Shown: piece after piece, positions 1 to 64,000 of the stretch
Layout: every line of letters begins with the position of its first letter
Numbering within the stretch: position 1 is the first letter of the stretch
NCBI GenBank assembly: GCA_013298565.1
Contig: JAAFIC010000001.1
Location: forward strand, 62,001-126,000
DNA: 64,000 bases
Direction of reading: 5' to 3'
From: Alphaproteobacteria bacterium
GTDB taxonomy: Bacteria > Pseudomonadota > Alphaproteobacteria > Elsterales > Elsteraceae
Program-made: the position numbers and the translations under genes
Notes under the pieces: model-generated
Told to the model about the DNA's origin: nothing
The model's input: the letters and a program-made list of their open reading frames with translations, nothing else
The model's database searches: none

Positions 1-131
1 CCGTTTTGCTTTTAGGCTAAAGCTCGAATCTTATTAAGGTTCTCCCCATAAAACCGTCACGGGAGCATCACGCGCCTGTCGCAGTTTGCGCGCAGACTGC
101 GCCCCTCAACAAATTTTATGAGGGTGAGATA

Positions 132-1295
132 ATGGCATTGATGGTTTCGCGGGCGCTGACGGCGGCTCTGGTTTTGGGAACGGCGTTGACGGCATCGAGC
201 GCCGCCTTGGCGCAAGGCAAAACGCTGGACGGCAAGAAGCCGCTGGTTATCGGGCATCGCGGCGCAAGCGGCTATCTGCCGGAACACACGCTAGAATCCT
301 ATAAGCTCGCTATCGAGCAGGGCGCCGATTTCATTGAGCCGGACCTGGTTTCAACGAAAGATGGCGTTCTGGTCGCCCGCCACGAGCCGATCATCTCCGG
401 CACCACCGATGTGGCCGACCGCCCGGAGTTCGCGGGCCGTAAGACCACGCGCAACCTCGATGGTGTGCCTACGACCGATTGGTGGGTGGGGGATTTCACT
501 CTCGCCGAGTTGAAGACTCTGCGCGCCAAGCAAGCCTTCGGCGAGCGGGACCAGTCGCACAACGGCAAATATCTAATCCCGACGTTTGACGAAGTGATCG
601 AGCTTGCCAAAAAAGAAAGCGCCGCGCGGGGCCGCACTATCGGCATTTACCCGGAAACCAAGCACTCCACCTTCCACCACGCTATTGGCTTGCCGCTGGA
701 AGACCGTTTGGTTGACGCGCTGAAGAAAGCCGGTTGGACCGATAAGTCTGCCCCAGTGTTCATTCAGAGCTTTGAAGTCGCGAACCTCAAATATCTCAAT
801 ACCAAGATTGGCGTGAACCTGGTTCAACTTGTCGATGCCGATGATGTTGATAAGGACGGCGCGATCACGCTCGTGGCCCCCTACGATAAGCCTTATGATT
901 TTGCAATTGTCGGCGACAAGCGCACCTTCAAAGACCTGCTAACGCCGGAAGGCTTGAAGGAAATCAAGACCTATGCCGATGGCGTCGGCCCGTGGAAACC
1001 CTATCTGGTGCCGGGCAAACAGGTGGATGCCGATAAGGATGGCAAGCCGGACGATTTGAATAAAGACGGTAAGATCGACGAGCAAGACCGCGTGCTGATG
1101 CCAGAAACCGGCGTGATCAAAGCCGCGCATGATGTTGGTCTGTATATCCACACCTGGACGTTCCGTAACGAGCCGCGCCGTTTAGCGTCGGACTACAAAG
1201 GCGATCCGGCAGCGGAATACAAGCTGTTCTTCAGCCTTGGCATTGATGGTGTGTTCAGCGATTTCCCGGATGTCGCGGTTAAAGCGCGCCCGTAA
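132..1295 (+). CDS. glpQ: Periplasmic glycerophosphodiester phosphodiesterase (GlpQ-like)
   Basis: 387 aa. It hydrolyses glycerophosphodiesters to glycerol-3-phosphate and an alcohol in the periplasm. A Sec signal peptide covers about residues 1-27, with cleavage after ASSAALA. The GDPD signature follows at once: [18 protein letters not shown], then E-P-D and the RHEP catalytic histidine segment. The length suits periplasmic GlpQ. The start is supported by GAGGGTGAG just upstream. Near residues 295-320 there is an insert rich in DxDxDG-like loops ([20 protein letters not shown]) resembling EF-hand or dockerin calcium loops. It is monocistronic, with a strong terminator behind it. The family call is firm; the exact substrate range is inferred. 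Confidence 0.93.
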
Positions 1296-1319
1296 GATAA
1301 AACGCCTAAACGTCTCGGT

Positions 1320-1354
1320 ACGGGCGTCGGTTATACCGGCGCCCGTTTTTTTTT
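1320..1354 (+). terminator. Rho-independent terminator after glpQ
   Basis: 11-bp stem ACGGGCGTCGG/CCGGCGCCCGT with one G-T wobble, a 5-nt loop (TTATA) and a run of nine T (1346-1354). Confidence 0.9.
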
Positions 1355-1430
1355 GGCACCATCGTTTAAGTTTCTTTAACTCCTTATGCCTGCATAATGT
1401 TACCCATAAAAAAAGCAAGGAATAGGGCCG

Positions 1431-1871
1431 ATGCTTCTCAATAGCCTGCTGGATGAGGATTTAACGTGGCTCGGGACGATTGGCGACCGGGCTGAGTATG
1501 TGGCGGGGGCCGTCCTCATTGCCGATGGGACCGAGCAGGCCGATTTCTTCATTCTGCTCTCGGGCCGCGCTGCCGTGGTTGGAGCCGGGGCGGTGTTAGC
1601 GCATCTGGAGCCGGGGGACGTGGCGGGGGAAATTTCGCTGATTGATGGGTTGCCAGCGTCGGCCACTGTTATGCTGACCGCGCCGGGGCAGGTGATGCGG
1701 GTACAGCGTGCGCCGCTGTTGGTTCGGCTGGAATCGGGTGATGGCTTTGCCTTCCGCTTTCACCGCGCGGTGACGAAAATTCTAGCAGCACGCTTACGCG
1801 GCTCCAATCTGCGGGCATCTCCAGCAGGGGTTGAGGCGCAGCGGGCTATCACCCACTTTGAGGTCGCTTAG
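1431..1871 (+). CDS. Single-domain cyclic-nucleotide-binding (Crp-like effector) protein
   Basis: 146 aa, consisting essentially of one cNMP-binding beta-roll. The phosphate-binding cassette is recognisable as GEISLIDGLPASATV at about residues 66-80; the ALA/SER-T-V end lacks the Arg usual before the SAT/TSV motif in cAMP receptors (here A-S-A-T). There is no C-terminal helix-turn-helix, so it is not a Crp/Fnr transcription factor. The start has AAGGAA upstream. It sits between glpQ and a chemoreceptor with no co-directional partner close enough to call an operon. It could be a cytosolic cNMP sensor or a domain partner for another protein; the ligand is unknown. Confidence 0.75.
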   Translation: MLLNSLLDEDLTWLGTIGDRAEYVAGAVLIADGTEQADFFILLSGRAAVVGAGAVLAHLEPGDVAGEISLIDGLPASATVMLTAPGQVMRVQRAPLLVRLESGDGFAFRFHRAVTKILAARLRGSNLRASPAGVEAQRAITHFEVA

Positions 1872-2008
1872 AAAGTATTTGTGACTATTTTTCGATTTTG
1901 ATTGGTCGCTAATGAATATTTAGTAAAATTAGTGTTACGCTTTTCGGTAAGATGAACAGAGCAGGTTCCGGCAAAGAACCGGGCGGCCGACCGAGGAGGC
2001 TAAAAGAA

Positions 2009-4102
2009 ATGACCGCGACCATTCGCACAAAGTTGCTGGTGGCGTTTGGGCTAACCGCAGGATTAACCGTTGCGGCTGCCGGCGTAGCTACCCAGGGGTT
2101 CGGGCGTTTGTCCGATATGCTGGCTACCATTTCTACAGAAAGCGTGCCGAGGTTGAGCCTAGCACAAGACTTAGGCGTGAAGGCCAATGCCATTGCGGCA
2201 GCAGCCCCCTCCTTGCTGGTTACGACAGACCAGGGGGCGCTTGCGGTCGAGCAAGCGCGGCTGGTGGGCTATCTCTCCGATATTGACGCTAAAGTGCTGG
2301 CCCTACGCCCTGTTATCGCGATTTCCGAGTGGGAGACGCTGAACGCACAGTACCGCGCCCTCGCGGGCATTCTCACGCAACTTGAAGATCATCACCGCCA
2401 AGCCCTCGGTTCGGGTTACGCGGTGGTGACAGCGGCGGCGGTTGCTATCGAGAAGACCGAAGCCGCTTCAGGCTTGCTCAATCCGCTGGCTCGCAGCGCC
2501 TCCTTTACGCTGGAAACGGTAATGGAAGGGCTTGAGGCCGGGATTGTCGATAAGAACGTCAAGCCCCTGGCCGATTTCAAAACGCTGCGAAATGCGCTCC
2601 AGGTTCAGCGCGAAGTCACTCAACTGCGGGCGCTGCTGTTGCAAGCCGCAGTCGCGCCCACCGCCGCTGCGCTGACGGAAGCCAAGGCCGGCTATACCAA
2701 GTCGCACACGGCCTTTACTCGGCTGCTGAAAGCGATGGGCGATGCTGCCGTTTCGATTGGGCTGGATGAGGCGGCGGGTCAGGTGACGGACGCTGCGAAT
2801 GCGCTGTTTACGGCGCGCGCGGCCTATCTTGTCCAAACCGAGAAGCAAGCGGCAGCCCTCGCGGCAGCAAACGACGCCGTGGTTGTCCTCGCGCGCGAGT
2901 CGGAGCATTTGGCCGGGGCGATGCAACAGGGGATGAGCGCGGGCATCAGCGCGCTCGACGAGGAGGTTGATTCGGCTCGTCTTCTGTTATTGGTTTTAGG
3001 GGCGGGGGGCCTTGGTTTTTCGATTCTGGTCGGCTGGTTCCTCGTTCATCGCGGCATTGCCTTGCGCTTGCAGGTTTTGGCTGGGGCAATGGACCGGGTT
3101 CGATTGGGGCACTTCGATGCGCCGATTCCCGCCGGCGGAACCGATGAAATTTCGGGCATGGCAACCGCCCTCAGCGTATTTCGCGATACCGCCCTGCGGT
3201 CAGGCCAACAGGATGAAGATGCCAAGCTGGCACAACGGCACGCGGCGGAAGAGCGCAAAGCCACATTGCAAGCCCTTGCAAGTCGGTTCGAGGCGAGTGT
3301 GCAGCATGTCGTGAGTTCTGTTTCCGTGGCGGCAGGGGCGATGCATCAAACCGCCTCGCACATGTCTAGCATGGCCGGGCAGACCAGCGCACAGTCGGCG
3401 GCGGTTGCAACGTCTGCCGAACAGGCCACACAGAACGTCCATATGGTGTCGGTCTCGGCGGGGCAACTGACCGGCTCGATCAGCGAAATCGGCGCGCAAG
3501 TTACACGCTCGTCCGCGATTGCTGGGCGGGCAGTGACAGAAGTATCGGCGACCAATCAAGCGCTCTCCGGGCTAACCCAAGCCGTAGGGCGGATTGATTC
3601 GTTTGTGAATCTTATTTCCAATATTGCCGGTCAAACCAATCTATTGGCGCTTAACGCAACTATTGAAGCCGCGCGGGCGGGCGAGGCTGGGCGCGGGTTT
3701 GCCGTGGTCGCGGGCGAGGTAAAATCTCTGGCGGCGCAAACAGCGCACGCCGCCGAGAATATCGTGGCGCAGGTGAGCGATATCCAGCAATCGGCGCAGG
3801 TTGCAGCGATAGCGGTTGAGAAGATTGGGGCGACGATCAACGATCTCAGCGAAATTGCGGCAACGGTGGCGGCGGCCATTGAGGAGCAGGGTGCCGCAAC
3901 GGCAGCAATCAGCGAATCGGTTTTGCAGGCGGCCCAAGGCACTCAAGAGGTTTCTAGCACTATCGTTACCGTGTCTGCCGTCGCGGGGGAAACTGGGTCG
4001 GCAGCGCAAAATGTGCTGAAGGCAGCCGATCAATTGGGCGGCTATTCGGCCCAGCTCACAGAAGAGGTCGAGTCGTTTCTGAAGGCCGTTCGGGTAGCGT
4101 AA
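2009..4102 (+). CDS. Methyl-accepting chemotaxis protein
   Basis: 697 aa from the chosen ATG, which has a perfect AGGAGG at 1994-1999; an upstream in-frame ATG at 1952 has none. Order: TM1 (about residues 10-30), a helical periplasmic ligand-binding region of roughly 300 residues, TM2 ([20 protein letters not shown]), HAMP, then the MCP signalling domain. The signalling tip reads [19 protein letters not shown] followed by [17 protein letters not shown], the invariant hairpin that binds CheA/CheW. No CheR-tethering pentapeptide is visible at the C-terminus. No che genes lie in the window, so it is an orphan receptor with unknown ligand. Confidence 0.95.
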
Positions 4103-4115
4103 CGGTTTTGGCCGG

Positions 4116-4745
4116 TTAGTTTGATCGGCCAATCGCCAAGCGCAACGCAAGCCCAGCGAAGACAGTGGCTAGGAGATATTTCTGCACTTTCTGAAAGCGC
4201 GGGCGGCGGCTCATGAACACGCCGAAACGCCCGCCAAGTAGCGCAATTGTGCCGTTTACCGCGCCGCCGATGACGTTCAGCACCGTAACCAGAGTTAGGG
4301 TTTGGGTTAGCACCGAACCCGCCGCTGGATCGAGAAACTGCGGAAACAGCGCGATAAAAAACAGCACAACCTTCGGGTTCAACAGATTGCCGATCAAGGC
4401 TTGCTGAAAAATCCGCCACAGCGCGGCCTTGGGTGCGGCCCCGGTATTGAGGAACGGCAGCGTTGGGCTTCTAAGCGTTTGATAGGCCATCCACGCCAGA
4501 TAAGCCGCTCCCGCGTACTGGACCAAACTATAGGCCAGCGGCGAGGTCTGAAACAAGTGCGCTAGCCCAAAGGCGGCGGCGAGCGCGTGGATCGTGCAGC
4601 CCGCCGCAAACCCCATGACCGAAATCAACCCTGCCAACGGCCCTTGGGCGATGGAGCGGGTCAGCACATAAATCATGTCCGGCCCCGGTGTGATTGCCAG
4701 CATCAGGCACGCGAGCGAAAACAGCGCCAGGGTTTCGACGGTCAT
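4116..4745 (-). CDS. LysE/RhtB-family amino-acid exporter
   Basis: 209 aa inner-membrane protein of about six TM helices. The N-terminus has the family pattern (ACLMLAITPGPDMIYVLTRS), and a second signature is GNLLNPKVVLFFIALFPQF. Members export basic or neutral amino acids or homoserine lactones. It lies 32 nt behind a PLP aminotransferase on the same strand, so the two are probably co-transcribed and the exported compound may be linked to that enzyme. Upstream AAAGG fits the ATG. The substrate cannot be named from sequence. Confidence 0.9.
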   Translation of the reverse strand: MTVETLALFSLACLMLAITPGPDMIYVLTRSIAQGPLAGLISVMGFAAGCTIHALAAAFGLAHLFQTSPLAYSLVQYAGAAYLAWMAYQTLRSPTLPFLNTGAAPKAALWRIFQQALIGNLLNPKVVLFFIALFPQFLDPAAGSVLTQTLTLVTVLNVIGGAVNGTIALLGGRFGVFMSRRPRFQKVQKYLLATVFAGLALRLAIGRSN

Positions 4746-4777
4746 GGGAGTGCCTTTTGTTGCGGGAATGGAACGGG

Positions 4778-6037
4778 TTAGGCTTGACCCTTCAAACCCT
4801 TAACCGCTTCGGTGATGAGCGCGCTCAGGCGTTGAATACCCTCGCGCACGCGCTCGGGCGGCGGCACCGAGAAACTGAGGCGAATGGTATTTTTGCCGGA
4901 GCGATCCGGGTAAAAAGCCGCACCGGGGACGAAGGCCACACGGATTTCGGCGATGGATTTGGCCAGAATTTCGGCGGCGTCCAGACCTTCCGGCAGCGTT
5001 ACCCACACAAACATGCCGCCTTCCGGCTTGGTCCAGCTTACGCCCTTCGGCATGAACTCGGTCAGCGCGGTCAGCATGGCGTCGCGCCGAGCACGATAGA
5101 CCGTGCGGATGCTGGCAGCGTGATCGAAGATAATGGTTTCCGCCACCTTGAACATGGCCATCTGGTTCAAGGTGGGCGTGTGCAGGTCGGAGGCTTGTTT
5201 CATCAACACGAGCTTTTGCAGCACGGGCTGCGGGGCGACAATCCAGCCGATCCGCAAGGCCGGAACAATGCTTTTGGAGAAGGTGCCGGTATAGATCACT
5301 TGGCCCTGTGCCGTGGCTTCGGCCAGCGGACGTGGCTGGTTAAGGCGATCGCTATCCAACGCCAGCAGCGGCGGTACGGGTTCGCCATCGTAGCGAAGCT
5401 GGTCATAGGCCGAATCTTCGATGATCGCGATGTCGTAGCGGTAGGCGAGTTCCAGCATCGCCCGTCGTTGCGCTAACGAAACGGTTGCGCCGCAGGGGTT
5501 GCCGAAGTCGGGCGTGAGGTAGAAGAACTTCGCGCCTTTGGCCATTTCGGCTTCGAGCGCGACCAGATCGACACCATCATCTTGCACTGGCACGGTCACA
5601 AAGCTCGGCTCGTATAGGCTGAAGGCTTGCAACGCGCCGAGATAGCTGGGGTTGGTGACGATAATGCGGTCGCCCGTGCCGATGAACAGCTTGGCCAGGA
5701 ACTCCAGCCCCTGCTGCGAGCCATTGGTGATGAGGATATTATCGGCGTGGGTGGCGATGCCGATTTTCGGCAGATACACCTGCGCCAGCCATTCCCGCAG
5801 CGGCTGATAGCCTTCCGACACCGAATATTGCAACGCCGTATCGCGCGTGGCCGGGTTCGAGAGAATCTCGTGGAAGGTTTCGGCCAGAATGGCGTGGGGA
5901 AACAGCGCGGGGTCGGGAATACCGCCCGCAAACGAAATAATGTCCGGCTGATTGATCAGCTTTAGCAGCTCGCGAATTTCCGACGCGGTGAGTTTCAACG
6001 CGCGCGGCGCAAAGGCAGTGTTCCAGTCGATACTCAC
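4778..6037 (-). CDS. Fold-I PLP aminotransferase, MocR/2-aminoadipate aminotransferase type
   Basis: 419 aa. It starts with GTG at 6037, preceded by GGGAGG. The fold-I aminotransferase pattern is clear: FAGGIPDPALFP near the N-terminus, ITNGSQQGLEF (cofactor phosphate pocket), YLTPDFGNPCG (the NP of the substrate/PLP site), then EDSAYDQLRYDG and GTFSKSIVPALRIGW with the Schiff-base lysine. There is no GntR DNA-binding domain, so this is a free enzyme related to LysN/2-aminoadipate aminotransferases rather than a MocR regulator. It is followed by a LysE-type exporter. The substrate is likely an amino acid with a long side chain, but this is inference. Confidence 0.88.
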   Translation of the reverse strand: MSIDWNTAFAPRALKLTASEIRELLKLINQPDIISFAGGIPDPALFPHAILAETFHEILSNPATRDTALQYSVSEGYQPLREWLAQVYLPKIGIATHADNILITNGSQQGLEFLAKLFIGTGDRIIVTNPSYLGALQAFSLYEPSFVTVPVQDDGVDLVALEAEMAKGAKFFYLTPDFGNPCGATVSLAQRRAMLELAYRYDIAIIEDSAYDQLRYDGEPVPPLLALDSDRLNQPRPLAEATAQGQVIYTGTFSKSIVPALRIGWIVAPQPVLQKLVLMKQASDLHTPTLNQMAMFKVAETIIFDHAASIRTVYRARRDAMLTALTEFMPKGVSWTKPEGGMFVWVTLPEGLDAAEILAKSIAEIRVAFVPGAAFYPDRSGKNTIRLSFSVPPPERVREGIQRLSALITEAVKGLKGQA

Positions 6038-6169
6038 GGGCGGGATACCTCCCTAGGCAGGGCTTTGATTGCTACCCTTGAGCCTTACCGAAGCCGCGCC
6101 CGGCTTTCCAGTCCCAAATTGTGTGCTTGGTGTTCGAGACAAGTTCCAAGAACCAAACAACCGCTTAAT

Positions 6170-6421
6170 TTAGGCGGCGGGCCGCCTGTCCAGATCGCTT
6201 GCTATGTCGGCAAAGAAGAACTGACTTGTGATATTGCCGTGGTAATCGACGACGCGAACGATGCCAGGGCTTTGGCGTTGCGCCACGCGGCACGCCCATT
6301 CCACAGCGTCTTCCCGCGCATCAAACAGGGCTTCGGGCCGGTCGGCACCATCGGTTTGTACGTGCCATTCGTCGAAATGTGGGGAAACCCATAAAATCGG
6401 AGTATTGGATGTCCGGGGCAT
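6170..6421 (-). CDS. DUF2188-like small protein
   Basis: 83 aa from the ATG at 6421, chosen because AGGAG lies 9 nt upstream; longer in-frame starts lack a site. The sequence reads as one DUF2188-type alpha/beta domain: SPHFDEWHVQTDGADRPEALFD, then REDAVEWACRVAQ (helix), then IVRVVDYHGNITSQFFF. Function in this family is unknown. It lies upstream of the aminotransferase on the same strand with a gap of about 130 nt and is probably independent. Confidence 0.6.
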   Translation of the reverse strand: MPRTSNTPILWVSPHFDEWHVQTDGADRPEALFDAREDAVEWACRVAQRQSPGIVRVVDYHGNITSQFFFADIASDLDRRPAA

Positions 6422-6737
6422 TGTCCGGCGCTCCTGAAGATCATGAACAAGAAAGGGTGAGTGACGGGCGCATATATAACGACGGAGTATGACGAAAATA
6501 GGTCTATTTCTGCACATCTCCCCTGCACTTTGAGCAGAATACCAGAAACCTTGAAAATTTATTGCGCTGCGATAGGGTTTTTCTGGCGATAGATGCCTGT
6601 CGTGCAGAAACTTTCCTGCGGCATATTAAGATAAATTATCAACTTTCTTGCGGGGTTATACAGATTAAACCAACAAATACGAATGCCCGGCATAACCGGG
6701 CCTAGTGCTGCCGTGCAAAAAGGGAAAACAGGAGGGG
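6422..6737. other. Intergenic region, AT-richer, no gene seen
   Basis: 316 nt of lower GC than the surroundings. It contains a short hairpin GCCCGG-cataa-CCGGGC at 6685-6701 without a T tract and no ORF with a convincing ribosome-binding site. It should hold the promoter of the downstream DUF2188-like gene, but no clear -35/-10 pair stands out. Confidence 0.5.
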
Positions 6738-7037
6738 CTATTGTAGAATTTTAATAGCCGTGACGATCAAATCTTTCGCGGAGGATTGGTTTTTGACAAT
6801 CCCCGTCACCTCTACGCGCACGTGCAGGTCTTTGATATGGCCAACCCCGTTGCGGGTTGCGAGTTCCTGCATTTTTTTCAGCAGGTTCTGCAAAATGGTT
6901 GCCTTATCGGCATAGGCAAAGCACTTCTCTCTGCCACCGGAGGTGTTGAGATGCACCTCGCAGACCGAATCTCCCGTCGAGGAGATGCGATCCCGAATGT
7001 CTTCGATCTCTCCGTCGATGGTGCGAACTGTTTCCAT
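6738..7037 (-). CDS. Small conserved-looking protein of unknown function
   Basis: 99 aa, soluble, mixed charge, no signal peptide or TM. It opens METVRTIDGEIEDIRDRISS and has a central helix (ILQNLLKKMQELATRNG) followed by a beta-rich end (LHVRVEVTGIVKNQSS). Two Cys (residues about 26 and 39) lie in a beta-like segment CEVHLNTSGGREKCFAY. The ribosome-binding site is weak. I do not recognise the family. It stands alone between DUF2188 and the amidohydrolase-fold gene, and coding potential is supported mainly by the coherent amphipathic pattern. Confidence 0.5.
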   Translation of the reverse strand: METVRTIDGEIEDIRDRISSTGDSVCEVHLNTSGGREKCFAYADKATILQNLLKKMQELATRNGVGHIKDLHVRVEVTGIVKNQSSAKDLIVTAIKILQ

Positions 7038-7169
7038 TCCGGCCCTATTGCTACCCTGCTCGGTGCCCTTGCGTCATTGACCCTGACAGGGTACGCCGCC
7101 GGCCCACACAATACCTGAAAACGCGCCAATCCGAAGGGGTGTGATACCACTTACCGAGAATGAGTGAAC

Positions 7170-8786
7170 TTATGCCGAATTTAGGCGCTGCCTCGCTAGT
7201 TTAATTTTTGCCCCATAGTGATGGCGCAGATGGGCGCGTAGTTCTGACCAAAGCTCCGGCCAAAGCGGATCGGCAGCCGCGCGGCTATAGGTGAGGGCTT
7301 CGCGCAGCAAGCCCGATACGCGGGCGCGGTCAATGCCCTGCAACGCCCCCTCCCGGTAGCGAATCTCGCCACCGACCATGGTTAAGCACACATCGCGGGC
7401 GGAAGCACGGTTGAGGATATTATCTATCAAGCTGGCTTCCAGATCGAGCGACGGGCCTTCAATACCTTGCAGCGATAGCGCCATCAAATCGGCAGGCCCC
7501 CCGACCACAAGTTGCCCGGCAACCCCGGCAAGACCAATAGCGCGGGCAGCATTCTCTGTGAGCATCGCCAGTTGTTCGGCGGTCGTTGGTCTGTCGTCCC
7601 ACGGCCCGCCTTGGCTAATGTCGGTTACGCGGGCCAAGCCTGCGGCCAAGCGCAACTCGCTCAACATATCTTCGTCATCGGCCAGCGCGCGGTTATTGGT
7701 GCCGAGCGCAACCGGAATACCTGCGCGCAACAATGGCCCCAGTCGGGCGATGCCGTGGCGTAGGCGCAGATTGGAGCCGGGAGTGGAAACCGTACAAACC
7801 CCGCGCGCGGCCAAAAGCTCGATTTCGGTAGGCGATAGCCACACGCCTTGCACGATGGTCAGCGCCGGGCTTAAGAGGCCGAGCCGATCCAGCCGCACGA
7901 GAACCCCCTCGGGGTATAGGGCTTGGCAAACGGCCCAATCCACTTGGCTTTCATAAAGCGTAAGGTGCAGGCCAATCCCGCGTTGGGCGGCATCGGCGGC
8001 GATTTTAGCCAGGAAACCATCGGAAACATATTGCGGGCCGGGGAAAGCGTAGCGGAACGTCAGCGTCGGCTCGGCCCCAAATTCCGCCAGCAGGCGGCCC
8101 ATCAGCGCAATCGTATCCTCGGCAGAACCAGCGTAGATCGGCAGCGACGGCTCGGTCAGCAAGGCGCTGAGTTCCGGCGACAAACGATCCAGAAAGCCGG
8201 GCAGGTCTTCGCTGGGAGAAACGATGTCGCCCTGATCTATCGAGGATACGCAAATGACAGCGCGCAGGCCCGCTTCCAGATAGCCGCGCAGGGCCGCCCG
8301 CAACTCCCCCTCGTAATCGCCCGTGCCTTGGCTTGCGCCCGCGTGCAGTGCCGTGCTGACGCCGTGGGACAGCATATCGGAAGCAGCGGCTAGCGCCAGC
8401 GGGTAGGGGTCGAGCGAGGTGCGCGCCAGCCGCACCATCAGGGCGTTATCGAGCAGATCATCCCCAGGGGTCAGCGGGGCTGCGGTCAGCGCCCGGCCCT
8501 GTTGGTGGGCATTGATCAGACCAGGCAGAATAATACAATCTGGCAGCCGTTCTACCGCCACATCGGGGTGCGCTTCGATCAGGCTTGTGACCAGATCAAT
8601 CGCCGCTATCTTGCCTTCCTGCACGAGGATTGCAAAATCCGGCAGCAATCCTTCGGGGTCGTAACTTGGCAGAATGTAATCGGGTGCCAGAATCAGGGAT
8701 TCTTGCCCACCTTCCCCAAGATCGCGCTCCAATGAAGCGCGGTGCGCGTCCGAGCGGGCCGGAAGGGTAAGGGCTGAACGGGGCAT
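7170..8786 (-). CDS. Amidohydrolase-fold protein with lost metal ligands
   Basis: 538 aa, related to the TrzA/AtzA/SsnA branch of metal-dependent amidohydrolases. The framework is intact: LPGLINAH, DMLSHGVSTALHAGAS, RLDRLGLLSPALTIVQGVWLSP, SNLRLRHGIARLGPLL and GIPVALGT. Nearly all canonical zinc/iron ligands are changed: the HxH of the first strand is HQQ, the expected HLxE histidine is Thr (TLYE), the histidine of the H-G-V-H segment is Trp (QGVW), and the GTD aspartate is Asn (GTNN). A hydrolase of the usual type is therefore doubtful; it may be a catalytically dead relative with a binding role. It has a plausible own promoter (8847-8875). Confidence 0.75.
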   Translation of the reverse strand: MPRSALTLPARSDAHRASLERDLGEGGQESLILAPDYILPSYDPEGLLPDFAILVQEGKIAAIDLVTSLIEAHPDVAVERLPDCIILPGLINAHQQGRALTAAPLTPGDDLLDNALMVRLARTSLDPYPLALAAASDMLSHGVSTALHAGASQGTGDYEGELRAALRGYLEAGLRAVICVSSIDQGDIVSPSEDLPGFLDRLSPELSALLTEPSLPIYAGSAEDTIALMGRLLAEFGAEPTLTFRYAFPGPQYVSDGFLAKIAADAAQRGIGLHLTLYESQVDWAVCQALYPEGVLVRLDRLGLLSPALTIVQGVWLSPTEIELLAARGVCTVSTPGSNLRLRHGIARLGPLLRAGIPVALGTNNRALADDEDMLSELRLAAGLARVTDISQGGPWDDRPTTAEQLAMLTENAARAIGLAGVAGQLVVGGPADLMALSLQGIEGPSLDLEASLIDNILNRASARDVCLTMVGGEIRYREGALQGIDRARVSGLLREALTYSRAAADPLWPELWSELRAHLRHHYGAKIKLARQRLNSA

Positions 8787-8846
8787 TGATACACACGCTT
8801 TCTGGCGGCAAGCAGGGGACTTACAGACGGATCACACTCTGCATTA

Positions 8847-8875
8847 TATATCGGCAGGTTGTCCCGTTCTTTCAA
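8847..8875 (-). promoter_or_regulatory. Putative sigma70-type promoter for the amidohydrolase-fold gene
   Basis: On the minus strand TTGAAA (8870-8875), a 17-nt spacer, then GATATA (8847-8852), about 60 nt before the start codon. It also overlaps an alternative TATAAT. Confidence 0.4.
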
Positions 8876-8906
8876 TCGCTTCACGGCGTGCGGCTCATGT
8901 CATATT

Positions 8907-9437
8907 TTAAGCGTCGAAATAATGATCCACAGAGGTGCCGCATTCCGCCAGATTGCACCCATAGAGGTGCAAGGAGGTCATGGGGCGCGGGCCGGGATTG
9001 CCGATGCGGTGAACCCCATGCGGGCCGGGGGCGGCAAAGCTGGTCATGCCGGGTCGCAACGCTCTGCCCCCCATGGGTTCGGCAATCGGATCGGCAGCGC
9101 CGCCTTGGTTGACCACGGCGCGCAGGCGAAAGAATTCTTCAGCCCCTTCGCCGTCGATCACGCCCAAGGCGCACCAAGCACGGTGATCGTGAACGCGCGA
9201 CCATTGCCCTGGCATCCACGCAATCGCGCAAACCGAAAAACGCCCTTCCGGGGCGACATGCAACAGCGTGACGGAATAAGCCTTCGGATCGAAGCGCAAA
9301 TTGATTCCCGCCAAAAGATCGGGCTGGGTTAAGGCCGGAGCCAGCAGCGCCGCCAAGCGCCGCTCCAGCGGCAGGCTCTCGCCATCCTGGCGGTCAAGTT
9401 CGATCGTGACGGACTGAATGAGGCTGGCAAGGCTCAT
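8907..9437 (-). CDS. Cysteine dioxygenase / 3-mercaptopropionate dioxygenase-like cupin
   Basis: 176 aa single cupin. The Fe(II) ligands can be placed: H-D-H in WSRVHDHRAWCALGVIDGEG and a later His in GPHGVHRIGN; SLHLYG near the C-terminus supplies the conserved aromatic/His region. Enzymes of this family oxidise cysteine or related thiols to sulfinic acids with O2. The gene overlaps the GntR/FCD regulator by 4 nt (ATGA), so it is translated with it and probably regulated by it. Cysteine versus 3-mercaptopropionate as substrate cannot be decided by eye. Confidence 0.82.
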   Translation of the reverse strand: MSLASLIQSVTIELDRQDGESLPLERRLAALLAPALTQPDLLAGINLRFDPKAYSVTLLHVAPEGRFSVCAIAWMPGQWSRVHDHRAWCALGVIDGEGAEEFFRLRAVVNQGGAADPIAEPMGGRALRPGMTSFAAPGPHGVHRIGNPGPRPMTSLHLYGCNLAECGTSVDHYFDA

Positions 9438-10180
9438 GATCGGCGCTCCAGGCGGATGGATAGGGTATCAATCGGGTCAGACGATAGAATGGCGTCGCGG
9501 ACCATGCGGAAGGCATCGGCCACCTGTTCGGCGGCGATGCGGGCAGCTTCCACGCTGTCGCCCGCTACCAGCGCATCAATTAGGCAATGGTGCTCGTGGC
9601 TGATTTCCTCCGTCCGGTCGCGCAGGGCGAGGCCGATATGGAGCAACCGTTCCGATTCCATCATCAATTGCTCCAGCATCGCTGCCAGCCGGGCATTGCC
9701 GGAGCGGCGGGCAATCAGCAGATGGAACTCGCGGTTGGAGGCCAGAAAACTCTCCGCGCTATTGGGGTCGCCAGGGCTATAGCGGGCCTGGCAGGCGGCA
9801 TCGAGTTGGGTTAGCTCGTCGGCAGCTACTTGACCGGCAGCAAGGCGCGCGGCTTCGGATTCAAGCAGTTGGCGTAGATCGAAAATATCGCGCACGTCCC
9901 GTAAAGTAACAGGGGCAATCTTCCAGCCGCGCCGGGCTTGCGCGCGCACCAGCCGATCTTGGGCAAGGCGCGATAGGGCGGCACGCACGGGGGCTTTGCC
10001 AAAGCCGAAACGGGCGGCAAGCTGGGTTTCAGAAACCTCCGAGCCGGGCGGCAGCGCACAGGTGATGATCGCCCGGCGAATGGCCTGATAGGCGCGGTCG
10101 CCCAGGCTTTCACTATTTTCATCGTGGCCCAGGGTTGGGAGAATGACAATCGTTGACATGGCAAAATCCATAACTGACAT
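9434..10180 (-). CDS. GntR-family regulator, FadR (FCD) subgroup
   Basis: 248 aa from the first ATG; starts at the MDFAM or MSTIV methionines are also possible because none has a strong ribosome-binding site. An N-terminal winged helix (YQAIRRAIITCALPPGSEVSE, then QLAARFGFGKAPVRAALSRL) is followed by an all-helical FCD ligand domain with the metal-binding pattern D..R (FDLRQLLE), H (NREFHLLI), H (HEHHCLIDAL). It overlaps the thiol dioxygenase gene by 4 nt. Such regulators are usually repressors relieved by a carboxylate ligand; here the ligand may be a thiol or sulfinate metabolite (inference). Confidence 0.9.
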   Translation of the reverse strand: MSVMDFAMSTIVILPTLGHDENSESLGDRAYQAIRRAIITCALPPGSEVSETQLAARFGFGKAPVRAALSRLAQDRLVRAQARRGWKIAPVTLRDVRDIFDLRQLLESEAARLAAGQVAADELTQLDAACQARYSPGDPNSAESFLASNREFHLLIARRSGNARLAAMLEQLMMESERLLHIGLALRDRTEEISHEHHCLIDALVAGDSVEAARIAAEQVADAFRMVRDAILSSDPIDTLSIRLERRS

Positions 10181-10184
10181 GTCA
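10175..10184. promoter_or_regulatory. Perfect palindrome overlapping the GntR gene start
   Basis: TGACATGTCA spans the first possible ATG of the regulator, and a half-like TTGACATG lies at about 10152. It could be an autoregulatory operator; if so the true start is one of the downstream ATGs. Confidence 0.3.
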
Positions 10185-10256
10185 CAGATGCCGCGATTTT
10201 TGCGTTATGTCAAGCCTGGCCGTCGATGACGCAACTCGGAATTTGCTCCAAAACCC

Positions 10257-12440
10257 CTATTTTTCCAACAACGTCCAGGCCCCTGTCCAAGTATCGGGCG
10301 GGGGCGCTTGGCGTAGAGCGGCGCAGCGCTTCAGCAGGCGTTGGCTGGGTTGATCGTTAGGGCGCAAGGTTAGGCATTCCTCGAAGGCGGCCATCGCGCC
10401 GTGCCAGTCGCGGCGATAGTAACGGCGCAGGCCCAGCTCGAAATGATCGCGCAGGCGGGCGGTGTGATCGTCGAGTTTGCCGTGCTCGGCGAGCAATTCG
10501 TAAACTTTCACGGCTTCCGACTTGCCCATCACCACGATTTCCTCCATCTCGCGGGTTTCGATCTTTATGCCCGCAAGCTCCCGCGTCGCGCCTGAAATCA
10601 GCAGGCGCGTGCCGAGGGCTTTATTAGCGGTTTCCAGCCGTGCGGCGAGATTGGCGGTATCACCCAATACGGTATATGTGCGCGACTGTTCGGAGCCGAT
10701 GGAACCAACGATAAGTTCCCCCGTTGCAATGCCGCAGCGGATGTCGATGCCTTCGATCTCGTGGGAAAAGCGCCCGCTGCGGACCAATCGGTTCACCCAA
10801 GCCCGCACTTCTTCCCGCTGCTCTAGGGCCGCCAAACAGGCTTCGGAGGCTTGCGACATATCCATCGTGAACGGTGGCCCCCAGAAGGCCATGACCGCAT
10901 CCCCCATGTATTTATCGACAATGCCGTGCTGATCTTTGATGGGGCGCGACATAAGGGTTAGGTAATCGTTTAGAATCGTTACCAACTCGCGCGGATTGAG
11001 CCGTTCCGAGAGATTGGTAAAACCCTGCATATCGGCGAAAGAAACCGTCATTACCTGCTGCTCGCCGCCGATGTTTGGATCGACCAGCAAGCTCGCCACC
11101 ACGCGCGGATCAATGTATTTGCCGAAGGTCTCGCGGATATTCTCGGCTTTACGGCGTTCCGCAATATCGGCCAACATACGGTTGCAAAGCTGCTTAAGCA
11201 CCGAGGACAGGAGGGCCAACTGATCTTCATCGCCCCGGTTAGGATCGTGGGCGGCGGCGCTATCGCGGCGTTCGCGCACAATGGCTTCAAGATCGCCCAA
11301 CACCTCGCGCCGAGCCTCTTCATCAAGCGTATCGGCCAGCGCGAGCATTTGGCGGCGGATCATGCGTTCCTGGCGGCGGCGCTGGCGCTCGCGCTCGTCC
11401 CGGTAGCGGTCGAGAGTGCGGGCGTGATCGCGGAAAACCTCGACAGCAGCAGCGATACGGCCAATTTCATCGTTCTTCGGCGCATAAATCTGCACGGACG
11501 TATCGCCGCGCGACAAGGCGTTTAGCCCGGTGATGGCATCGTCCAACGGCCCAAACGAGCGGCGTAAATACCAGATGAGAAAGGCGACAATCAGCATCAC
11601 GCCAAGGCCAACCAACAGGCCGCTTACCAACCCTACGCGGTCCACGCGCGCGATGGTCGCGGTCACATCCTTGACGGTAATCAAGGCCCCGACGACGCGG
11701 CCCACGGCATCTTCCAGCGGCACCGAGGCAATTTGATACGTGCGTCCAATCACGCTGCGATGCTCGATAAAGCGTTGCCGGATTGGCAGATCGAACGCTA
11801 GTTGCTGAGCCAAAGCCTGATTGGTGCCGTGGGCGATGCGGTTACGCAGCGACAAAATATAGGCATCCCCCCCCAAGCCTTCGCTTAATTCCGCTAGTGC
11901 CCGGTCGCTATCGACGGCGGCGACCAAAATACCGCTCACGTGCCCCAAGGCTCCGGTGATCGGTTGTGCGACGGTGATGCGGAACCGGCGGCTGCTATCC
12001 TGCTGAACCAGTGCCGTCGCTTTGCCCTCGTTCAGCACGTGACTGATCGTGCCTGCGTCCAGCAACGTCGGCGGCGGAAAACCGCTGGCGGTGGTCAGCA
12101 GTACGTCGCCCTCCCGGTCCAGCAGATCGAGTTGATCAATGCGCTTGGCGGTTTGAAGCCGAGTGATGTCTATCGACACTATCTGCTGCACGTCCGGCCG
12201 TTCGCCGGTTTCAAGCGCATCGGCCAGGGGAAGCGTCGCCATCTCCCGCAAGGCGCTGCTCAGATCCTGCTCGTAGCGTTCGATGATTTTCGACCACAGC
12301 AGGGCTTGGGTTTGAAAGGTTTCCTCTGCCCGTCTATCTTCCACCAGCCGCTCGCGCTGCCAACTGGCAGCAACGAGACCGCCGGTCAGCAGCATAAAAG
12401 CCGTGGCAACGATGAGGACGACCCGCGTGCGGAGTAGCAT
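10257..12440 (-). CDS. Membrane-bound class III adenylate/guanylate cyclase with Cache-like sensor and HAMP
   Basis: 727 aa. TM1 (residues 6-26), a periplasmic Cache-like sensor of about 240 residues, TM2 (VSGLLVGLGVMLIVAFLIWYL), HAMP (about 290-345), a helical linker, the cyclase homology domain (about 465-640) and a short TPR-like C-terminal tail. Both metal aspartates are present (SFADMQGFTNLSE and DKYMGDAVMAFWG) and the transition-state Asn/Arg segment reads GDTANLAARLE, so it should be active. It is the third gene of a tight operon (6-nt gap) behind a sensor-MFS fusion and a small sensor. A cytosolic cNMP-binding protein is encoded at 1431-1871. Confidence 0.9.
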   Translation of the reverse strand: MLLRTRVVLIVATAFMLLTGGLVAASWQRERLVEDRRAEETFQTQALLWSKIIERYEQDLSSALREMATLPLADALETGERPDVQQIVSIDITRLQTAKRIDQLDLLDREGDVLLTTASGFPPPTLLDAGTISHVLNEGKATALVQQDSSRRFRITVAQPITGALGHVSGILVAAVDSDRALAELSEGLGGDAYILSLRNRIAHGTNQALAQQLAFDLPIRQRFIEHRSVIGRTYQIASVPLEDAVGRVVGALITVKDVTATIARVDRVGLVSGLLVGLGVMLIVAFLIWYLRRSFGPLDDAITGLNALSRGDTSVQIYAPKNDEIGRIAAAVEVFRDHARTLDRYRDERERQRRRQERMIRRQMLALADTLDEEARREVLGDLEAIVRERRDSAAAHDPNRGDEDQLALLSSVLKQLCNRMLADIAERRKAENIRETFGKYIDPRVVASLLVDPNIGGEQQVMTVSFADMQGFTNLSERLNPRELVTILNDYLTLMSRPIKDQHGIVDKYMGDAVMAFWGPPFTMDMSQASEACLAALEQREEVRAWVNRLVRSGRFSHEIEGIDIRCGIATGELIVGSIGSEQSRTYTVLGDTANLAARLETANKALGTRLLISGATRELAGIKIETREMEEIVVMGKSEAVKVYELLAEHGKLDDHTARLRDHFELGLRRYYRRDWHGAMAAFEECLTLRPNDQPSQRLLKRCAALRQAPPPDTWTGAWTLLEK

Positions 12441-12446
12441 GGACGG

Positions 12447-14342
12447 TTAGCGCTCCTGTCGGGCGATAGGCTGGGGGCGCATAGTTTGAACCAACCCAAG
12501 CGCCACAGCCGGAATCCCTAAAATCAGCAAGGCAAATGGACTCCCCGCCGAAGCGATGAAGGCGGCCAGGCTAACCCCAATCAGCCCCCCCGCCATATCG
12601 ACCATCAGCAACCCCGAAACTGGCCATAGCGGGCGCGTTAGACCCCAACCGATACCGAAAAGGCCGACCGCAAGCGTGCTGGTAACAACATCCGCAGTCA
12701 GCGCGAATCCGGCAAGGCCCAGGGCTGCAACCAGCAAACCGATACCCTGCCGCCGGGCGACCCCCGATAAAAGCCGCGCCGACATCAGCACACCCAACCC
12801 GAACGCCCCGTAATGCGGCACCGAGGCCAGCAAGGTTCCGGTCGATAGCCCCATCACCGGCAAGGCTTGAAACAGAATGGCACCGGCAACCACTGCCAGG
12901 GTCGCAGGCCCCCAAAGGCTTGGCAAGCCGGTTAAATCATCTGCTTCGCTCATATCTGGCGTAGCATCGGTATTCCGCAGATTGTTCCAACCATACAGCG
13001 CGCACAGGCCCGCTGCGGCGGCGATGAGCCACAGGGCGGCATTGACTCCCACCCCCTCGCCCAGCACGGCCCCGACCACCGGCCCAACCGCATGAAAGCC
13101 AAGGGCTGCAACGAGAACGATGTTCCGATCATGGAATATATCCGCCCGATACCGCACGGTTAGGATGCGCCAAGCCATGCCGAGCGCAATGCCGCCAATC
13201 AATCGGCTAGCCCAGAACACAAGCGCGCTCTGCGTTGCCGCCGTTGCCACCAAACTGAGGGCCAGCAGCAGCATTGCCAGCAAAAAAACAAGATTTCCAT
13301 GGTTTGGCCGCACCAGCGGCGTCATCACAGTGCCAAAGCCAATCCCGACCAGCGTTAGCCCAAGGGGGACGGCGGCCAGGAGAGAAGGCTCCAACCCGCC
13401 CAAAACATGCGCGCTTCCCACCAGCGGCACGAGCGGGCGCACCATTTCGCTGATGATGGTGAGAATTAGCATCAACCAGCGCCCATCGGGCCGCGCAATC
13501 GTTTGCCGCAACAGGCGGCGGTTATCGGTGGCGAGCGTGGGGAAGCGGGTTTTCGCGTCTTCCAGCATATGAGACAGCCGGTCGGCGGAAGCCGCATCGA
13601 GATCCAGCCCGCGAATGGCGTTGGCCGACGCGGCAAACCGCTCGAACCGATCTGCGACGGTACGAAGGTTAGCGTTCAACCGCCGGATCGCGCGCCCCAT
13701 CGTGCCGGGGGCATTGGCGGCGAGCGAGGCGCTGAAATCGCCCTCGAGCACCTGCTGCAAGGCCGCGCCAAGCTGCGCCGACGGCGTATCAAGAGCGCGC
13801 GCCAGAATAAGCCGCGTCACCTCGAAAATAATAAGCAGACCAGCTAGAATAATTCCGAGCGAGGCAGCTAGATACAGCCATAGCCGATCAATTGCGAAGC
13901 TCAAATCGCTCCCGACGCGCAAGGCCCCAACAGCAGCCCCATGCACCGAAATGGGCAAAGTGCTAACGACGGGACGGGAAAGCGACGAGAAACCGCCGCC
14001 GTTATTAGCAGAAAGCGCCTTACCTGCCGCAAACAAAATACGGCCACTCGGGTCGGTCACTTCCATACCGTTAAGGGTTGGATTATCGTCCAACACTTCT
14101 TGCAGCATATCGTTCACCCCGGCCAACTGTTGCAGCGGAATACCGGCGTTGACCCCACTGCTGAGGTGCTTGACGAGCGAGCGGCCCACGGCGGCACTGT
14201 TTTTCTGCATTTCCGCGACCAGCAGCGGCGTTACCGTGCGGTTGGCCGCCCACAACATCGCGACCGCCGCAATGAGCAAGAGCGCCCCGCACAGCAGCGT
14301 TAGGCGCAGCGAAAAGGGGCGTTTACCCATGGGGCGGCTCAC
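12447..14342 (-). CDS. Sensor-HAMP-MFS fusion protein (MFS half degenerate)
   Basis: 631 aa. TM1 (about residues 12-32), a periplasmic sensor domain of about 115 residues with GIPLQQLAGVNDMLQEVLDD, TM2 (about 150-172), a HAMP-like linker, then about 12 hydrophobic helices arranged as an MFS domain (about 285-620). The MFS motif A between TM2 and TM3 is unrecognisable here (VMTPLVRPNHGN), so transport is doubtful. The start is GTG, overlapping the stop of the preceding small-sensor gene (GTGA); an in-frame ATG four codons on is an alternative. It is a paralogue of the protein at 16153-18231. I know of no characterised protein with this architecture. Confidence 0.75.
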   Translation of the reverse strand: MSRPMGKRPFSLRLTLLCGALLLIAAVAMLWAANRTVTPLLVAEMQKNSAAVGRSLVKHLSSGVNAGIPLQQLAGVNDMLQEVLDDNPTLNGMEVTDPSGRILFAAGKALSANNGGGFSSLSRPVVSTLPISVHGAAVGALRVGSDLSFAIDRLWLYLAASLGIILAGLLIIFEVTRLILARALDTPSAQLGAALQQVLEGDFSASLAANAPGTMGRAIRRLNANLRTVADRFERFAASANAIRGLDLDAASADRLSHMLEDAKTRFPTLATDNRRLLRQTIARPDGRWLMLILTIISEMVRPLVPLVGSAHVLGGLEPSLLAAVPLGLTLVGIGFGTVMTPLVRPNHGNLVFLLAMLLLALSLVATAATQSALVFWASRLIGGIALGMAWRILTVRYRADIFHDRNIVLVAALGFHAVGPVVGAVLGEGVGVNAALWLIAAAAGLCALYGWNNLRNTDATPDMSEADDLTGLPSLWGPATLAVVAGAILFQALPVMGLSTGTLLASVPHYGAFGLGVLMSARLLSGVARRQGIGLLVAALGLAGFALTADVVTSTLAVGLFGIGWGLTRPLWPVSGLLMVDMAGGLIGVSLAAFIASAGSPFALLILGIPAVALGLVQTMRPQPIARQER

Positions 14343-15094
14343 AGTTCGTCATCCAATCGCTGAAGATCTTTGGCGCGGGAATCGAGATAGGCGGCGGCGC
14401 TCTTGATCTTTTCCTGGCCCGCGCTGGCAAGATCGACCAGCGGGTCGCCGTTGAGCGCAGGAGCGCCCTCGCCGCTGAAAATTGCCAGAAGCGCCCTAGG
14501 CCGCGCTGCCGAGGCCGCAGTGAGGGCGGTGGCGCTGGCAAGAAGAGCGAGCGCGAGACCGGCGAATATCCCAAGACCCCATAGGTTTAGGTTATCGGAA
14601 AATTCGTCAAGCCGTTGATCGAAATAGGTTTTGGCGTACTGAAGCGCCACATAGCCTACGGTTCGCTCAAAATCATTCACAATAGGCACGCCGATGACGA
14701 TGGCATCGCGCTCAACCACTGTCCACCTTTGGCCGCTCGTGGTTTGAAGGGCCGTGAACCAACGGTTAGGCGCTTCTTCGCCCACAGTACCCCGGTCGGT
14801 GCTAAACAAACTACGGCCTCTTTCGTCTAAAACCTCGATGGCGAGAATTTGATCGTCGTCTGCCTTCTCGCGTTCGATTAAATCTTGGCTTACCCGCAGT
14901 TCGGCCAAGGGAAAACCTAGGCCGATATTCAATTCTAGTGCGGTTTTCAAACTCTGGGAGACGAATAAGAAGCGTGTTTCTGCCAATTGATCATAGGTTT
15001 TATCAACTAAACTACGATTTAGCTGGAGCACTAGACTAAAAATCAAACTCATAAAGAGCAGAAGGGTGAAAAAAATTCGCAGTCGGAAGGTCAT
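14339..15094 (-). CDS. Small membrane sensor protein (first gene of the minus-strand module)
   Basis: 251 aa. TM1 (residues 4-24), a periplasmic domain of about 140 residues, TM2 (LWGLGIFAGLALALLASATAL) and a 60-residue cytoplasmic tail with no kinase or cyclase domain. The periplasmic part carries NIGLGFPLAELRVSQDLIER, DDDQILAIEVLDERG and SLFSTDRG, nearly the same as in the divergent protein at 15398-16156. GAGGTGG lies 7 nt before the ATG. It overlaps the following sensor-MFS gene by 4 nt, suggesting equal production and perhaps a complex. It probably acts as a ligand-sensing subunit (inference). Confidence 0.7.
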   Translation of the reverse strand: MTFRLRIFFTLLLFMSLIFSLVLQLNRSLVDKTYDQLAETRFLFVSQSLKTALELNIGLGFPLAELRVSQDLIEREKADDDQILAIEVLDERGRSLFSTDRGTVGEEAPNRWFTALQTTSGQRWTVVERDAIVIGVPIVNDFERTVGYVALQYAKTYFDQRLDEFSDNLNLWGLGIFAGLALALLASATALTAASAARPRALLAIFSGEGAPALNGDPLVDLASAGQEKIKSAAAYLDSRAKDLQRLDDEL

Positions 15095-15397
15095 TATTTA
15101 CCACCTCATCGCCCATAGACGCAGAATAAATTATCCTAACGGCATATAGTCTATGTCGTTAACCGTTCAAAGACTTTCTATAAAGAATCAATTAATCAAT
15201 AAAGATCAATTGAAAGATAGGCAAATCTCTGTCCAACGCGAAAACACTTCTATCTTGCCATAAAAATGCTGAGATGCCAAGATTATGAAGGATTTTAATG
15301 TTTAATTCATGGGTGCCGCGATATGCTAATTGCCCAATGACTTTAGGGGAATGCAGGATTTCCACCCAAAGTCGTAGTGCACTGGGTTGAGGGTATC
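15095..15397. promoter_or_regulatory. Divergent regulatory region between the two sensor/MFS operons
   Basis: 303 nt, clearly AT-richer than its surroundings. It must contain both divergent promoters. An A/T-rich stretch around 15186-15215 repeats ATCAATT on either side of an ATCAATAAAG segment and could bind a regulator. No standard -35/-10 pair is convincing, and no ORF is seen. Confidence 0.5.
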
Positions 15398-16156
15398 ATG
15401 CGCGGAAAGCTGTCGCTAAAGATCGTTTTAATGTTGCAGCTTGTGTTTGGTGCCGCGCTGATTATGACGGCCTTGCTGAACTATTTCAAATTTGAAAAAG
15501 CCGTTACCAATGTTATCGCCTCTCGCTTCGTCGTTACCGTCAATGGGCTTCAAGGCGACGTTGAAAATGCGATGAATTTGGGGTTGTCGCTGGGAGAGTT
15601 GCGTGATCTTCAGCAACTAATCGAGCGCGAAGGGCGTAGCGATGACCAAATTTTGTCGATTGAGATTGCCGATACATCTGGAACCATTTTGTTTTCGACC
15701 GATAAAGCGCGCATAGACACCCCCCTGCCCGAAGATTGGTTGCGGACGATGACGCGCTCCGAAGGCGGAATTTGGCAGCAAACCTACAAAGATAATCCGG
15801 TCTTGGGAGCCACCTTGCGAAATACGTTCGGTCAGGTTGCAGGTGGGGTGATGATAAGCTACGCCAAGTCCGCGATTGCTGGCCGCACGGCGGCGGTGCG
15901 TCCAGGGATTGTTGGGGCGGCGCTCGTGGCGATTATCGCGTGCAGCTTACTAACCGTCATTGCTGTGTGGCTTGTGTTTCGCAACATCATTGCCGGGTTC
16001 CGCGCCGGTGAAACCTATGTGGCGGCGGCCCTGGCGGAGGGCGATACGAATAAGGCCCCCAAGCCCACAGGGGCCTTGGGGAATGATATTGTTGCCATCG
16101 TCGAAACGCTTCGGGGCGCCGATCAAGAGTTGAAGCAGGCAGCAGAAAAAGCATGA
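15398..16156 (+). CDS. Small membrane sensor protein (first gene of the plus-strand module)
   Basis: 252 aa. The ATG at 15398 is chosen because GAGGG precedes it; a GTG 21 nt earlier is less likely. TM1 (about residues 8-28), a periplasmic domain with NLGLSLGELRDLQQLIEREG and DDQILSIEIADTSG, TM2 (IVGAALVAIIACSLLTVIAVWL) and a HAMP-like cytoplasmic helix pair ending AIVETLRGADQELKQAAEKA. No output domain. It is a clear paralogue of the protein at 14339-15094, encoded divergently. It overlaps the next gene by 4 nt (ATGA). Confidence 0.72.
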   Translation: MRGKLSLKIVLMLQLVFGAALIMTALLNYFKFEKAVTNVIASRFVVTVNGLQGDVENAMNLGLSLGELRDLQQLIEREGRSDDQILSIEIADTSGTILFSTDKARIDTPLPEDWLRTMTRSEGGIWQQTYKDNPVLGATLRNTFGQVAGGVMISYAKSAIAGRTAAVRPGIVGAALVAIIACSLLTVIAVWLVFRNIIAGFRAGETYVAAALAEGDTNKAPKPTGALGNDIVAIVETLRGADQELKQAAEKA

Positions 16157-18231
16157 ATAATGATCTCGCAAAATCCATCAGTTTCCGGCTGTTAACGCTT
16201 GCGGTTTTGTTGCTGCTGGCAATGCTGGCGGGTTTTTCGGCCTTTTCGCGCACTTTGTTCGAGCCGCAAATTATCCCGGAACTTGAAAAAAAGGCCGAAA
16301 AAGTCGGCTCGTATGTACTGGTCCAGCTTAATCAAGCCGTAGAATGGGGCATCCCGGTCGAAAAATTGGCGGGTACTGACGATCTGTTCGACGATATTCT
16401 GGAAGATAATGCCGATATTGGCTTTATCACGATAACAGACGTGAACGGCAAGCGATTGCATTTGCGCGGCACGCTTCCCCCGCAGTTCGAGGCAGGTTTG
16501 GTGCAGATTGCGCGCGAGACCGCTCAGGCAAAAGCGCTCACGCCGGGCCGCTTGGGGCCGGTCTTCCTCACGAAATCGTTGCCGATCAAGTCAAAAGATA
16601 CGGTTATCGGCGTTCTCCACGTCGGCGCGCGCGCTGATTATGTTAGTAGTCAGTTGCAGGAGGTTTACTACGATCTTGCGATCATCCTGCTCGTAGCCGC
16701 GCTCTTTACTTTTGAAATTCTGCTGTATTTCGTCAATGCCTCTATCCTGCGACCCATTCGCGATATTCACGAAATGGCGGCGCGGGTGGCAGCGGGCAAT
16801 TTCGGGCGTCCGATTGCGCCCAAAGCTCGGGACGAGTTGGGCCGTATTGCGGTTCGATTGGACGAAGCCGTAGCAAAGCTGCGCGGCAATTATGAAGCGC
16901 TGGCACAGGCCGTGACGGGCTGGGGTGCCGATGCGCGAGGCCGAGTATCGGCAACGCTCAACAAGTTTGAGTATGGTTTTCCGTCGAAGCCGTCTCTGGC
17001 AGCCACGAGCAGCCAGCAGGGTACAGCGTTGATCCGCATTGCGGTGTTCGTTTTCAGCTTGGCGGAAGAGCTAACCCGCACGTTCCTGTCGGTGTATATC
17101 AAAGAATTGTTCGATCCTGTTCCGGGCCTCGCTATGGAAGTTGTGATCGGCGCGCCGATTGCGTTGTTTATGCTGTTATGGGCGTTGGCCCAACCCTTCG
17201 CCGGGGCCTATTCGGAAAAATTTGGCCGCCGGAAAGTTTTCTTGGTTGGAGCGGCACTTGCCGCTATCGGGCTTGCGGCCTCGGGCGTATCGGGAACGCT
17301 CGTGCATTTGCTGATTGCACGCTCCATCACTGCGATTGGCTACGCCATGGTGTTCATCTCCGCGCAAGGCTTCGTGATTGATAATACGACGCGCGAAACC
17401 AGAGCGCAGGGCATGGCCGGCTATGCAGGCGGAATTTTAACGGCGGGTGTTTGCGGCCCAGCGATTGGCGGGATTCTTGCAGATCAAATCGGCTTCCGGA
17501 GTACGTTTATTCTATCGTCTTTCCTCGCCGTTATTGCTGCCGTCATGGTTTATCGCGCTATTCAGGAACGCCCGATTAGCGTGCAATCGGAACGCTTTAG
17601 CCTAGCCAACTTAGGGCTGTTCATCGCCAATCCCCGATTTATGGGCGTGGTATTGTTTTCGGCCATTCCGACTAAGTTGGCGCTCACCGCGCTCGTCTTC
17701 TTCCTGGTCCCGCTGTATCTGAACGACCAGGGGATCAGCCAATCTATGATTGGGCGCGTGTTGTTGCTGTATTGGCTGGCGATGATTTTTGTCTCACCAG
17801 TCGCCAGCAGCCTCTCGGATCGCTTGGGCAACCGAAAGCTGTTCGTGGTTGCGGGCGGTGTGTTGGCGGCAGTTGGGGGCGTGGTTGCAGTGCTAAATAC
17901 CTCGATCTGGTCGATGGTAATTGGCCTCACTGTGCTCGGTATTGCTCATGGCTTAGTGATGACACCGCAACTGGCGCTCGTCACCACGCTGTCGCACGGG
18001 CGAAAAACTCAAAAGATGAGCGAAACCACAGTCTTGTCGATGTTCCGCCTAATGGAGCGTATTGGTAATGTGATCGCGCCATTTGTGGCGGGTGTGTTGT
18101 TGGCACGCTTTGGCTACGCCGGGGCAATCGCTGGCATTGGCTATATCCTAGCGGTTTGTGCAGCCATCTGCTTGATCTTGTTCATTACCTTCCGGGAGCC
18201 AAAAGTTCCCGCGCAAGAGGGGCATGTTTAA
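16153..18231 (+). CDS. Sensor-HAMP-MFS fusion transporter
   Basis: 692 aa. TM1 (about residues 12-32), a periplasmic sensor with GIPVEKLAGTDDLFDDILED and FITITDVNGKRLHLRG, TM2 (about 176-198), HAMP (ILRPIRDIHEMAARVAAGNF) with a coiled linker to about 295, then a full MFS domain of 12 TM. Two good motif-A loops are visible (GAYSEKFGRRKVFLVGAALA and SSLSDRLGNRKLF), so this MFS part looks transport-competent. The N-terminal half is homologous to that of 12447-14342. It is translationally coupled to the small sensor upstream and followed after 1 nt by a Tat-exported binding protein. Substrate unknown. Confidence 0.82.
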   Translation: MNNDLAKSISFRLLTLAVLLLLAMLAGFSAFSRTLFEPQIIPELEKKAEKVGSYVLVQLNQAVEWGIPVEKLAGTDDLFDDILEDNADIGFITITDVNGKRLHLRGTLPPQFEAGLVQIARETAQAKALTPGRLGPVFLTKSLPIKSKDTVIGVLHVGARADYVSSQLQEVYYDLAIILLVAALFTFEILLYFVNASILRPIRDIHEMAARVAAGNFGRPIAPKARDELGRIAVRLDEAVAKLRGNYEALAQAVTGWGADARGRVSATLNKFEYGFPSKPSLAATSSQQGTALIRIAVFVFSLAEELTRTFLSVYIKELFDPVPGLAMEVVIGAPIALFMLLWALAQPFAGAYSEKFGRRKVFLVGAALAAIGLAASGVSGTLVHLLIARSITAIGYAMVFISAQGFVIDNTTRETRAQGMAGYAGGILTAGVCGPAIGGILADQIGFRSTFILSSFLAVIAAVMVYRAIQERPISVQSERFSLANLGLFIANPRFMGVVLFSAIPTKLALTALVFFLVPLYLNDQGISQSMIGRVLLLYWLAMIFVSPVASSLSDRLGNRKLFVVAGGVLAAVGGVVAVLNTSIWSMVIGLTVLGIAHGLVMTPQLALVTTLSHGRKTQKMSETTVLSMFRLMERIGNVIAPFVAGVLLARFGYAGAIAGIGYILAVCAAICLILFITFREPKVPAQEGHV

Positions 18232-18232
18232 T

Positions 18233-19264
18233 ATGGTGAATTTTTCACGTCGTCGCTTCGTCGTTGGGGCTGGCATTGCCTCCGCAGGTTTTTCGACAGG
18301 GCTTGCGACGTCGGCGTTCGGGCAGGATGCGGATGGCAAGACGTTCCGTATCGCCATTCTCACGCCGCGTGAGAATATCGGTGATGTGGCAGGGTTTCGC
18401 GATTTCTTCGCGAATGCCCGTATCAAGGTTGAGTACGACCTGCGTGTTGTCACCAATATGGCCGATATGCCCGGCCATCTTGAGGCGCTGAAACAATCGC
18501 GCCCAGACTTGATTTTTACTATTTTTACGCCGATTACTCAGGCGGTTCTGGGTGCCCATGATGCGGCGGATAAAAGCCAGTTCATCACCGATATTCCGGT
18601 CGTCTTCAGTTCCGTTACCAATCCAGTTGCCTCGAAGGTCGTGCCGTCGTTGGAGGCCCCCGGTCGCAACTGCACCGGCACGCGCCATATCGCCCCGCTC
18701 GACACACAGGTGCGGACGATCAGCCTGATGAAGCCCGTGAAGAAGCTGGCGATCATTTATAATCCTGCCGAAAGCAACATGGTCGTCACGGCGGACGAGT
18801 TGCGGACACTGCAACAGCCGCTCGGCTTTCAAATGCTTGATAAGCCCGTGCCCCAAGACGCGGAGAAGAAACCGATTGTGGCGGCAATTCCCGATTTAGT
18901 GCGGGCCGCTGCGACAGAAGGGGCAGACTTTATCTATGTCGGACCAGATACGCTGGTCGGCTCCAACAATAGCAAAGCCGTGGCCGATACAGCGATGGCG
19001 CTAAAAATCCCCACCTTCTGCGCCACGGAACTGCCGGTGCGCCAATCGAATATGTTGATGGGCCTTGTTAGCCGCGCTTATAATGTTGGGCGTTTTGCGG
19101 GCTATAAGGCCAGTGAAATCCTTATCGGCGGTAAGCCCGCGCAAGCGGTGCCTGTTGAAACGCTGAAGCGTTTCTCCTTCATCCTCCGCATCCCGGTTGC
19201 ACAGAAACTAGACCTGTATCCGCCAATGCGTCTGCTGAATATCGCTGAAGTTATAACCTCGTAA
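18233..19264 (+). CDS. Tat-exported ABC-type substrate-binding protein (PF04392-like), orphan
   Basis: 343 aa from the ATG at 18233, which has AGAGGGG at a good distance; the ATG at 18224 would be only one base from it. The N-terminus has a twin-arginine signal (SRRRFVVGAGIASAGFSTGL) ending near AFGQ. The mature part has two Rossmann-like lobes typical of the ABC_sub_bind family (IAILTP start, DLIFTIFTPITQAVL, PVVFSSVTNPVASKVV, RTISLMKPVKKLAIIYNP, YVGPDTLVGSNN). No permease or ATPase gene is near, so it may present a ligand to the sensor or MFS proteins of this operon instead. Confidence 0.85.
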   Translation: MVNFSRRRFVVGAGIASAGFSTGLATSAFGQDADGKTFRIAILTPRENIGDVAGFRDFFANARIKVEYDLRVVTNMADMPGHLEALKQSRPDLIFTIFTPITQAVLGAHDAADKSQFITDIPVVFSSVTNPVASKVVPSLEAPGRNCTGTRHIAPLDTQVRTISLMKPVKKLAIIYNPAESNMVVTADELRTLQQPLGFQMLDKPVPQDAEKKPIVAAIPDLVRAAATEGADFIYVGPDTLVGSNNSKAVADTAMALKIPTFCATELPVRQSNMLMGLVSRAYNVGRFAGYKASEILIGGKPAQAVPVETLKRFSFILRIPVAQKLDLYPPMRLLNIAEVITS

Positions 19265-19280
19265 GGCGGGGGGCAGACGG

Positions 19281-20024
19281 ATGTTGATTTCCTGCACGCA
19301 ATGGTTGGATAGCGGCACGCTGAAGGCTCCTGCCGAGCCGGAACGGGCGTTGCCCTTCTATTTTCGCCGCTTGGGCCGGGAAGATCGTGTTGAGATTATA
19401 GAGTTTCGGGAGCAGATTTTTACGGCTCTGCCCGATCCCGATATGTACGTGCCCGAAGTGCCGGAGTTTGTGGATTGGCACTTGGAGGGGGAGCGCGGTG
19501 TTACCTTCGGTCTTTTCATCGAACACCAGTTGGCTGCGATCACCGTGCTGGGGCTACCTAAGCCGGGAATGCCAAATTTCGCCGCCGATCTGCCCGTGCC
19601 GCCCACCGATTTGAGCGAGGTCGCCCATATTGCAAGCTCTATGGTGAGTGCGCGCTATCGGGGGTTCGGGCTGCAACGGCGGTTGTTCAGCTATCGTGGG
19701 CTAATGGCATTAGGGGCTGGGCGACCCATTTTAACTGCGCGGGTCGCGCTGACCAACCCTGTTAGTTGGCGGAATATGCTGAATTGCGGAATGCACGTCG
19801 GCCAACTCCTAGTGATGCACGGCGACAAATTACGGTTTCTGTTCGTGCGCGATCTTCGGCAAGCGCCGCTCCAGTTTGAGGGGCCGCAGCATCTCGTAGC
19901 ATTGCGCGACGTGGAAGCCCATCGTGCGGCGCTGGCGCACGGATGGGTGGGATATAAGGCCATTGCCCAGGAGGGAGCGTACTTCCTGGCCTATGGGGCA
20001 GCAAACACCTGCATAGGAACCTAA
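19281..20024 (+). CDS. GNAT-like acetyltransferase-fold protein
   Basis: 247 aa, soluble. The order is consistent with a GNAT fold: FRRLGREDRVEIIEFREQIF (N-terminal helix), a beta strand (GVTFGLFIEHQLAAITVLGL), then HIASSMVSARYRGFGLQRRLF as the acetyl-CoA loop (R-x-x-G-x-G/L pattern) and NPVSWRNMLNCGM, the usual neighbour-of-CoA helix. It lies 16 nt after the binding-protein gene and about 100 nt before the ATP-grasp gene. It could N-acylate the ATP-grasp product or a related amine; this is inference. Confidence 0.65.
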   Translation: MLISCTQWLDSGTLKAPAEPERALPFYFRRLGREDRVEIIEFREQIFTALPDPDMYVPEVPEFVDWHLEGERGVTFGLFIEHQLAAITVLGLPKPGMPNFAADLPVPPTDLSEVAHIASSMVSARYRGFGLQRRLFSYRGLMALGAGRPILTARVALTNPVSWRNMLNCGMHVGQLLVMHGDKLRFLFVRDLRQAPLQFEGPQHLVALRDVEAHRAALAHGWVGYKAIAQEGAYFLAYGAANTCIGT

Positions 20025-20130
20025 TTATTAATGCTTTAGCATTATAATTGCCACCAAAAGCATATAATGATATAGAGAAATTCTCTATCGTTAGAGTGCC
20101 TGTGATTTGGCTCCCAAGGAGATCGTTCGA

Positions 20131-21390
20131 ATGTCCGGCCCTTGCGCTCTTATCGTCGATCCCTATTCAACTGGCGTGCTGTTCGCTGAGTACCTTCGAG
20201 AGCGGGGCTACCGCTGCATCGCGGTTCAAAGCGGCCCTGAGTTAGTCGAGTCGCTCTTGCGGACCTATCAGGCAGATGATTTCGAGACCCTGGTTGCGTA
20301 CACGGGGGATATTGAAGCGCTGCTGACGCAGCTTTCCGGGTACGATATTTGCTGCGTGTTGCCGGGGAATGAATCGGCAGTTGAGTTGGCTGATATTTTG
20401 GGCGCGCGCTTAGGTGTTCGTGGCAATGATGCGGCGACCACCAAAATTCGCCGCAATAAGTTCGAGATGATCGAACGCATCACGGGCGCGGGCCTACATG
20501 CCGCCCGGCAAAAGTTGGTGATGACGGAAAAGGAGGCGGGTACTTGGGCGCAGGCGCACGGGCACTGGCCAGTCGTTATCAAGCCGCTCGATAGCGCCTC
20601 TACCGATAATGTCCACGTCTGCCACTCGGAGGCTGAGGTGCGCGACGGTTTTCAGCGCATCGTGCAATCGCGCAATCTGTGTGGATTGCAGAACACGAAG
20701 GCGCTCGTTCAATCCTATTTGGATGGGCTGGAATATGTGGTTAATACTGTTAGCCGCGATGGTCGCCATTATATTTGCGATATTCTGGAGTCGCGCAAGC
20801 GCTCGCTGAACGGCTCGCCACTGATTTATGACTTCTATCGGCTGCTCGCGCCACAAGGTGATATTCAAGATCAACTATCGCGCTATATTATTGGCGTATT
20901 GGATTCGCTTGAAATCCGCAATGGCGGTGGCCACGCCGAAATTCGCATGACGGCGGAAGGGCCTGCCCTTATCGAAATTGCCGCGCGGGCCATGGGGCCG
21001 CTTGGCTCGACGACAACGGTTGCCCACGGCACGGGCCACGATCAGGCGGAACTAATCGTCGATGCGCTGATTGATGGCACCTTGTTCGACCGGTTGGTGG
21101 GTAATTCCTATCGTATGGAAAAGCACGCGATGGTCGTCTATCTGCCCTCCACGATTGATGGAATTTTGGGCGAACTGCCGATTTTGAACCATCTTGATAC
21201 GCTGCCGAGCCTCAACAGCTATCAGCTCATGGCTCAAATTGGCGGGCGGATTCGGCGGACGATTGATCTCACGTCGGTCTTGGCAAAGATTTATCTGGTT
21301 CATGAGGATGGCGCGCAGGTTGATCGTGATTACGCCCGCATCCGCGACCTGGAAACCGCCTTCCCGCCGAAGATTGCGGCTGCGGCATAA
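20131..21390 (+). CDS. ATP-grasp carboxylate-amine ligase (L-amino-acid-ligase type)
   Basis: 419 aa. The ATG at 20131 has AAGGAG 9 nt upstream; an earlier in-frame start is less likely. It has an N-terminal Rossmann-like pre-ATP-grasp domain (ALIVDPYSTGVLFAEYLRER), then the ATP-grasp core: WPVVIKPLDSASTDNV (ATP-phosphate loop lysine), VQSYLDGLEYVVNTVS (E of the adenine pocket), GGGHAEIRMTAEGPALIEIA with the metal-binding Glu and the Asn replaced by I/A, and ARAMGPLG. It resembles BacD-like dipeptide ligases. With an MFS protein and GNAT nearby it may make a small peptide-like compound that is exported or sensed. Confidence 0.82.
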   Translation: MSGPCALIVDPYSTGVLFAEYLRERGYRCIAVQSGPELVESLLRTYQADDFETLVAYTGDIEALLTQLSGYDICCVLPGNESAVELADILGARLGVRGNDAATTKIRRNKFEMIERITGAGLHAARQKLVMTEKEAGTWAQAHGHWPVVIKPLDSASTDNVHVCHSEAEVRDGFQRIVQSRNLCGLQNTKALVQSYLDGLEYVVNTVSRDGRHYICDILESRKRSLNGSPLIYDFYRLLAPQGDIQDQLSRYIIGVLDSLEIRNGGGHAEIRMTAEGPALIEIAARAMGPLGSTTTVAHGTGHDQAELIVDALIDGTLFDRLVGNSYRMEKHAMVVYLPSTIDGILGELPILNHLDTLPSLNSYQLMAQIGGRIRRTIDLTSVLAKIYLVHEDGAQVDRDYARIRDLETAFPPKIAAAA

Positions 21391-21500
21391 GCTGCATCGT
21401 TTTGTCATCGTAGAGTCATTTTTATGATCGCCTGCCCCGATATGAATGGAATTAGGGTCTAATTCTATCTTTCTGGGGGGGGGAGCGATGCTGCGTTCTT

Positions 21501-22109
21501 GTGCTTTGGTGGGCGCGGGCGTTGACCGAAGCCGAAGCTGGCAACATCACCGGCGTTTTTGGGGCCTCGCCAGACGAAGCAGGCAAATTGCTGTTTCCGA
21601 AGCAACCGCTGGCGCAGTCGCGCAATGTGCTGGCTGTGCGCGCGGGCGATGATTTCGTTTGGGCAGCGCCAAAGTCGCTGGCACCTTATGCGCTGGGAAT
21701 AATACTAGATTATTCCTATGGCCCGCTGCTCGATCCGTACATCAAGGCCAATCTAAAAAACACGAACCGCATTCAAGTTATGGGCGGCGATGAGCCGTTG
21801 AAGGGCAATCTGCGGAAGCTATTGGCGGGGCGCATCGGCGCGACTATTGATGATACGAACGTGCTGGCTTATGAGCTTATCACTGAAAAACAAACGGATG
21901 CGGTGCGCCTGGTCGATATTGCCGATCCGGCCAATCCGCTCTACATCGGCTTCTCTCCGGTAGTCCCGCAGGCTGCCACGTATGCGCGGTTACTGGATGA
22001 GACGATTGTCGCCTTGCGGGCGTCTGGCGAGCTTACCAAAATCCTGGCCCGGTACGGATTGCAGGATTGGCAAACCGGCGCGCCCGCTGCAAGCCCCGTC
22101 TCTAACTAA
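21501..22109 (+). pseudogene. 5'-truncated periplasmic amino-acid-binding protein (SBP_bac_3 type)
   Basis: An open frame of 202 codons from a GTG without ribosome-binding site. The sequence matches only the C-terminal two thirds of family-3 solute-binding proteins: it begins at the WARALTEAEAGNITGVFGAS segment and runs to the last helix (LDETIVALRASGELTKILARYG). The signal peptide and the first beta-alpha units, some 60 residues, are absent. A run of nine G (21475-21483) and an out-of-frame ATG at 21488 lie just upstream. Likely a decaying gene; a sequencing error in the G run alone would not restore the missing N-terminus. Confidence 0.7.
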
Positions 22110-22160
22110 TTTTATAGCCGCCGCCTGGCGCACCAAACGCGCCACGGCGGTTAAGAGAGT

Positions 22161-22319
22161 TGCGCCCGACTAGAGCATTGTGCGTCAACCATGACGCACA
22201 ATGCTCTCTCTTTATTTTAGCCCTCGCCGGGCGGGCGCATCCGCGCCCTTGGCCGCCGCCGCAATGGCGGCTTGCTAGAGCTGCGTCCGATTTAACGCCC
22301 GCAGCTCTAATCGGGCGCA
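22161..22319. repeat. Palindromic intergenic element with 16-bp inverted ends
   Basis: TGCGCCCGACTAGAGC at 22161-22176 reappears inverted, with one transition, at 22304-22319. Inside are two perfect hairpins: AGAGCATTGTGCGTCA/TGACGCACAATGCTCT (22172-22207) and TAGAGCTGCG/CGCAGCTCTA (22276-22309). The organisation resembles REP/BIME-like or MITE-like elements common between alphaproteobacterial genes. No target-site duplication is clear. Confidence 0.6.
22172..22218 (+). terminator. Long hairpin with T-rich tail, possible terminator
   Basis: 16-bp perfect stem with a 4-nt loop (ACCA), followed by CTCTTTATTTT. It may stop transcription coming from the plus-strand operon before it runs into infB, whose gene is convergent. 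Confidence 0.55.
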
Positions 22320-22322
22320 GTT

Positions 22323-25300
22323 CTACAGAGTGCGGGCTTCTTCAACGATTTCAAAGCACTCGATTCTATCGCCGATCTTAAGATCATTGTAGTTATCGAA
22401 CGCCATACCACACTCGAAGCCCGACCGGACTTCCTTCACTTCTTCCTTGAAGCGGCGGAGGGTTTTGAGCGTGCCTTCGTGGATGACCACATTGTCGCGC
22501 AGCAAACGCACTTTGTTGCCGCGCTTCACGATACCTTCGGTAATCATGCAACCCGCAACACTGCCCGATTTGGTGAGGCTGAACACTTCGCGGATTTCGG
22601 CGTAGCCCAGGAAGTTTTCGCGCATTTCCGGCGCAAGCATTCCTGATAGCGCCGCTTTCACGTCATCGACCACATTGTAGATGATCGAATAGTAGCGAAT
22701 ATCGACATTATCGCGGCGCGCAAGTTCACGGGCTTGGGCATTGGCGCGCACGTTGAAGGCAATAATCATCGCCCCCGAAGCGCGGGCCAAGGTCACATCG
22801 CTTTCCGAAATAGCACCCACCCCAGACGACAGAATGCGCGTGGTGACTTCCGCTGTGGACAAGCGACCGATGGAGGCGATGATGGCTTCCAGCGAGCCTT
22901 GCACGTCCGACTTGATAACAATCGGCAGTTCTTTGGCTTCACCGGCTGCGATCTGCGACAGCATCTGTTCGACCGTACCGCGCGCGCCACGCTTGGCATC
23001 GGCATCGCGCCGACGCTGCTGACGATATTGCACAACGTCACGGGCGCGGACTTCTGACTCGACCACAACCATTTCATCGCCCGCCATCGGCGTGCCTTGC
23101 AGGCCGAGCACTTCGACCGGAACCGACGGTCCTGCCTCTTTAACCTGCTCGCCCTTGTCGTTGACCAGCGCGCGAACGCGGCCCCATTCGGACCCTGCGA
23201 CAAAAATATCGCCAACGCGCAACGTGCCGCGTTGGATAAGGCAGGTTGCCACAGGACCGCGACCGCGATCCAGCCTGGCTTCGACAATAATGCCTTCTGC
23301 CGGGCGGTTCGGGTTGGACTTCAACTCCAGAATTTCGGCCTGAAGCAGAATGGCTTCTTCGAGCTTATCGAGATTGGTGCGAGCTTTCGCCGACACTTCA
23401 ATCGCAATCACGTCGCCGCCCAAGGCTTCCACGACCAGTTCATGCGCCAACAACTCGTTATGCACCTTCGCCACATTGGCGGAGGGCTTATCAATCTTGT
23501 TGATCGCCACCACGATGGGCACCCCCGCCGCTTTGGCGTGGCGAATGGCCTCGACAGTTTGCGGCATGATGCCATCGTCCGCCGCCACCACTAGCACGAC
23601 GATATCGGTGACATTCGCCCCGCGTGCGCGCATTTCGGTAAAGGCTTCGTGGCCCGGCGTATCAATGAAGGTGATTTGCGCGCCGGACGCGAGTTTCACT
23701 TGATACGCGCCGATATGCTGAGTGATCCCCCCAGCTTCGCGGCCCGCGACATCGGTAAAGCGCAAGGCATCGAGTAACGAGGTTTTGCCGTGATCGACGT
23801 GGCCCATGACGGTAACGACCGGAGCACGATCCAACAGTTCTTCGTTGCGATCCGCCTCACCATGCAACCCGATTTCAACGTCGCTGTCCGAAGCACGCTT
23901 CGGCGTGTGGCCGAATTCCTGCACGATCAGTTCTGCCGTATCGCTATCGATCGTCTGGTTGATCGTCGCCATCACGCCCATCCGCATCAGGGCCTTGATC
24001 ACCTCGCCGCCGCGTTCGGCCATGCGAGAGGCAAGTTCCTGAACCGTAATCGCATCCGGGATAATGACTTCCCGCAAGACCTTATCTTGCTGGCGTTGCA
24101 ACATCCGCAGGCGCTCTTTTTCACGGGCGCGGCGCATAGAGGCCATCGAGCGCATACGGCTCTGGTCGCCTGAATCGAGGGCCTGATTAACCGTGATCTT
24201 GCCGCCTCGGCGGCGATCATCGGTTGTGGTTCGACGTGGCGGTGGGGGCGGTGGGCGCTTGGCCCCACCGGGAGCACCGCCGCCACCGCCGCCGCCACCC
24301 CGACGGGCGCGGCCTGCGGCATCTTCTTCTTCTTCAACGCGGCCTGTCGGCAGAACCGTTGGGACTGCCACGCGGTTTGAGGCGTTTTCACGCACAACAC
24401 CGCCGGGAGCCGGATTGGCAGCCGCGCGTTTAGCGGCCTCTTCCTGTTCCACTTTGCGGCGCGCGTCTTGTTCGGCCTTAACGGCGGCTTCTTCGGCTTC
24501 GCGCTTTTTGCGGATTTCGTCTTCCGCTGCGCGAACAACGGCTTCTTCGGCTTCGCGAATCTTGCGGGCAGCGTCTTCTATGGCTTTACGAACGGCATCT
24601 TCCGCCGCGCGCTTGGCGTCTTCCTCAGCGCGCTTCTGTGCTTCTTGCAGCACGCGCACCCGTTGGGCGCGTTCTTCCTCCGTCAGCGTTCGCAGGGCTT
24701 GCGGACGCCGATTGCCGCCCGCCGCCTGATTATTATTGTTCCCACCAGGCCGCTGCTGGGGGGGCGGAGCCACGCGCGGCGGTTGGGTTACGACACGGCC
24801 ACCGCGACCGCCCATGCGATCCGGCGCACTATCGGCACTCGGCGTCGGAGCGCGCGGCGCCTGCGCTACAGGCGCGGCCGCTGCAACCGGGGCCGGTGCG
24901 ACAGGAGCCGCTGCGACCGGCGTGCGAGAGGCGGTGCCGAGCGGTACAGTCCCTGTTGCCGGACCCGCTTGCACGCGAACGGCCTGCACCGGAGCTACTG
25001 GTGCGGGACGGATTTGGGCTGGCACGACTGGCTCTGTAGGTGTTTCGACCAGCGGGGCCACGGCAACGGGCGCGGGCGCTTCGATAACCGGTGCCAGGGG
25101 CGCCGATACGACGGGCGCGGGCGCCGGAGCCACCTCGACCGGGGTTGCGGGCGCGTCGGTTGCCGATGCGGGCGCTTCCACCACGGGGGCTGGGGCCGGA
25201 GCCTCGCTTACCGTTGGCGCTGCAACCGGCTTCAGCGGCGGGGGTGCGGGCGGCGTCGCCGATACGGCAGCGGCAGCAGGGTTGGCCGAAACAGCCCCCG

Positions 25301-25505
25301 CAGGAACGGCCCCCGCAAGCGCAAGCGCTTCTGCCGGGGCATCTGTGCTCACCCGCTTCTTCTTTACCTCAACCTGAACCGTCTTCGACCGACCGTGCGA
25401 AAAACTTTGGCGCACCTGTTGGGTCTCGACCGGCTTCTTGAGCTCGAGCTTACCCCTACTCAACGTCAGGGGTTTCTTACCGCTTTGCTCGTTCTCGTTC
25501 GTCAT
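22323..25505 (-). CDS. infB: Translation initiation factor IF-2
   Basis: 1060 aa. It delivers fMet-tRNA to the 30S subunit and promotes subunit joining. The G-domain motifs are all present: GHVDHGKTS (about residue 565), [14 protein letters not shown] and SAK. Ahead of it lie the N-terminal IF2N segment with [19 protein letters not shown], about 200 residues of Ala/Pro/Val-rich low-complexity sequence, and a long charged Glu/Arg/Ala coiled coil; behind it domains II-IV. The length exceeds the E. coli protein (890 aa) because of the low-complexity part, as in other Rhodospirillales. It overlaps the rnpM stop by 4 nt and is the last gene of the rimP-nusA-rnpM-infB operon. Confidence 0.99.
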
Positions 25506-26218
25506 GCTCTTGCGACTTCCTGCTCAAACCCATCCGCGCGCAACTGAGAAAGCCGCGCAAATTCCTCATCCAGACGCTGGGCCAACCCGCCGGGGGCAAT
25601 GGCCACATGCACCAGATGATCTCGTCCAAACGGGGCTGCTAAACTAGCCGCGTTAAGAAGAGACCATTCCCGTCCCGGATTCTCGGGCCGGGATGCCTGC
25701 CCTGGCTGCGCGCGTAAGGCGGCAAACAGGGAAGAGAGTTTTGACCGCCCACCGGCAGCCCCATCACACGCCTGGATCAGCAATGCTGCGCGATTAGCCC
25801 GGACCCAGGCTTCCGCCTGATCGTACCCAATCACCGCTTGCCCCGCTCGGCGCGCAAGACCCAATAAACTACCGCACCGGGCGGCAATCAAGTGAGCCAA
25901 GCGGTCGGCCCAATCGTCCGGCACCTGTACCGGGCGTTTAGCCGCCTTAGAAAACGCGCGCTTCTTCAGCGCCTGTCCTATCGCTTCCCGCGTGGGGGTT
26001 ATATACAGCCCCCGCCCCGGAAGTTTACCCTCAAGATCGGGTGCCAACACCCCATCGGGTGCCACCACACACCGCACCAACTCGGCTTTAGGCCGCAGGG
26101 CGAAAGTGGCGACACAGCGCCGCGTTGGGCCGTTCTCCGGGAAATTCTCTTCCGCATACGCCGGATCGGCAGTATCGGGATCGAAAGTCTCCGGCAGTGT
26201 CGGCTCCAAGGACTGCAC
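25502..26218 (-). CDS. rnpM: RnpM/YlxR-type RNA-binding protein fused to an L7Ae-like domain
   Basis: 238 aa from the GTG at 26218, 5 nt after the nusA stop and behind GAGGCGGGGG; a TTG 36 nt earlier would overlap nusA and is less likely. The first domain (about residues 25-110) is DUF448/Ylx[21 protein letters not shown], then [14 protein letters not shown]. The second (about 120-200) resembles L7Ae/YbxF RNA-binding folds: [20 protein letters not shown], then [16 protein letters not shown]. The two-domain form between nusA and infB is usual in alphaproteobacteria. In Bacillus the single-domain YlxR binds RNase P RNA; the role here is inferred. Confidence 0.9.
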
Positions 26219-26223
26219 CCGGC

Positions 26224-27732
26224 TTAAGCCCCCGCCTCTTCGTCGGTGAACCAATGGGCGCGTGCGGCCATGATGATGTCATTGGCCTGCGCTTCATCGA
26301 GGCCCGAGTCGGCCCCGGCGAGTTCCAACAGTTCGTCCGACGCAAGATCGCCCACGTCATCTAGGGTTTTGAGGCCCTTGTCACCCAGTTTCACCAACAA
26401 AGCTGGCGTGATACCCGGCAGGGCCGCCACGTCATCGGCCACACCGAGAGCTTTGCGCTGCGCTTCAAAGGCAACATCGCGCTGCTCCATATAGGCGGCC
26501 GCGCGGGCTTGCAGCTCGGCGGCAATATCGTCGTCAAAGCCTTCGATGGACGCGAGTTCTTCGGTGGCAACGCCCGTGATTTCCTCAAGCGTGCTAAAGC
26601 CTTCCGAGACAAGCAGATGGGCGATAAGCTCGTCCACATCCAGGGCTTCGATGAAAAGCTGCGAGCGGGCGCGAACATCTTCCTGACGGCGCTCCGAATC
26701 TTGCTTTTCAGTCATAATATCAATGTCCCAGCCGGTAAGCTGAGAGGCCAAACGCACGTTCTGCCCGCGCCGACCGATGGCCAGCGACAGTTGATCGTCG
26801 GGCACGATTACGTCGATCCGATGGGCTTCTTCATCCAGCACAACCTTGGCGACTTCTGCCGGAGCCAGCGCATTGACAACAAAGGTGGCCGGATCGGGCG
26901 ACCAGGGGATGATGTCGATCTTTTCACCCTGAAGCTCGCCGACAACCGCTTGAACGCGGCTACCGCGCATCCCAACGCACGCACCAACGGGGTCGATGCT
27001 GCTGTCGTTGGAATGCACACCAATCTTGGCGCGGCTACCCGGATCGCGCGCCACCGCACGGATTTCGATAATACCGTCGTACACTTCCGGCACTTCTTGG
27101 CTGAAGAGTTTGGCCATGAACTGCGGATGCGTGCGAGACAGAAAAATCTGCGGGCCGCGCTGTTCGCGGCGCACGTCATAGATATAAGCGCGTACGCGGT
27201 CGCCGGGGCGGAAGGTTTCGCGCGGCAACAACTCGTCGCGGCGCAGAACCGATTCAGCGCGCCCTAAATCAATCGTGACATTGCCAAACTCGACGCGCTT
27301 GACGACGCCATTGATGATTTCGCCAACCCGGTCCTTGAACTCGGCGAACTGGCGGTCGCGCTCGGCGTCGCGAACGCGCTGGACGATAACCTGCTTGGCG
27401 GTTTGAGCCGCGATGCGACCGAACTCGATGGGTGGCAGCATTTCCGTCAGAAAGTCGCCAATGCCAGCATCTGGGTTGCGGTCTTGGGCTTCGATCAGGC
27501 TGATTTGCGTGGCTTCATTATCGACAAGCTCGACCACTTCGCGGAAACGGCGCAGGCGAATTTCGCCATTCGCGCGGTCAATTTCAGCGCGAATATCGTG
27601 CTCAACCCCATATTTCGAGCGTCCGGCCTTCTGAATGGCCTGTTCCATCGCCACCAGAACTTCTTCGCGGTCGATTCCCTTTTCACGGGCGACGGTATCG
27701 GCGACTTGCAGCAGTTCGATTCTGGTTAACAC
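26224..27732 (-). CDS. nusA: Transcription termination/antitermination factor NusA
   Basis: 502 aa. It binds RNA polymerase and nascent RNA and modulates pausing, termination and antitermination. An N-terminal polymerase-binding domain ([20 protein letters not shown]), S1 ([14 protein letters not shown]), KH1/KH2 ([20 protein letters not shown] and [20 protein letters not shown]) and two C-terminal helix-hairpin-helix repeats ([36 protein letters not shown]) are all in order. It is preceded by rimP with an 81-nt gap and followed closely by rnpM. Confidence 0.99.
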
Positions 27733-27813
27733 GGTCTTGGTTCCATTCGTCCGTCAATGTTGCGTCGCATCCTCTCGTGCCGGAGGTAGGGCCGAACCGG
27801 CAACGACGCTAGG

Positions 27814-28341
27814 TTAATTCTTCAGCGCGTCGGCGCTCGCCTTTATCAAATCATCCGTTAGGATTAGTTTGGCACGGGCGATGGCGTTAAAGGGAATTTG
27901 GAAATCGGTCTCGCCGTCCCGAAGGCGCACGATGCCGTTTTCGGCAATCCCCAACAACCGCCCCCGAAAGCGCTTGCGCCCTTCAATCAGCCGATCTGCA
28001 TCTATCCGAACTTCAAACCCGGCAAAGCGCGTAAAATCGGTTTTGCGGGTTAAGGGCCGGTCGATACCGGGGGAGCTGACTTCTAGGTGATAGGCTTCGG
28101 AGATTGGATCTTCCACATCGAGAATGGCGGAGGCCGCACGGCTAATGTCGCCGCAATCGTCGACAGACATGGGAACGCCGTCCTGGCGTTCAGCCATAAT
28201 CTGAAGCAACGGGCGCTGCCCCCCCGCATATTGCACCCGAACCAGCGCGTAGCCCATAGCATCGATCGCGGGTTCAATCAGCGCTTCGATTTTGCTTGCT
28301 ACGCCCGCTTGTACCGGGCCGATTTCGTCTTCGTCGTTCAT
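27814..28341 (-). CDS. rimP: Ribosome maturation factor RimP
   Basis: 175 aa from the ATG at 28341 (MNDEDE). A longer in-frame extension runs through the upstream terminator hairpin and is rejected. RimP assists 30S maturation. Typical features: IEPAIDAMGYALVRVQYAGG, the MSVDDCGDISRAASAIL segment and YHLEVSSPGIDRPL in the N-domain, then a C-terminal SH3-like barrel (FRGRLLGIAENGIVRL). It heads the rimP-nusA-rnpM-infB operon. Confidence 0.97.
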   Translation of the reverse strand: MNDEDEIGPVQAGVASKIEALIEPAIDAMGYALVRVQYAGGQRPLLQIMAERQDGVPMSVDDCGDISRAASAILDVEDPISEAYHLEVSSPGIDRPLTRKTDFTRFAGFEVRIDADRLIEGRKRFRGRLLGIAENGIVRLRDGETDFQIPFNAIARAKLILTDDLIKASADALKN

Positions 28342-28374
28342 ACTCAACCGTTTGTTTTGCCCCGTCGCCCCAAA

Positions 28375-28407
28375 ACAAAAAAGTGGGCCAAGAGGCCCAC
28401 CCTTTTT
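28375..28407 (-). terminator. Terminator between trmB and rimP
   Basis: Perfect 7-bp stem GTGGGCC/GGCCCAC with a 4-nt loop (28383-28400), flanked on the minus strand by a T tract (TTTTTTG) and on the other side by A's, so it could work both ways. It separates trmB transcription from rimP, though the rimP start is only 34 nt further on. Confidence 0.7.
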
Positions 28408-28482
28408 GCGGCGGCTCGGCTTTACAACCGAACCGCTATGGGAGTGGCGGAATATTACGCTTTTGCGCTCCCGCCGCAAGAC

Positions 28483-29181
28483 CTAAATCGTCTCGCACCG
28501 CTGAAACCTTAAGAAGCTAGGCTGGATTCCCTTCGCGCGCGCCTTTTCTTCATAGCGTGTTGCCGGCCAGTCACGGGGGCGTTCGCGCCAATCGCTTGGC
28601 CCTTCGGCAAGCCATGCAAAAGCCGGATGGGGGGTTGTCTCTGCGAGCATCCACGCGACGTAATCTTGATCGTCGCTGGCCATCCGCAACTCCGCACCGG
28701 GGCGCAGCAGGCGGGCGAGGCTGTCGAGATTTTCTTTCTGAACAAACCGGCGGCTATTGTGCCGCTTTTTCGGCCAGGGGTCGGGGAACAGAATGAAGGC
28801 GCGGCCAAGGCAGCCTTCGGGCAGCGCATCCATCAGTGGGCGGGCATCGTCGGGCCACACGCGCACATTCGTTACCTGCTCCCGGTGAATATGCCCCAAG
28901 CCTGACACAACGCCGTTCAAGAACGGCTCCGCCCCTATCAGCCCAACATCCGGGTTCTGGTCGGCCTGCCACACCAGATGCTCGCCGCCACCGAAGCCGA
29001 TTTCCAACCAAAAATCACGCTTCGGTGTGTCGAACAGGCTGGCAGGATCGAGGCGTGCGCCCGGCGTTATCGCGGGCACGCGCACCTTTGGCAGCACGTC
29101 GGTCAGAAGTTCTTTCTGACTGTCGCGCAGCTTACGCCCGAACCGCCGCCCATAGACGCGGCGCTTGACCTCGCCGGTCAT
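28483..29181 (-). CDS. trmB: tRNA (guanine-N7-)-methyltransferase
   Basis: 232 aa. It methylates G46 of tRNAs with SAM. Signatures: WLEIGFGGGEHLVWQA (SAM loop), IGAEPFLNGV, FILFPDPWPKKRHNSRR (the invariant PDPWPKxRHxKRR segment) and a C-terminal part with TRYEEKARAKG, the conserved T-x-Y-E motif. It starts immediately at the end of metK (gap 0), so the two form an operon. Confidence 0.98.
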   Translation of the reverse strand: MTGEVKRRVYGRRFGRKLRDSQKELLTDVLPKVRVPAITPGARLDPASLFDTPKRDFWLEIGFGGGEHLVWQADQNPDVGLIGAEPFLNGVVSGLGHIHREQVTNVRVWPDDARPLMDALPEGCLGRAFILFPDPWPKKRHNSRRFVQKENLDSLARLLRPGAELRMASDDQDYVAWMLAETTPHPAFAWLAEGPSDWRERPRDWPATRYEEKARAKGIQPSFLRFQRCETI

Positions 29182-30357
29182 TTACGCGCCGAACGTCGAT
29201 TTCAGCGCCGGGACCAGATCGGTCTTTTCCCAGGAGAAACCGCCATCCGCTTCCGGCTCGCGCCCGAAGTGGCCGTAAGCCGCCGTGCGGGCGTAGATCG
29301 GGCGATTGAGGCCCAGATGCTCGCGAATGCCGCGCGGGCTAAGGTTCATCAACTCTTGCAGCACGTTGACCAAGCGGGCTTCATCGACTTGGCCTGTGCC
29401 ATCGGTATTCACATAAACCGACAGTGGGTGCGACACGCCAATAGCGTAGGAAAGCTGAATAGTGCAGCGGTCAGCCAAACCCGCCGCCACAACATTCTTC
29501 GCAAGATAGCGTGCGGCATAGGCCGCCGAACGGTCCACCTTCGTGGGGTCTTTCCCGGAGAACGCACCGCCACCGTGGGGGGCCGCGCCGCCGTAAGTAT
29601 CGACGATGATCTTGCGGCCCGTAAGACCGCAGTCGCCATCCGGCCCACCGATCACGAAACGCCCCGTGGGGTTTACGTAGAAATGCGGCTCGTCGCACAT
29701 CCAACCTGGCGGAAGAATCTTCTCGACGTAAGGGCGCACAATTTCGCGCACTTCCGCTTGGTTGACGCCTTCGGAATGCTGGGTTGACACGACGACCGAG
29801 GTTGCCGCGACCGGCTTGCCATCGACATACCGCAGTGTAACCTGGCTTTTGGCATCTGGCCCCAGGTGGTGCGTTGCGCCGCTGTGGCGGGCTTCCGCCA
29901 GACCCTTCAGGATTGCGTGCGAATAAAACAGCGGAGCGGGCATCAGGGCCGGGGTTTCCGTGCAAGCAAAGCCGAACATAATGCCTTGATCGCCCGCGCC
30001 TTCATCCTTATTGCCCGCCGCATCGACGCCAACCGCAATATCTTCGGACTGGGCGTGGATGAGCACTTCAACCTTGGCGGTTTGCCAGTGGAAGCCCTTT
30101 TGAGCATAACCAATTTTATGAATAGCGTCGCGGGCTGCGTCTTCCATCGCCTTCGGCGAAATGCTATCCGGCCCCCGTACTTCACCCGCAAGGGTGACGT
30201 GATTGGTCGTTGCCAAGGTCTCCACCGCAACCCGCGCATAGGGGTCGGCGGCGAGGAATAGATCGACAATCGTATCGGAGATGCGGTCGCAGACCTTATC
30301 TGGATGACCTTCGGAAACGGATTCGCTGGTGAACAGATAATCAGACGGACGGGCCAC
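29182..30357 (-). CDS. metK: S-adenosylmethionine synthetase
   Basis: 391 aa from the GTG at 30357, preceded by AAAGGGG; the 36-codon upstream extension is not conserved sequence. It makes SAM from methionine and ATP. Signatures: [33 protein letters not shown] (ATP-binding hexapeptide region) and [19 protein letters not shown] (P-loop-like). It supplies the cofactor used by the following trmB and by MiaB encoded nearby. I looked for a SAM-II type riboswitch in the short leader and saw none. Confidence 0.98.
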
Positions 30358-30466
30358 CGGATTCCCCTTTAAACTGCCGTGAATTAAACCAGAACTGCGC
30401 GTTCTGTCGGTCTTTTTGTCTTGTCCCGCGCGGAGCGTCAAGCCCCGTTTGCCATGATCGCACACT

Positions 30467-30500
30467 AAAAGGGCGCCACCGCATCAGCGGAAGCGCCCTT
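30467..30500 (-). terminator. Terminator of the HTH regulator gene
   Basis: Stem AAGGGCGC..CCGC / GCGG..GCGCCCTT with one internal mismatch pair and a 4-nt loop, followed on the minus strand by TTTT. Confidence 0.75.
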
Positions 30501-30524
30501 GTGCGAGATGGGTAGAAAGCCCGA

Positions 30525-30983
30525 TTACGAGGCTTCGGTGAGCGTGCGCGAGAGGGATTTGGTGAGTTCCAGGATGCTTTTGCGGATTTTCTCGTCCTTA
30601 ATCCGGTCGAACGCGCGGGCCAACTCCAAAATTTCGCGCTTGGAGAGATCCTTGCTGTCGAAATCCGGCGTGGCTTCCGACATGCCGGGCACGCGGCCCC
30701 CGCTGGTTTCGGCGTTCATATCGTCGAAGAAAAACGAGACCGGCACGTCCAGCACGCGGGAGAGTTCAAACAAGCGGCTGGCCCCAATGCGGTTTGCACC
30801 GCGCTCGTACTTCTGCACTTGCTGGAACGTGAGGCCAATGGCATCGCCCAGCTTTTCCTGGCTCATGCCAAGCAGCGTGCGGCGCAGGCGCACTCGGCTG
30901 CCAACATGAATATCAATGGGGTTCGGTTTGCCATCCGGCGAACCACGGCTACCCCGGCGACGCTTCACAACGATGGTGGTCAT
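30525..30983 (-). CDS. XRE-family helix-turn-helix regulator
   Basis: 152 aa. The ATG at 30983 is chosen because AAGGA lies 9 nt upstream; an ATG directly on that site is too close. The DNA-binding domain (about residues 22-80) reads VGSRVRLRRTLLGMSQEKLG, then GLTFQQVQKYERGANRIGAS. The C-terminal part is helical and charged (KREILELARAFDRIKDEKIR). This gene type commonly sits between metK and lnt in alphaproteobacteria. Palindromic CTAC..GTAG sites upstream (31031-31068) suggest autoregulation. Targets unknown. Confidence 0.9.
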   Translation of the reverse strand: MTTIVVKRRRGSRGSPDGKPNPIDIHVGSRVRLRRTLLGMSQEKLGDAIGLTFQQVQKYERGANRIGASRLFELSRVLDVPVSFFFDDMNAETSGGRVPGMSEATPDFDSKDLSKREILELARAFDRIKDEKIRKSILELTKSLSRTLTEAS

Positions 30984-31030
30984 GATCTTCATTCCTTTTT
31001 TACGACGGCACTCAGTTGATTTAGGAGTAT

Positions 31031-31068
31031 CGCCTACAATCGTAGGCGTCAACCCTACGCTGTAGTGG
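31031..31068. promoter_or_regulatory. Twin palindromic operator candidate before the HTH gene
   Basis: CGCCTAC-aatc-GTAGGCG (31031-31048) and CCTAC-gct-GTAGTGG (31054-31068) share the CCTAC-N3/4-GTAG core. They lie about 50-85 nt before the XRE gene start and just ahead of the lnt stop, as expected for an operator of that regulator. Confidence 0.5.
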
Positions 31069-31079
31069 TTAATAAATTA

Positions 31080-32612
31080 CTATAGAACTGGGCGTAGGCG
31101 TAGAAGTGCCAATGAGAGCATCAGAAAAGTCACGGTTAACAGGGTAACGAGATCGCCCCACAGCGCATAAGGCGGCGGATTGAGCGGTAAGGGTAAAGGA
31201 ACGGTTAAGGCCGCTTCCTCGTTTAGAGTTAGCGTGCTCCACACTCTTCCGTTTCCATCGACCAGGGCTGAGACCCCCGTATTAGCGACTCGGATAAGGG
31301 GAAGCCCCTCTTCGACCGCGCGTAAAATTGTCGCAGCCAAATGCTGATAGGGGCCTATGCTAACACCATACCATCCATCATTGGTAAGATTCAGCAGCCA
31401 AGCAGGCCGGTCGGCGCGATCAACCACGGCACCCGGAAAAATCACCTCATAGCAAATCAACGGGGCGACCGGCGGCAATCCCGGCAAGCGCAGCGTGCGC
31501 GGGCCGGGACCGGGGCTATAACTAGAGGCCCCTTGCGAGATGATCTGCAAGGGCAACAACCCTTTGAGCGGCACATATTCGCCGAACGGCACGAGGTGGA
31601 ATTTATCGAAGGCCCCGCGCAGGCTGCCGTCGGTATCGAAGGCAACCATACCATTCCAGGCTTGGATCACTTGATTATCGGCATTTCGCAGGTAACGGTT
31701 AGTGCCGGTGATAATCACCCCCTCGGGCGGCGCAAGTTTCGCCATCGCAGCACGCCAGGGTTCAATGTCTTCAATTGGATAGCCGGTCGCGGCCTCGCCC
31801 CAAATAATCGCGGTTGGCGCCTCCCCCGGCGCGGGCGTGCTCAGAGCGAGATGTTTTTGGAAATTTGCCAGCAGATGCGTACGGTCCCACTTTAGGCTCT
31901 GTGGAATCGCGGGTTGAACTAAGCGCAAGGAGACCCCTTGGTGGACGGCATCGCGCCCCGGCGCAGTCTGAAGCCGCAGCATCCCGCCACCCCACAATAG
32001 CCCCAGTCCCAGCGCTGCAATCAAACCGCCGCGCGCCCATCCCAGGCTAAAGGCCGCGCCGATCAAAACCGTCAGCGCGCCAACGCCGTAAGGACCGAGA
32101 TAGGCGACGGCCTGAAGCGGCGCAGGCGTATCGGTCCAGACAGTCGCGATCAAATTCCACGGAAACCCGGTTAGCACATGCGCCCGCGCCCATTCGGCCA
32201 GTAGCCACAGCGTGCCAAAACCGAGCCAACGTAGAGAGTTTCCGTCCGCTGGTAGGAAGCGCACTAAGGTCCAGGCTACGGCCCCTGTATAAAGGGCCAG
32301 CACAATCGGCAGACCGACGAGGGCGAAGGGGACCATCCACAAAAAATCGGCGGGCGGCACCAGCAGGGCATTGGAAATCCAATAAAGCCCCGTAACGAAA
32401 TGCCCGAAGCCGAAACACCAACCCAGCCACAGCGCTTGCCGGGGTCGTTCGGCCCCGTTCAACAGCCAGAGAAAACCGCTAAAGGCTGGAAAGATCAGCG
32501 GCCAGAGAGAGAAAGGCGGCAAGGCACCTGTTGCGAGAACCCCGCAGAGCAGCGCAAGCCCCGTGCGTCGCCAATCGGCCCCCCGTTCCCGTCTCCGGCG
32601 CGACCGGCTCAT
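31080..32612 (-). CDS. lnt: Apolipoprotein N-acyltransferase
   Basis: 510 aa inner-membrane enzyme that adds the third acyl chain to lipoproteins. About six N-terminal TM helices (residues 15-215) precede a periplasmic nitrilase-type domain. The catalytic triad can be placed: Glu in AIIWGEAATGYP, Lys in GAFDKFHLVPFGEYVPLKG and Cys in PLICYEVIFPG. One more TM follows near the C-terminus. It overlaps the CBS-domain gene by 4 nt (ATGA). Confidence 0.97.
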   Translation of the reverse strand: MSRSRRRRERGADWRRTGLALLCGVLATGALPPFSLWPLIFPAFSGFLWLLNGAERPRQALWLGWCFGFGHFVTGLYWISNALLVPPADFLWMVPFALVGLPIVLALYTGAVAWTLVRFLPADGNSLRWLGFGTLWLLAEWARAHVLTGFPWNLIATVWTDTPAPLQAVAYLGPYGVGALTVLIGAAFSLGWARGGLIAALGLGLLWGGGMLRLQTAPGRDAVHQGVSLRLVQPAIPQSLKWDRTHLLANFQKHLALSTPAPGEAPTAIIWGEAATGYPIEDIEPWRAAMAKLAPPEGVIITGTNRYLRNADNQVIQAWNGMVAFDTDGSLRGAFDKFHLVPFGEYVPLKGLLPLQIISQGASSYSPGPGPRTLRLPGLPPVAPLICYEVIFPGAVVDRADRPAWLLNLTNDGWYGVSIGPYQHLAATILRAVEEGLPLIRVANTGVSALVDGNGRVWSTLTLNEEAALTVPLPLPLNPPPYALWGDLVTLLTVTFLMLSLALLRLRPVL

Positions 32613-33559
32613 GCCTCGGGAACTGCCGGCAGCCTTGGCGGATTCCGCAGCCGCACGAGCGCCACCCGCCGAGGATCGGCTTCCAGCACTTCAAACTCAA
32701 ACCCCGATGGATGGATCACCAACGTCCCCACTGACGGCATCCGCCCGGCCAAGGTTGCGACCAAGCCGCCGAGTGTGTCGATTTCGGCGCGTTCATCTTC
32801 GCTTAGGAATGGCCCGAAGCGCTCTTCAAGATCGGCCAAGGGCGTGCGCGCATCGAAGCGGATCGAGCCGTCATCCTCCGCTGCCTGGGCCGGGGCTTCC
32901 TCGTCGTCGTGTTCGTCTTCGATTTCGCCGACGATCTCTTCGACCAAATCTTCGATGGTCAAAAGCCCATCAATGCCACCGTATTCATCGACAACCACGG
33001 CCATATGCGTACGCGCGGTTCGCATCCGCACCAGCGCGTCGAGCGCAGGCATGGAAGGGGCAACGAAGAGCACAGGGCGTAGCAGGTCTTCTGCGTGCGG
33101 CAGCCCTTTCGTCTTATCGCGGCTGGCGGCAAACACGTCCTTCACATGCAACATCCCGATCACATCGTCGAGATTATTGCGATAGACCGGCACGCGGGAA
33201 TGGGCCGCCTCGACCATGTAATCGAGAATCTCTTCAAACGGTTTGGCGCAATCCACGGCCACCATATCGGCGCGCGGCACCATAATGTCGCCGACGGTAA
33301 CATCGCGCAGCCCTAAAATGTTCCGCAGCATTACGCGCTCATCGGGGGCCATCGCGTCGGCGGCGACCGCCTGTTCTTCGATCAACTCTTCCAGCGTTTC
33401 CCGCACGGAAGGGTCGCCGCGCAGGCCCAGCAAGAGGCGCAGGCGCGAAATCAGCCGCCCAGGCCGCAGACCGCCGGAAGGTTCAGCAAGCACAGGAGCC
33501 GGAGAGACGTTTAGTCGCTCCAGCCCCGGACTAGACGGGCTAGACGGGCTTTCGCTCAT
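32609..33559 (-). CDS. CBS-pair/CorC_HlyC-domain protein (hemolysin C / CorC type)
   Basis: 316 aa from the ATG at 33559 (MSESPSS), which overlaps the end of ybeY by 20 nt. No TM helices: a short N-terminal region, two CBS domains (VGDIMVPRADMVAVDCAKPF ... VIGMLHVKDVF; LRPVLFVAPSMPALDALVRM ... MAVVVDEYGGIDGLLTIEDL) and a CorC/HlyC transporter-associated domain at the end (IDTLGGLVATLAGRMPSVG). CorC-like proteins modulate magnesium or cobalt export. Between ybeY and lnt it is in its usual conserved place. Confidence 0.93.
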   Translation of the reverse strand: MSESPSSPSSPGLERLNVSPAPVLAEPSGGLRPGRLISRLRLLLGLRGDPSVRETLEELIEEQAVAADAMAPDERVMLRNILGLRDVTVGDIMVPRADMVAVDCAKPFEEILDYMVEAAHSRVPVYRNNLDDVIGMLHVKDVFAASRDKTKGLPHAEDLLRPVLFVAPSMPALDALVRMRTARTHMAVVVDEYGGIDGLLTIEDLVEEIVGEIEDEHDDEEAPAQAAEDDGSIRFDARTPLADLEERFGPFLSEDERAEIDTLGGLVATLAGRMPSVGTLVIHPSGFEFEVLEADPRRVALVRLRNPPRLPAVPEA

Positions 33560-34130
33560 GGGAAGGCTCACTCTCCTCAAGACGGTAGGAATAGGGGTTA
33601 GCAATACCGAGATTGGCCAGCAGCCGGGTTTCAAGCGCTTCCATCACCTCGGCGTCGGCGTCGCTCTCGTGGTCGTGTCCCAGCAGATGCAATGTGCCGT
33701 GCAGGATAAGATGCAACAAATGCGCGCGCGGGTCTTTGCCCTGTTCCGCCGCCTCGTCGCGAATCGTCTCCAGCGCCAAAGCAATATCGCCAATATGGGC
33801 GGGCGGCACATCCGCGCTATCGGCCAGCGCCGCAATATCCTCCTCTTCCAACTCCAGCCAATCGCCGGGGAAGGAGAGGACGTTAGTCGGCTTATCCTGG
33901 TCGCGCCACTCGCGGTTCAGCTTCCGTACCGCTGCGTTGTCGGTGAACAGCAGCGCCAGGGTTAGGCGGCCCTCGGGGGCGGCACGGCCAAGAAACGCCG
34001 TAAACGCCGGATCGGTCGCCAGCGCGCGCCGCACGGTTTTATCGGCAAGATCGTCGATCTGCTCATCGCTGATCCCGCCGAGCAGGGCGGACCAATCGCC
34101 CGCCTCAATAACCGCATCAATCGCAATCAT
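33540..34130 (-). CDS. ybeY: Endoribonuclease YbeY
   Basis: 196 aa, about 30 residues longer than E. coli YbeY at the N-terminus. It is a zinc-dependent RNase for 16S rRNA 3' maturation and ribosome quality control. Zinc site: LILHGTLHLLGHDHE (H-G-x-L-H-L-x-G-x-D-H). Also RKLNREWRDQDKPTNVLSFP, the conserved substrate channel. Overlaps phoH by 4 nt. Confidence 0.97.
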   Translation of the reverse strand: MIAIDAVIEAGDWSALLGGISDEQIDDLADKTVRRALATDPAFTAFLGRAAPEGRLTLALLFTDNAAVRKLNREWRDQDKPTNVLSFPGDWLELEEEDIAALADSADVPPAHIGDIALALETIRDEAAEQGKDPRAHLLHLILHGTLHLLGHDHESDADAEVMEALETRLLANLGIANPYSYRLEESEPSHERKPV

Positions 34131-35143
34131 CGACCTACCCCGGCATCGGAGGGGGAGAGCAGACGGCGGTCTTTTTCGTTATAGGCGCGGACGATTTTCG
34201 TGACCATCGGGTGCCGAACGATGTCGTTTTCGGTAAAGCGGACGAAGCCGATACCGGGGACGCCTTCCAAAGTTTCCAGCGCATCACGCAGGCCGGAGCG
34301 GGTGCCCGGCGGCAAATCAACCTGCGACAGATCGCCGGTAATGCACATGCGGCTGCCCTCGCCCATGCGCGTTAGGAACATCTTCATCTGCGTCGCGGTC
34401 GTATTCTGTGCTTCATCGAGAATGATGAAGGAGTTGGCCAGTGTGCGCCCCCGCATGAACGCCAGCGGAGCCACTTCGATTTCGCCCGACTCGAGCCGCT
34501 TCACCACTTGGTCGCCCGGCATCATATCGTGCAGCGCGTCGTAGAGGGGGCGCAGGTACGGATCGACCTTTTCCTTCATGTCGCCGGGCAGAAAGCCCAA
34601 ACGCTCGCCCGCTTCCACCGCTGGGCGGGAGAGCACGAGGCGCGAGACGCGGCCTTCCAACAGCAGGCCAACGGCCATAGCGACGGCGAGATAGGTTTTG
34701 CCCGTCCCCGCTGGGCCAAGACCGAAAACCACTTCGTTATCTTGCAACGACTGCAAATAAACCGTTTGCCCCGGTGAGCGCGGCTCGATAATTCGGCGGC
34801 GGGTGCGAATGGCTTTATCGGGCAGGGGTGCCCCCGATTCCCGCGCGTGCTCCGCCATCCGAACGGCGGCATCTATCTCGCCCATGTCAATCGGCTTGCC
34901 TTTACGGGCGCGGGCATGGAGCGCGCCCAAGGCTTCGCGCGCGGTTTGGGCGGCAGCGCTAGGGCCGGTAATAGCAATCTGGTTCCCGCGCGGAATAATC
35001 GCCACCCCGAGCAACTGTTCGATCCTGGCAAGATTGCGGTCGTGCTCGCCATAAACAAGCTGCAACAGGCTATTATCGTCGAAAGAGACGTAGAGCGGAT
35101 CGGTTGAGGGTTTATCGGCGTTTTTCAGCGGGCCATCACTCAC
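34127..35143 (-). CDS. ybeZ: PhoH-like ATPase (YbeZ)
   Basis: 338 aa P-loop NTPase. An N-terminal KH-like portion is followed by Walker [17 protein letters not shown] and Walker [21 protein letters not shown], with [18 protein letters not shown] as the sensor-1-like segment. It works with YbeY in RNA metabolism. Overlapping stop/start pairs on both sides place it in one operon miaB-ybeZ-ybeY-CBS-lnt. Confidence 0.97.
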
Positions 35144-36570
35144 GCAGTCATCCTCATCGCCGGAGAAGAAGCATCGGGGACCGGCGCGGCGATAAGACGG
35201 CCCGACAGACTGAAACTATGATCCTGCTCTATTGCAACTCGGTGGACGGTGCCGACTAAATCGCTCCCGCCCTGCACATGCACCGGCTGAAGATAGGGCG
35301 AACGCCCAACCATCTGGCCCGCGTGGCGACCAGCTTTCTCGAAGAGTACCGGCACGGTTTGCCCAACGAGGCTCCGGTTGAACGCCGTCAGTTGGTTGAG
35401 CAACAGCGCGTTCAATTCGGCCAGCCGCGCGTCTTTCACGTCTTCCGGCACTTGCCCCGCCATCGTCGCGGCAGGGGTGCCGGGGCGGCCTGAGTATTTG
35501 AAGGAGAAGGCTGCGGGGAAGGTGACATCCCGCACAAGCCGCATTGTCGCGGCAAAATCCGCATCGCTTTCGCCCGGAAAACCGATAATGAGATCCGTCG
35601 AGAGGCACAAATCCGGGCGCGCGGCGCGTAGCTTATCGACAAGCTGGCGGTAATGGTCGGCAGTATGCTGACGGTTCATCGCCGCCAGAATCGGATCAGA
35701 CCCCGATTGCACCGGCAGATGCAGGAACGGCATGAGCTGCGGCAAATCACCATGAGCGGCAATCAGCGCATCATCCATATCGCGCGGGTGCGAGGTGGTG
35801 TAGCGAAGGCGCTCTAGCCCTGGAATCGCGGCCAAACGGTAGGCGAGTTGCGCCAGCGTCCAGGCGTCCCCGTCCGGCCCCTCGCCGTGATAGGCATTCA
35901 CATTCTGTCCCAGCAATGTCAGTTCGCGCACACCCAAGGCCACCAACTGTTCGGCTTCGGTGACAATCTGCTGAACGGGCCGCGAATATTCAGCCCCGCG
36001 CGTGTAGGGGACGACGCAGAAGGTGCAAAACTTATCACAGCCCTCCTGGATCGACAGAAAGGCAGTGACGCCTTGCACGCCCGTTGGCGCGGGCAGAAAA
36101 TCGAATTTGGCTTCCACGGGGAAATCGGTATCGAGCATCCCCATCCCGGCGATGCGGGCGGCGGGCTTGTTCGCGCCAATATCAGCCCGTAGCCGCTTTT
36201 GCGCGGCCCCCCGTTCGGCGCGGGCAACCATTTCTGGCAAACGGTGATAGGTTTGCGGACCCAGCACAATATCCACGTAAGGCGCGCGGGCTAGAATCTC
36301 CTCCCCCTCGGCCTGGGCTACGCAGCCGGCGACGGCGATAATATAATCGCCATTCTTCTGCTGCTTGATCTGCTTCAAACGCCCAAGTTCGGAGAACGTC
36401 TTCACCGAGGCGTTTTCGCGAATGTGGCAGGTGTTGACGATAACCATATCCGCCGCTTCCGGCGTATCGACAGCGGCATAGCCGAGCGGCCCCAGCACGT
36501 CGGCCATGCGGGCAGAATCGTACACGTTCATCTGGCACCCATAGGTGCGGATAAAAAGTTTCTTGGTCAT
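35140..36570 (-). CDS. miaB: tRNA-2-methylthio-N6-dimethylallyladenosine synthase
   Basis: 476 aa from the ATG at 36570 ([15 protein letters not shown]) with GGGAG upstream. A radical-SAM methylthiotransferase acting on i6A37 of tRNA. The N-terminal cluster cysteines are in [20 protein letters not shown] and AGCVAQAEG; the radical SAM CxxxCxxC is [16 protein letters not shown]; a TRAM domain closes the protein ([12 protein letters not shown]). It is first in the miaB-ybeZ-ybeY operon and uses SAM made by nearby MetK. Confidence 0.98.
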
Positions 36571-36712
36571 CGGCTCCCTAGCCACCCTAGCAGACAATCA
36601 TGATACGCGAGTGACAGACAGTTCCTAGCTTTTTTGCATCCTACCGAAACGCGAAACACCCCGACCCACAGGGGATCGAGGCGTTTTGAGGACGGGACAG
36701 GCCGCACAACCG

Positions 36713-37264
36713 CTAAATGATTCCTTCCAAAAGCCCTTTACGCTTGCGCTTCATCGAGGGGGTTTCACCCTCGGTTGCGGGTTTGCCCAGCGCCGCATTT
36801 TCCTTAAGGCGTTTTGATTCTTGAGCGGGATCGACCGTCACCCCCGGCTCTTCCGGCTTCCGCCAGAAGATGAGTTTATCCACGAAACTCCGCTCTTCCT
36901 GTGCCAGCTTGGTGGTTTCCCGCTCTACCGTCGTGCGAATATCCGGCTGGGCCAGAGGGGCGCCGGCTTTCTCGAGCAGGAAGGCTTCACCCGCCGTGCG
37001 CCCGGCCAAAAGCTGTGGCTGCGCCGTGGTTGGGCCGAACACGGCCACCTTCGCTTGATCGCGCGGCGTAAGCTCGTTAGGGCGCGCGGCCCCAGCAACG
37101 GGCGGACGCAGACCAAAATCGGGCGGCAGTTCGAGCGGCGCGCGCCCGACGACGCTAAACTCATCAGGCGGAGCCTTCGACAGCCCCAGCGACCGACGGG
37201 TATCGGAGCCGCAGGCGGCAAGACTCAAAGCGATCAAAGCCAAGGGGAGAAAACGGCGAACCAC
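36713..37264 (-). CDS. DUF3035 outer-membrane-type lipoprotein
   Basis: 183 aa. A lipoprotein signal with lipobox LSLAAC, so the mature form starts at Cys18. The rest is DUF3035: PPDEFSVVGRAPLELPPDFGLRPP is the characteristic region, followed by a charged helical end. The family is almost confined to alphaproteobacteria; function unknown, probably envelope-associated. It stands alone, 142 nt downstream of which (on its own strand, beyond the stop) miaB begins. Confidence 0.88.
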   Translation of the reverse strand: MVRRFLPLALIALSLAACGSDTRRSLGLSKAPPDEFSVVGRAPLELPPDFGLRPPVAGAARPNELTPRDQAKVAVFGPTTAQPQLLAGRTAGEAFLLEKAGAPLAQPDIRTTVERETTKLAQEERSFVDKLIFWRKPEEPGVTVDPAQESKRLKENAALGKPATEGETPSMKRKRKGLLEGII

Positions 37265-37332
37265 GGTCTGCGACCTTATGTTAAGAGAGATTCTATAGCA
37301 TTACCATAATGGGCGACGAGGCATCCGACAAG

Positions 37333-37617
37333 CTAAAGCCCGAGGGCACTGTGCGAGCCGAGGCGCACGAGTTGCAGCGCCCTCTCGTCAATCTTGCGGT
37401 AGATCAGCACCAGATCAGGTCGGATATGATAGTCGCGATGGTCTTTCCATCTCCCGATCAAAGCATGGTCTCGGTATTTTTCAGCAAGAGGGCGATCTTG
37501 CGCTAAAATCGAGACAAGAGCCAGAAACTCATCCTTGATCACCAGCCGATAAAGACCTTTGGTTTCCCGCTTAAAGTCTCGCTTAAATTGGCTCGACTGC
37601 TTAATCGTCCGCGTCAA
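37333..37617 (-). CDS. yafQ: YafQ/RelE-family toxin
   Basis: 94 aa mRNA interferase-type toxin. The family pattern is almost complete: KQSSQFKRDFKRETKGLYRL, EKYRDHALIGRWKDHRDYHI, RPDLVLIYRKIDE and VRLGSHSALG. The catalytic candidates are the His/Asp/Arg of HRDYHIRPD and the C-terminal GSHS. It overlaps the upstream antitoxin by 17 nt. Expected to cleave mRNA on the ribosome; the antitoxin next to it should neutralise it. Confidence 0.93.
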   Translation of the reverse strand: MTRTIKQSSQFKRDFKRETKGLYRLVIKDEFLALVSILAQDRPLAEKYRDHALIGRWKDHRDYHIRPDLVLIYRKIDERALQLVRLGSHSALGL

Positions 37618-37861
37618 TCACGGCCTGAAGGTCTTCCAGCGTTACAGTCTCCAGATTCCCCGCCCGCGCCTCTTCCATCGCCGCAATCGTCTCGGCGTTT
37701 GGGATCAACGGCTCGAAGGGTAGCGCTTTTTCCTGGGCGACGCGGATCAGCATCAGGCGCACTGCATCGGAAACGGTTAGGCCGATGGTCGCGAGCACGG
37801 CGGCGGCTTCCCTCTTGATGGCCGCATCGACGCGGGCTTGTACGAGAGCATTGGCAACCAT
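37601..37861 (-). CDS. relB: RelB/DinJ-family antitoxin
   Basis: 86 aa from the ATG at 37861, which has AGGAG 7 nt upstream. The ribbon-helix-helix N-terminus (NALVQARVDAAIKREAAAVL, then LTVSDAVRLMLIRVAQ) both dimerises and binds DNA. The C-terminal tail (AMEEARAGNLETVTLEDLQA) wraps the toxin. Operon order antitoxin then toxin. It should repress its own promoter, where three 16-bp repeats lie. Confidence 0.93.
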   Translation of the reverse strand: MVANALVQARVDAAIKREAAAVLATIGLTVSDAVRLMLIRVAQEKALPFEPLIPNAETIAAMEEARAGNLETVTLEDLQAVIDADD

Positions 37862-37868
37862 AACGGAT

Positions 37869-37916
37869 CTCCTGACAAAGCGCGCTCCTGGCAAAGCGTG
37901 CTCCTGGCAGCGCATG
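37869..37916. repeat. Three tandem 16-bp repeats in the relB-yafQ leader
   Basis: Contiguous copies CTCCTGACAAAGCGCG (37869-37884), CTCCTGGCAAAGCGTG (37885-37900) and CTCCTGGCAGCGCATG (37901-37916). On the antitoxin strand each contains CAGGAG; the one nearest the gene serves as its ribosome-binding site. Confidence 0.85.
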
Positions 37917-38050
37917 AATGACAATGTAATTCACGCGAAGCCCATTTACCAGCCCCATCTCGAGGCTCTCCTAATCTCAAGCACTGCCACCTTTTTGCAA
38001 CGCCAAACACAAATGTTTATAAGGCAGGGCATGTCTGCGCGTGAAATCTC

Positions 38051-38079
38051 TTGAGCCTTCCTACAAGATGCGACTATAC
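38051..38079 (+). promoter_or_regulatory. Putative sigma70-type promoter for the MarR gene
   Basis: TTGAGC (38051-38056), a 17-nt spacer and CTATAC (38074-38079). A start site about 7 nt on would leave almost no leader before the ATG at 38089. Confidence 0.35.
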
Positions 38080-38088
38080 CCGCCCGCC

Positions 38089-38625
38089 ATGACATCAATG
38101 ATATCCCCGACGCAGCTGCCCACGGTCGCTTCGATCGAACAGCTTTCCGATGCCCTCGCCCGCTTGGGTGCTGTCTCGCGCGGTAACGAAAACCGCCGGG
38201 CCAATGCCGCTGGCTTGACCGCGCTGCAAGCGTCGATCCTGGCGCATCTTGCCGGATGCGAGAGCGCACCGACCATTAGCCGCCTTGCGGCGGAACTGGT
38301 CGTCACCCCGGCCACCGTGAGCGATGCTGTCGCCACGCTGGTCCGCAAAGGCTTCGTTGCCAAGCGGGCCGCCGATCAAGATCGGCGCGCGCTGGTGGTC
38401 TCGCTCACCGAAGCGGGTGAGAAGCTGGCCAACCGCGTCCGCTCCTGGCCGGACCCTTTGGCGAAAGCCATGGCCAAGCTGCCCGCGAGCGATGTTGCCG
38501 CGCTAGAGCGTGCGGTTGCGGGCTTGCTCGGCAAGTTGGCCGAAGCGGGGGAGCTTCCTTCGGCTCCGGCCCGCCCGGTCGATGCCGCCCGCTCCCAGGC
38601 TCCGGCCCAGCGCAACGCGGCTTAA
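38089..38625 (+). CDS. MarR-family transcriptional regulator
   Basis: 178 aa from the ATG at 38089; starts at 38068 or 38098 are alternatives, as no ribosome-binding site decides. Winged helix: TALQASILAHLAGCESAPTI, SRLAAELVVTPATVSDAVAT (recognition helix) and FVAKRAADQDRRALVVSLTE (wing, with the conserved D-x-R). A disordered Pro/Ala-rich tail closes it. Its terminator at 38660 makes it monocistronic. Target unknown; the toxin-antitoxin operon is divergent. Confidence 0.9.
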   Translation: MTSMISPTQLPTVASIEQLSDALARLGAVSRGNENRRANAAGLTALQASILAHLAGCESAPTISRLAAELVVTPATVSDAVATLVRKGFVAKRAADQDRRALVVSLTEAGEKLANRVRSWPDPLAKAMAKLPASDVAALERAVAGLLGKLAEAGELPSAPARPVDAARSQAPAQRNAA

Positions 38626-38659
38626 GTCTGCTTTCCTAAAAATCTGAAGAGACTCTCTC

Positions 38660-38686
38660 AAAGGCGGCAGCAATGCCGCCTTTTTG
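38660..38686 (+). terminator. Terminator of the MarR gene
   Basis: 10-bp stem AAAGGCGGCA/TGCCGCCTTT with loop GCAA and a T run to 38685. Confidence 0.9.
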
Positions 38687-38751
38687 TTGGCGTTAGCGCC
38701 CCGTGCCGATAGGATGCGCCCGCCTTTACCTCCCACTCTTCCGAGGATTCT

Positions 38752-39099
38752 ATGGAAATCGGCCAGCGCCCCTGGGGCCAATACGAAGTTCTCTTGGATG
38801 AACCCACCTACAAGGTGAAGCGCATCACCGTATTGCCGGGCCAGCGCTTGTCGTTGCAGATGCACCATCGCCGGGCCGAACATTGGACAATCGTTGTCGG
38901 GGAGGCCGATGTGACGGTGGGGGAAGAAACCTTCCGCCTCAGCCCCGGCGAGCATGTGTATATTCCGCTCGAAGCCAAGCACCGCGTGGCCAATCCGGGG
39001 GCCGAGCCGTTGGTATTCATCGAAGTGCAAAGCGGCACCTACACTGGCGAAGACGATATCGTCCGCTTCAGCGACGATTACGGTCGCAGCGGGACTTAA
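38752..39099 (+). CDS. Stand-alone cupin of mannose-6-phosphate isomerase type II
   Basis: 115 aa. The whole protein corresponds to the C-terminal cupin of bifunctional AlgA/ManC-type enzymes: RPWGQYEVLLDEPTYKVKRI, PGQRLSLQMHHRRAEHW (metal ligands H, H and E), SPGEHVYIPLEAKHRVANP (third His) and VQSGTYTGEDDIVRFSDDYG. It therefore may isomerise mannose-6-phosphate and fructose-6-phosphate, though the nucleotidyltransferase part is absent and not nearby. Followed 15 nt later by purU. Confidence 0.85.
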   Translation: MEIGQRPWGQYEVLLDEPTYKVKRITVLPGQRLSLQMHHRRAEHWTIVVGEADVTVGEETFRLSPGEHVYIPLEAKHRVANPGAEPLVFIEVQSGTYTGEDDIVRFSDDYGRSGT

Positions 39100-39114
39100 G
39101 GATTAGCGTTTGTT

Positions 39115-40050
39115 ATGGATACGCCCGTTCCTATTGCCGAAAGCCCCAGCATGAGCGCCTATCCGAACCGCGCCGACAGCAACAAGGTTGGTGCCTATAT
39201 CCTTACGCTTCAGTGTAAAGATGCTATCGGTATCGTCGCCGCCGTGAGCAATTTTCTGGCGCTCGCCGGGTTCAATATCCGCCGCTCCTACCAGTTTGAA
39301 GATGAGGCGACGGGCCAGTTCTTTATGCGGACCACGGTTGATCCTGTTGGCAAGGGCCTGACAAAAGCCGAGCTTGAAGCGGGCTTCCGGCCCACCGCCG
39401 AACGGTTTCAGATGACCTGGGAGCTACACGATCCCGCGCGCAAGTGCCGCGTGCTGCCGCTGGTCTCGCGCTTCGGCCACTGCCTGAACGATCTTCTCTA
39501 TCGCTGGCGGTCAGACCTGCTGCCCATTGAAATCCCGGCGATTATCTCTAACCATACGGATTTCGAGGAACAAGCGCGCTGGCATGGGCTGCCCTATCAC
39601 CATCTGCCCGTTGGCGCGAAGGGCGCGGCCCCGACGAAGGCCGAGCAGGAGGCCGAACTGCTACGCTTGATTGATGAGTATAAAATCGATCTCGTTGTGC
39701 TGGCGCGCTACATGCAAGTGCTCTCGCCTGACCTGTGCCGAGCGCTGGCAGGCCGCTGCATCAATATCCACCACTCGTTTCTGCCGAGCTTTAAGGGCGC
39801 AAAGCCTTATCAGCAGGCGTTTGATCGCGGCGTGAAGCTCATTGGCGCTACCGCCCATTACGTCACCCCCGATCTCGATGAAGGTCCGATTATCGAACAG
39901 GCGGTCGAGCGCGTCGATCATACGATTGCTAGCGACCAGATGGTCGCCATTGGCCGCGATATCGAATCAATGGTGCTGGCGCGGGCCGTGCAGTTCCATG
40001 CCGAACACCGCGTGCTAATCAACGACCATAAAACCGTCGTTTTCTGGTAG
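39115..40050 (+). CDS. purU: Formyltetrahydrofolate deformylase
   Basis: 311 aa. It hydrolyses 10-formyl-THF to THF and formate. An N-terminal ACT domain (YILTLQCKDAIGIVAAVSNF) and a formyltransferase domain with RYMQVLSPDLC, NIHHSFLPSFKGAKPYQQAF (catalytic Asn/His) and GATAHYVTPDLDEGPIIEQ (Asp). The extension before YILTL (about 26 residues) makes the exact ATG uncertain; the ATG at 39151 is an alternative. Confidence 0.97.
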   Translation: MDTPVPIAESPSMSAYPNRADSNKVGAYILTLQCKDAIGIVAAVSNFLALAGFNIRRSYQFEDEATGQFFMRTTVDPVGKGLTKAELEAGFRPTAERFQMTWELHDPARKCRVLPLVSRFGHCLNDLLYRWRSDLLPIEIPAIISNHTDFEEQARWHGLPYHHLPVGAKGAAPTKAEQEAELLRLIDEYKIDLVVLARYMQVLSPDLCRALAGRCINIHHSFLPSFKGAKPYQQAFDRGVKLIGATAHYVTPDLDEGPIIEQAVERVDHTIASDQMVAIGRDIESMVLARAVQFHAEHRVLINDHKTVVFW

Positions 40051-40087
40051 CAGCGTCCTCGGCTGAGTTGTAGTAGGAGAGAGATAG

Positions 40088-42274
40088 ATGCAGCGGATTT
40101 TGGCAGCGATAACAGGGATTTGGCTCCTGATTGGAACAGGGGCCATCGCCGCCGACCCGCCGAAGGACACGGCCCCCGACCTGCCTGCTCTCATCGAGAC
40201 TCTCAAAAACGATGCCTCGCGTGCGGCGCTTATCAAGCAACTTAGCCTGCTGGCGGATCAACAGAAGAAGGCTGCGCCGGAGGCATCGGTTGAAACCCTC
40301 AGCGGGCTGTTTGGGCGCGGGCTTACTCATCTGTCCGATGGGCTGGGCAAGCTCGGCGGCGCGGTGTCGGAAGCCGCAGGAACCCTGGCGGCGCTGCCCG
40401 ATGACGTAATGGCCGAAAGCGCCGGGTGGCGCGACCCAGCCCGGCAACAGCGCTGGGCGGTTCTGGCCGGGAAAGTCACGCTGCTGCTGATGTGCGCCTT
40501 GGTCAGCGAATGGCTGCTGGCCCGCGCCCTGCGCCGCCCCCGCCAAAGCCTCGCCGACCGGCCTAGCGAAAACCGCGTGCAACGCTGGCTATTGCTGGGC
40601 GGGCGGTTTCTGCTCGATCTGCTGCCCGTGCTCACCTTTGCCGCCGCCGCGCAAATCACCCTGTCCCTCATCGCGCCGGATCGGCTGACGCGGCTGGTGT
40701 TGGTGCTGCTGATTAACGCCAATCTGATCGTGCGCGTGGTTTTGCTGCTAGGCCGCCTGATTCTCGCGCCCGAGCATCCTCGCTTCAGGTTGGTGACGCT
40801 GACCGACGAAACCGCCGCCTATGCTTACGTCTGGCTGCGGCGCATGGTGGCGCTCGCGGCTTATGGGTTGCTGGGGTTGGAGGCGCTGCGCCTGCTCTCG
40901 CTGCCCGATGCGCTCGCGGATCTCATCGGGCGTTTGATTGGCTTAACGCTCGCGGGTATGGCGATTCTGCTTATTCTTCAGAACACCGAAGCCGTGCGCC
41001 TGTGGTTACGCCGAGAGGGCAACGGCTCCCGCCTCTCGCGGCAAATGGGCGAGAGTTTTACCGCCCTGCGCCATCGCCTCTCCGATGTCTGGCACGTGCT
41101 GGCCATTGTCTATGTAGTCGCCGCCTACACAGTGTGGACGTTGGAGATTCCGGGCGGCTTTCTGTTTTTGCTGCGCGCCACCGGCTTGTCGCTGGTGCTG
41201 TTGCTGGCAAGCCGTTGGATTAAGCAGGGTTTGCGCCATCTGGTTACGCTCGGCTTTACCATCAACCCAGACCTTTCGGCGCGCTTCCCTGGCCTGGAAG
41301 CCCGCGCCAACCGCTATTTGCCCGTGCTTCAGAGTATGCTCAGTATTGGCTTGAACCTGCTGATGATTGTGTTGCTGCTGCAAATTTGGGGGCTGGATAG
41401 CCTTGGTTGGTTGATGGAAGGCAGCGGGCGCAAGCTGCTCTCCAGCCTCACCATTGTGCTGATCGTGCTGCTCGTTGCCGTGGTCGTGTGGGAAATCCTC
41501 TCCTCCTGGATCGAGCGGTTGTTGCAAGAAACCGAGCAAGACGGCCTGCGCCGCACCCCGTCCGCCCGAATGCGAACACTGCTGCCGTTGCTGCGGAACG
41601 CCTTGCTGGTGGTATTGGTGATCATGGTTACGCTGATCGTGCTCTCGGAAATCGGCATCAATATCGCGCCGCTGCTGGCGGGGGCCGGGGTTGTTGGTCT
41701 GGCTATCGGTTTCGGCTCGCAAACCCTGGTGAAGGATCTCATCACGGGCCTGTTTATCCTCATCGAGGATTCGATTGCGGTGGGCGATGCGATTGAAGTT
41801 GCGGGTAAATCGGGTTCCGTCGAGGCCATTACCATTCGCACCATCCGGCTGCGCGATATACGCGGGGCGGTGCATACAATCCCCTTCAGCGCCGTCACCA
41901 CGATCCAGAACATGACGAAGACGTTTAGCTTCGCGCTCGTCGATCTCAGCGTTGATTACACCACCGACCTTGATCTTGCGATCGCAACCTTAACCAACAC
42001 CGATACAGACCTGCGCTTGAACCCCGAGTATGCGGGGGCCGTGCTGGAGCGTTTGGAAATTCTGGGGCTTGATCGGTTTGAGGATAGCGCGATGATTTTG
42101 CGTGTTCGCATCAAAACCCTTCCCGGAATGCAGTGGGCGGTGGCGCGAACGCTGAACCGGGCGATTAAGGAAGCGTTCGATAAGGCCGGGATCTCCATTC
42201 CCTTCCCGCAGCAAGTTGTTCACCATACAGGCACACCTCTCCCGTTAGCGCCCTTGGTCGCTGCGGCGGATTGA
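40088..42274 (+). CDS. Large MscS-family mechanosensitive channel
   Basis: 728 aa. Signal peptide (residues 1-21), a periplasmic helical segment (to about 120), many TM helices between about 120 and 560, then the MscS pore and vestibule: INIAPLLAGAGVVGLAIGFG (pore-lining TM3), SQTLVKDLITGLFILIEDSI and DAIEVAGKSGSVEAITIRT (beta domain), ending FPQQVVHHTG. The size and extra helices suit the MscK/YbdG-YjeP-like group. It releases solutes on hypo-osmotic shock. Confidence 0.93.
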   Translation: MQRILAAITGIWLLIGTGAIAADPPKDTAPDLPALIETLKNDASRAALIKQLSLLADQQKKAAPEASVETLSGLFGRGLTHLSDGLGKLGGAVSEAAGTLAALPDDVMAESAGWRDPARQQRWAVLAGKVTLLLMCALVSEWLLARALRRPRQSLADRPSENRVQRWLLLGGRFLLDLLPVLTFAAAAQITLSLIAPDRLTRLVLVLLINANLIVRVVLLLGRLILAPEHPRFRLVTLTDETAAYAYVWLRRMVALAAYGLLGLEALRLLSLPDALADLIGRLIGLTLAGMAILLILQNTEAVRLWLRREGNGSRLSRQMGESFTALRHRLSDVWHVLAIVYVVAAYTVWTLEIPGGFLFLLRATGLSLVLLLASRWIKQGLRHLVTLGFTINPDLSARFPGLEARANRYLPVLQSMLSIGLNLLMIVLLLQIWGLDSLGWLMEGSGRKLLSSLTIVLIVLLVAVVVWEILSSWIERLLQETEQDGLRRTPSARMRTLLPLLRNALLVVLVIMVTLIVLSEIGINIAPLLAGAGVVGLAIGFGSQTLVKDLITGLFILIEDSIAVGDAIEVAGKSGSVEAITIRTIRLRDIRGAVHTIPFSAVTTIQNMTKTFSFALVDLSVDYTTDLDLAIATLTNTDTDLRLNPEYAGAVLERLEILGLDRFEDSAMILRVRIKTLPGMQWAVARTLNRAIKEAFDKAGISIPFPQQVVHHTGTPLPLAPLVAAAD

Positions 42275-42287
42275 TGGGGGCGTTTTG

Positions 42288-43565
42288 ATGCAGAATACTC
42301 TCGCCCGCTTTCTTGAAACCTATGGGCGCGTCCCCGTGCTCATTGTCTTGCTGCTTGGCATCGCCTCCGGCTTGCCGCTGGCGCTGACCTTCTCCACCCT
42401 CTCGATATGGCTAACGGAGGCGGGCGTGAGCCGAACCCAGATTGGCCTGTTCGCATTGGCGGGTACGCCCTATATCTGGAAATTCGCCTGGGCACCGATT
42501 ATGGACGCAGTGCCGCCGCCGCTACTGGCAGAGCTTGGGCGGCGGCGCGGTTGGATGATTCTCACGCAAATCGGCCTGATTTTCGCCATTCTCGGGGCCG
42601 CTGTGACTGACCCCGCGCAAGCGCCAGGGCAAATCGCGCTGTTTGCCGTGCTCATCGCTTTTTTCTCGGCCAGCCAAGATATTGTGATCGACGCCTACCG
42701 CATCGAAAGCCTCAGCCCGCAGCAGCAGGGGGCGGGCAGTGCCATGTCGGTCTATGGCTACCGCCTGGGCATGTTGATCTCTGGCGCGGGGGCCTTGTTT
42801 CTGGCCGAAGCCTTCTCGTGGACCATCGTTTACGCGGTTATGGCCGCCATCGTCGGCATTGCCATCGCGCTGGTGTTGCTGATCCCCGAACCGCCCGCGC
42901 CGGAAAAACCCCTCGTTTTGCCAGGGGCTAATGCCCAAACCTGGATGCGGGCCACCCTGCTGGAGCCGTTCGCCAGCTTTATGCGCGCCCAACCGCAGTG
43001 GCTGCTGATTCTGGCCTTCGTCGTGCTCTATAAGCTGGGCGATGCGGTGGCGGGGGTGATGACTAACCCCTTTTACCTCGCGCTTGGGTTCTCGAAGAGT
43101 GATATTGCCGCCGTCGGCAAGGTTTGGAGCCTCGTTGCCACCTTGATCGGGGTGTTCATCGGTGGCTGGCTCGTGGGGCAGGCTGGGCAGTTGCGGGCGC
43201 TGATGATTTGCGGAATTTTACAGGCGCTCTCCAACCTTGTGTTCATCTGGCAGGCGCAGATGGGGGCGGATTTGGTGGCGCTGTCGGTCACGGTCTTCGT
43301 CGAGAATGCCACCGGCGGCATGGGCACTGCCGCCTTCGTCGCCTATCTCTCCGGTCTCTCGCAGCGCCACTATAGCGCGACCCATTACGCGCTGCTCTCG
43401 GCCTTTGCCGCCAGCGCCCGCACGTTCCTCGCGTCAGGCGGCGGGTGGCTGTCGGAGCAGATGAGTTGGGAGTGGTTCTTTGGGATTACCGCGCTCACGG
43501 CCCTTCCAGGGCTGATCTTGCTGATGTTTTTGCGCGATCAGCCCAATAATCCCGATAGCGCCTGA
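42288..43565 (+). CDS. AmpG-like MFS permease
   Basis: 425 aa from the ATG at 42288; a TTG one codon earlier is less likely. 12 TM helices. Signatures of the AmpG/AT-1 family: LLGIASGLPLALTFSTLSIW, LFALAGTPYIWKFAWAPIMD, FFSASQDIVIDAYRIE and YRLGMLISGAGAL. Such permeases import anhydromuropeptides for cell-wall recycling; that substrate is inferred. The 3' end overlaps the convergent GT9 gene by 28 nt. Confidence 0.88.
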   Translation: MQNTLARFLETYGRVPVLIVLLLGIASGLPLALTFSTLSIWLTEAGVSRTQIGLFALAGTPYIWKFAWAPIMDAVPPPLLAELGRRRGWMILTQIGLIFAILGAAVTDPAQAPGQIALFAVLIAFFSASQDIVIDAYRIESLSPQQQGAGSAMSVYGYRLGMLISGAGALFLAEAFSWTIVYAVMAAIVGIAIALVLLIPEPPAPEKPLVLPGANAQTWMRATLLEPFASFMRAQPQWLLILAFVVLYKLGDAVAGVMTNPFYLALGFSKSDIAAVGKVWSLVATLIGVFIGGWLVGQAGQLRALMICGILQALSNLVFIWQAQMGADLVALSVTVFVENATGGMGTAAFVAYLSGLSQRHYSATHYALLSAFAASARTFLASGGGWLSEQMSWEWFFGITALTALPGLILLMFLRDQPNNPDSA

Positions 43566-44581
43566 AGCACCACCTGCGGCGGAATTTTATCCATCGTCTC
43601 GCCGCCAAAATCCTGCGCGCAGATCACCAACCCTTCCACCGCCATTGGCGCGAATTTGCGCGGATCTGTCGGGCCGAACAGCGAGACCAGCGGAATCCCG
43701 GCGGCGGCCAACAGATGCCCGCCGCCACAGTCGTTCGACAGGCCAACCTCGCAAAAGCTCGCCGCCGCAATCGTGAGGTCCGCCCGGTACTTCAGCGGGC
43801 GCGCGGTGCTGTGCTGAAGCGGGAACAGACTGCCCGGCACATTGGCGGCAATGTCATCAACCCACGCCGCTTCTTCCGGCCCTAAGAACCAGACCGGCAC
43901 ATAATTATTTGCCGTGAGGCTACGGGCGACAGTGACATAATTCTGCAACGGCCAGATCTTCTGCTTCCCCCCCGCCCCCGGCGCGAAGGCGACATAGCGG
44001 TAGCCCTGGGGCAGCAACCTTCCGGCCAAAGCGGCAATCTCTGGGGTCAGGGGTAGCGGTGCCAGCGGATCGGGCGGCTCGGCAATGGCGAGATGGAGGA
44101 GATCGAGCAAGCGCCCGCACATCGCATCGGGGCGCGTGTACCCCTTGCCGGGCTTCAGCGTCGAGAGGCTGAAATCTGCCGCGCCGGAAATGAAACAGCG
44201 GGTCTTGATGCGTTTCAGCACCAGCGTTGTCAGCATCCGCGACTGCGTGTCGATGACCAAATCGAAGCTCTGGTCTTTCAGGGGGCGCCCCAGAACTTCC
44301 ATCCAGTGCGAACCGATCTCGGCATTATCAATGACTTCGGTTATCAGCCCCTGCACGAGCGGCGCGAGCGACGTTTTATAAGCGCTTGGGCCTTTCCCGG
44401 CGAGCCAGACGATCTCCCCCTCTGGGAACGCTGCCCGCAGCGCGCGGACGAAGGGTAGCTTCATTAGCCCATCGCCCATCAAATCGAGACCGACATACAC
44501 CAGCACCCGCGCATCGACGGGCGGGCGAGGGCGGGGGTCTTGTTCCAGCAGGGCGGCCTGCGGCGAGGTGAAGGGCGACAT
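43538..44581 (-). CDS. GT9 glycosyltransferase (LPS heptosyltransferase type)
   Basis: 347 aa GT-B fold. Signatures: VYVGLDLMGDGLMKLPFVRA at the N-terminus, VIDTQSRMLTTLV, FAPGAGGKQKIWPLQNYVTV and SNDCGGGHLLAAAGIPLVSL with FGPTDPRKFAP in the nucleotide-sugar domain. Enzymes of this family add heptose to lipopolysaccharide core, but the strict N-terminal GDxxxxxP pattern and acceptor are not decisive. No other LPS gene is close. Confidence 0.88.
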   Translation of the reverse strand: MSPFTSPQAALLEQDPRPRPPVDARVLVYVGLDLMGDGLMKLPFVRALRAAFPEGEIVWLAGKGPSAYKTSLAPLVQGLITEVIDNAEIGSHWMEVLGRPLKDQSFDLVIDTQSRMLTTLVLKRIKTRCFISGAADFSLSTLKPGKGYTRPDAMCGRLLDLLHLAIAEPPDPLAPLPLTPEIAALAGRLLPQGYRYVAFAPGAGGKQKIWPLQNYVTVARSLTANNYVPVWFLGPEEAAWVDDIAANVPGSLFPLQHSTARPLKYRADLTIAAASFCEVGLSNDCGGGHLLAAAGIPLVSLFGPTDPRKFAPMAVEGLVICAQDFGGETMDKIPPQVVLQALSGLLG

Positions 44582-44694
44582 GGTTTTTGATCTGAAACCT
44601 AAAGGGACTAAGCTGCGTTACCGCCCTGTGCTGATGCCGGACGAGACATGAGCCTGCCTAGCACGCGGCAGACAGATGAAAGAACCTTATAGCC

Positions 44695-47391
44695 ATGACC
44701 GTTCGTAATCTCGACGCTCTTTTCAAACCGAAAGCGATTGCGCTGATTGGCGCGAGCCGGCACGAACGCTCCGTAGGGGCCGTGCTGGCGCGAAACCTGT
44801 TCCGCGCGGGCTTCCAAGGGCCGATTTTGCCCGTGCATCCGAGGAATTTGTCGGTGGAAGGCGTGCTCGCTTATGCCGATATCGACGCGCTGCCGATTGT
44901 GCCCGACCTTGCCATTATCGCAACCCCGCCCGCGACCGTGCCGGACCTGATCCGCCGCTTGGGCGAACGCGGCTGCCGGGGCGCGGTGGTCATCACGGCC
45001 GGGTTTGGCGAGGGCGCGGACGATGCGGGGATGGCCCTGCGGCAAGCGATGCTGAAGGCGGCCCGCCCGCATTTGCTGCGGATCATCGGCCCCAACTGCC
45101 TCGGCATTCTCGTGCCAGGATCGGGGGTAAACGCCTCTTTTTCTCACGTCGCGGCCTTGCCCGGCGATATTGCCTGCGTGACGCAATCGGGCGCGGTGGC
45201 AACGGCCCTGCTGGATTGGGCGACGGCGCGGGGTATCGGCTTTTCCCATGTGGTCTCGCTCGGCGATAGCAGCGACGTGGATTTCGGCGACATGCTGGAC
45301 TATTTGGCGCTCGACCCCGGCACCAAATCGGTACTGCTCTATATTGAGGGCGTAACCCACGCGCGCAAGTTCATGTCTGCCGCCCGCGCTTTATCGCGGT
45401 TGAAGCCAGTGGTGGTAATCAAAGCCGGACGACACCAAGCGGCAGCCGCAGCCGCCAGCTCTCACACGGGGGCGATGGCCGGGTCCGATGCGGTTTATGA
45501 TGCCGCCTTTCGGCGTGCCGGTATGCTGCGCGTGACCGATTTGGGCGATCTTTTTGCCGCTGTTGAAACCCTAGCTCGCCTGCCCGTGCTGAGGGGGGAG
45601 CGGGTTGCCATTATCACCAACGGCGGCGGTATGGGCGTGCTCGCAACCGATGCGCTGCTGGACGAAGGCGGGGTTCTGGCAACTCTTGCGCCGGAAACCC
45701 TGACCCAGCTTGATGCGGCGCTCCCTCATACTTGGTCGCGCGCTAACCCGGTCGATATAATCGGCGATGCCCCCGGCGCGCGCTATTGTGCCGCCCTTGA
45801 CGGCGTGTTGGCCGATCCAGGTGTGGATGCCGTTCTGCTGCTGAACGCCCCCACCGCCGTCGCCTCCTCGGTTGAAGCGGCGGAGGCCGTGATTGGGCAT
45901 CTGAAGCCGGGCGATAAGCCGGTTCTAACCTCCTGGATGGGCGAGTTGGACGCGCGGGACGCCCGCAACCGTTTCCGCACTGCCGATCTGCCGAGCTTCT
46001 CCACGCCCACCGACGCCGTGAAGGGCTTGATGCACTTGGTGCGCTATCGGCGCAATCAGGCCCAGCTTCAGCAGCTTCCCCCCGTCATGCCCGACGCTGG
46101 TCCCGATTCTGGAACACCCGACCGCGCGGCGGTAAGCGCTATTCTGGCAACAGTGCGCGCCGAGGGCCGGGAGTGGCTCGACGAGGCTGAAACCAAGCGC
46201 GTGCTCGCCGCCTATGGCGTTCCCGTGGTACGGACGGTGGCGGTCGAAACGCCAGAGGAAATTCTGGCAGCAGCAGCCGATCTTAGCCTGCCACTCGCCG
46301 TGAAAATTCGCTCTCCCGATATTACCCATAAGTCTGATATTGGCGGCGTTGCGCTCGATCTGCCCTCGGTCGAGTCCGCAAAAGAAGCCGCCGTGGCCAT
46401 GCTGCGCCGCGTGCAGGCGGTAAAGCCCGAGGCCGTGATTGCGGGGTTCACGGTTCAAGAAATGATCCGCCGCCCCGGTGCCTTCGAGTTGATCGTTGGC
46501 ATTGCGAGCGATCCCACCTTCGGACCCGTAGTGTTGTTCGGGCATGGTGGCGTTGCCGTGGAAGTACGCAACGATAAAGCCTTAGCCCTGCCGCCGCTCA
46601 ACCTGCCGCTGGCCTACGAGTTGATCCAGCGCACGCGCATTGCCCGCCAACTCGCGGGTTTCCGCGCCCGCCCGCCCGCCAATCTGGAGGCGATTGCCAG
46701 CGCGCTTATTCAAGTGGCCCAGCTTGCCATTGATCATCCATCGTTGCGGGAACTCGACATCAATCCGTTGCTCGCCGATGAAACCGGGGTGGTGGCGCTG
46801 GATGCGCGCATTCGTGTACAAGACCCGGCCAACGCCGCGCCCGTGGCCGTACCGCCGTACCCCAACCAGCTTGAAACCGAAGCTGTCATTCGCGATGGCA
46901 CGCGGATTTCCCTGCGCCCGATCCGCCCAGAAGACGCGCCGGATATCATCAGCATGATCGAGCAGGTAGCCCCGGAGGACGTGCGCCTGCGCTTCTTCTC
47001 CTCGCTGAAATCCATCCCCCGCCCGCTGCTCGCCCGGTTGACACAAATCGACTACGACCGTGAAATGGCCTTCGTCGCCCGCCCTATCGACGCCGATGGG
47101 GCGCTCGGCCCGATCTGGGGCACCGTGCGCCTGACCTGCGACGCCGATTTAACATTGGGCGAATACGCCATTCTCATCCGCTCCGACATCAAAGGCCGGG
47201 GCTTGGGATACACGCTGATGCGCCAGATCATCGGCTATGGGCAGGACCGCAAAGTCGGTAAAATCGTCGGCACGATCCTGCGCGAAAACGAGCCGATGCT
47301 GACAATGGCGCGGGAGTTAGGCTTTCGGCTGGCGGCAAGCGCGGAGGATACGGGCGTGATGGAGGCGGTGATGGATGTTGTAAGCAACTGA
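44695..47391 (+). CDS. NDP-forming acyl-CoA synthetase fused to GNAT (PatZ/Pat-type)
   Basis: 898 aa: CoA-binding domain (about 1-130), succinyl-CoA-synthetase-like flavodoxin domain (150-450), ATP-grasp (about 480-705), GNAT (about 725-898). The segment SSHTGAMAGSDAVYDAAF retains the His that is phosphorylated in active ADP-forming enzymes. ATP-grasp: DLSLPLAVKIRSPDITHKSD, FGPVVLFGHGGVAVEV. GNAT: IRSDIKGRGLGYTLMRQIIG (acetyl-CoA loop). In enterobacteria such fusions acetylate and inactivate acetyl-CoA synthetase. Whether this one keeps ligase activity is open. Divergent from GT9. Confidence 0.93.
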   Translation: MTVRNLDALFKPKAIALIGASRHERSVGAVLARNLFRAGFQGPILPVHPRNLSVEGVLAYADIDALPIVPDLAIIATPPATVPDLIRRLGERGCRGAVVITAGFGEGADDAGMALRQAMLKAARPHLLRIIGPNCLGILVPGSGVNASFSHVAALPGDIACVTQSGAVATALLDWATARGIGFSHVVSLGDSSDVDFGDMLDYLALDPGTKSVLLYIEGVTHARKFMSAARALSRLKPVVVIKAGRHQAAAAAASSHTGAMAGSDAVYDAAFRRAGMLRVTDLGDLFAAVETLARLPVLRGERVAIITNGGGMGVLATDALLDEGGVLATLAPETLTQLDAALPHTWSRANPVDIIGDAPGARYCAALDGVLADPGVDAVLLLNAPTAVASSVEAAEAVIGHLKPGDKPVLTSWMGELDARDARNRFRTADLPSFSTPTDAVKGLMHLVRYRRNQAQLQQLPPVMPDAGPDSGTPDRAAVSAILATVRAEGREWLDEAETKRVLAAYGVPVVRTVAVETPEEILAAAADLSLPLAVKIRSPDITHKSDIGGVALDLPSVESAKEAAVAMLRRVQAVKPEAVIAGFTVQEMIRRPGAFELIVGIASDPTFGPVVLFGHGGVAVEVRNDKALALPPLNLPLAYELIQRTRIARQLAGFRARPPANLEAIASALIQVAQLAIDHPSLRELDINPLLADETGVVALDARIRVQDPANAAPVAVPPYPNQLETEAVIRDGTRISLRPIRPEDAPDIISMIEQVAPEDVRLRFFSSLKSIPRPLLARLTQIDYDREMAFVARPIDADGALGPIWGTVRLTCDADLTLGEYAILIRSDIKGRGLGYTLMRQIIGYGQDRKVGKIVGTILRENEPMLTMARELGFRLAASAEDTGVMEAVMDVVSN

Positions 47392-47392
47392 T

Positions 47393-47426
47393 AAAAAAAG
47401 CCGGGACTGGTTTCCCAATCCCGGCT
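47393..47426 (-). terminator. Terminator of the decarboxylase gene
   Basis: 8-bp stem AGCCGGGA/TCCCGGCT with a 12-nt loop, followed on the minus strand by seven T. It may also end the convergent acyl-CoA synthetase transcript. Confidence 0.85.
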
Positions 47427-47442
47427 CATTAACTGTTACCTA

Positions 47443-48573
47443 TTAAATACACACAGCCCGCAGCGGCGCAAAACCGTTAAAGTTCACTGCCGAATAGGAG
47501 GTAGTGTAGGCACCCGTCGCCAGGATATTCACCTTGTCGCCAACTTTGAGGCCCACAGGCAGGCGGTATTCGGTCTTTTCGTACAGAATATCGGCGCTAT
47601 CGCACGTCGGCCCGGCCAGGATAACCGGCGCGGTTTCGTTGCCATCATGCGGAGTGGTGATATCGTACTTAATCGCTTCATCCATCGTTTCGGCGAGGCC
47701 GCCGAACTTACCGATGTCGAGATAGACCCAACGCTTGTCTTCGTCGTAATCCTTCTTCGAGATCAGCACCACTTCGGTCTGAATGATCCCGGCATCGCCG
47801 ACCATGGAGCGGCCCGGCTCGATGATGATTTCCGGGATGGCATTGCCGAAATGCTTCCGCATCGCCTGCATCACGCCTTCGGCATAGGCTTCCACCGGGC
47901 GAATATTAGCGCGGTATTTTGCCGGGAAACCCCCACCGATGTTGACCATTTTGAGATCAATATTGGATTTGGCAATCGCCATGAACATGGCAGCGGCACG
48001 GCCAATTGCCACGTCCCACTGGCTGATGTCGGTCTGCTGCGAGCCGACGTGGAAGGAGATGCCATAAGGCTCCAGCCCCATGTCGCGCGCCCGCACCAGC
48101 AGGTCAGCGGCCATTTCCGGCGCGCAGCCGAACTTGCGCGACAGCGGCCATTCGGCCCCACTGCACTCCATAAGGATACGGCAGAAGACTTTCGCGCCGG
48201 GGGCCGATTGAGCCAGTTTTTCAAGCTCGGCTTCCGAATCGAAGGCGAACAGGCGCACGCCTTTTTCGTAAGCGTAGGCAATATCGCGCTGCTTCTTAAT
48301 CGTGTTGCCGAAAGAAACATGGTCTGGGTTGGCCCCTTGGCCGAGGACCAGATCAATTTCGCCCCGGCTGGCCGTATCGAAGGAGGAGCCGAGACTGTTC
48401 AGCATTGTTATGACCGCAGGCTCTGGGTTGGCCTTCACAGCATAAAAGATACGCGCCAGCGGCAGCAGGCGGTTCATCGTGCGGTAATTCTCGGCGATCA
48501 CGTCCAGATCGACCACGAGACACGGGGTTTCCGGCTGGTTTTCAGCAAGATAGCGTTCGATCTTGGCAGTCAT
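47443..48573 (-). CDS. Ornithine/lysine decarboxylase (PLP fold III)
   Basis: 376 aa from the ATG at 48573 with GGAG 9 nt upstream. It decarboxylates ornithine to putrescine or lysine to cadaverine. Fold-III eukaryote-like ODC: PLP lysine in ARIFYAVKANPEPAVI, HVGSQQTD, GGGFPAKY, EPGRSMVGDAG and the cross-subunit Cys in LAGPTCDSADILYEK. It is the type found in alphaproteobacteria in place of the large fold-I enzyme, and it has a long structured leader with an upstream ORF. Confidence 0.95.
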   Translation of the reverse strand: MTAKIERYLAENQPETPCLVVDLDVIAENYRTMNRLLPLARIFYAVKANPEPAVITMLNSLGSSFDTASRGEIDLVLGQGANPDHVSFGNTIKKQRDIAYAYEKGVRLFAFDSEAELEKLAQSAPGAKVFCRILMECSGAEWPLSRKFGCAPEMAADLLVRARDMGLEPYGISFHVGSQQTDISQWDVAIGRAAAMFMAIAKSNIDLKMVNIGGGFPAKYRANIRPVEAYAEGVMQAMRKHFGNAIPEIIIEPGRSMVGDAGIIQTEVVLISKKDYDEDKRWVYLDIGKFGGLAETMDEAIKYDITTPHDGNETAPVILAGPTCDSADILYEKTEYRLPVGLKVGDKVNILATGAYTTSYSAVNFNGFAPLRAVCI

Positions 48574-48960
48574 GGCGACAAACTCCACACGTAAGGCGAA
48601 GACAGGGCTTCGCGTGGCCCCGGTTTCAACCGAGGTCCAAGAAATAAGGGAAGCTGATGAGGTTGCCCTTAACGAAGGGCAGTCAAAACAGCGGTAGCGA
48701 TGGAACGAGGGTAGGAAAAGGATCAGGGACTAGGCGTTTATAAGCCTTGTCCCCCACTTCTAGGGCCTAGGCTGAACGCAAGCCGCAAGCATCCTCGCCG
48801 CCGATTTTCGGGCGGTGAGCGTCTTACAAGAGATCAGGCGTAAACTAGTCATGGGCCACTATTCCCTTCGGCACCAGCAAGATTGCTAGAAGATCCAAAA
48901 GGACGCGGGTCCGTCGTTGCATAACCAACCCTGGGGTTACTTCCCAGTGGGCCATAGGCA
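48574..48960 (-). ncRNA. Structured mRNA leader of the decarboxylase gene, speF-motif candidate
   Basis: Within a 620-nt gene-poor stretch (48574-49195) the part nearer the decarboxylase is full of minus-strand hairpins: GCGAAG/CTTCGC (about 48602-48619), CCTCGGT/ACCGGGG (about 48620-48637), TGCCCTT/AAGGGCA (about 48664-48681), GGGAC-AGGC/GCCT-GTCCC (about 48725-48753) and further short stems beyond 48880. A 30-codon ORF sits inside. The alphaproteobacterial speF leader motif is known upstream of this gene type; the match is by position and style, not by a covariance search. Nothing coding is seen in 48961-49195. Confidence 0.55.
48760..48852 (-). CDS. Upstream ORF (leader peptide) in the decarboxylase leader
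   Basis: 30 codons plus TAG: MTSLRLISCKTLTARKSAAR at the start, ending LAACVQPRP (one Met-Leu between these parts). Rich in Arg, Lys, Ala and Ser. AAGGGAA lies about 11 nt before the ATG. The stop codon is followed after a few bases by the GGGAC..GTCCC hairpin, an arrangement suited to regulation by translation of a leader peptide. Real translation is inferred. Confidence 0.4.
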   Translation of the reverse strand: MTSLRLISCKTLTARKSAARMLAACVQPRP

Positions 48961-49195
48961 CGTGCGAGTGCGTCTGGGATTGCGTATGAGGCAAAATCCC
49001 TGCCCGCGCAAGTGAAATTTTTGCTGGGATTCCCGAGAGAAACGCAACGCTCTTATTCCTGCGGCACAGGGGACACAGTTCCTAAAAACTAGCACTCGCC
49101 GCAAATTGGCCAATAGACCCATTTTAACTTATTGATAATGCTAAAGCGGCTGGAGTTTCAAAATCCACGGTTTCGCTTGTTCTAAAGGCCGCCCC

Positions 49196-49510
49196 ATGAT
49201 TCGCCATATCGTTCTCATCCGCTTTCAACCCACGATGAGCGAGGCTGAGATTGCCGCCTTGTTTGCTAAGCTTGGGCAGATCAGCGCCCGCGTGCCTGGT
49301 ATTCTCGGCATAACCGCCGGGCGCAGCGAAAGCCCCGAGAAAATCGAGCGCGGCTATCACCACGGATTCGTCGTCGATTTCGCCGATTGGGGCGCGCTCG
49401 CGGCCTATCAAACCCATCCCGATCACCAGCGCCTTGGGGCGAAACTCGTCGAACATGCCGTCGGCGGTCTCGATGGTATTCTCGTGTTCGATCTTCCCGT
49501 ATCCCTCTGA
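49196..49510 (+). CDS. Dabb-family (stress-responsive alpha/beta barrel) protein
   Basis: 104 aa ferredoxin-like dimeric barrel. Begins MIRHIVLIRFQPTMSEAEIA and includes GKLGQ-like helix, VPGILGITAGRSESP, GYHHGFVVDFADWGALAAYQ and THPDHQRLGAKLVEH, the classic Dabb order. Upstream AAAGG. The function of bacterial members is not established. The glycerate kinase gene follows after 18 nt, so the two may be co-transcribed. Confidence 0.92.
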   Translation: MIRHIVLIRFQPTMSEAEIAALFAKLGQISARVPGILGITAGRSESPEKIERGYHHGFVVDFADWGALAAYQTHPDHQRLGAKLVEHAVGGLDGILVFDLPVSL

Positions 49511-49528
49511 TTGCTTGAGAGAAGCCTT

Positions 49529-50839
49529 ATGTCCACCCTAGTGCTGCCCGCCAGTGGCGGCGCGCTGACGCCCTTCACCCTCCCCCCCCGCGCCAGTCTC
49601 CGAAGCCTGTTCGATGTGGCGGTTGCGGCGGCGCAGCCTACTCAAGCGCTTGCGGCGGCGTTGCCGCTCCCCCCCAAAGGCCGCACACTTGTTGTCGGTG
49701 CGGGGAAGGCTGCGGCTGAAATGGCGTCGGCCTTGGAAGGCTTGTGGCCGGGGCCGCTCTCGGGCCTCGTCATCACCCGCTACGGTCATGGCGCGGCAAC
49801 GCGGCAGATTGAGGTTCTTGAAGCCGCGCACCCGGTTCCTGATACTGCCGGGCAGGCTGCGACGCAGCGGTTGCTGGAGTGTGTGGCCACGGCAGGGCCG
49901 GACGATCTTATTCTGGCGCTGATTTCGGGCGGCGGGTCGGCCCTTCTCGCCCTTCCACCACCGGGGGTTCCGTTGGAGGATGTTCAGGCGCTCTATCGGG
50001 CTTTACTGGCATCGGGGGCGGATATTGCTCAGATGAACAGGGTTCGCAAGCATGTCTCGGGCATTCTTGGCGGGCGCTTGGCGGTCGCGGCCCCTCACAC
50101 GCCGATGGTGAGCCTATTGATTTCCGATGTTCCGGGCGACGATCCGGGGGTTATCGCCTCCGGCCCCACCGTCCCCGATAGGTCGGATCGGGCTGAAGCT
50201 CAGGCAATTCTTGCGGCTTATGGAATTGATCCCGGCCCAGCGCTGCGGGCGTGGTTGGCCTCGCCCGCTGCCGATACGCCCGCGCCGGATCATCCGGCTT
50301 TTGCCAATAAGCGTGTTCAGGTCATCGCCAGCCCGCAACAAAGCCTTCGCGCGGCAGCGGCGCACGCCGAAGCGCTCGGCTTTTCAGTGCTCATGCTCGG
50401 CGATTCGATTGAGGGGGAGGCGCGCGAGGTTGCCAAAGTTCATGCTGGCATTGCCCGGTCCATCCGGCAGCATGGCATTCCGGTAAAACCCCCTTGCGTT
50501 CTGCTCTCCGGCGGCGAAACCACCGTAACCCTGCGCGCCAAGGGTGGGCGCGGCGGGCGGAATGCTGAATTTGCCCTCGGCCTCGCGCACGCCTTGAACG
50601 GTATGGACGGCGTTTATGCCCTTGCCGCCGATACCGATGGAATCGACGGTACGGAGGATAATGCCGGCGCCTTCGTTACCCCGGACACGCTGATCCGGGC
50701 TAAACGCTTGGCTTTTTCCGCACCAGAGTATCTTGCGCGCAACGACAGCCACCGCTTTTTTCAGGCGCTGGACGATCTTCTTATCACGGGGCCGACCCGC
50801 ACGAATGTGAATGACTTTCGAGTGCTTTTGCTATTGTAA
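49529..50839 (+). CDS. Glycerate 2-kinase (MOFRL family, GckA/TtuD-like)
   Basis: 436 aa from the ATG at 49529 with GAGAG upstream; an in-frame TTG at 49511 is less likely. It phosphorylates D-glycerate. N-terminal DUF4147 domain (VVGAGKAAAEMASALEG, LILALISGGGSALLALPPPG, NRVRKHVSGILGGRLAVAAP, LLISDVPGDDPGVIASGPT) and C-terminal MOFRL domain (LLSGGETTVTLRAKGGRGGR, ADTDGIDGTEDNAGAFV). Typical length. No hydroxypyruvate reductase is adjacent. Confidence 0.95.
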   Translation: MSTLVLPASGGALTPFTLPPRASLRSLFDVAVAAAQPTQALAAALPLPPKGRTLVVGAGKAAAEMASALEGLWPGPLSGLVITRYGHGAATRQIEVLEAAHPVPDTAGQAATQRLLECVATAGPDDLILALISGGGSALLALPPPGVPLEDVQALYRALLASGADIAQMNRVRKHVSGILGGRLAVAAPHTPMVSLLISDVPGDDPGVIASGPTVPDRSDRAEAQAILAAYGIDPGPALRAWLASPAADTPAPDHPAFANKRVQVIASPQQSLRAAAAHAEALGFSVLMLGDSIEGEAREVAKVHAGIARSIRQHGIPVKPPCVLLSGGETTVTLRAKGGRGGRNAEFALGLAHALNGMDGVYALAADTDGIDGTEDNAGAFVTPDTLIRAKRLAFSAPEYLARNDSHRFFQALDDLLITGPTRTNVNDFRVLLLL

Positions 50840-50880
50840 ACAGGTTTTATCATGCGGGAGCCTTCGCGCGCCGGGCTATC

Positions 50881-50910
50881 AAGCCAAGCACGGGCAAGCC
50901 AAGCACGGGC
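50881..50910. repeat. 15-bp tandem duplication
   Basis: AAGCCAAGCACGGGC occurs twice head to tail in the intergenic region between the glycerate kinase and aminopeptidase genes. Probably a simple slippage duplication. Confidence 0.8.
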
Positions 50911-51059
50911 AAAATTTTCACCGAGCGTTGCGCCTTGCGCGGCAGAGTCGCCCGGAGTTTCTGAGCAGAGCGTGAGGGATTATGCCCTAATCAGCCTTCC
51001 GTTTCGCGCACAACCGCTCTAGCCTGTTCGCTATGAAAATCCTTTCCAGGAGAAGCGCT

Positions 51060-53078
51060 GTGTCGGAGTGTCGGGCGGTGTATCAGGGCGATGAGGCGTT
51101 GGCGGGGCTTTTAGCACAGCAGGGCGGGCCGGACGTGGCGACAGTGAAGGCCCTGGTCGCGGGGCTGGCCAGTGCATCGGTGGATAGCTCTGATACAGAC
51201 TGGCCGCGCCTTGTGATCGAGACTCCCTCTTCGGCGCTGGTGGCGCAGTTGACAGCATTGAGGGCGGAAACCCGCGCCAACCTGCCAAAAGCCATGCCGC
51301 TCGCCGAGCGTGTTCCGGCCTTACGCGCCTTAATGGCGCAAACGGGCATCGACGGGTTCCTGGTGCCGCGCGCCGACGAGCATCAAGGCGACTCGCTGGC
51401 ACCCCATGCCGAACGCCTGCCGTGGCTTACGGGTTTCACTGGGTCCGCCGGGATTGCCGTCGTGCTGACGGATCGCGCCGCCCTGTTTGTCGATGGTCGT
51501 TATACCGAACAGGCGCGCGACCAAACCGATGGTGCCGTGTTCGAGCCGTGCCACCTAACGCAAACCCCGCCGAGCGCGTGGCTGCAAACAGCGGCCCAAC
51601 CGGGCCAACGCATTGCCTTCGATCCGTGGCTGCACGCGCTAGAGATGATCGAAAAGCTCGCCGATAGCTTGGCGGAGGCGGGTATCACGTTGGTGCCGGT
51701 CGAGCCTAACCCCATTGATATGATCTGGGACGACGCGCAACCGCCGGTGCCGTTGGGGCCAGTGCGGGTTCACCCGGACGCGCGCGCGGGCCGGTCTTCT
51801 GCCGAAAAGCGCGGCGCGCTTGCCGCCGATTTGCAGAAGCAGACCGTCGCGGCGACAGTGATGACCACGCCGGAAAGCATTGCCTGGCTGCTGAACATTC
51901 GCGGCGCGGACGTGCCGAATAAGCCGGTAGCGCAGAGCTTTGCGCTGGCTCACGCCGATGGCACCGTCGATTGGTTCATAGATGCGCGCAAGCTGCTGCC
52001 AGGGGTAGCGGCGCATCTCGGGAATGCTGTGCGCGTGCGCGATCCATTGGAATTTGTCGAAGCCTTGCGCGGTTTCCACGGCCAGCGCGTGCTGCTCAAT
52101 GCCGCCGCGTGCGCCTGGGGCATCGCCGAAACCCTGGCCAAGACAGGGGCAACCGTCGTGCGCGGGGCCGATCCTGTCGCCCTTCCCCGCGCCCGCAAAA
52201 CCGATGCGGAGTTGAACGGCACGCGGGAAGCGCATTTGCGCGACGGGGCGGCAGTGATCCGCTTTCTCGCCTGGGTCAGTCGCGAGGCGCTCTCCGGCAC
52301 CCTCACCGAAATCGCGGCTGCCGACCGGCTGGAAGCCTTCCGCCGCGACACAGGGGTGCTGCGGGGCCTCAGCTTTGGCTCCATCTCCGCCGCCGGGCCG
52401 AACGCCGCCCTGCCGCATTATCGCCCGACACCGGACGCGCAACGGACGCTGACACTAGGGGAAATCTATCTCATTGATAGCGGCGGTCAGTACGAAGACG
52501 GCACGACGGATATTACCCGCACGCTGGCTATCGGCACGCCCACGGCCCTCATGCGCCGCCACTATACCCTCGTGCTGAAGGGCCATATCGCTATCGCCAC
52601 GCTACGGTTTCCAACGGGAACCACCGGCGGGCATATTGATGCGCTGGCGCGGCAGTTCCTGTGGGCCGATGGGTTGGATTACGATCACGGTACGGGCCAC
52701 GGCGTCGGCTCCTATCTTTCGGTTCACGAAGGGCCGCAGAGCATCTCCAAAACCGGCACGGCAGCAGCGCTGATGCCGGGGATGATCCTCTCCAACGAAC
52801 CCGGTTACTACAAGCCGGGGGCCTATGGCATTCGCTGCGAAAATCTGGTGATCGTCCGCACCCTCGATCTGCCAGGGGCCGAGCGTGCGATGATGGGGTT
52901 TGAAACCCTCACCTTCGCCCCCTGGGACCGCAGCTTGATCGAGACCGACCTGCTCACCCCAGCAGAACGCGCCTGGATCGACGGCTACCATGCCGAGGTT
53001 CGCGCCAAAATGGCCCCGCGCCTCGATGGCGATGCGGCGGTATGGTTGGAGGCGGCGACGGCGGCGTTGTTAGGGTGA
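51060..53078 (+). CDS. Aminopeptidase P family Xaa-Pro aminopeptidase (M24B)
   Basis: 672 aa from the GTG at 51060, chosen because AGGAG lies 7 nt upstream; the ATG 27 nt earlier has none. Removes N-terminal residues preceding proline. Two creatinase N-terminal-like domains, then the pita-bread M24 domain with all metal ligands: LIDSGGQYEDGTTDITRT (D, D), HGTGHGVGSYLSVHEGP (H), LSNEPGYYKPG (E) and RCENLVIV (E). The first about 70 residues (before LPKAMPLAERVPAL) are extra compared with most members and contain no clear domain. Confidence 0.94.
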   Translation: MSECRAVYQGDEALAGLLAQQGGPDVATVKALVAGLASASVDSSDTDWPRLVIETPSSALVAQLTALRAETRANLPKAMPLAERVPALRALMAQTGIDGFLVPRADEHQGDSLAPHAERLPWLTGFTGSAGIAVVLTDRAALFVDGRYTEQARDQTDGAVFEPCHLTQTPPSAWLQTAAQPGQRIAFDPWLHALEMIEKLADSLAEAGITLVPVEPNPIDMIWDDAQPPVPLGPVRVHPDARAGRSSAEKRGALAADLQKQTVAATVMTTPESIAWLLNIRGADVPNKPVAQSFALAHADGTVDWFIDARKLLPGVAAHLGNAVRVRDPLEFVEALRGFHGQRVLLNAAACAWGIAETLAKTGATVVRGADPVALPRARKTDAELNGTREAHLRDGAAVIRFLAWVSREALSGTLTEIAAADRLEAFRRDTGVLRGLSFGSISAAGPNAALPHYRPTPDAQRTLTLGEIYLIDSGGQYEDGTTDITRTLAIGTPTALMRRHYTLVLKGHIAIATLRFPTGTTGGHIDALARQFLWADGLDYDHGTGHGVGSYLSVHEGPQSISKTGTAAALMPGMILSNEPGYYKPGAYGIRCENLVIVRTLDLPGAERAMMGFETLTFAPWDRSLIETDLLTPAERAWIDGYHAEVRAKMAPRLDGDAAVWLEAATAALLG

Positions 53079-53105
53079 GGGCAGGGGTTCTACCCCTGCA
53101 CCCCG

Positions 53106-53241
53106 CTCAAGGGGCTACCGCCCCTTGAGAATCCGGAGGGACTATTCATCAAAGCGTGCCGACGCTCCGGTCAAACCAAGAAATTGAATGGGATTGCCAA
53201 GGGATAAATCCCTTGGCCGGGGTTCAGGGGCAGCGCCCCTG
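53106..53241. repeat. Cluster of three intergenic hairpins
   Basis: Three perfect inverted repeats in 136 nt: CTCAAGGGGC/GCCCCTTGAG (53106-53129), GCCAAGGGAT/ATCCCTTGGC (53196-53217) and CAGGGGC/GCCCCTG (53225-53241). None has a T tract. The style is that of REP-like intergenic palindromes rather than terminators. Confidence 0.65.
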
Positions 53242-53265
53242 ACATCCTTCCCGAAGGACATAAGA

Positions 53266-54093
53266 ATGCTCGAATTTTTAACGCTGGACGGTCTCACGCC
53301 GACGGTTCTGCTGGTTTTGTTTTTCGTCGCCGTGCTCGCTGGGTTCGTCGATTCCATTGCGGGGGGCGGCGGGTTGCTGGTTATTCCGACACTGTTCGCC
53401 GTTGGGCTATCTCCGGCGCAGGTGTTTGGCACGTCGAAGCTGGGGGCCTGTTTTGGTAGTTTTTCGGCGAGCCTGACGTTCATCCGGCGCGGCGAAGTGC
53501 AGGTGCGGCCTATGTTGGGGATCATCGCCGCCACTTTTATCGGCTCCGTGCTAGGGGCGCTCACGCTGCAAGTGATCGACGCGGGGATTTTGCGCGATCT
53601 CATCCCGTTTCTGCTGATTACGATTGCGCTCTATATGCTGCTGGCCAAGAACGCCGGGGCGTTTGAAACCCATCGGCGGTTGGGGGAAGTCGCCTTTGCG
53701 CTGATTTTCGGGATTGGTCTCGGGTTTTACGATGGGTTCTTTGGCCCTGGCACGGGTTCTTTTTGGGCGCTCGCGTATGTTACCTTGGCGGGATATACGC
53801 TGCGGCGGGCGACAGGCCACGCCAAGATCGTGAATTTCACCAGCAATATCGCCGCCTTCCTTGTGCTGGCGGCAGGCGGGCATGTGTTGTGGGGCCTTGG
53901 GCTGGTGATGGCGGCGGGGCAGTTCATCGGCGCGCGGTTCGGGGCGACGCTCGTTCTGTCCAAAGGCGCGACGCTGGTGCGGCCCATGCTGGTGGTCATG
54001 TCGTTGGCGATCACGGCGCGGCTCTTGACGCAAGACCCGGAGCACCCCCTAAGCCGGGTGGGGATTGCGGTCTGGCGTGGATTATTCGGGTAA
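53266..54093 (+). CDS. TSUP (TauE/SafE) family permease
   Basis: 275 aa from the ATG at 53266 with GAAGGA upstream; a longer in-frame start would run through the hairpin cluster. About eight TM helices in two halves. Family marks: ADSI-like FVDSIAGGGGLLVIPTLFAV and GFYDGFFGPGTGSFWALAYV, the two pseudo-symmetric G-x-x-x-G-G-G-x-G loops, and LVMAAGQFIGARFGATLVLS. Members export or import sulfite, sulfoacetate or related anions; substrate unknown. Confidence 0.95.
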   Translation: MLEFLTLDGLTPTVLLVLFFVAVLAGFVDSIAGGGGLLVIPTLFAVGLSPAQVFGTSKLGACFGSFSASLTFIRRGEVQVRPMLGIIAATFIGSVLGALTLQVIDAGILRDLIPFLLITIALYMLLAKNAGAFETHRRLGEVAFALIFGIGLGFYDGFFGPGTGSFWALAYVTLAGYTLRRATGHAKIVNFTSNIAAFLVLAAGGHVLWGLGLVMAAGQFIGARFGATLVLSKGATLVRPMLVVMSLAITARLLTQDPEHPLSRVGIAVWRGLFG

Positions 54094-54121
54094 AGGGGGC
54101 CGCTTAAGCCCCCTTCCGCCC

Positions 54122-55246
54122 CTATTTAACTAAATCGACGACACACGCCGAAATCATATCGGCCCCTAAGCGGCGGGAGCGGGCAGGCGACCAACCGTAG
54201 AGCGGATCGGGGCGATTGGCGTTGTCCTTGAACGGCATTTCCAAAGTGAGCGCGAGGCAGCCCAAATTCCGCGTCGCCCAGTGAGACAAGAGGCGCGGAT
54301 TGTTCGGTCCGCCCAAGGTGGAACTATGTTCGGTTTGGAAATCGCCACTGGCCTCCATCAGCGCGCGCTCGAACTTAGCGCGGCGGTCCAGCAGCGGCGC
54401 GGGCATATCGGCGGGAATGAAGTGGACGTAGGGGAGCGCTTCGTCGCCGTGTAAATCGAGAAGTTGCCCCGCGCCTGTTGCTTCAAGAGCCGTGCGAACG
54501 GCCAGGACTTCCGGGCTATATTCCGGCGTCGCCCGGTCCCATTCCCGGTTCAGGTTTGCGCCCGCAAAATTAGTCCGCAGATTGCCCCGGCGGCTGCCAT
54601 CCGGGTTGATGTCCGGCACGATATGCACATCGACGGCGCGCAAGAGCGCTTGGGCCGCGCTATCGGTAGGGTCGAGCAAGCGCGCAAGGAACCCTTCCAG
54701 GAAATAGCCGCTCATGGTTTCGCCGGGGTGCTGGCGCGCCACCAGCCACAGCGGCGGACGCCCCGCCGTAGTGCGCGGGTCTTTCACCGTCAGCCGTTGT
54801 ATCGCCGCCCCTTCAAGCGATAGGCCCAATACATCGACCGACACGCGCGGGTCGCGCGCGGCAGTGCCGATCAGCGCTTGCGTGTCTTCTGCCGAATAGG
54901 GGGCGAAATAGGCGTAGGCGGTTACATCGGTCGTCGGCGTGTGGCGGATCGTGAGCGTGCTGCCATCAAAGCTGGTCTCCGTCCGCCGCCAATCCTGCCC
55001 ATCGGCGGAAACACAGGCGCGATACTCCAGCCAGCCTTTCGGGAAGGCCGCCGTATCAACCCCGCGAATATGCAGCACCTGTTCCAAGCCGCGCGGGGCA
55101 TAGACGCGAAAATAGAACCATTGAGCAAACTCCGACGCATTATCGGGCCGCAAGCGCAACTCGATCCCGCGCACATCCGCTGCCGAGACAAGGCTGATCG
55201 CCCCGCCGTGAAAGTTACTGTCGATAAAGGCCGAAACGGGGGCCAT
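54122..55246 (-). CDS. M14-type cytosolic metallocarboxypeptidase (AGBL/CCP-like)
   Basis: 374 aa. An N-terminal beta-sandwich (FIDSNFHGGAISLVSAADVR, FYFRVYAPRG) precedes the peptidase domain. Zinc ligands: ARQHPGETMSGYF (H, E) and the later His in LLDLHGDEALPYVHF; substrate residues in PDINPDGSRRGNLRTNFAGA and NLNREW; the catalytic Glu probably in LTLEMPFKDN. Eukaryotic relatives trim glutamate from tubulin; the bacterial substrates are unknown. AGGAG lies 7 nt before the ATG. Tail to tail with the TSUP gene. Confidence 0.92.
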   Translation of the reverse strand: MAPVSAFIDSNFHGGAISLVSAADVRGIELRLRPDNASEFAQWFYFRVYAPRGLEQVLHIRGVDTAAFPKGWLEYRACVSADGQDWRRTETSFDGSTLTIRHTPTTDVTAYAYFAPYSAEDTQALIGTAARDPRVSVDVLGLSLEGAAIQRLTVKDPRTTAGRPPLWLVARQHPGETMSGYFLEGFLARLLDPTDSAAQALLRAVDVHIVPDINPDGSRRGNLRTNFAGANLNREWDRATPEYSPEVLAVRTALEATGAGQLLDLHGDEALPYVHFIPADMPAPLLDRRAKFERALMEASGDFQTEHSSTLGGPNNPRLLSHWATRNLGCLALTLEMPFKDNANRPDPLYGWSPARSRRLGADMISACVVDLVK

Positions 55247-55279
55247 GCGCTCACTCCTAAGCGGGATTAGATGGTATCG

Positions 55280-56218
55280 TTAGGCTTCTGGCCGATCCAG
55301 CGAGACCATCAACTCCCGCCACTCGCGTTTGCCGAGGCCGCTTGCCTCCTGCGTGACCGCTTCCCCCGCCAGCAAGCGCTTGACCACGGCCATCATGCCA
55401 GCGGACAGCGACACGGCACCCAAACGGTAATCGGCGAACGCCTCGTAACAGCCAGGCACCCAGGCTTTTACGCTGTCCAACATCGCTTCGGCATACACGC
55501 GAATTTCATATTGCGCATGGGCATCGGCGCGCAAAGACAGGAAATGCAGTAGATTGTGCAGATCGGTTTTCCAGTACCATTGTGTATAGGTATTGAGCGT
55601 AAGGTTCATGCGCGCAAGTTCGCGGGCGAGGCCGGGGCGCTCGGGATCGTGATCCGCTGCCTCTTCCTCGTTCAGCATCCAGGCGTAATTGCGGTAGGTA
55701 CGTTCGGCATCGTCGCGCAGCAGATCGAGCACGAGGGCCGCTTGATCGGTTCCCAGACTATCCCCGCGCCCTTGGCGGTTCTGGGCCGATTGCGCCGCTA
55801 AATCCTCGGGCCGGGGCAGATAGAACTCCTGGTCGAGAATGGAATAGCGCGCCGAAATTTCATTCACGTTGGCCGTGCGGTGCCGGATCCACTGGCGGGC
55901 GACGAAAATCGGCAACTTCACATGATATTTAATCTCGCACATCTCGAACGGCGTCGAATGGCGGTGGCGCATGAGGTACTTAATCAGCGCCTTATCTTCC
56001 GACACTTTCCGCGTGCCGCGCCCATAGGAAACGCGGGCGGCCTGCACGACAGCGGCATCATCGCCCATATAATCGATCACGCGCACGAAGCCGTGATCCA
56101 GCACGGGCAGGGCGGTAAACAGCATCTCTTCCAGCGCCGGAACCGTGGCCCGGCGGGTTTCAGTGCGGGCGGCGCGGGCGATTTCAATCTCGGCCTGTTG
56201 GGCCTGGGACAGCGGCAT
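55280..56218 (-). CDS. thyX: FAD-dependent thymidylate synthase
   Basis: 312 aa. It makes dTMP from dUMP with methylene-THF, FADH2 and NADPH. The ThyX motif reads [15 protein letters not shown]; the position usually given as Ser after RHRxx is Asn here, a variant I believe is common in alphaproteobacteria. Also [37 protein letters not shown], and [17 protein letters not shown]. It stands alone. Confidence 0.97.
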
Positions 56219-56325
56219 AGCAAACTACCTTTACACAATCACGGCGCTCGGTGCGCCTAAACAGATGGGCGGCACGGTAGCGTGCGGAAAGGGGGGCAGC
56301 AAGGGAGGGCGTTTTTTTGGAAGCG

Positions 56326-56383
56326 TCTCAGTTTGAAATTTGATGTGACGGATTACTCTGTCACATCAAATTTCAAACTGAGA
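56326..56383. repeat. 24-bp perfect palindrome with 10-nt loop
   Basis: Left arm TCTCAGTTTGAAATTTGATG TGAC at 56326-56349 and its exact complement at 56360-56383. No T tract on either side, and the arms are far more AT-rich than the neighbourhood. It lies between thyX and the toxin-antitoxin-like pair. Confidence 0.9.
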
Positions 56384-56427
56384 TACCATCCAAGGCTCTA
56401 GCAATATTATTTAAAGGCACCCCCCTC

Positions 56428-57525
56428 CTACCATGTCAGCTTGACCTTCAAATCGTTTAGCAAATTCCACGGCACGATACGCTCATACTGTAGACGGCCC
56501 ACCACGATACCCGGCGCGATCCCTAACTGCTTCGCCAGTTCTCGCACAGCAGCCCTTTTGGCTGGAACCCCGGACAGATCACCCACTTTTTTTAATGCTG
56601 ATCTATACTCACTCGGAATTAAAAAGTGGGCCGCCCACTGGTCAGCCTCCCGCTCCTCTGGTGCATCGTGCCCCGCCTTGCCGCCGTCATCCAGATATAC
56701 AGTTCTGCGATTATGCAGCAGCAAGTGGGCGGCCTCATGAAAAAAGCTGAACCACAGGTGGTCATCCCGCAAATGCCGCGCCGTTAACATAATCACGGGA
56801 CGGTCCTGATTGAGCCAAAACGCAACGCCACTGACCGACAGCCTGGGAAGGGGAGGTACCGTCAAGACCGTTACGCCAGCCTCTCCAGAAAGCTGCCGTG
56901 CCGTCGTCATCGCGGCAGAGAACCCTAAGCCGGTCGCACTTCGGATCTTTGCCAATGCGGCCAGGAACAAGTCCTTGTCAAAGCTACGATGGAGGCCAAC
57001 GTCCGCCGCTTGCAACTCCCCAATTCGCAACCAAGTTTTCACCGAGTAGACGTTGCTGTCGAACGCCGACGAATGACGAAACGATCCTTGCAACTCGGTG
57101 AACCGCTTATCCAACGCCTCCGGCTTGGCAATGCCTAAAAACCGGCAGAGCGATTGAACTAGATCCGCGTTACTCTTCGTTTCTGGCAGCAGGCGGCGCT
57201 TCACCAGTTCGCGCACCGGAAATTCCTTGGCCCATCCAGCATGTGTGGCCGCACGCTCGGCCTCTGCCTGCCGCGCTTGGTGGAGCCGATAATCCTTCTC
57301 CAGCCCCAACCAAATTTCAGCCTTCAACCCCAACACGCTCTCGAATTGCAAAGCCGTCTGCGGCTCAATTGGCGCTTTCCCTGCGACAATCTGGCTGATG
57401 AGCTTCGCCGATCGACCACATCGCCCAGCGAATTCGGCCTGTGTCCACCCATGCACGGCCAGGTGCTCATCAAGCACCCAACCGGGCGGCACGGCATAAT
57501 TCGGCGCAAACGCTAGATCGGTCAT
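56428..57525 (-). CDS. HigA-type antitoxin fused to ImmA/IrrE-like metallopeptidase
   Basis: 365 aa. N-terminal XRE helix-turn-helix of the HigA type (GWVLDEHLAVHGWTQAEFAG, then SAKLISQIVAGKAPIEPQTA), a middle helical region, and a C-terminal ImmA/IrrE domain with the zinc motif SFFHEAAHLLLHN (HExxH) and EREADQWAAHFLIP (third ligand E). GAGGAG lies 8 nt before the ATG. It follows the toxin gene by 11 nt, the usual HigB-HigA order. The peptidase domain may drive its own or partner cleavage; this is inference. Lower GC than neighbours points to horizontal acquisition. Confidence 0.88.
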   Translation of the reverse strand: MTDLAFAPNYAVPPGWVLDEHLAVHGWTQAEFAGRCGRSAKLISQIVAGKAPIEPQTALQFESVLGLKAEIWLGLEKDYRLHQARQAEAERAATHAGWAKEFPVRELVKRRLLPETKSNADLVQSLCRFLGIAKPEALDKRFTELQGSFRHSSAFDSNVYSVKTWLRIGELQAADVGLHRSFDKDLFLAALAKIRSATGLGFSAAMTTARQLSGEAGVTVLTVPPLPRLSVSGVAFWLNQDRPVIMLTARHLRDDHLWFSFFHEAAHLLLHNRRTVYLDDGGKAGHDAPEEREADQWAAHFLIPSEYRSALKKVGDLSGVPAKRAAVRELAKQLGIAPGIVVGRLQYERIVPWNLLNDLKVKLTW

Positions 57526-57536
57526 CTCAAATCTCC

Positions 57537-57875
57537 TCAGTGATAATCGATTATCTCGATAATCGTTATCGCCGTAACTTTCTTCAGATCAATCCCACCG
57601 TCCTCTTTCAGAGGAACAGGATCGTGGTTAGGGACGAACACTAGGCGCTTGGGATGAGCCAGATCGACAGCGAATTCTCCCTTACGATCATGGTCCAACT
57701 CGTGGCACCGTTCCGGTGGCGTCTTCGGCACATCGTCTAAGCAGATCGCATTTTTCAGCACACCAAGCCGCATCATGAGCACCCGCGCATCTTGCGCGCC
57801 CAATTTCCTCTGCATCAAGATGGCGTCGTTACACAGCTTCTCTAGCTTGGTATTGCGGAACCCGATATCCAGCAT
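57537..57875 (-). CDS. higB: HigB/RelE-superfamily toxin (killer protein type)
   Basis: 112 aa. The sequence has the full order of the plasmid-maintenance killer family: DIGFRNTKLEKLCNDAILMQ, RCHELDHDRKGEFAVDLAHP, KRLVFVPNHDPVPLKEDGG and KVTAITIIEIIDYH. RelE-like mRNA interferase activity is expected. It precedes and is presumably controlled by the HTH-peptidase protein. A palindrome (57885-57905) lies directly before its start. No strong ribosome-binding site beyond GAGG. Confidence 0.88.
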   Translation of the reverse strand: MLDIGFRNTKLEKLCNDAILMQRKLGAQDARVLMMRLGVLKNAICLDDVPKTPPERCHELDHDRKGEFAVDLAHPKRLVFVPNHDPVPLKEDGGIDLKKVTAITIIEIIDYH

Positions 57876-57884
57876 GGCCTCAGC

Positions 57885-57905
57885 TCATTACCTATCACGT
57901 AATGA
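57885..57905. promoter_or_regulatory. Operator candidate of the higBA-like operon
   Basis: TCATTAC-ctatcac-GTAATGA, 7-bp arms, just upstream of the toxin start; an AT-rich promoter-like stretch (ATGATATTAT on the minus strand) lies immediately behind. Consistent with autorepression by the HTH antitoxin. Confidence 0.5.
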
Positions 57906-58043
57906 CATAATATCATTTTCGTGCATTTGCACGGGTTAAATTCCCGTTTGCTCTCGAAGCCGCATTGGCTGATTTAGAGGGGGACAGCTTAACGGAGTTC
58001 AGGCTAGGATTCGGGTCTTATTTGCAAGGTCGAGTCTGCCGCC

Positions 58044-59795
58044 ATGAGCGTTTTCAACCCCGCCTCCCCCCTACGCCGCCTCTACCGTTACGGTTTCCGC
58101 CACCGGGGGCAGATGCGGTGGGCTGTGTTTTGTTCGATTATGAACAAGCTGTGCGACCTTGCGCCGGAAATCCTGATTGGCGCTGCGGTTGATGTGGTCG
58201 TGCGGCGCGATCAATCGTTTTTGGCGTCCTTGGGCCTGGTCGATCCGGTTTGGCAGCTTGGCTTGTTAGGCGCGCTGACGGTGCTGGTTTGGGGCGGCGA
58301 GTCGCTGTTTCAATATCTTTATCAACTGGCGTGGCGCGGGCTGGCCCAGACCATGCAGCACGAGTTGCGGCTGGATGCGTTCGCCCATGTGCAGAAGCTG
58401 GATATGGGGTTTTTCGAGGACCGTTCCACGGGTGGGCTGGTGTCGGTGCTGAATGACGACATTAACCAGCTTGAGCGGTTTCTCGATAATGGCGCGAACC
58501 AGATTCTGCAAATCACTACCGGGTGCATCGGCGTCGGTATCGTCTTCTTCCTCTTGCAGCCGACGATTGCGCTGCTGTCGATGCTGCCAATGCCCGTCAT
58601 TATCCTTGGCAGTATATGGTTCCAGGGTAGAGCCGAGCCGCTGTATGCCGACGTGCGCGAGAAGGCCGGGCTGATTTCCGCCCGCCTCGCCAATAGCCTG
58701 ACGGGCATCGCCACGATTAAAAGCTACACGGCGGAAGCGCGCGAGGCGGAAGCGCTGGGCGCGGACAGCCAGCGGTATCGGGAGGCCAATGGCGCTGCGA
58801 TCAAATTGTCGTCCGCCTTCATCCCCGTGGTGCGAATGGCGGTGCTGTGCGGGTTTATGGTGACGCTGGTGTACGGCGGCTGGCTAACGCTGGAGGATAA
58901 GCTGGCCGTTGGCGCGTATTCCGTGCTGATTTTCCTGTCGCAACGCCTGCTGTGGCCGCTGACGGAAATGGGATCGACGGTCGATCTCTACCAGCGCGCG
59001 ATGGCCTCCACCCGCCGCGTGCTCGATTTGCTCGATACCCCTGCATCGGATGAAGATCACGGCACGCCGCTGGCGTTGCGCGACGTAAAGGGCGATGTGC
59101 GCTTCAACGCGGTATCTTTCGCCTATGCTGGGCGGGATCGGGTGCTGGACGCCGTGTCGGCCTATATTCCGGCAGGCACGGTCGCGGCCTTCATCGGCAC
59201 GACCGGATCGGGTAAGAGCACGCTGGCTAAGCTGCTGATGCGCTTTTATGAGCCGAGCCAGGGCCAAGTGTTGCTCGACGGGCAGCCGATTTCCGGCCTT
59301 CGCATTCGCGATTTGCGCCGGGCGATCAGTTTCGTTAGCCAGGATGTGTTTTTGTTCGATGGCACCGTGGGCGAAAATATCGCCTATGGTGCCGTAGGCC
59401 GGGACGTGCCGCCAACCCACGACGACATCGAACGCGCCGCCCGCCTCGCCGAAGCCCATGAGTTCATCGTTAGCCTGCCCCAGGGCTACGATACCTTGGT
59501 CGGCGAGCGCGGCCAAAAGCTCTCCGGCGGGCAACGCCAACGCCTCTCCCTCGCTCGCGCCATTCTAAAAGACGCGCCGATTCTGGTACTGGACGAAGCG
59601 ACGTCCGCTGTGGACAATGAAACCGAAGCCGCCATTCAACGCAGCCTGGAAACCATCGCCGTGGGCCGCACCACGCTCGTGATCGCCCATCGGCTGACAA
59701 CCATCCGCCACGCCGATCAGGTGTTTACAGTGGAAGACGGGCGGATTGTGGAAGTGCGGGGAAAAGCGGAATGGATTGGTTCGGCGGAAGGTTAA
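58044..59795 (+). CDS. ABC exporter, fused permease-ATPase half-transporter
   Basis: 583 aa. Six TM helices (about residues 25-320; ABC_membrane type IV exporter fold), then the ATPase: Walker A FIGTTGSGKSTLAKLLMRF, Q-loop FVSQDVFLFDGTVGENI, signature KLSGGQRQRLSLARAI, Walker B ILVLDEATSAVDNETE and switch His VIAHRLTTI. It works as a homodimer. Resembles MsbA/MdlB-like lipid or drug exporters; substrate unknown. No partner half-transporter is adjacent. Confidence 0.95.
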   Translation: MSVFNPASPLRRLYRYGFRHRGQMRWAVFCSIMNKLCDLAPEILIGAAVDVVVRRDQSFLASLGLVDPVWQLGLLGALTVLVWGGESLFQYLYQLAWRGLAQTMQHELRLDAFAHVQKLDMGFFEDRSTGGLVSVLNDDINQLERFLDNGANQILQITTGCIGVGIVFFLLQPTIALLSMLPMPVIILGSIWFQGRAEPLYADVREKAGLISARLANSLTGIATIKSYTAEAREAEALGADSQRYREANGAAIKLSSAFIPVVRMAVLCGFMVTLVYGGWLTLEDKLAVGAYSVLIFLSQRLLWPLTEMGSTVDLYQRAMASTRRVLDLLDTPASDEDHGTPLALRDVKGDVRFNAVSFAYAGRDRVLDAVSAYIPAGTVAAFIGTTGSGKSTLAKLLMRFYEPSQGQVLLDGQPISGLRIRDLRRAISFVSQDVFLFDGTVGENIAYGAVGRDVPPTHDDIERAARLAEAHEFIVSLPQGYDTLVGERGQKLSGGQRQRLSLARAILKDAPILVLDEATSAVDNETEAAIQRSLETIAVGRTTLVIAHRLTTIRHADQVFTVEDGRIVEVRGKAEWIGSAEG

Positions 59796-59859
59796 TCGCC
59801 GGGGGTATTGTCTTGGCTTTTAGCAAAGCGAAGGCGTGGTGGAGATGTATAGGTCTTCA

Positions 59860-61101
59860 TCAGCCCGTTATTATAGCCATAAACCACGCCCGCTCCCGAT
59901 ACCCATCCATCCCTGGCAGCGTGAGCAGCGTCGGCCCATCCGGTAAATCCTGACACTCTTCGAGCGCAAGCCGCGCAGCGTCTTCGTCGCCGCGTAGGGC
60001 GTGAACGATGGCTTCGTGGAAGCTATGGCGGTGGCCGCGTGCGGTTGCGGCGGCGCTATAAGCCACCAGCGCGTCGTCGAAATGCAAATCGGCTTCCCCG
60101 TCGCGCACAAGGCGTGCGTGCAGCAGATGGGCGTTGCCGAGGGTGGTCAGAAGGCTAGGGTCGCGCCGTTCGGTCATGTCCACGGCTTCTTGGAAGCGGC
60201 TGAGGGCGACAAACAACAGCCGAGCCGCATCGCGGTCGCCCACATAGCCGGCCATTTCAATCAGCGTCTTACCGTGTAAAACCCGAATATCCACTGTATC
60301 GGGTAGCAGGCTGACCGCATCGTTCGCCATCATCGCGGCTTGTTTGGCAAGGGCGAACGCCGCCTCTTCATCCTCGCTGGTGTAGGCACCACTCAGCAGC
60401 AGTTGCGTTAAGGTGGGAATAGAGTTTTTCAACTCCGGCAGTTTCGGCACGGCGGCGCGCAACAGCGTGACGATGCGGTCAAGGCGGGCGGCGACATTAT
60501 CGGGATCGAGCCGGGCGCTGACTTGCAGAGTATCGAGCAGCGGCAGCAGCGTGACCACCTGCATCGGCGCGACTTTATACCGGGCTTCGGCGGCGGCAAG
60601 CTCCGCATCAATCGCGTCAAGCCGGTCGTTGGAAACCTCGCCCGCCCCCGATTCAACCAGCGCCAACAAGAGCCGAGATTGCGTGAGCGCCAGGCGGTTC
60701 AGCGAAATATCGAGTTTCTGGGCTTTACTGAGGGCCGCTTCCGCCCCTTGCAGCAGATCGAGCAAGGGGGTTGCCCCAGCATCCGCCAGCCGCAACAGAG
60801 CCATGCCCATAGCCTGCCACAACCGCCCCTCGTCCGGCGCGCGCTCCAGCGCCTCGTGCAGCATATCTTCGGCGGCTTCGAGGGCGCGCACATCGTCTGC
60901 TGCCGCTGCTGCCATCAGAAAAGCCGCGCGGGTGCCGAGGGCTAGAGCCTCCCCCCCCGACGCAGCTTTTAACTGCCGCTCCAGCCGGATTTTCGCGGCC
61001 TCTAGGCTCGGTTCGTGATCAAGAACCGTCCGGGCGACTTCTAGCAGGCTGCCTGCCTCTAGGTGCCGCGCCGGAATCGGCCACAGTAAGGCGCGTGTCA
61101 T
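59860..61101 (-). CDS. Helical-repeat (TPR-like) protein of unknown function
   Basis: 413 aa, almost wholly alpha-helical, no signal peptide or TM. Repeated helix pairs of TPR type: ALEAAEDMLHEALERAPDEG, RLWQAMGMALLRLADAG, LSRFQEAVDMTERRDPSLLT, LGNAHLLHARLVRDGEADLH and FDDALVAYSAAATARG. It follows an acidic protein gene with a 10-nt gap, so the two are probably one unit. I do not recognise the family; a scaffold role is only a guess. Confidence 0.7.
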   Translation of the reverse strand: MTRALLWPIPARHLEAGSLLEVARTVLDHEPSLEAAKIRLERQLKAASGGEALALGTRAAFLMAAAAADDVRALEAAEDMLHEALERAPDEGRLWQAMGMALLRLADAGATPLLDLLQGAEAALSKAQKLDISLNRLALTQSRLLLALVESGAGEVSNDRLDAIDAELAAAEARYKVAPMQVVTLLPLLDTLQVSARLDPDNVAARLDRIVTLLRAAVPKLPELKNSIPTLTQLLLSGAYTSEDEEAAFALAKQAAMMANDAVSLLPDTVDIRVLHGKTLIEMAGYVGDRDAARLLFVALSRFQEAVDMTERRDPSLLTTLGNAHLLHARLVRDGEADLHFDDALVAYSAAATARGHRHSFHEAIVHALRGDEDAARLALEECQDLPDGPTLLTLPGMDGYRERAWFMAIITG

Positions 61102-61111
61102 AGGGGGAAAA

Positions 61112-61759
61112 TTAGGCTTCCTCCGCCGGTTCCCACGGCAGCGGAATTTCGGCTTCCGTGCCCAGCATACGGCAGAGGGTAATCAAGTCGGCTTCGGTCG
61201 TGTCCGGGTTGCTGTAGAGTTCCGGGATCGGCAGGAACCGCCCATCTTCCGGCAGGTCGCACAGCGTGCTGAGGATTTCCGAAGGATCGTCTAGCCCGTC
61301 GAGGTCCGCGCCATTCAGGTAATCGAGGCAGACGGCAAGCAGGTCGGCAAAATCTTCGTCCGTCTCGAACACTTCCGAAATATCGGCGGCGTCAATGGTC
61401 ACATACTCAAGGCCGGATGCGCGTAAGACCTGGATCAGCAGATCCTTATGGTTCGACAGGCTACCGCGACCGGGATAAGCGGCTTCGAGGCGGGGAACCG
61501 TGCGCTCCAGCCGAGCAATCGCATCGGTTACTTTGGCGAGCGGGGCTGTGAGTTGGGTCATCTCCTCCTCACCGCCCTCTGTGTCGGTCGTGACCATTTC
61601 AGCCTGATAGAGCTGTTCGGTGCCGAACAGGCACAGCCACAACAGAGGAATATTTTCCTCATCGACGGCAAGCGCCTTGAGGGTTATGCCTTCATCGGCT
61701 TCAACGCTAGGGTAGATCGTCTCTTGATCGCAGGCGAGCAGGAAGGCGAGGCGGGCCAT
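61112..61759 (-). CDS. Acidic protein of unknown function, operon partner of the TPR-like gene
   Basis: 215 aa, strongly acidic and cytosolic. Begins MARLAFLLACDQETIYPSVE; a helical middle (LAKVTDAIARLERTVPRLEA) precedes DAADISEVFETDEDFADLLA and a Pro/Glu-rich end (PLPWEPAEEA). AAAGGA precedes the ATG. No known motif is visible. The gene lies between tRNA-Pro and the TPR-like gene. Confidence 0.65.
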   Translation of the reverse strand: MARLAFLLACDQETIYPSVEADEGITLKALAVDEENIPLLWLCLFGTEQLYQAEMVTTDTEGGEEEMTQLTAPLAKVTDAIARLERTVPRLEAAYPGRGSLSNHKDLLIQVLRASGLEYVTIDAADISEVFETDEDFADLLAVCLDYLNGADLDGLDDPSEILSTLCDLPEDGRFLPIPELYSNPDTTEADLITLCRMLGTEAEIPLPWEPAEEA

Positions 61760-61843
61760 GACTGGTCCTTTCAGGCAAATAAGATAAGCCTACCATAAGC
61801 CAAACCGCCGAAGGTGGATAGTGCAGAGAGGCTTTGGCACGCC

Positions 61844-61880
61844 AAAACAAAACCGCCGCTGCGGTTTCCCACAGCGGCGG
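61844..61880 (-). terminator. Terminator of tRNA-Pro
   Basis: 12-bp stem CCGCCGCTGTGG/CCGCAGCGGCGG (one G-T pair) with a GAAA tetraloop, then TTTTGTTTT on the minus strand. Confidence 0.92.
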
Positions 61881-61884
61881 TGAT

Positions 61885-61961
61885 TGGTCGGAGTGAGAGG
61901 ATTCGAACCTCCGCTCTCTTGCTCCCGAAGCAAGCGCTTTACCAGGCTAAGCTACACTCCG
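61885..61961 (-). tRNA. tRNA-Pro (anticodon CGG)
   Basis: 77 nt including an encoded CCA. Acceptor CGGAGTG/CACTCCG with A73; D-arm with AGCCTGGTAAAGC; anticodon stem-loop CTTGC-TTCGGGA-GCAAG placing CGG at 34-36; variable loop; T-arm GGAGG-TTCGAAT-CCTCT. All arms pair. CGG anticodon reads CCG codons, which the high-GC genes use heavily. Confidence 0.97.
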
Positions 61962-62030
61962 TCAGTGCCTTCCCCGCGTAAAGGCGTAGTGCGGGGGAGG
62001 GCGGCTGTATAGCGCCCCCGTGCCGTAGCG

Positions 62031-63047
62031 TCAATACCCCCGCGAAACCGCAAAATCTATGGCTTCCATCAGGCTGCGGCGGATGGGCAGATCGGGGAAG
62101 CGCAGCAGCTCCGCCTTAGCCTCTTCACCTACCTGCCGCGCCCGTTCCACCGTTTCGCGCACAGTGCCGTGCTGGTCGATCAGGGCTTGCGCGCGCGCAA
62201 GGTCGGCGTCGGTCTGTTCTAGGTCTTCGATCGTGCGGTGCCAGAACGCCCGTTCGTCTGCGGTGCCGCGCGCGTAGGCAAGAATGACCGGCAAGGTGAC
62301 TTTGCCCTCGCGGAAATCATCGCCCACGGTTTTACCCAGCGCGGCCTCGCTCGCGGCATAATCCAAGGCATCGTCGATCAACTGAAAGGCAATGCCGAGC
62401 TTCGTTCCGAAGCGCCGCAGGGCTTGAATTTCCTCTTCGGGCCGCTCTGCCACCACGGCCCCCACTTCGGCGGCGGCGGCGAAGAGCACGGCAGTTTTAG
62501 CGCTGATGACATCGAGATATTGCGCTTCTGTGGTCGCAAGATCGCCAGTGGTCAGCAGTTGATGCACCTCGCCTTCGGCAATCACCGCCGAGGCTTCGGA
62601 CAGCACCGCCAGCACGCGCAACGCGCCGTCTTCCACCATCAGTTGAAAGGCGCGAGAGAAGAGAAAATCGCCAACCAGCACACTGGACTTATTGCCAAAA
62701 ATCGCATTGGCCGAGGCCGCCCCGCGCCGCAATAGGCTATCGTCAACCACGTCGTCATGCAGCAGGGTTGCAGTGTGGATGAACTCGACGCAGGCCGCGA
62801 GCTTTTGGTGGCGCGTGCCGCGATAGCCGCAGAGTTGGGCCGCCGCAAGGGTAATCAGCGGGCGCAGGCGCTTGCCACCCGCCGCGATCAAATGGCTGGC
62901 AAGCTGCGGGATCAGCACGACCGGGCTTTGCATCCGATCCAGGATAATGTGATTGACCGCCGCCATATCGTTGGCCACGAGGACCACGAGGCGGTCCAGG
63001 GACGGCGCGGCCTGGGGCGTTTCGAGCGAGGGCAGCGGTCGGGTCAT
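62031..63047 (-). CDS. ispB: Polyprenyl (octaprenyl/decaprenyl) diphosphate synthase
   Basis: 338 aa from the ATG at 63047 with AAGGAGG 15 nt upstream; the extra 28 residues of the longer frame (RPKPRPKPR, encoded by a small tandem repeat) are not typical. It makes the ubiquinone side chain. First Asp-rich motif LLHDDVVDDSLLRRG, second IAFQLIDDALDYAASE; also GGKRLRPLITL and LLTTGDLATTEAQYL. The chain length is decided by residues before the first motif (CVEFIHTATLLHDD), small residues suiting a long product. Divergent from trmN6. Confidence 0.95.
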   Translation of the reverse strand: MTRPLPSLETPQAAPSLDRLVVLVANDMAAVNHIILDRMQSPVVLIPQLASHLIAAGGKRLRPLITLAAAQLCGYRGTRHQKLAACVEFIHTATLLHDDVVDDSLLRRGAASANAIFGNKSSVLVGDFLFSRAFQLMVEDGALRVLAVLSEASAVIAEGEVHQLLTTGDLATTEAQYLDVISAKTAVLFAAAAEVGAVVAERPEEEIQALRRFGTKLGIAFQLIDDALDYAASEAALGKTVGDDFREGKVTLPVILAYARGTADERAFWHRTIEDLEQTDADLARAQALIDQHGTVRETVERARQVGEEAKAELLRFPDLPIRRSLMEAIDFAVSRGY

Positions 63048-63065
63048 GGCAGCGCGGGCGTCCCT

Positions 63066-63094
63066 CCTTGGTTTTGGCCTTGGTTTTGGCCTTG
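63066..63094. repeat. 12-bp tandem repeat, 2.4 copies
   Basis: CCTTGGTTTTGG twice plus CCTTG, in the leader of the polyprenyl synthase gene, directly beside its ribosome-binding site. Confidence 0.8.
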
Positions 63095-63184
63095 CATCTC
63101 GACGCGCGAGCGGCAAAGCCCTAGTCTTCACTCATATCCTTGCGGCGCGAGCATAGGCGGCGCACCCGCAGGGTCAAGTCAGAT

Positions 63185-63961
63185 ATGCCAATGCGGCGGG
63201 TAACAAAGGCAAAAGCGCGCGTGTTTCCCCCTCAGTCCCTCACCGAAACCCCGTTTTACGGCGGCTCCTTGCGTCTGCGGCAACCGGCGACGGGCTACCG
63301 GGCCGCGATTGATCCGGTGTTGCTGGCGGCGAGCCTTCGTCCGCCTGTAGGCACCGTTCTTCTCGATTTAGGCTGCGGCGTCGGCGCGGCAAGCCTTTGT
63401 CTGCTGGCACGGCGGGCCGACGTGTCGGTGATCGGCGTTGAAATCGACCCGCTCTTGGCCGCCCTCGCGCGCCAAAATGCCGCGCTGAACGGAATGGAAG
63501 GCCGCTTTACGGTGATTGAAGGCAGGATGGAGGCGCTAACGCGGGCGGATGTACCCCAGATTGCCGCGATCTTCAGCAATCCGCCGTTTCACGCCCTCGC
63601 CGCGACACCCTCGCCAGAGGAGCGGCGCGCGCGCGCCACCCACGGCGCGGTTCTGGCGGACTGGACGGCACAAGCGGCACGGCTGCTGCCCCATCGCGGC
63701 ACGTTCAGCTTAATCTACCGCGCCGATGGGTTGCCGGAAATTCTGGCGGCATTCGCGAGTGCGCGCTTCGGTGGAATCACCGTAGCTCCCCTGTGGCCCC
63801 GCGCCGGAACCCCCGCCAAGCGCGTGCGCGTGCAAGCGAGATTGGGCAGCCGGGCCGCGCTTCAGCTTCAGCCGGGCCTTATTTTGCACGGGGAAGGCTC
63901 GGCGTTTACCCCGCAGACGGAGGCGATTTTGCGCGGGCAAGCTGCCTGGGAGACGCCGTGA
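63185..63961 (+). CDS. trmN6: TrmN6-like tRNA1(Val) adenine-N6-methyltransferase
   Basis: 258 aa from the ATG at 63185; the ATG two codons on is equally possible, and no strong ribosome-binding site is seen. SAM-dependent N6-adenine methyltransferase: RLRQPATGYRAAIDPVLLAA, SAM loop LLDLGCGVGAASLCLLAR, acidic IGVEIDPLLAALARQNAALN and the catalytic FSNPPFHA (NPPF/Y). Its 45-residue upstream extension lies over the divergent promoter and is rejected. The family methylates A37 of tRNA-Val. Confidence 0.9.
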   Translation: MPMRRVTKAKARVFPPQSLTETPFYGGSLRLRQPATGYRAAIDPVLLAASLRPPVGTVLLDLGCGVGAASLCLLARRADVSVIGVEIDPLLAALARQNAALNGMEGRFTVIEGRMEALTRADVPQIAAIFSNPPFHALAATPSPEERRARATHGAVLADWTAQAARLLPHRGTFSLIYRADGLPEILAAFASARFGGITVAPLWPRAGTPAKRVRVQARLGSRAALQLQPGLILHGEGSAFTPQTEAILRGQAAWETP

Positions 63962-64000
63962 CCGTTCGTCGCGCCGTGATGATGACTTGACTATAGGGTC

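Follow-up and report, generated by a model that had tools for sequence, protein, structure and literature searches.

The locus lies in a stretch of 64,000 nucleotides from an Elstera sp. assembly (hereafter the window). Eight reading frames were confirmed at the positions given in a first-pass annotation of this DNA, as was their arrangement in two divergent operons. Each operon is opened by the gene of a small two-transmembrane (TM) sensor, which overlaps the gene of a sensor-MFS fusion by 4 nt. The features are:

10257..12440, minus strand: AC, a dCache-HAMP-class III nucleotide cyclase with a TPR-like C-terminal end, which serves the minus arm as output enzyme.
12447..14342, minus strand: F2, TM-Cache-TM-(HAMP-like) followed by a degenerate 12-TM MFS domain.
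14339..15094, minus strand: S2, a small two-TM Cache sensor; 4-nt overlap with F2.
15095..15397, no strand: AT-rich intergenic region between the divergent arms, presumed from its sequence to hold both promoters.
15398..16156, plus strand: S, a small two-TM periplasmic Cache-like sensor; 4-nt overlap with F.
16153..18231, plus strand: F, a TM-sCache-TM-HAMP-MFS fusion of 692 aa with conserved antiporter-type motifs.
18224..19264, plus strand: B, a Tat-signal PF04392 (TrpX-like) periplasmic binding protein; 8-nt overlap with F.
19281..20024, plus strand: N, an acetyltransferase-like protein with a predicted GNAT fold, from a family specific to the module.
20131..21390, plus strand: L, a predicted ATP-grasp ligase of the L-amino acid ligase / PRK07206 family.

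The start of L is most likely the ATG at 20131, which lies behind an AAGGAG motif, rather than the TTG at 20107; its end was taken over from the first-pass annotation. A promoter consensus scan of the intergenic region gave a score not above that of shuffled sequences.

Sequence comparison identifies the two arms as true paralogues. S and S2 share 33% identity (E 8e-26), F and F2 are 26% identical across the sensor half (E 2e-18), and hhalign aligned the F and F2 families with a probability of 100 (E 1.8e-39) over 547 columns, MFS part included. The same two arms are present, gene for gene, in an Elstera relative (G001, locus L016), and E. litoralis (NZ_LAJY01000046.1) encodes a fusion 86% identical to F; it was the sole match when contigs were searched with F (P0005) alone. 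Since these two genomes and dozens more carry the fusion, a sequencing or assembly artefact was ruled out as its source.

In F, Pfam recognised MFS_1 (168.6 bits) and HAMP (41.7 bits), along with an sCache_3_2 match under its curated cut-off. The sensor-HAMP-MFS architecture initially proposed for both arms therefore stands for the plus arm and not for F2, which has zero Pfam matches; the HAMP-like and MFS parts of F2 were visible only through profile comparison and 12 predicted TM segments past the sensor. F was modelled by AF2 with a pLDDT of 80.6. By profile and fold, its MFS half is nearest to VMAT2, NorA, EmrB and MdfA, the best Foldseek matches being NorA, VMAT2 and MdfA. MFS_1 was found in 20/20 members of the fusion family and HAMP in 8/20. 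Motif-C glycines are conserved (G435 in 18/20, G439 in 20/20), as are R390 in TM4 (19/20) and R632/E635/R636 in TM11 (20/20). Based on its MFS_1 domain and a 12-TM fold whose nearest neighbours are drug/proton antiporters, F is a predicted MFS transporter of the H+-antiporter (DHA) type. The small sensor S has two predicted TM segments, and the profile of its family picks up the Cache half of F proteins as well.

The minus arm differs in its MFS domain. F2 lacks motif A and the R-x2-E-R that F has in TM11, and its homology to F is seen only by profile; its MFS domain is degenerate and probably not that of a transporter. S2 displays two TM segments and a sub-threshold dCache_1 match (E 8e-5). 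The arm does end, as first described, in a class III cyclase with its own sensor: AC matches Guanylate_cyc (69.6 bits), dCache_3 (34 bits) and HAMP (26.2 bits). The best PDB matches of its catalytic domain are bacterial adenylate cyclases, such as CyaB (3r5g, 2e-27), and the motifs FADMQGF, KYMGDA and YTVLGDTANLAAR are present. The metal Asp, Lys and Asn/Arg positions point to a class III adenylate cyclase, the likely product of which would be cAMP. The locus was not retained as a Pycsar anti-phage system, because AC matches PycC models by its generic cyclase domain only and the other genes have no PADLOC match. The cyclase is the Elstera version of the output enzyme; the usual one is a SpoIIE-type phosphatase, with a dCache-HAMP-SpoIIE protein at about a dozen loci. 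At two of the loci (L064/L065), an F-type TM-Cache-TM-HAMP segment is joined straight to dCache-HAMP-SpoIIE, with the MFS domain absent.

The degenerate MFS domain retained beside an output enzyme is consistent with a receptor role of the MFS half. According to this explanation, which we consider rather unlikely, the MFS half senses its ligand without needing net transport, as in sensing of the CbrA or UhpC type, the conformational state of an S-F-B receptor is relayed to the cyclase or phosphatase, and the ligase and GNAT genes act in metabolism downstream. MFS proteins of the F clade devoid of Cache, found beside PF04392, hybrid histidine kinase, REC-SpoIIE and chemoreceptor (MCP) genes in G001 and G337, also fit sensing by the MFS domain itself, and fusions of transporters with kinases exist (CbrA; PMC7096432, PMC13022988). 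However, transport-type charged residues and motifs are kept in 17-20 of 20 F sequences, seemingly beyond the needs of sensing alone. Moreover, known transceptors place the transporter before the output domain, whereas in F the MFS follows Cache-HAMP, at the output position.

Downstream of F, the plus arm continues with a Tat binding protein, a GNAT and an ATP-grasp ligase, in agreement with the first-pass annotation. B matches PF04392 with 100.8 bits, carries the twin-arginine motif SRRRFVV and is the only PF04392 protein of the Elstera assembly (genome count 1). It resembles the binding proteins of TrpXYZ-type ABC uptake systems by its family and by its score against NF041285, but this score (95 bits) is under the TrpX cut-off of 390, and no ABC permease or ATPase gene was found in the operon or nearby. 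B was therefore rejected both as TrpX and as part of an ABC uptake system.

These features could also describe a binding-protein-dependent importer, in which B would pass a periplasmic ligand to F, acting as an uptake carrier regulated by Cache-HAMP, while N and L modify the imported compound, whose presence is signalled by the cyclase arm. The usual role of PF04392 proteins in ABC uptake, the single PF04392 gene in an operon devoid of ABC components and the overlap of the F and B genes are consistent with this possibility. We nevertheless consider it unlikely: the MFS half of F is nearest to exporters and keeps its motif-C glycines, we know of no MFS carrier with an established dependence on a binding protein, and some binding proteins, such as LuxP and TorT, are pure receptors.

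N has no Pfam match. Its AF2 model (pLDDT 85.8) nevertheless shows a GNAT fold with confidence, as all the top Foldseek matches in the PDB are GNATs (1.8e-8). Strong homologues of N are confined to F loci (6/6), and in A. brasilense N and L are joined in one protein. L matches NF005543 over residues 14-417 (360 bits, cut-off 302) and a PDB L-amino acid ligase (30vh) over residues 14-416 (E 6e-62); these full-length matches place L in the ATP-grasp L-amino acid ligase family. Assignment to DdaF was rejected (220 bits for L, P0008, against an equivalog cut-off of 840), as was assignment to BacD, the score being far under the cut-off.

The recurrence of the module was assessed with an F profile, which matched in 21/386 genomes of Alphaproteobacteria and in 11/397 sampled genomes of Pseudomonadota. 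In 27/30 genomes a PF04392 gene is found no further than approximately 4 kb from F, although most of the genomes carry only 1-3 such genes; in two of the three remaining genomes, F is on a short or truncated contig. The S-F-B gene order with its 4-nt overlaps recurs across families, and in several lineages S is fused to F (L020, L027, L070, L071, L074-L077 and others). Both arms can also form one operon, S-F-B-S2-F2-phosphatase, in G161 and likewise in G058, where N is added. The PF04392 adjacency and the repeated gene order rule out a chance neighbourhood. Thus, S-F-B is a conserved unit and the module itself is well supported. The profile check proposed at the outset accordingly gave a positive answer: Cache-MFS fusions are widespread, with the small sensor and PF04392 proteins as recurrent neighbours.

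Three families of carboxylate-amine ligases were detected at F loci: the PRK07206 type in Elstera and Azospirillum, D-Ala-D-Ala-ligase-like proteins in Vibrio and at L064/L065, and GCS2 in Aureimonas. Alanine racemase genes are present at two loci (L062, L063) and GNATs are also recurrent. These genes suggest that a compound is made rather than merely sensed. In more than half of the F loci no ligase or racemase was recognised, so the made compound would not be universal.

Altogether, the S-F-B order, the S-F fusions, the F-type sensor joined to the output phosphatase, the exporter-like MFS, the recurring ligases and the confinement of N to F loci support a single circuit that makes, exports and senses an amino-acid-derived compound. 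We tentatively prefer this explanation, at somewhat less than even confidence. The compound would be made or modified in the cytoplasm by L, as a dipeptide or amino-acid ligase, and N, and would be exported by the MFS half of F in a proton-antiporter-type reaction. The Cache-HAMP half of F, together with S and with B docked on S/F, would adjust transport to how much of the compound is present in the periplasm. S2-F2, whose MFS has lost transport residues, may act as a receptor or relay to AC, which would signal the state through cAMP; a dCache-HAMP-SpoIIE phosphatase takes that place in relatives. Several observations speak against this circuit: most loci are without a recognised ligase or racemase, binding proteins usually belong to importers or receptors and not to exporters, the MFS-only relatives described above have signalling neighbours, and HAMP is recognised in so few fusions. 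The initial proposal of signalling-gated transport is partly supported and stands for the link between sensing and MFS, which is well supported by recurrence, and not for HAMP as a constant part.

A more specific form of the make-export-sense circuit is possible, with yet lower confidence. Here Cache-HAMP would control the carrier as it does a kinase, phosphatase or cyclase, the cell would make, export and sense its own amino-acid-derived signal via a dedicated binding protein, a paralogue that no longer transports would feed a second-messenger or phosphatase output, and T6SS clusters would have acquired the module. Gating of the MFS by its sensor would make transport itself a new class of HAMP-type signalling output; sensing by the MFS would make the family a second transceptor superfamily besides SLC5. 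Proteins so far annotated simply as 'MFS transporter' make up a coherent family, which keeps a fixed set of partners in alphaproteobacteria, gammaproteobacteria and a desulfovibrio; the ligase and GNAT genes offer a route to the ligand. In the open-access literature we found no description of HAMP/Cache-MFS proteins or of T6SS-MFS-ATP-grasp or PF04392-SpoIIE combinations, which does not prove their absence.

Several known systems share part of this organization. In UhpA-UhpB-UhpC and similar systems, MFS-type sensors act on a kinase; as in Elstera, an MFS paralogue pair is present, one member of which possibly senses rather than transports, but Cache/HAMP and a binding protein are absent. LuxP-LuxQ and TorT-TorS are binding-protein-assisted sensors in which a soluble periplasmic protein stands beside a Cache/PAS-type membrane sensor, as B may do; an MFS domain is found only in the Elstera module. 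The bacilysin (BacD-BacE) and dapdiamide (DdaF) clusters combine a ligase with an exporter, and like them the Elstera locus has an L-amino-acid-ligase-type ATP-grasp gene adjoining an efflux-type MFS. In contrast to these clusters, the exporter-like F bears a Cache-HAMP sensor, and signalling enzymes replace the antibiotic genes. Finally, the SLC5-STAC-histidine kinase transceptors (CbrA, CrbS/MxtR) also combine a transporter fold with signalling domains on a single polypeptide, and CbrA transports L-histidine (PMC7096432). F is MFS instead of SLC5, has the reversed order (periplasmic Cache first, transporter last) and has S and B as partners. Pfam scans of the fusions detected neither STAC nor kinase domains, and F was therefore rejected as an SLC5-STAC transceptor.

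T6SS clusters enclose the module in Vibrio plasmids and in related gammaproteobacteria; on the Vibrio plasmids F-B lies between TssH and FHA/TssJ/TssK. Of the 11 F-positive genomes that carry TssC, 8 have it no more than 25 kb from F, against 0.17 expected. The module might be an accessory whose actual task is to switch contact-dependent secretion systems (T6SS, T3SS) when a cell-wall or amino-acid compound is sensed; the locus of Elstera, which stands alone, would then be a derived, re-wired copy. We consider this very unlikely, since TssC is absent from 19/30 F-positive genomes, Elstera included, and the T6SS rate in F-positive alphaproteobacteria (6/21) is close to background (65/357), with no genome-level enrichment evident. 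For Elstera itself a T6SS link was rejected, TssC being absent from the assembly and from the scanned genes of the window. The placement within T6SS clusters provides a handle on their regulation. Also in favour of the accessory explanation are the T3SS-type genes adjoining F in G260 and a CesT chaperone gene on the Desulfovibrio plasmid; G260 is the only genome with FHIPEP near F, and T3SS was not kept as a general partner.

The window comes from an Elstera species, Elstera litoralis being the closest named record. The genes studied here form two divergent operons.

Feature list of the Elstera module (window coordinates)
15398-16156, plus strand: S, small two-TM Cache-like sensor, first gene of the plus arm
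16153-18231, plus strand: F, sensor-MFS fusion, second gene
18224-19264, plus strand: B, PF04392 binding protein, third gene
19281-20024, plus strand: N, GNAT-fold protein, fourth gene
20131-21390, plus strand: L, ATP-grasp ligase, fifth gene
15094-14339, minus strand: S2, small sensor, first gene of the minus arm
14342-12447, minus strand: F2, counterpart of F, second gene
12440-10257, minus strand: AC, class III cyclase, third gene
15095-15397: AT-rich gap of 303 bp, from which the plus and minus operons diverge

S and F overlap by 4 nt, as do S2 and F2; F and B overlap by 8 nt. The flanking gene groups, a GntR/cysteine-dioxygenase/amidohydrolase group and the IF2-YlxR-NusA-RimP operon, are unrelated on both sides, and the module is therefore an island of eight genes. 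The former group (7170-10180, minus strand), with genes for a GntR/FCD regulator and for cysteine-dioxygenase-like and amidohydrolase proteins, borders directly on the cyclase end. A GTG-start frame of 202 aa without Pfam match (21501-22109, plus strand) lies downstream of L.

The first-pass annotation had described the two arms as mirrored, and this was borne out. S and S2 share 33% identity; BLAST found the sensor half common to F and F2, and profile comparison aligned most of their length (probability 100, E 1.8e-39, 547 columns). Judged by sequence, the arms are paralogues. In most F proteins the Cache half is also matched by the S-protein profile, so that S looks, at this level, like F minus the MFS.

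Pfam recognized MFS_1 (168.6 bits) and HAMP (41.7 bits) in F. An AF2 model built from 20 sequences (pLDDT 80.6) displayed, in order, a TM helix, a Cache-like alpha/beta unit (about 75-160), a second TM helix, a helical linker and a 12-helix MFS (289-680). By profile and fold, the closest solved structures are VMAT2, NorA, EmrB and MdfA, all proton-driven exporters. Among 20 family members, the motif-A glycine 358, loop D556 and TM11 R632/E635/R636 are retained in all 20, TM4 R390 in 19/20 and TM1 E306 in 17/20; in motif C, C434 is kept in 17/20, G435 in 18/20 and G439 in 20/20. MFS_1 was recognized in 20/20 members versus 8/20 for HAMP, indicating that the constant arrangement is Cache-TM-linker-MFS. 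F is thus a genuine sensor-transporter fusion, although the HAMP domain of the sensor-HAMP-MFS protein originally proposed is not constant. The same proposal for the minus arm held as far as homology: F2 is related to F over the 547 profile columns, but it has no Pfam match and lacks motif A and the TM11 residue set.

About 36 gene neighbourhoods were examined around F. S lies immediately 5' of F, usually with a 4-nt overlap, or is joined to its N-terminus, as in L070/L071 (855 aa), Vibrio L027/L075/L077, the alphaproteobacterial L020, Desulfovibrio L074 and Aureimonas L076. PF04392 was present in all 30 F-positive genomes searched, mostly in 1-3 copies, and within about 4 kb of F in 27/30 (chance expectation about 0.005 per genome). 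Of the other three, G075 and G340 have an F gene whose contig is short or truncated, which leaves G983 as the one true exception. B is the sole PF04392 protein of the Elstera assembly. The expected co-occurrence of small sensors and PF04392 proteins with the fusions was therefore found.

The F profile matched 21/386 Alphaproteobacteria, 11/397 Pseudomonadota and 3/323 Gammaproteobacteria genomes sampled, counts that include some matches confined to the MFS part; G337 and the second G001 locus are such MFS-only relatives. Tblastn of plasmids found further members on Azospirillum megaplasmids, Vibrio and Nitratidesulfovibrio plasmids and one Aureimonas plasmid.

The Elstera output enzyme, AC, is a dCache-HAMP class III cyclase with its motifs in place, and the genome encodes four cNMP-binding proteins. 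At about a dozen other loci, a dCache-HAMP-SpoIIE phosphatase takes the cyclase's place. Indeed, G161 (S-F-B-S-F2-phosphatase) and G058 (S-F-B-N-S2-F2-phosphatase), each transcribed in one direction, carry the Elstera gene set with a different output. In L064/L065, an F-type TM-Cache-TM-HAMP unit is fused straight to dCache-HAMP-SpoIIE, with no MFS in between. Both the pairing of S with F and that of F-type sensors with the output enzyme are thus seen as gene fusions.

L matches the L-amino acid ligase family (30vh, E 6e-62; the PRK07206 model exceeded its cut-off). Among 357 Alphaproteobacteria, strong N homologues were all at F loci (6/6), and weaker, distant ones occurred away from F loci in four genomes. 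Distant homologues were seen in small-genome alphaproteobacteria without an F match (L090-L094). In A. brasilense, N and L form a single 659-aa protein. Other F loci carry D-Ala-D-Ala-ligase-like ATP-grasps (Vibrio L027/L075/L077; L064/L065), a GCS2 ligase (Aureimonas), alanine racemases (L062, L063) or standard GNATs (L018, L055); at many, no ligase, racemase or GNAT gene was recognized. This recurrence of related chemistry in unrelated enzyme families suggests that the compound of the module is amino-acid-derived. In L064 and L065, divergent S-F and B genes are flanked by two D-Ala-D-Ala-ligase-like genes.

We tentatively prefer a model in which such a compound would be made, exported and sensed in one circuit. 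Export by F would fit its antiporter-type motifs, its nearest structural neighbours and the adjacent ligases; that F is instead an importer appears unlikely. The sensor may gate the MFS, since the latter occupies the usual output-domain place of HAMP proteins and L064/L065 have a phosphatase attached to a sensor of this type. F2, which has lost transport residues and stands steadily 5' of the output enzyme, might act as a relay to that enzyme. Coupling of transport to signalling has precedent in transporter-kinase fusions such as CbrA (PMC7096432, PMC13022988, PMC7918813); in these, however, the transporter comes first in the chain and is of the SLC5 kind. In the open-access literature we found no description of Cache/HAMP-MFS proteins, their binding protein or the module in T6SS clusters. 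Should the MFS prove to be gated by the sensor, the system would be of a new kind.

Cache-less MFS proteins of the F clade adjoin PF04392, REC-SpoIIE, hybrid histidine kinase and chemoreceptor genes in G001 (L095, G001:C34:88000-101500) and G337 (L066), which amounts to a second version of the module without the fusion; on Azospirillum plasmids, they lie near a chemoreceptor gene. The link of this clade with signalling thus does not depend on a sensor of its own, and the idea that F is a transceptor stays alive as a somewhat less probable reading than the make-export-sense circuit.

T6SS clusters enclose the module in Vibrio and related gammaproteobacteria. F-B precedes VgrG in L024, L067 and L068, and [S-F]-B-SBP_bac_3-FHA is flanked by TssH and TssJ/TssK in L027, L070, L071, L075 and L077. 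In the Vibrio plasmid cases (L027, L075, L077), a ligase precedes [S-F]-PF04392-SBP_bac_3 between TssH and FHA/TssJ; the function of this insert has apparently not been described. TssC was found within 25 kb of F in 8 of the 11 F-positive genomes having it (expected 0.17), as would suit a secretion accessory. However, Elstera has no T6SS, and the frequency of T6SS in F-positive alphaproteobacteria (6/21) is near background (65/357). T6SS is therefore not a requirement for the module, and an accessory role in secretion is improbable. T3SS-type genes lie near F in G260, and a CesT chaperone gene near the sensor-MFS gene of the Desulfovibrio plasmid. The latter, Nitratidesulfovibrio vulgaris pDVUL01 (L074), from a host outside Pseudomonadota, encodes a 987-aa sensor-MFS protein with PF04392, adjoining this type III secretion chaperone gene. 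Finally, the T6SS neighbourhood that holds the S-F fusion of L020 also contains, about 7 kb away from that fusion, a second, partial F-like frame (L020:3-944, G023).
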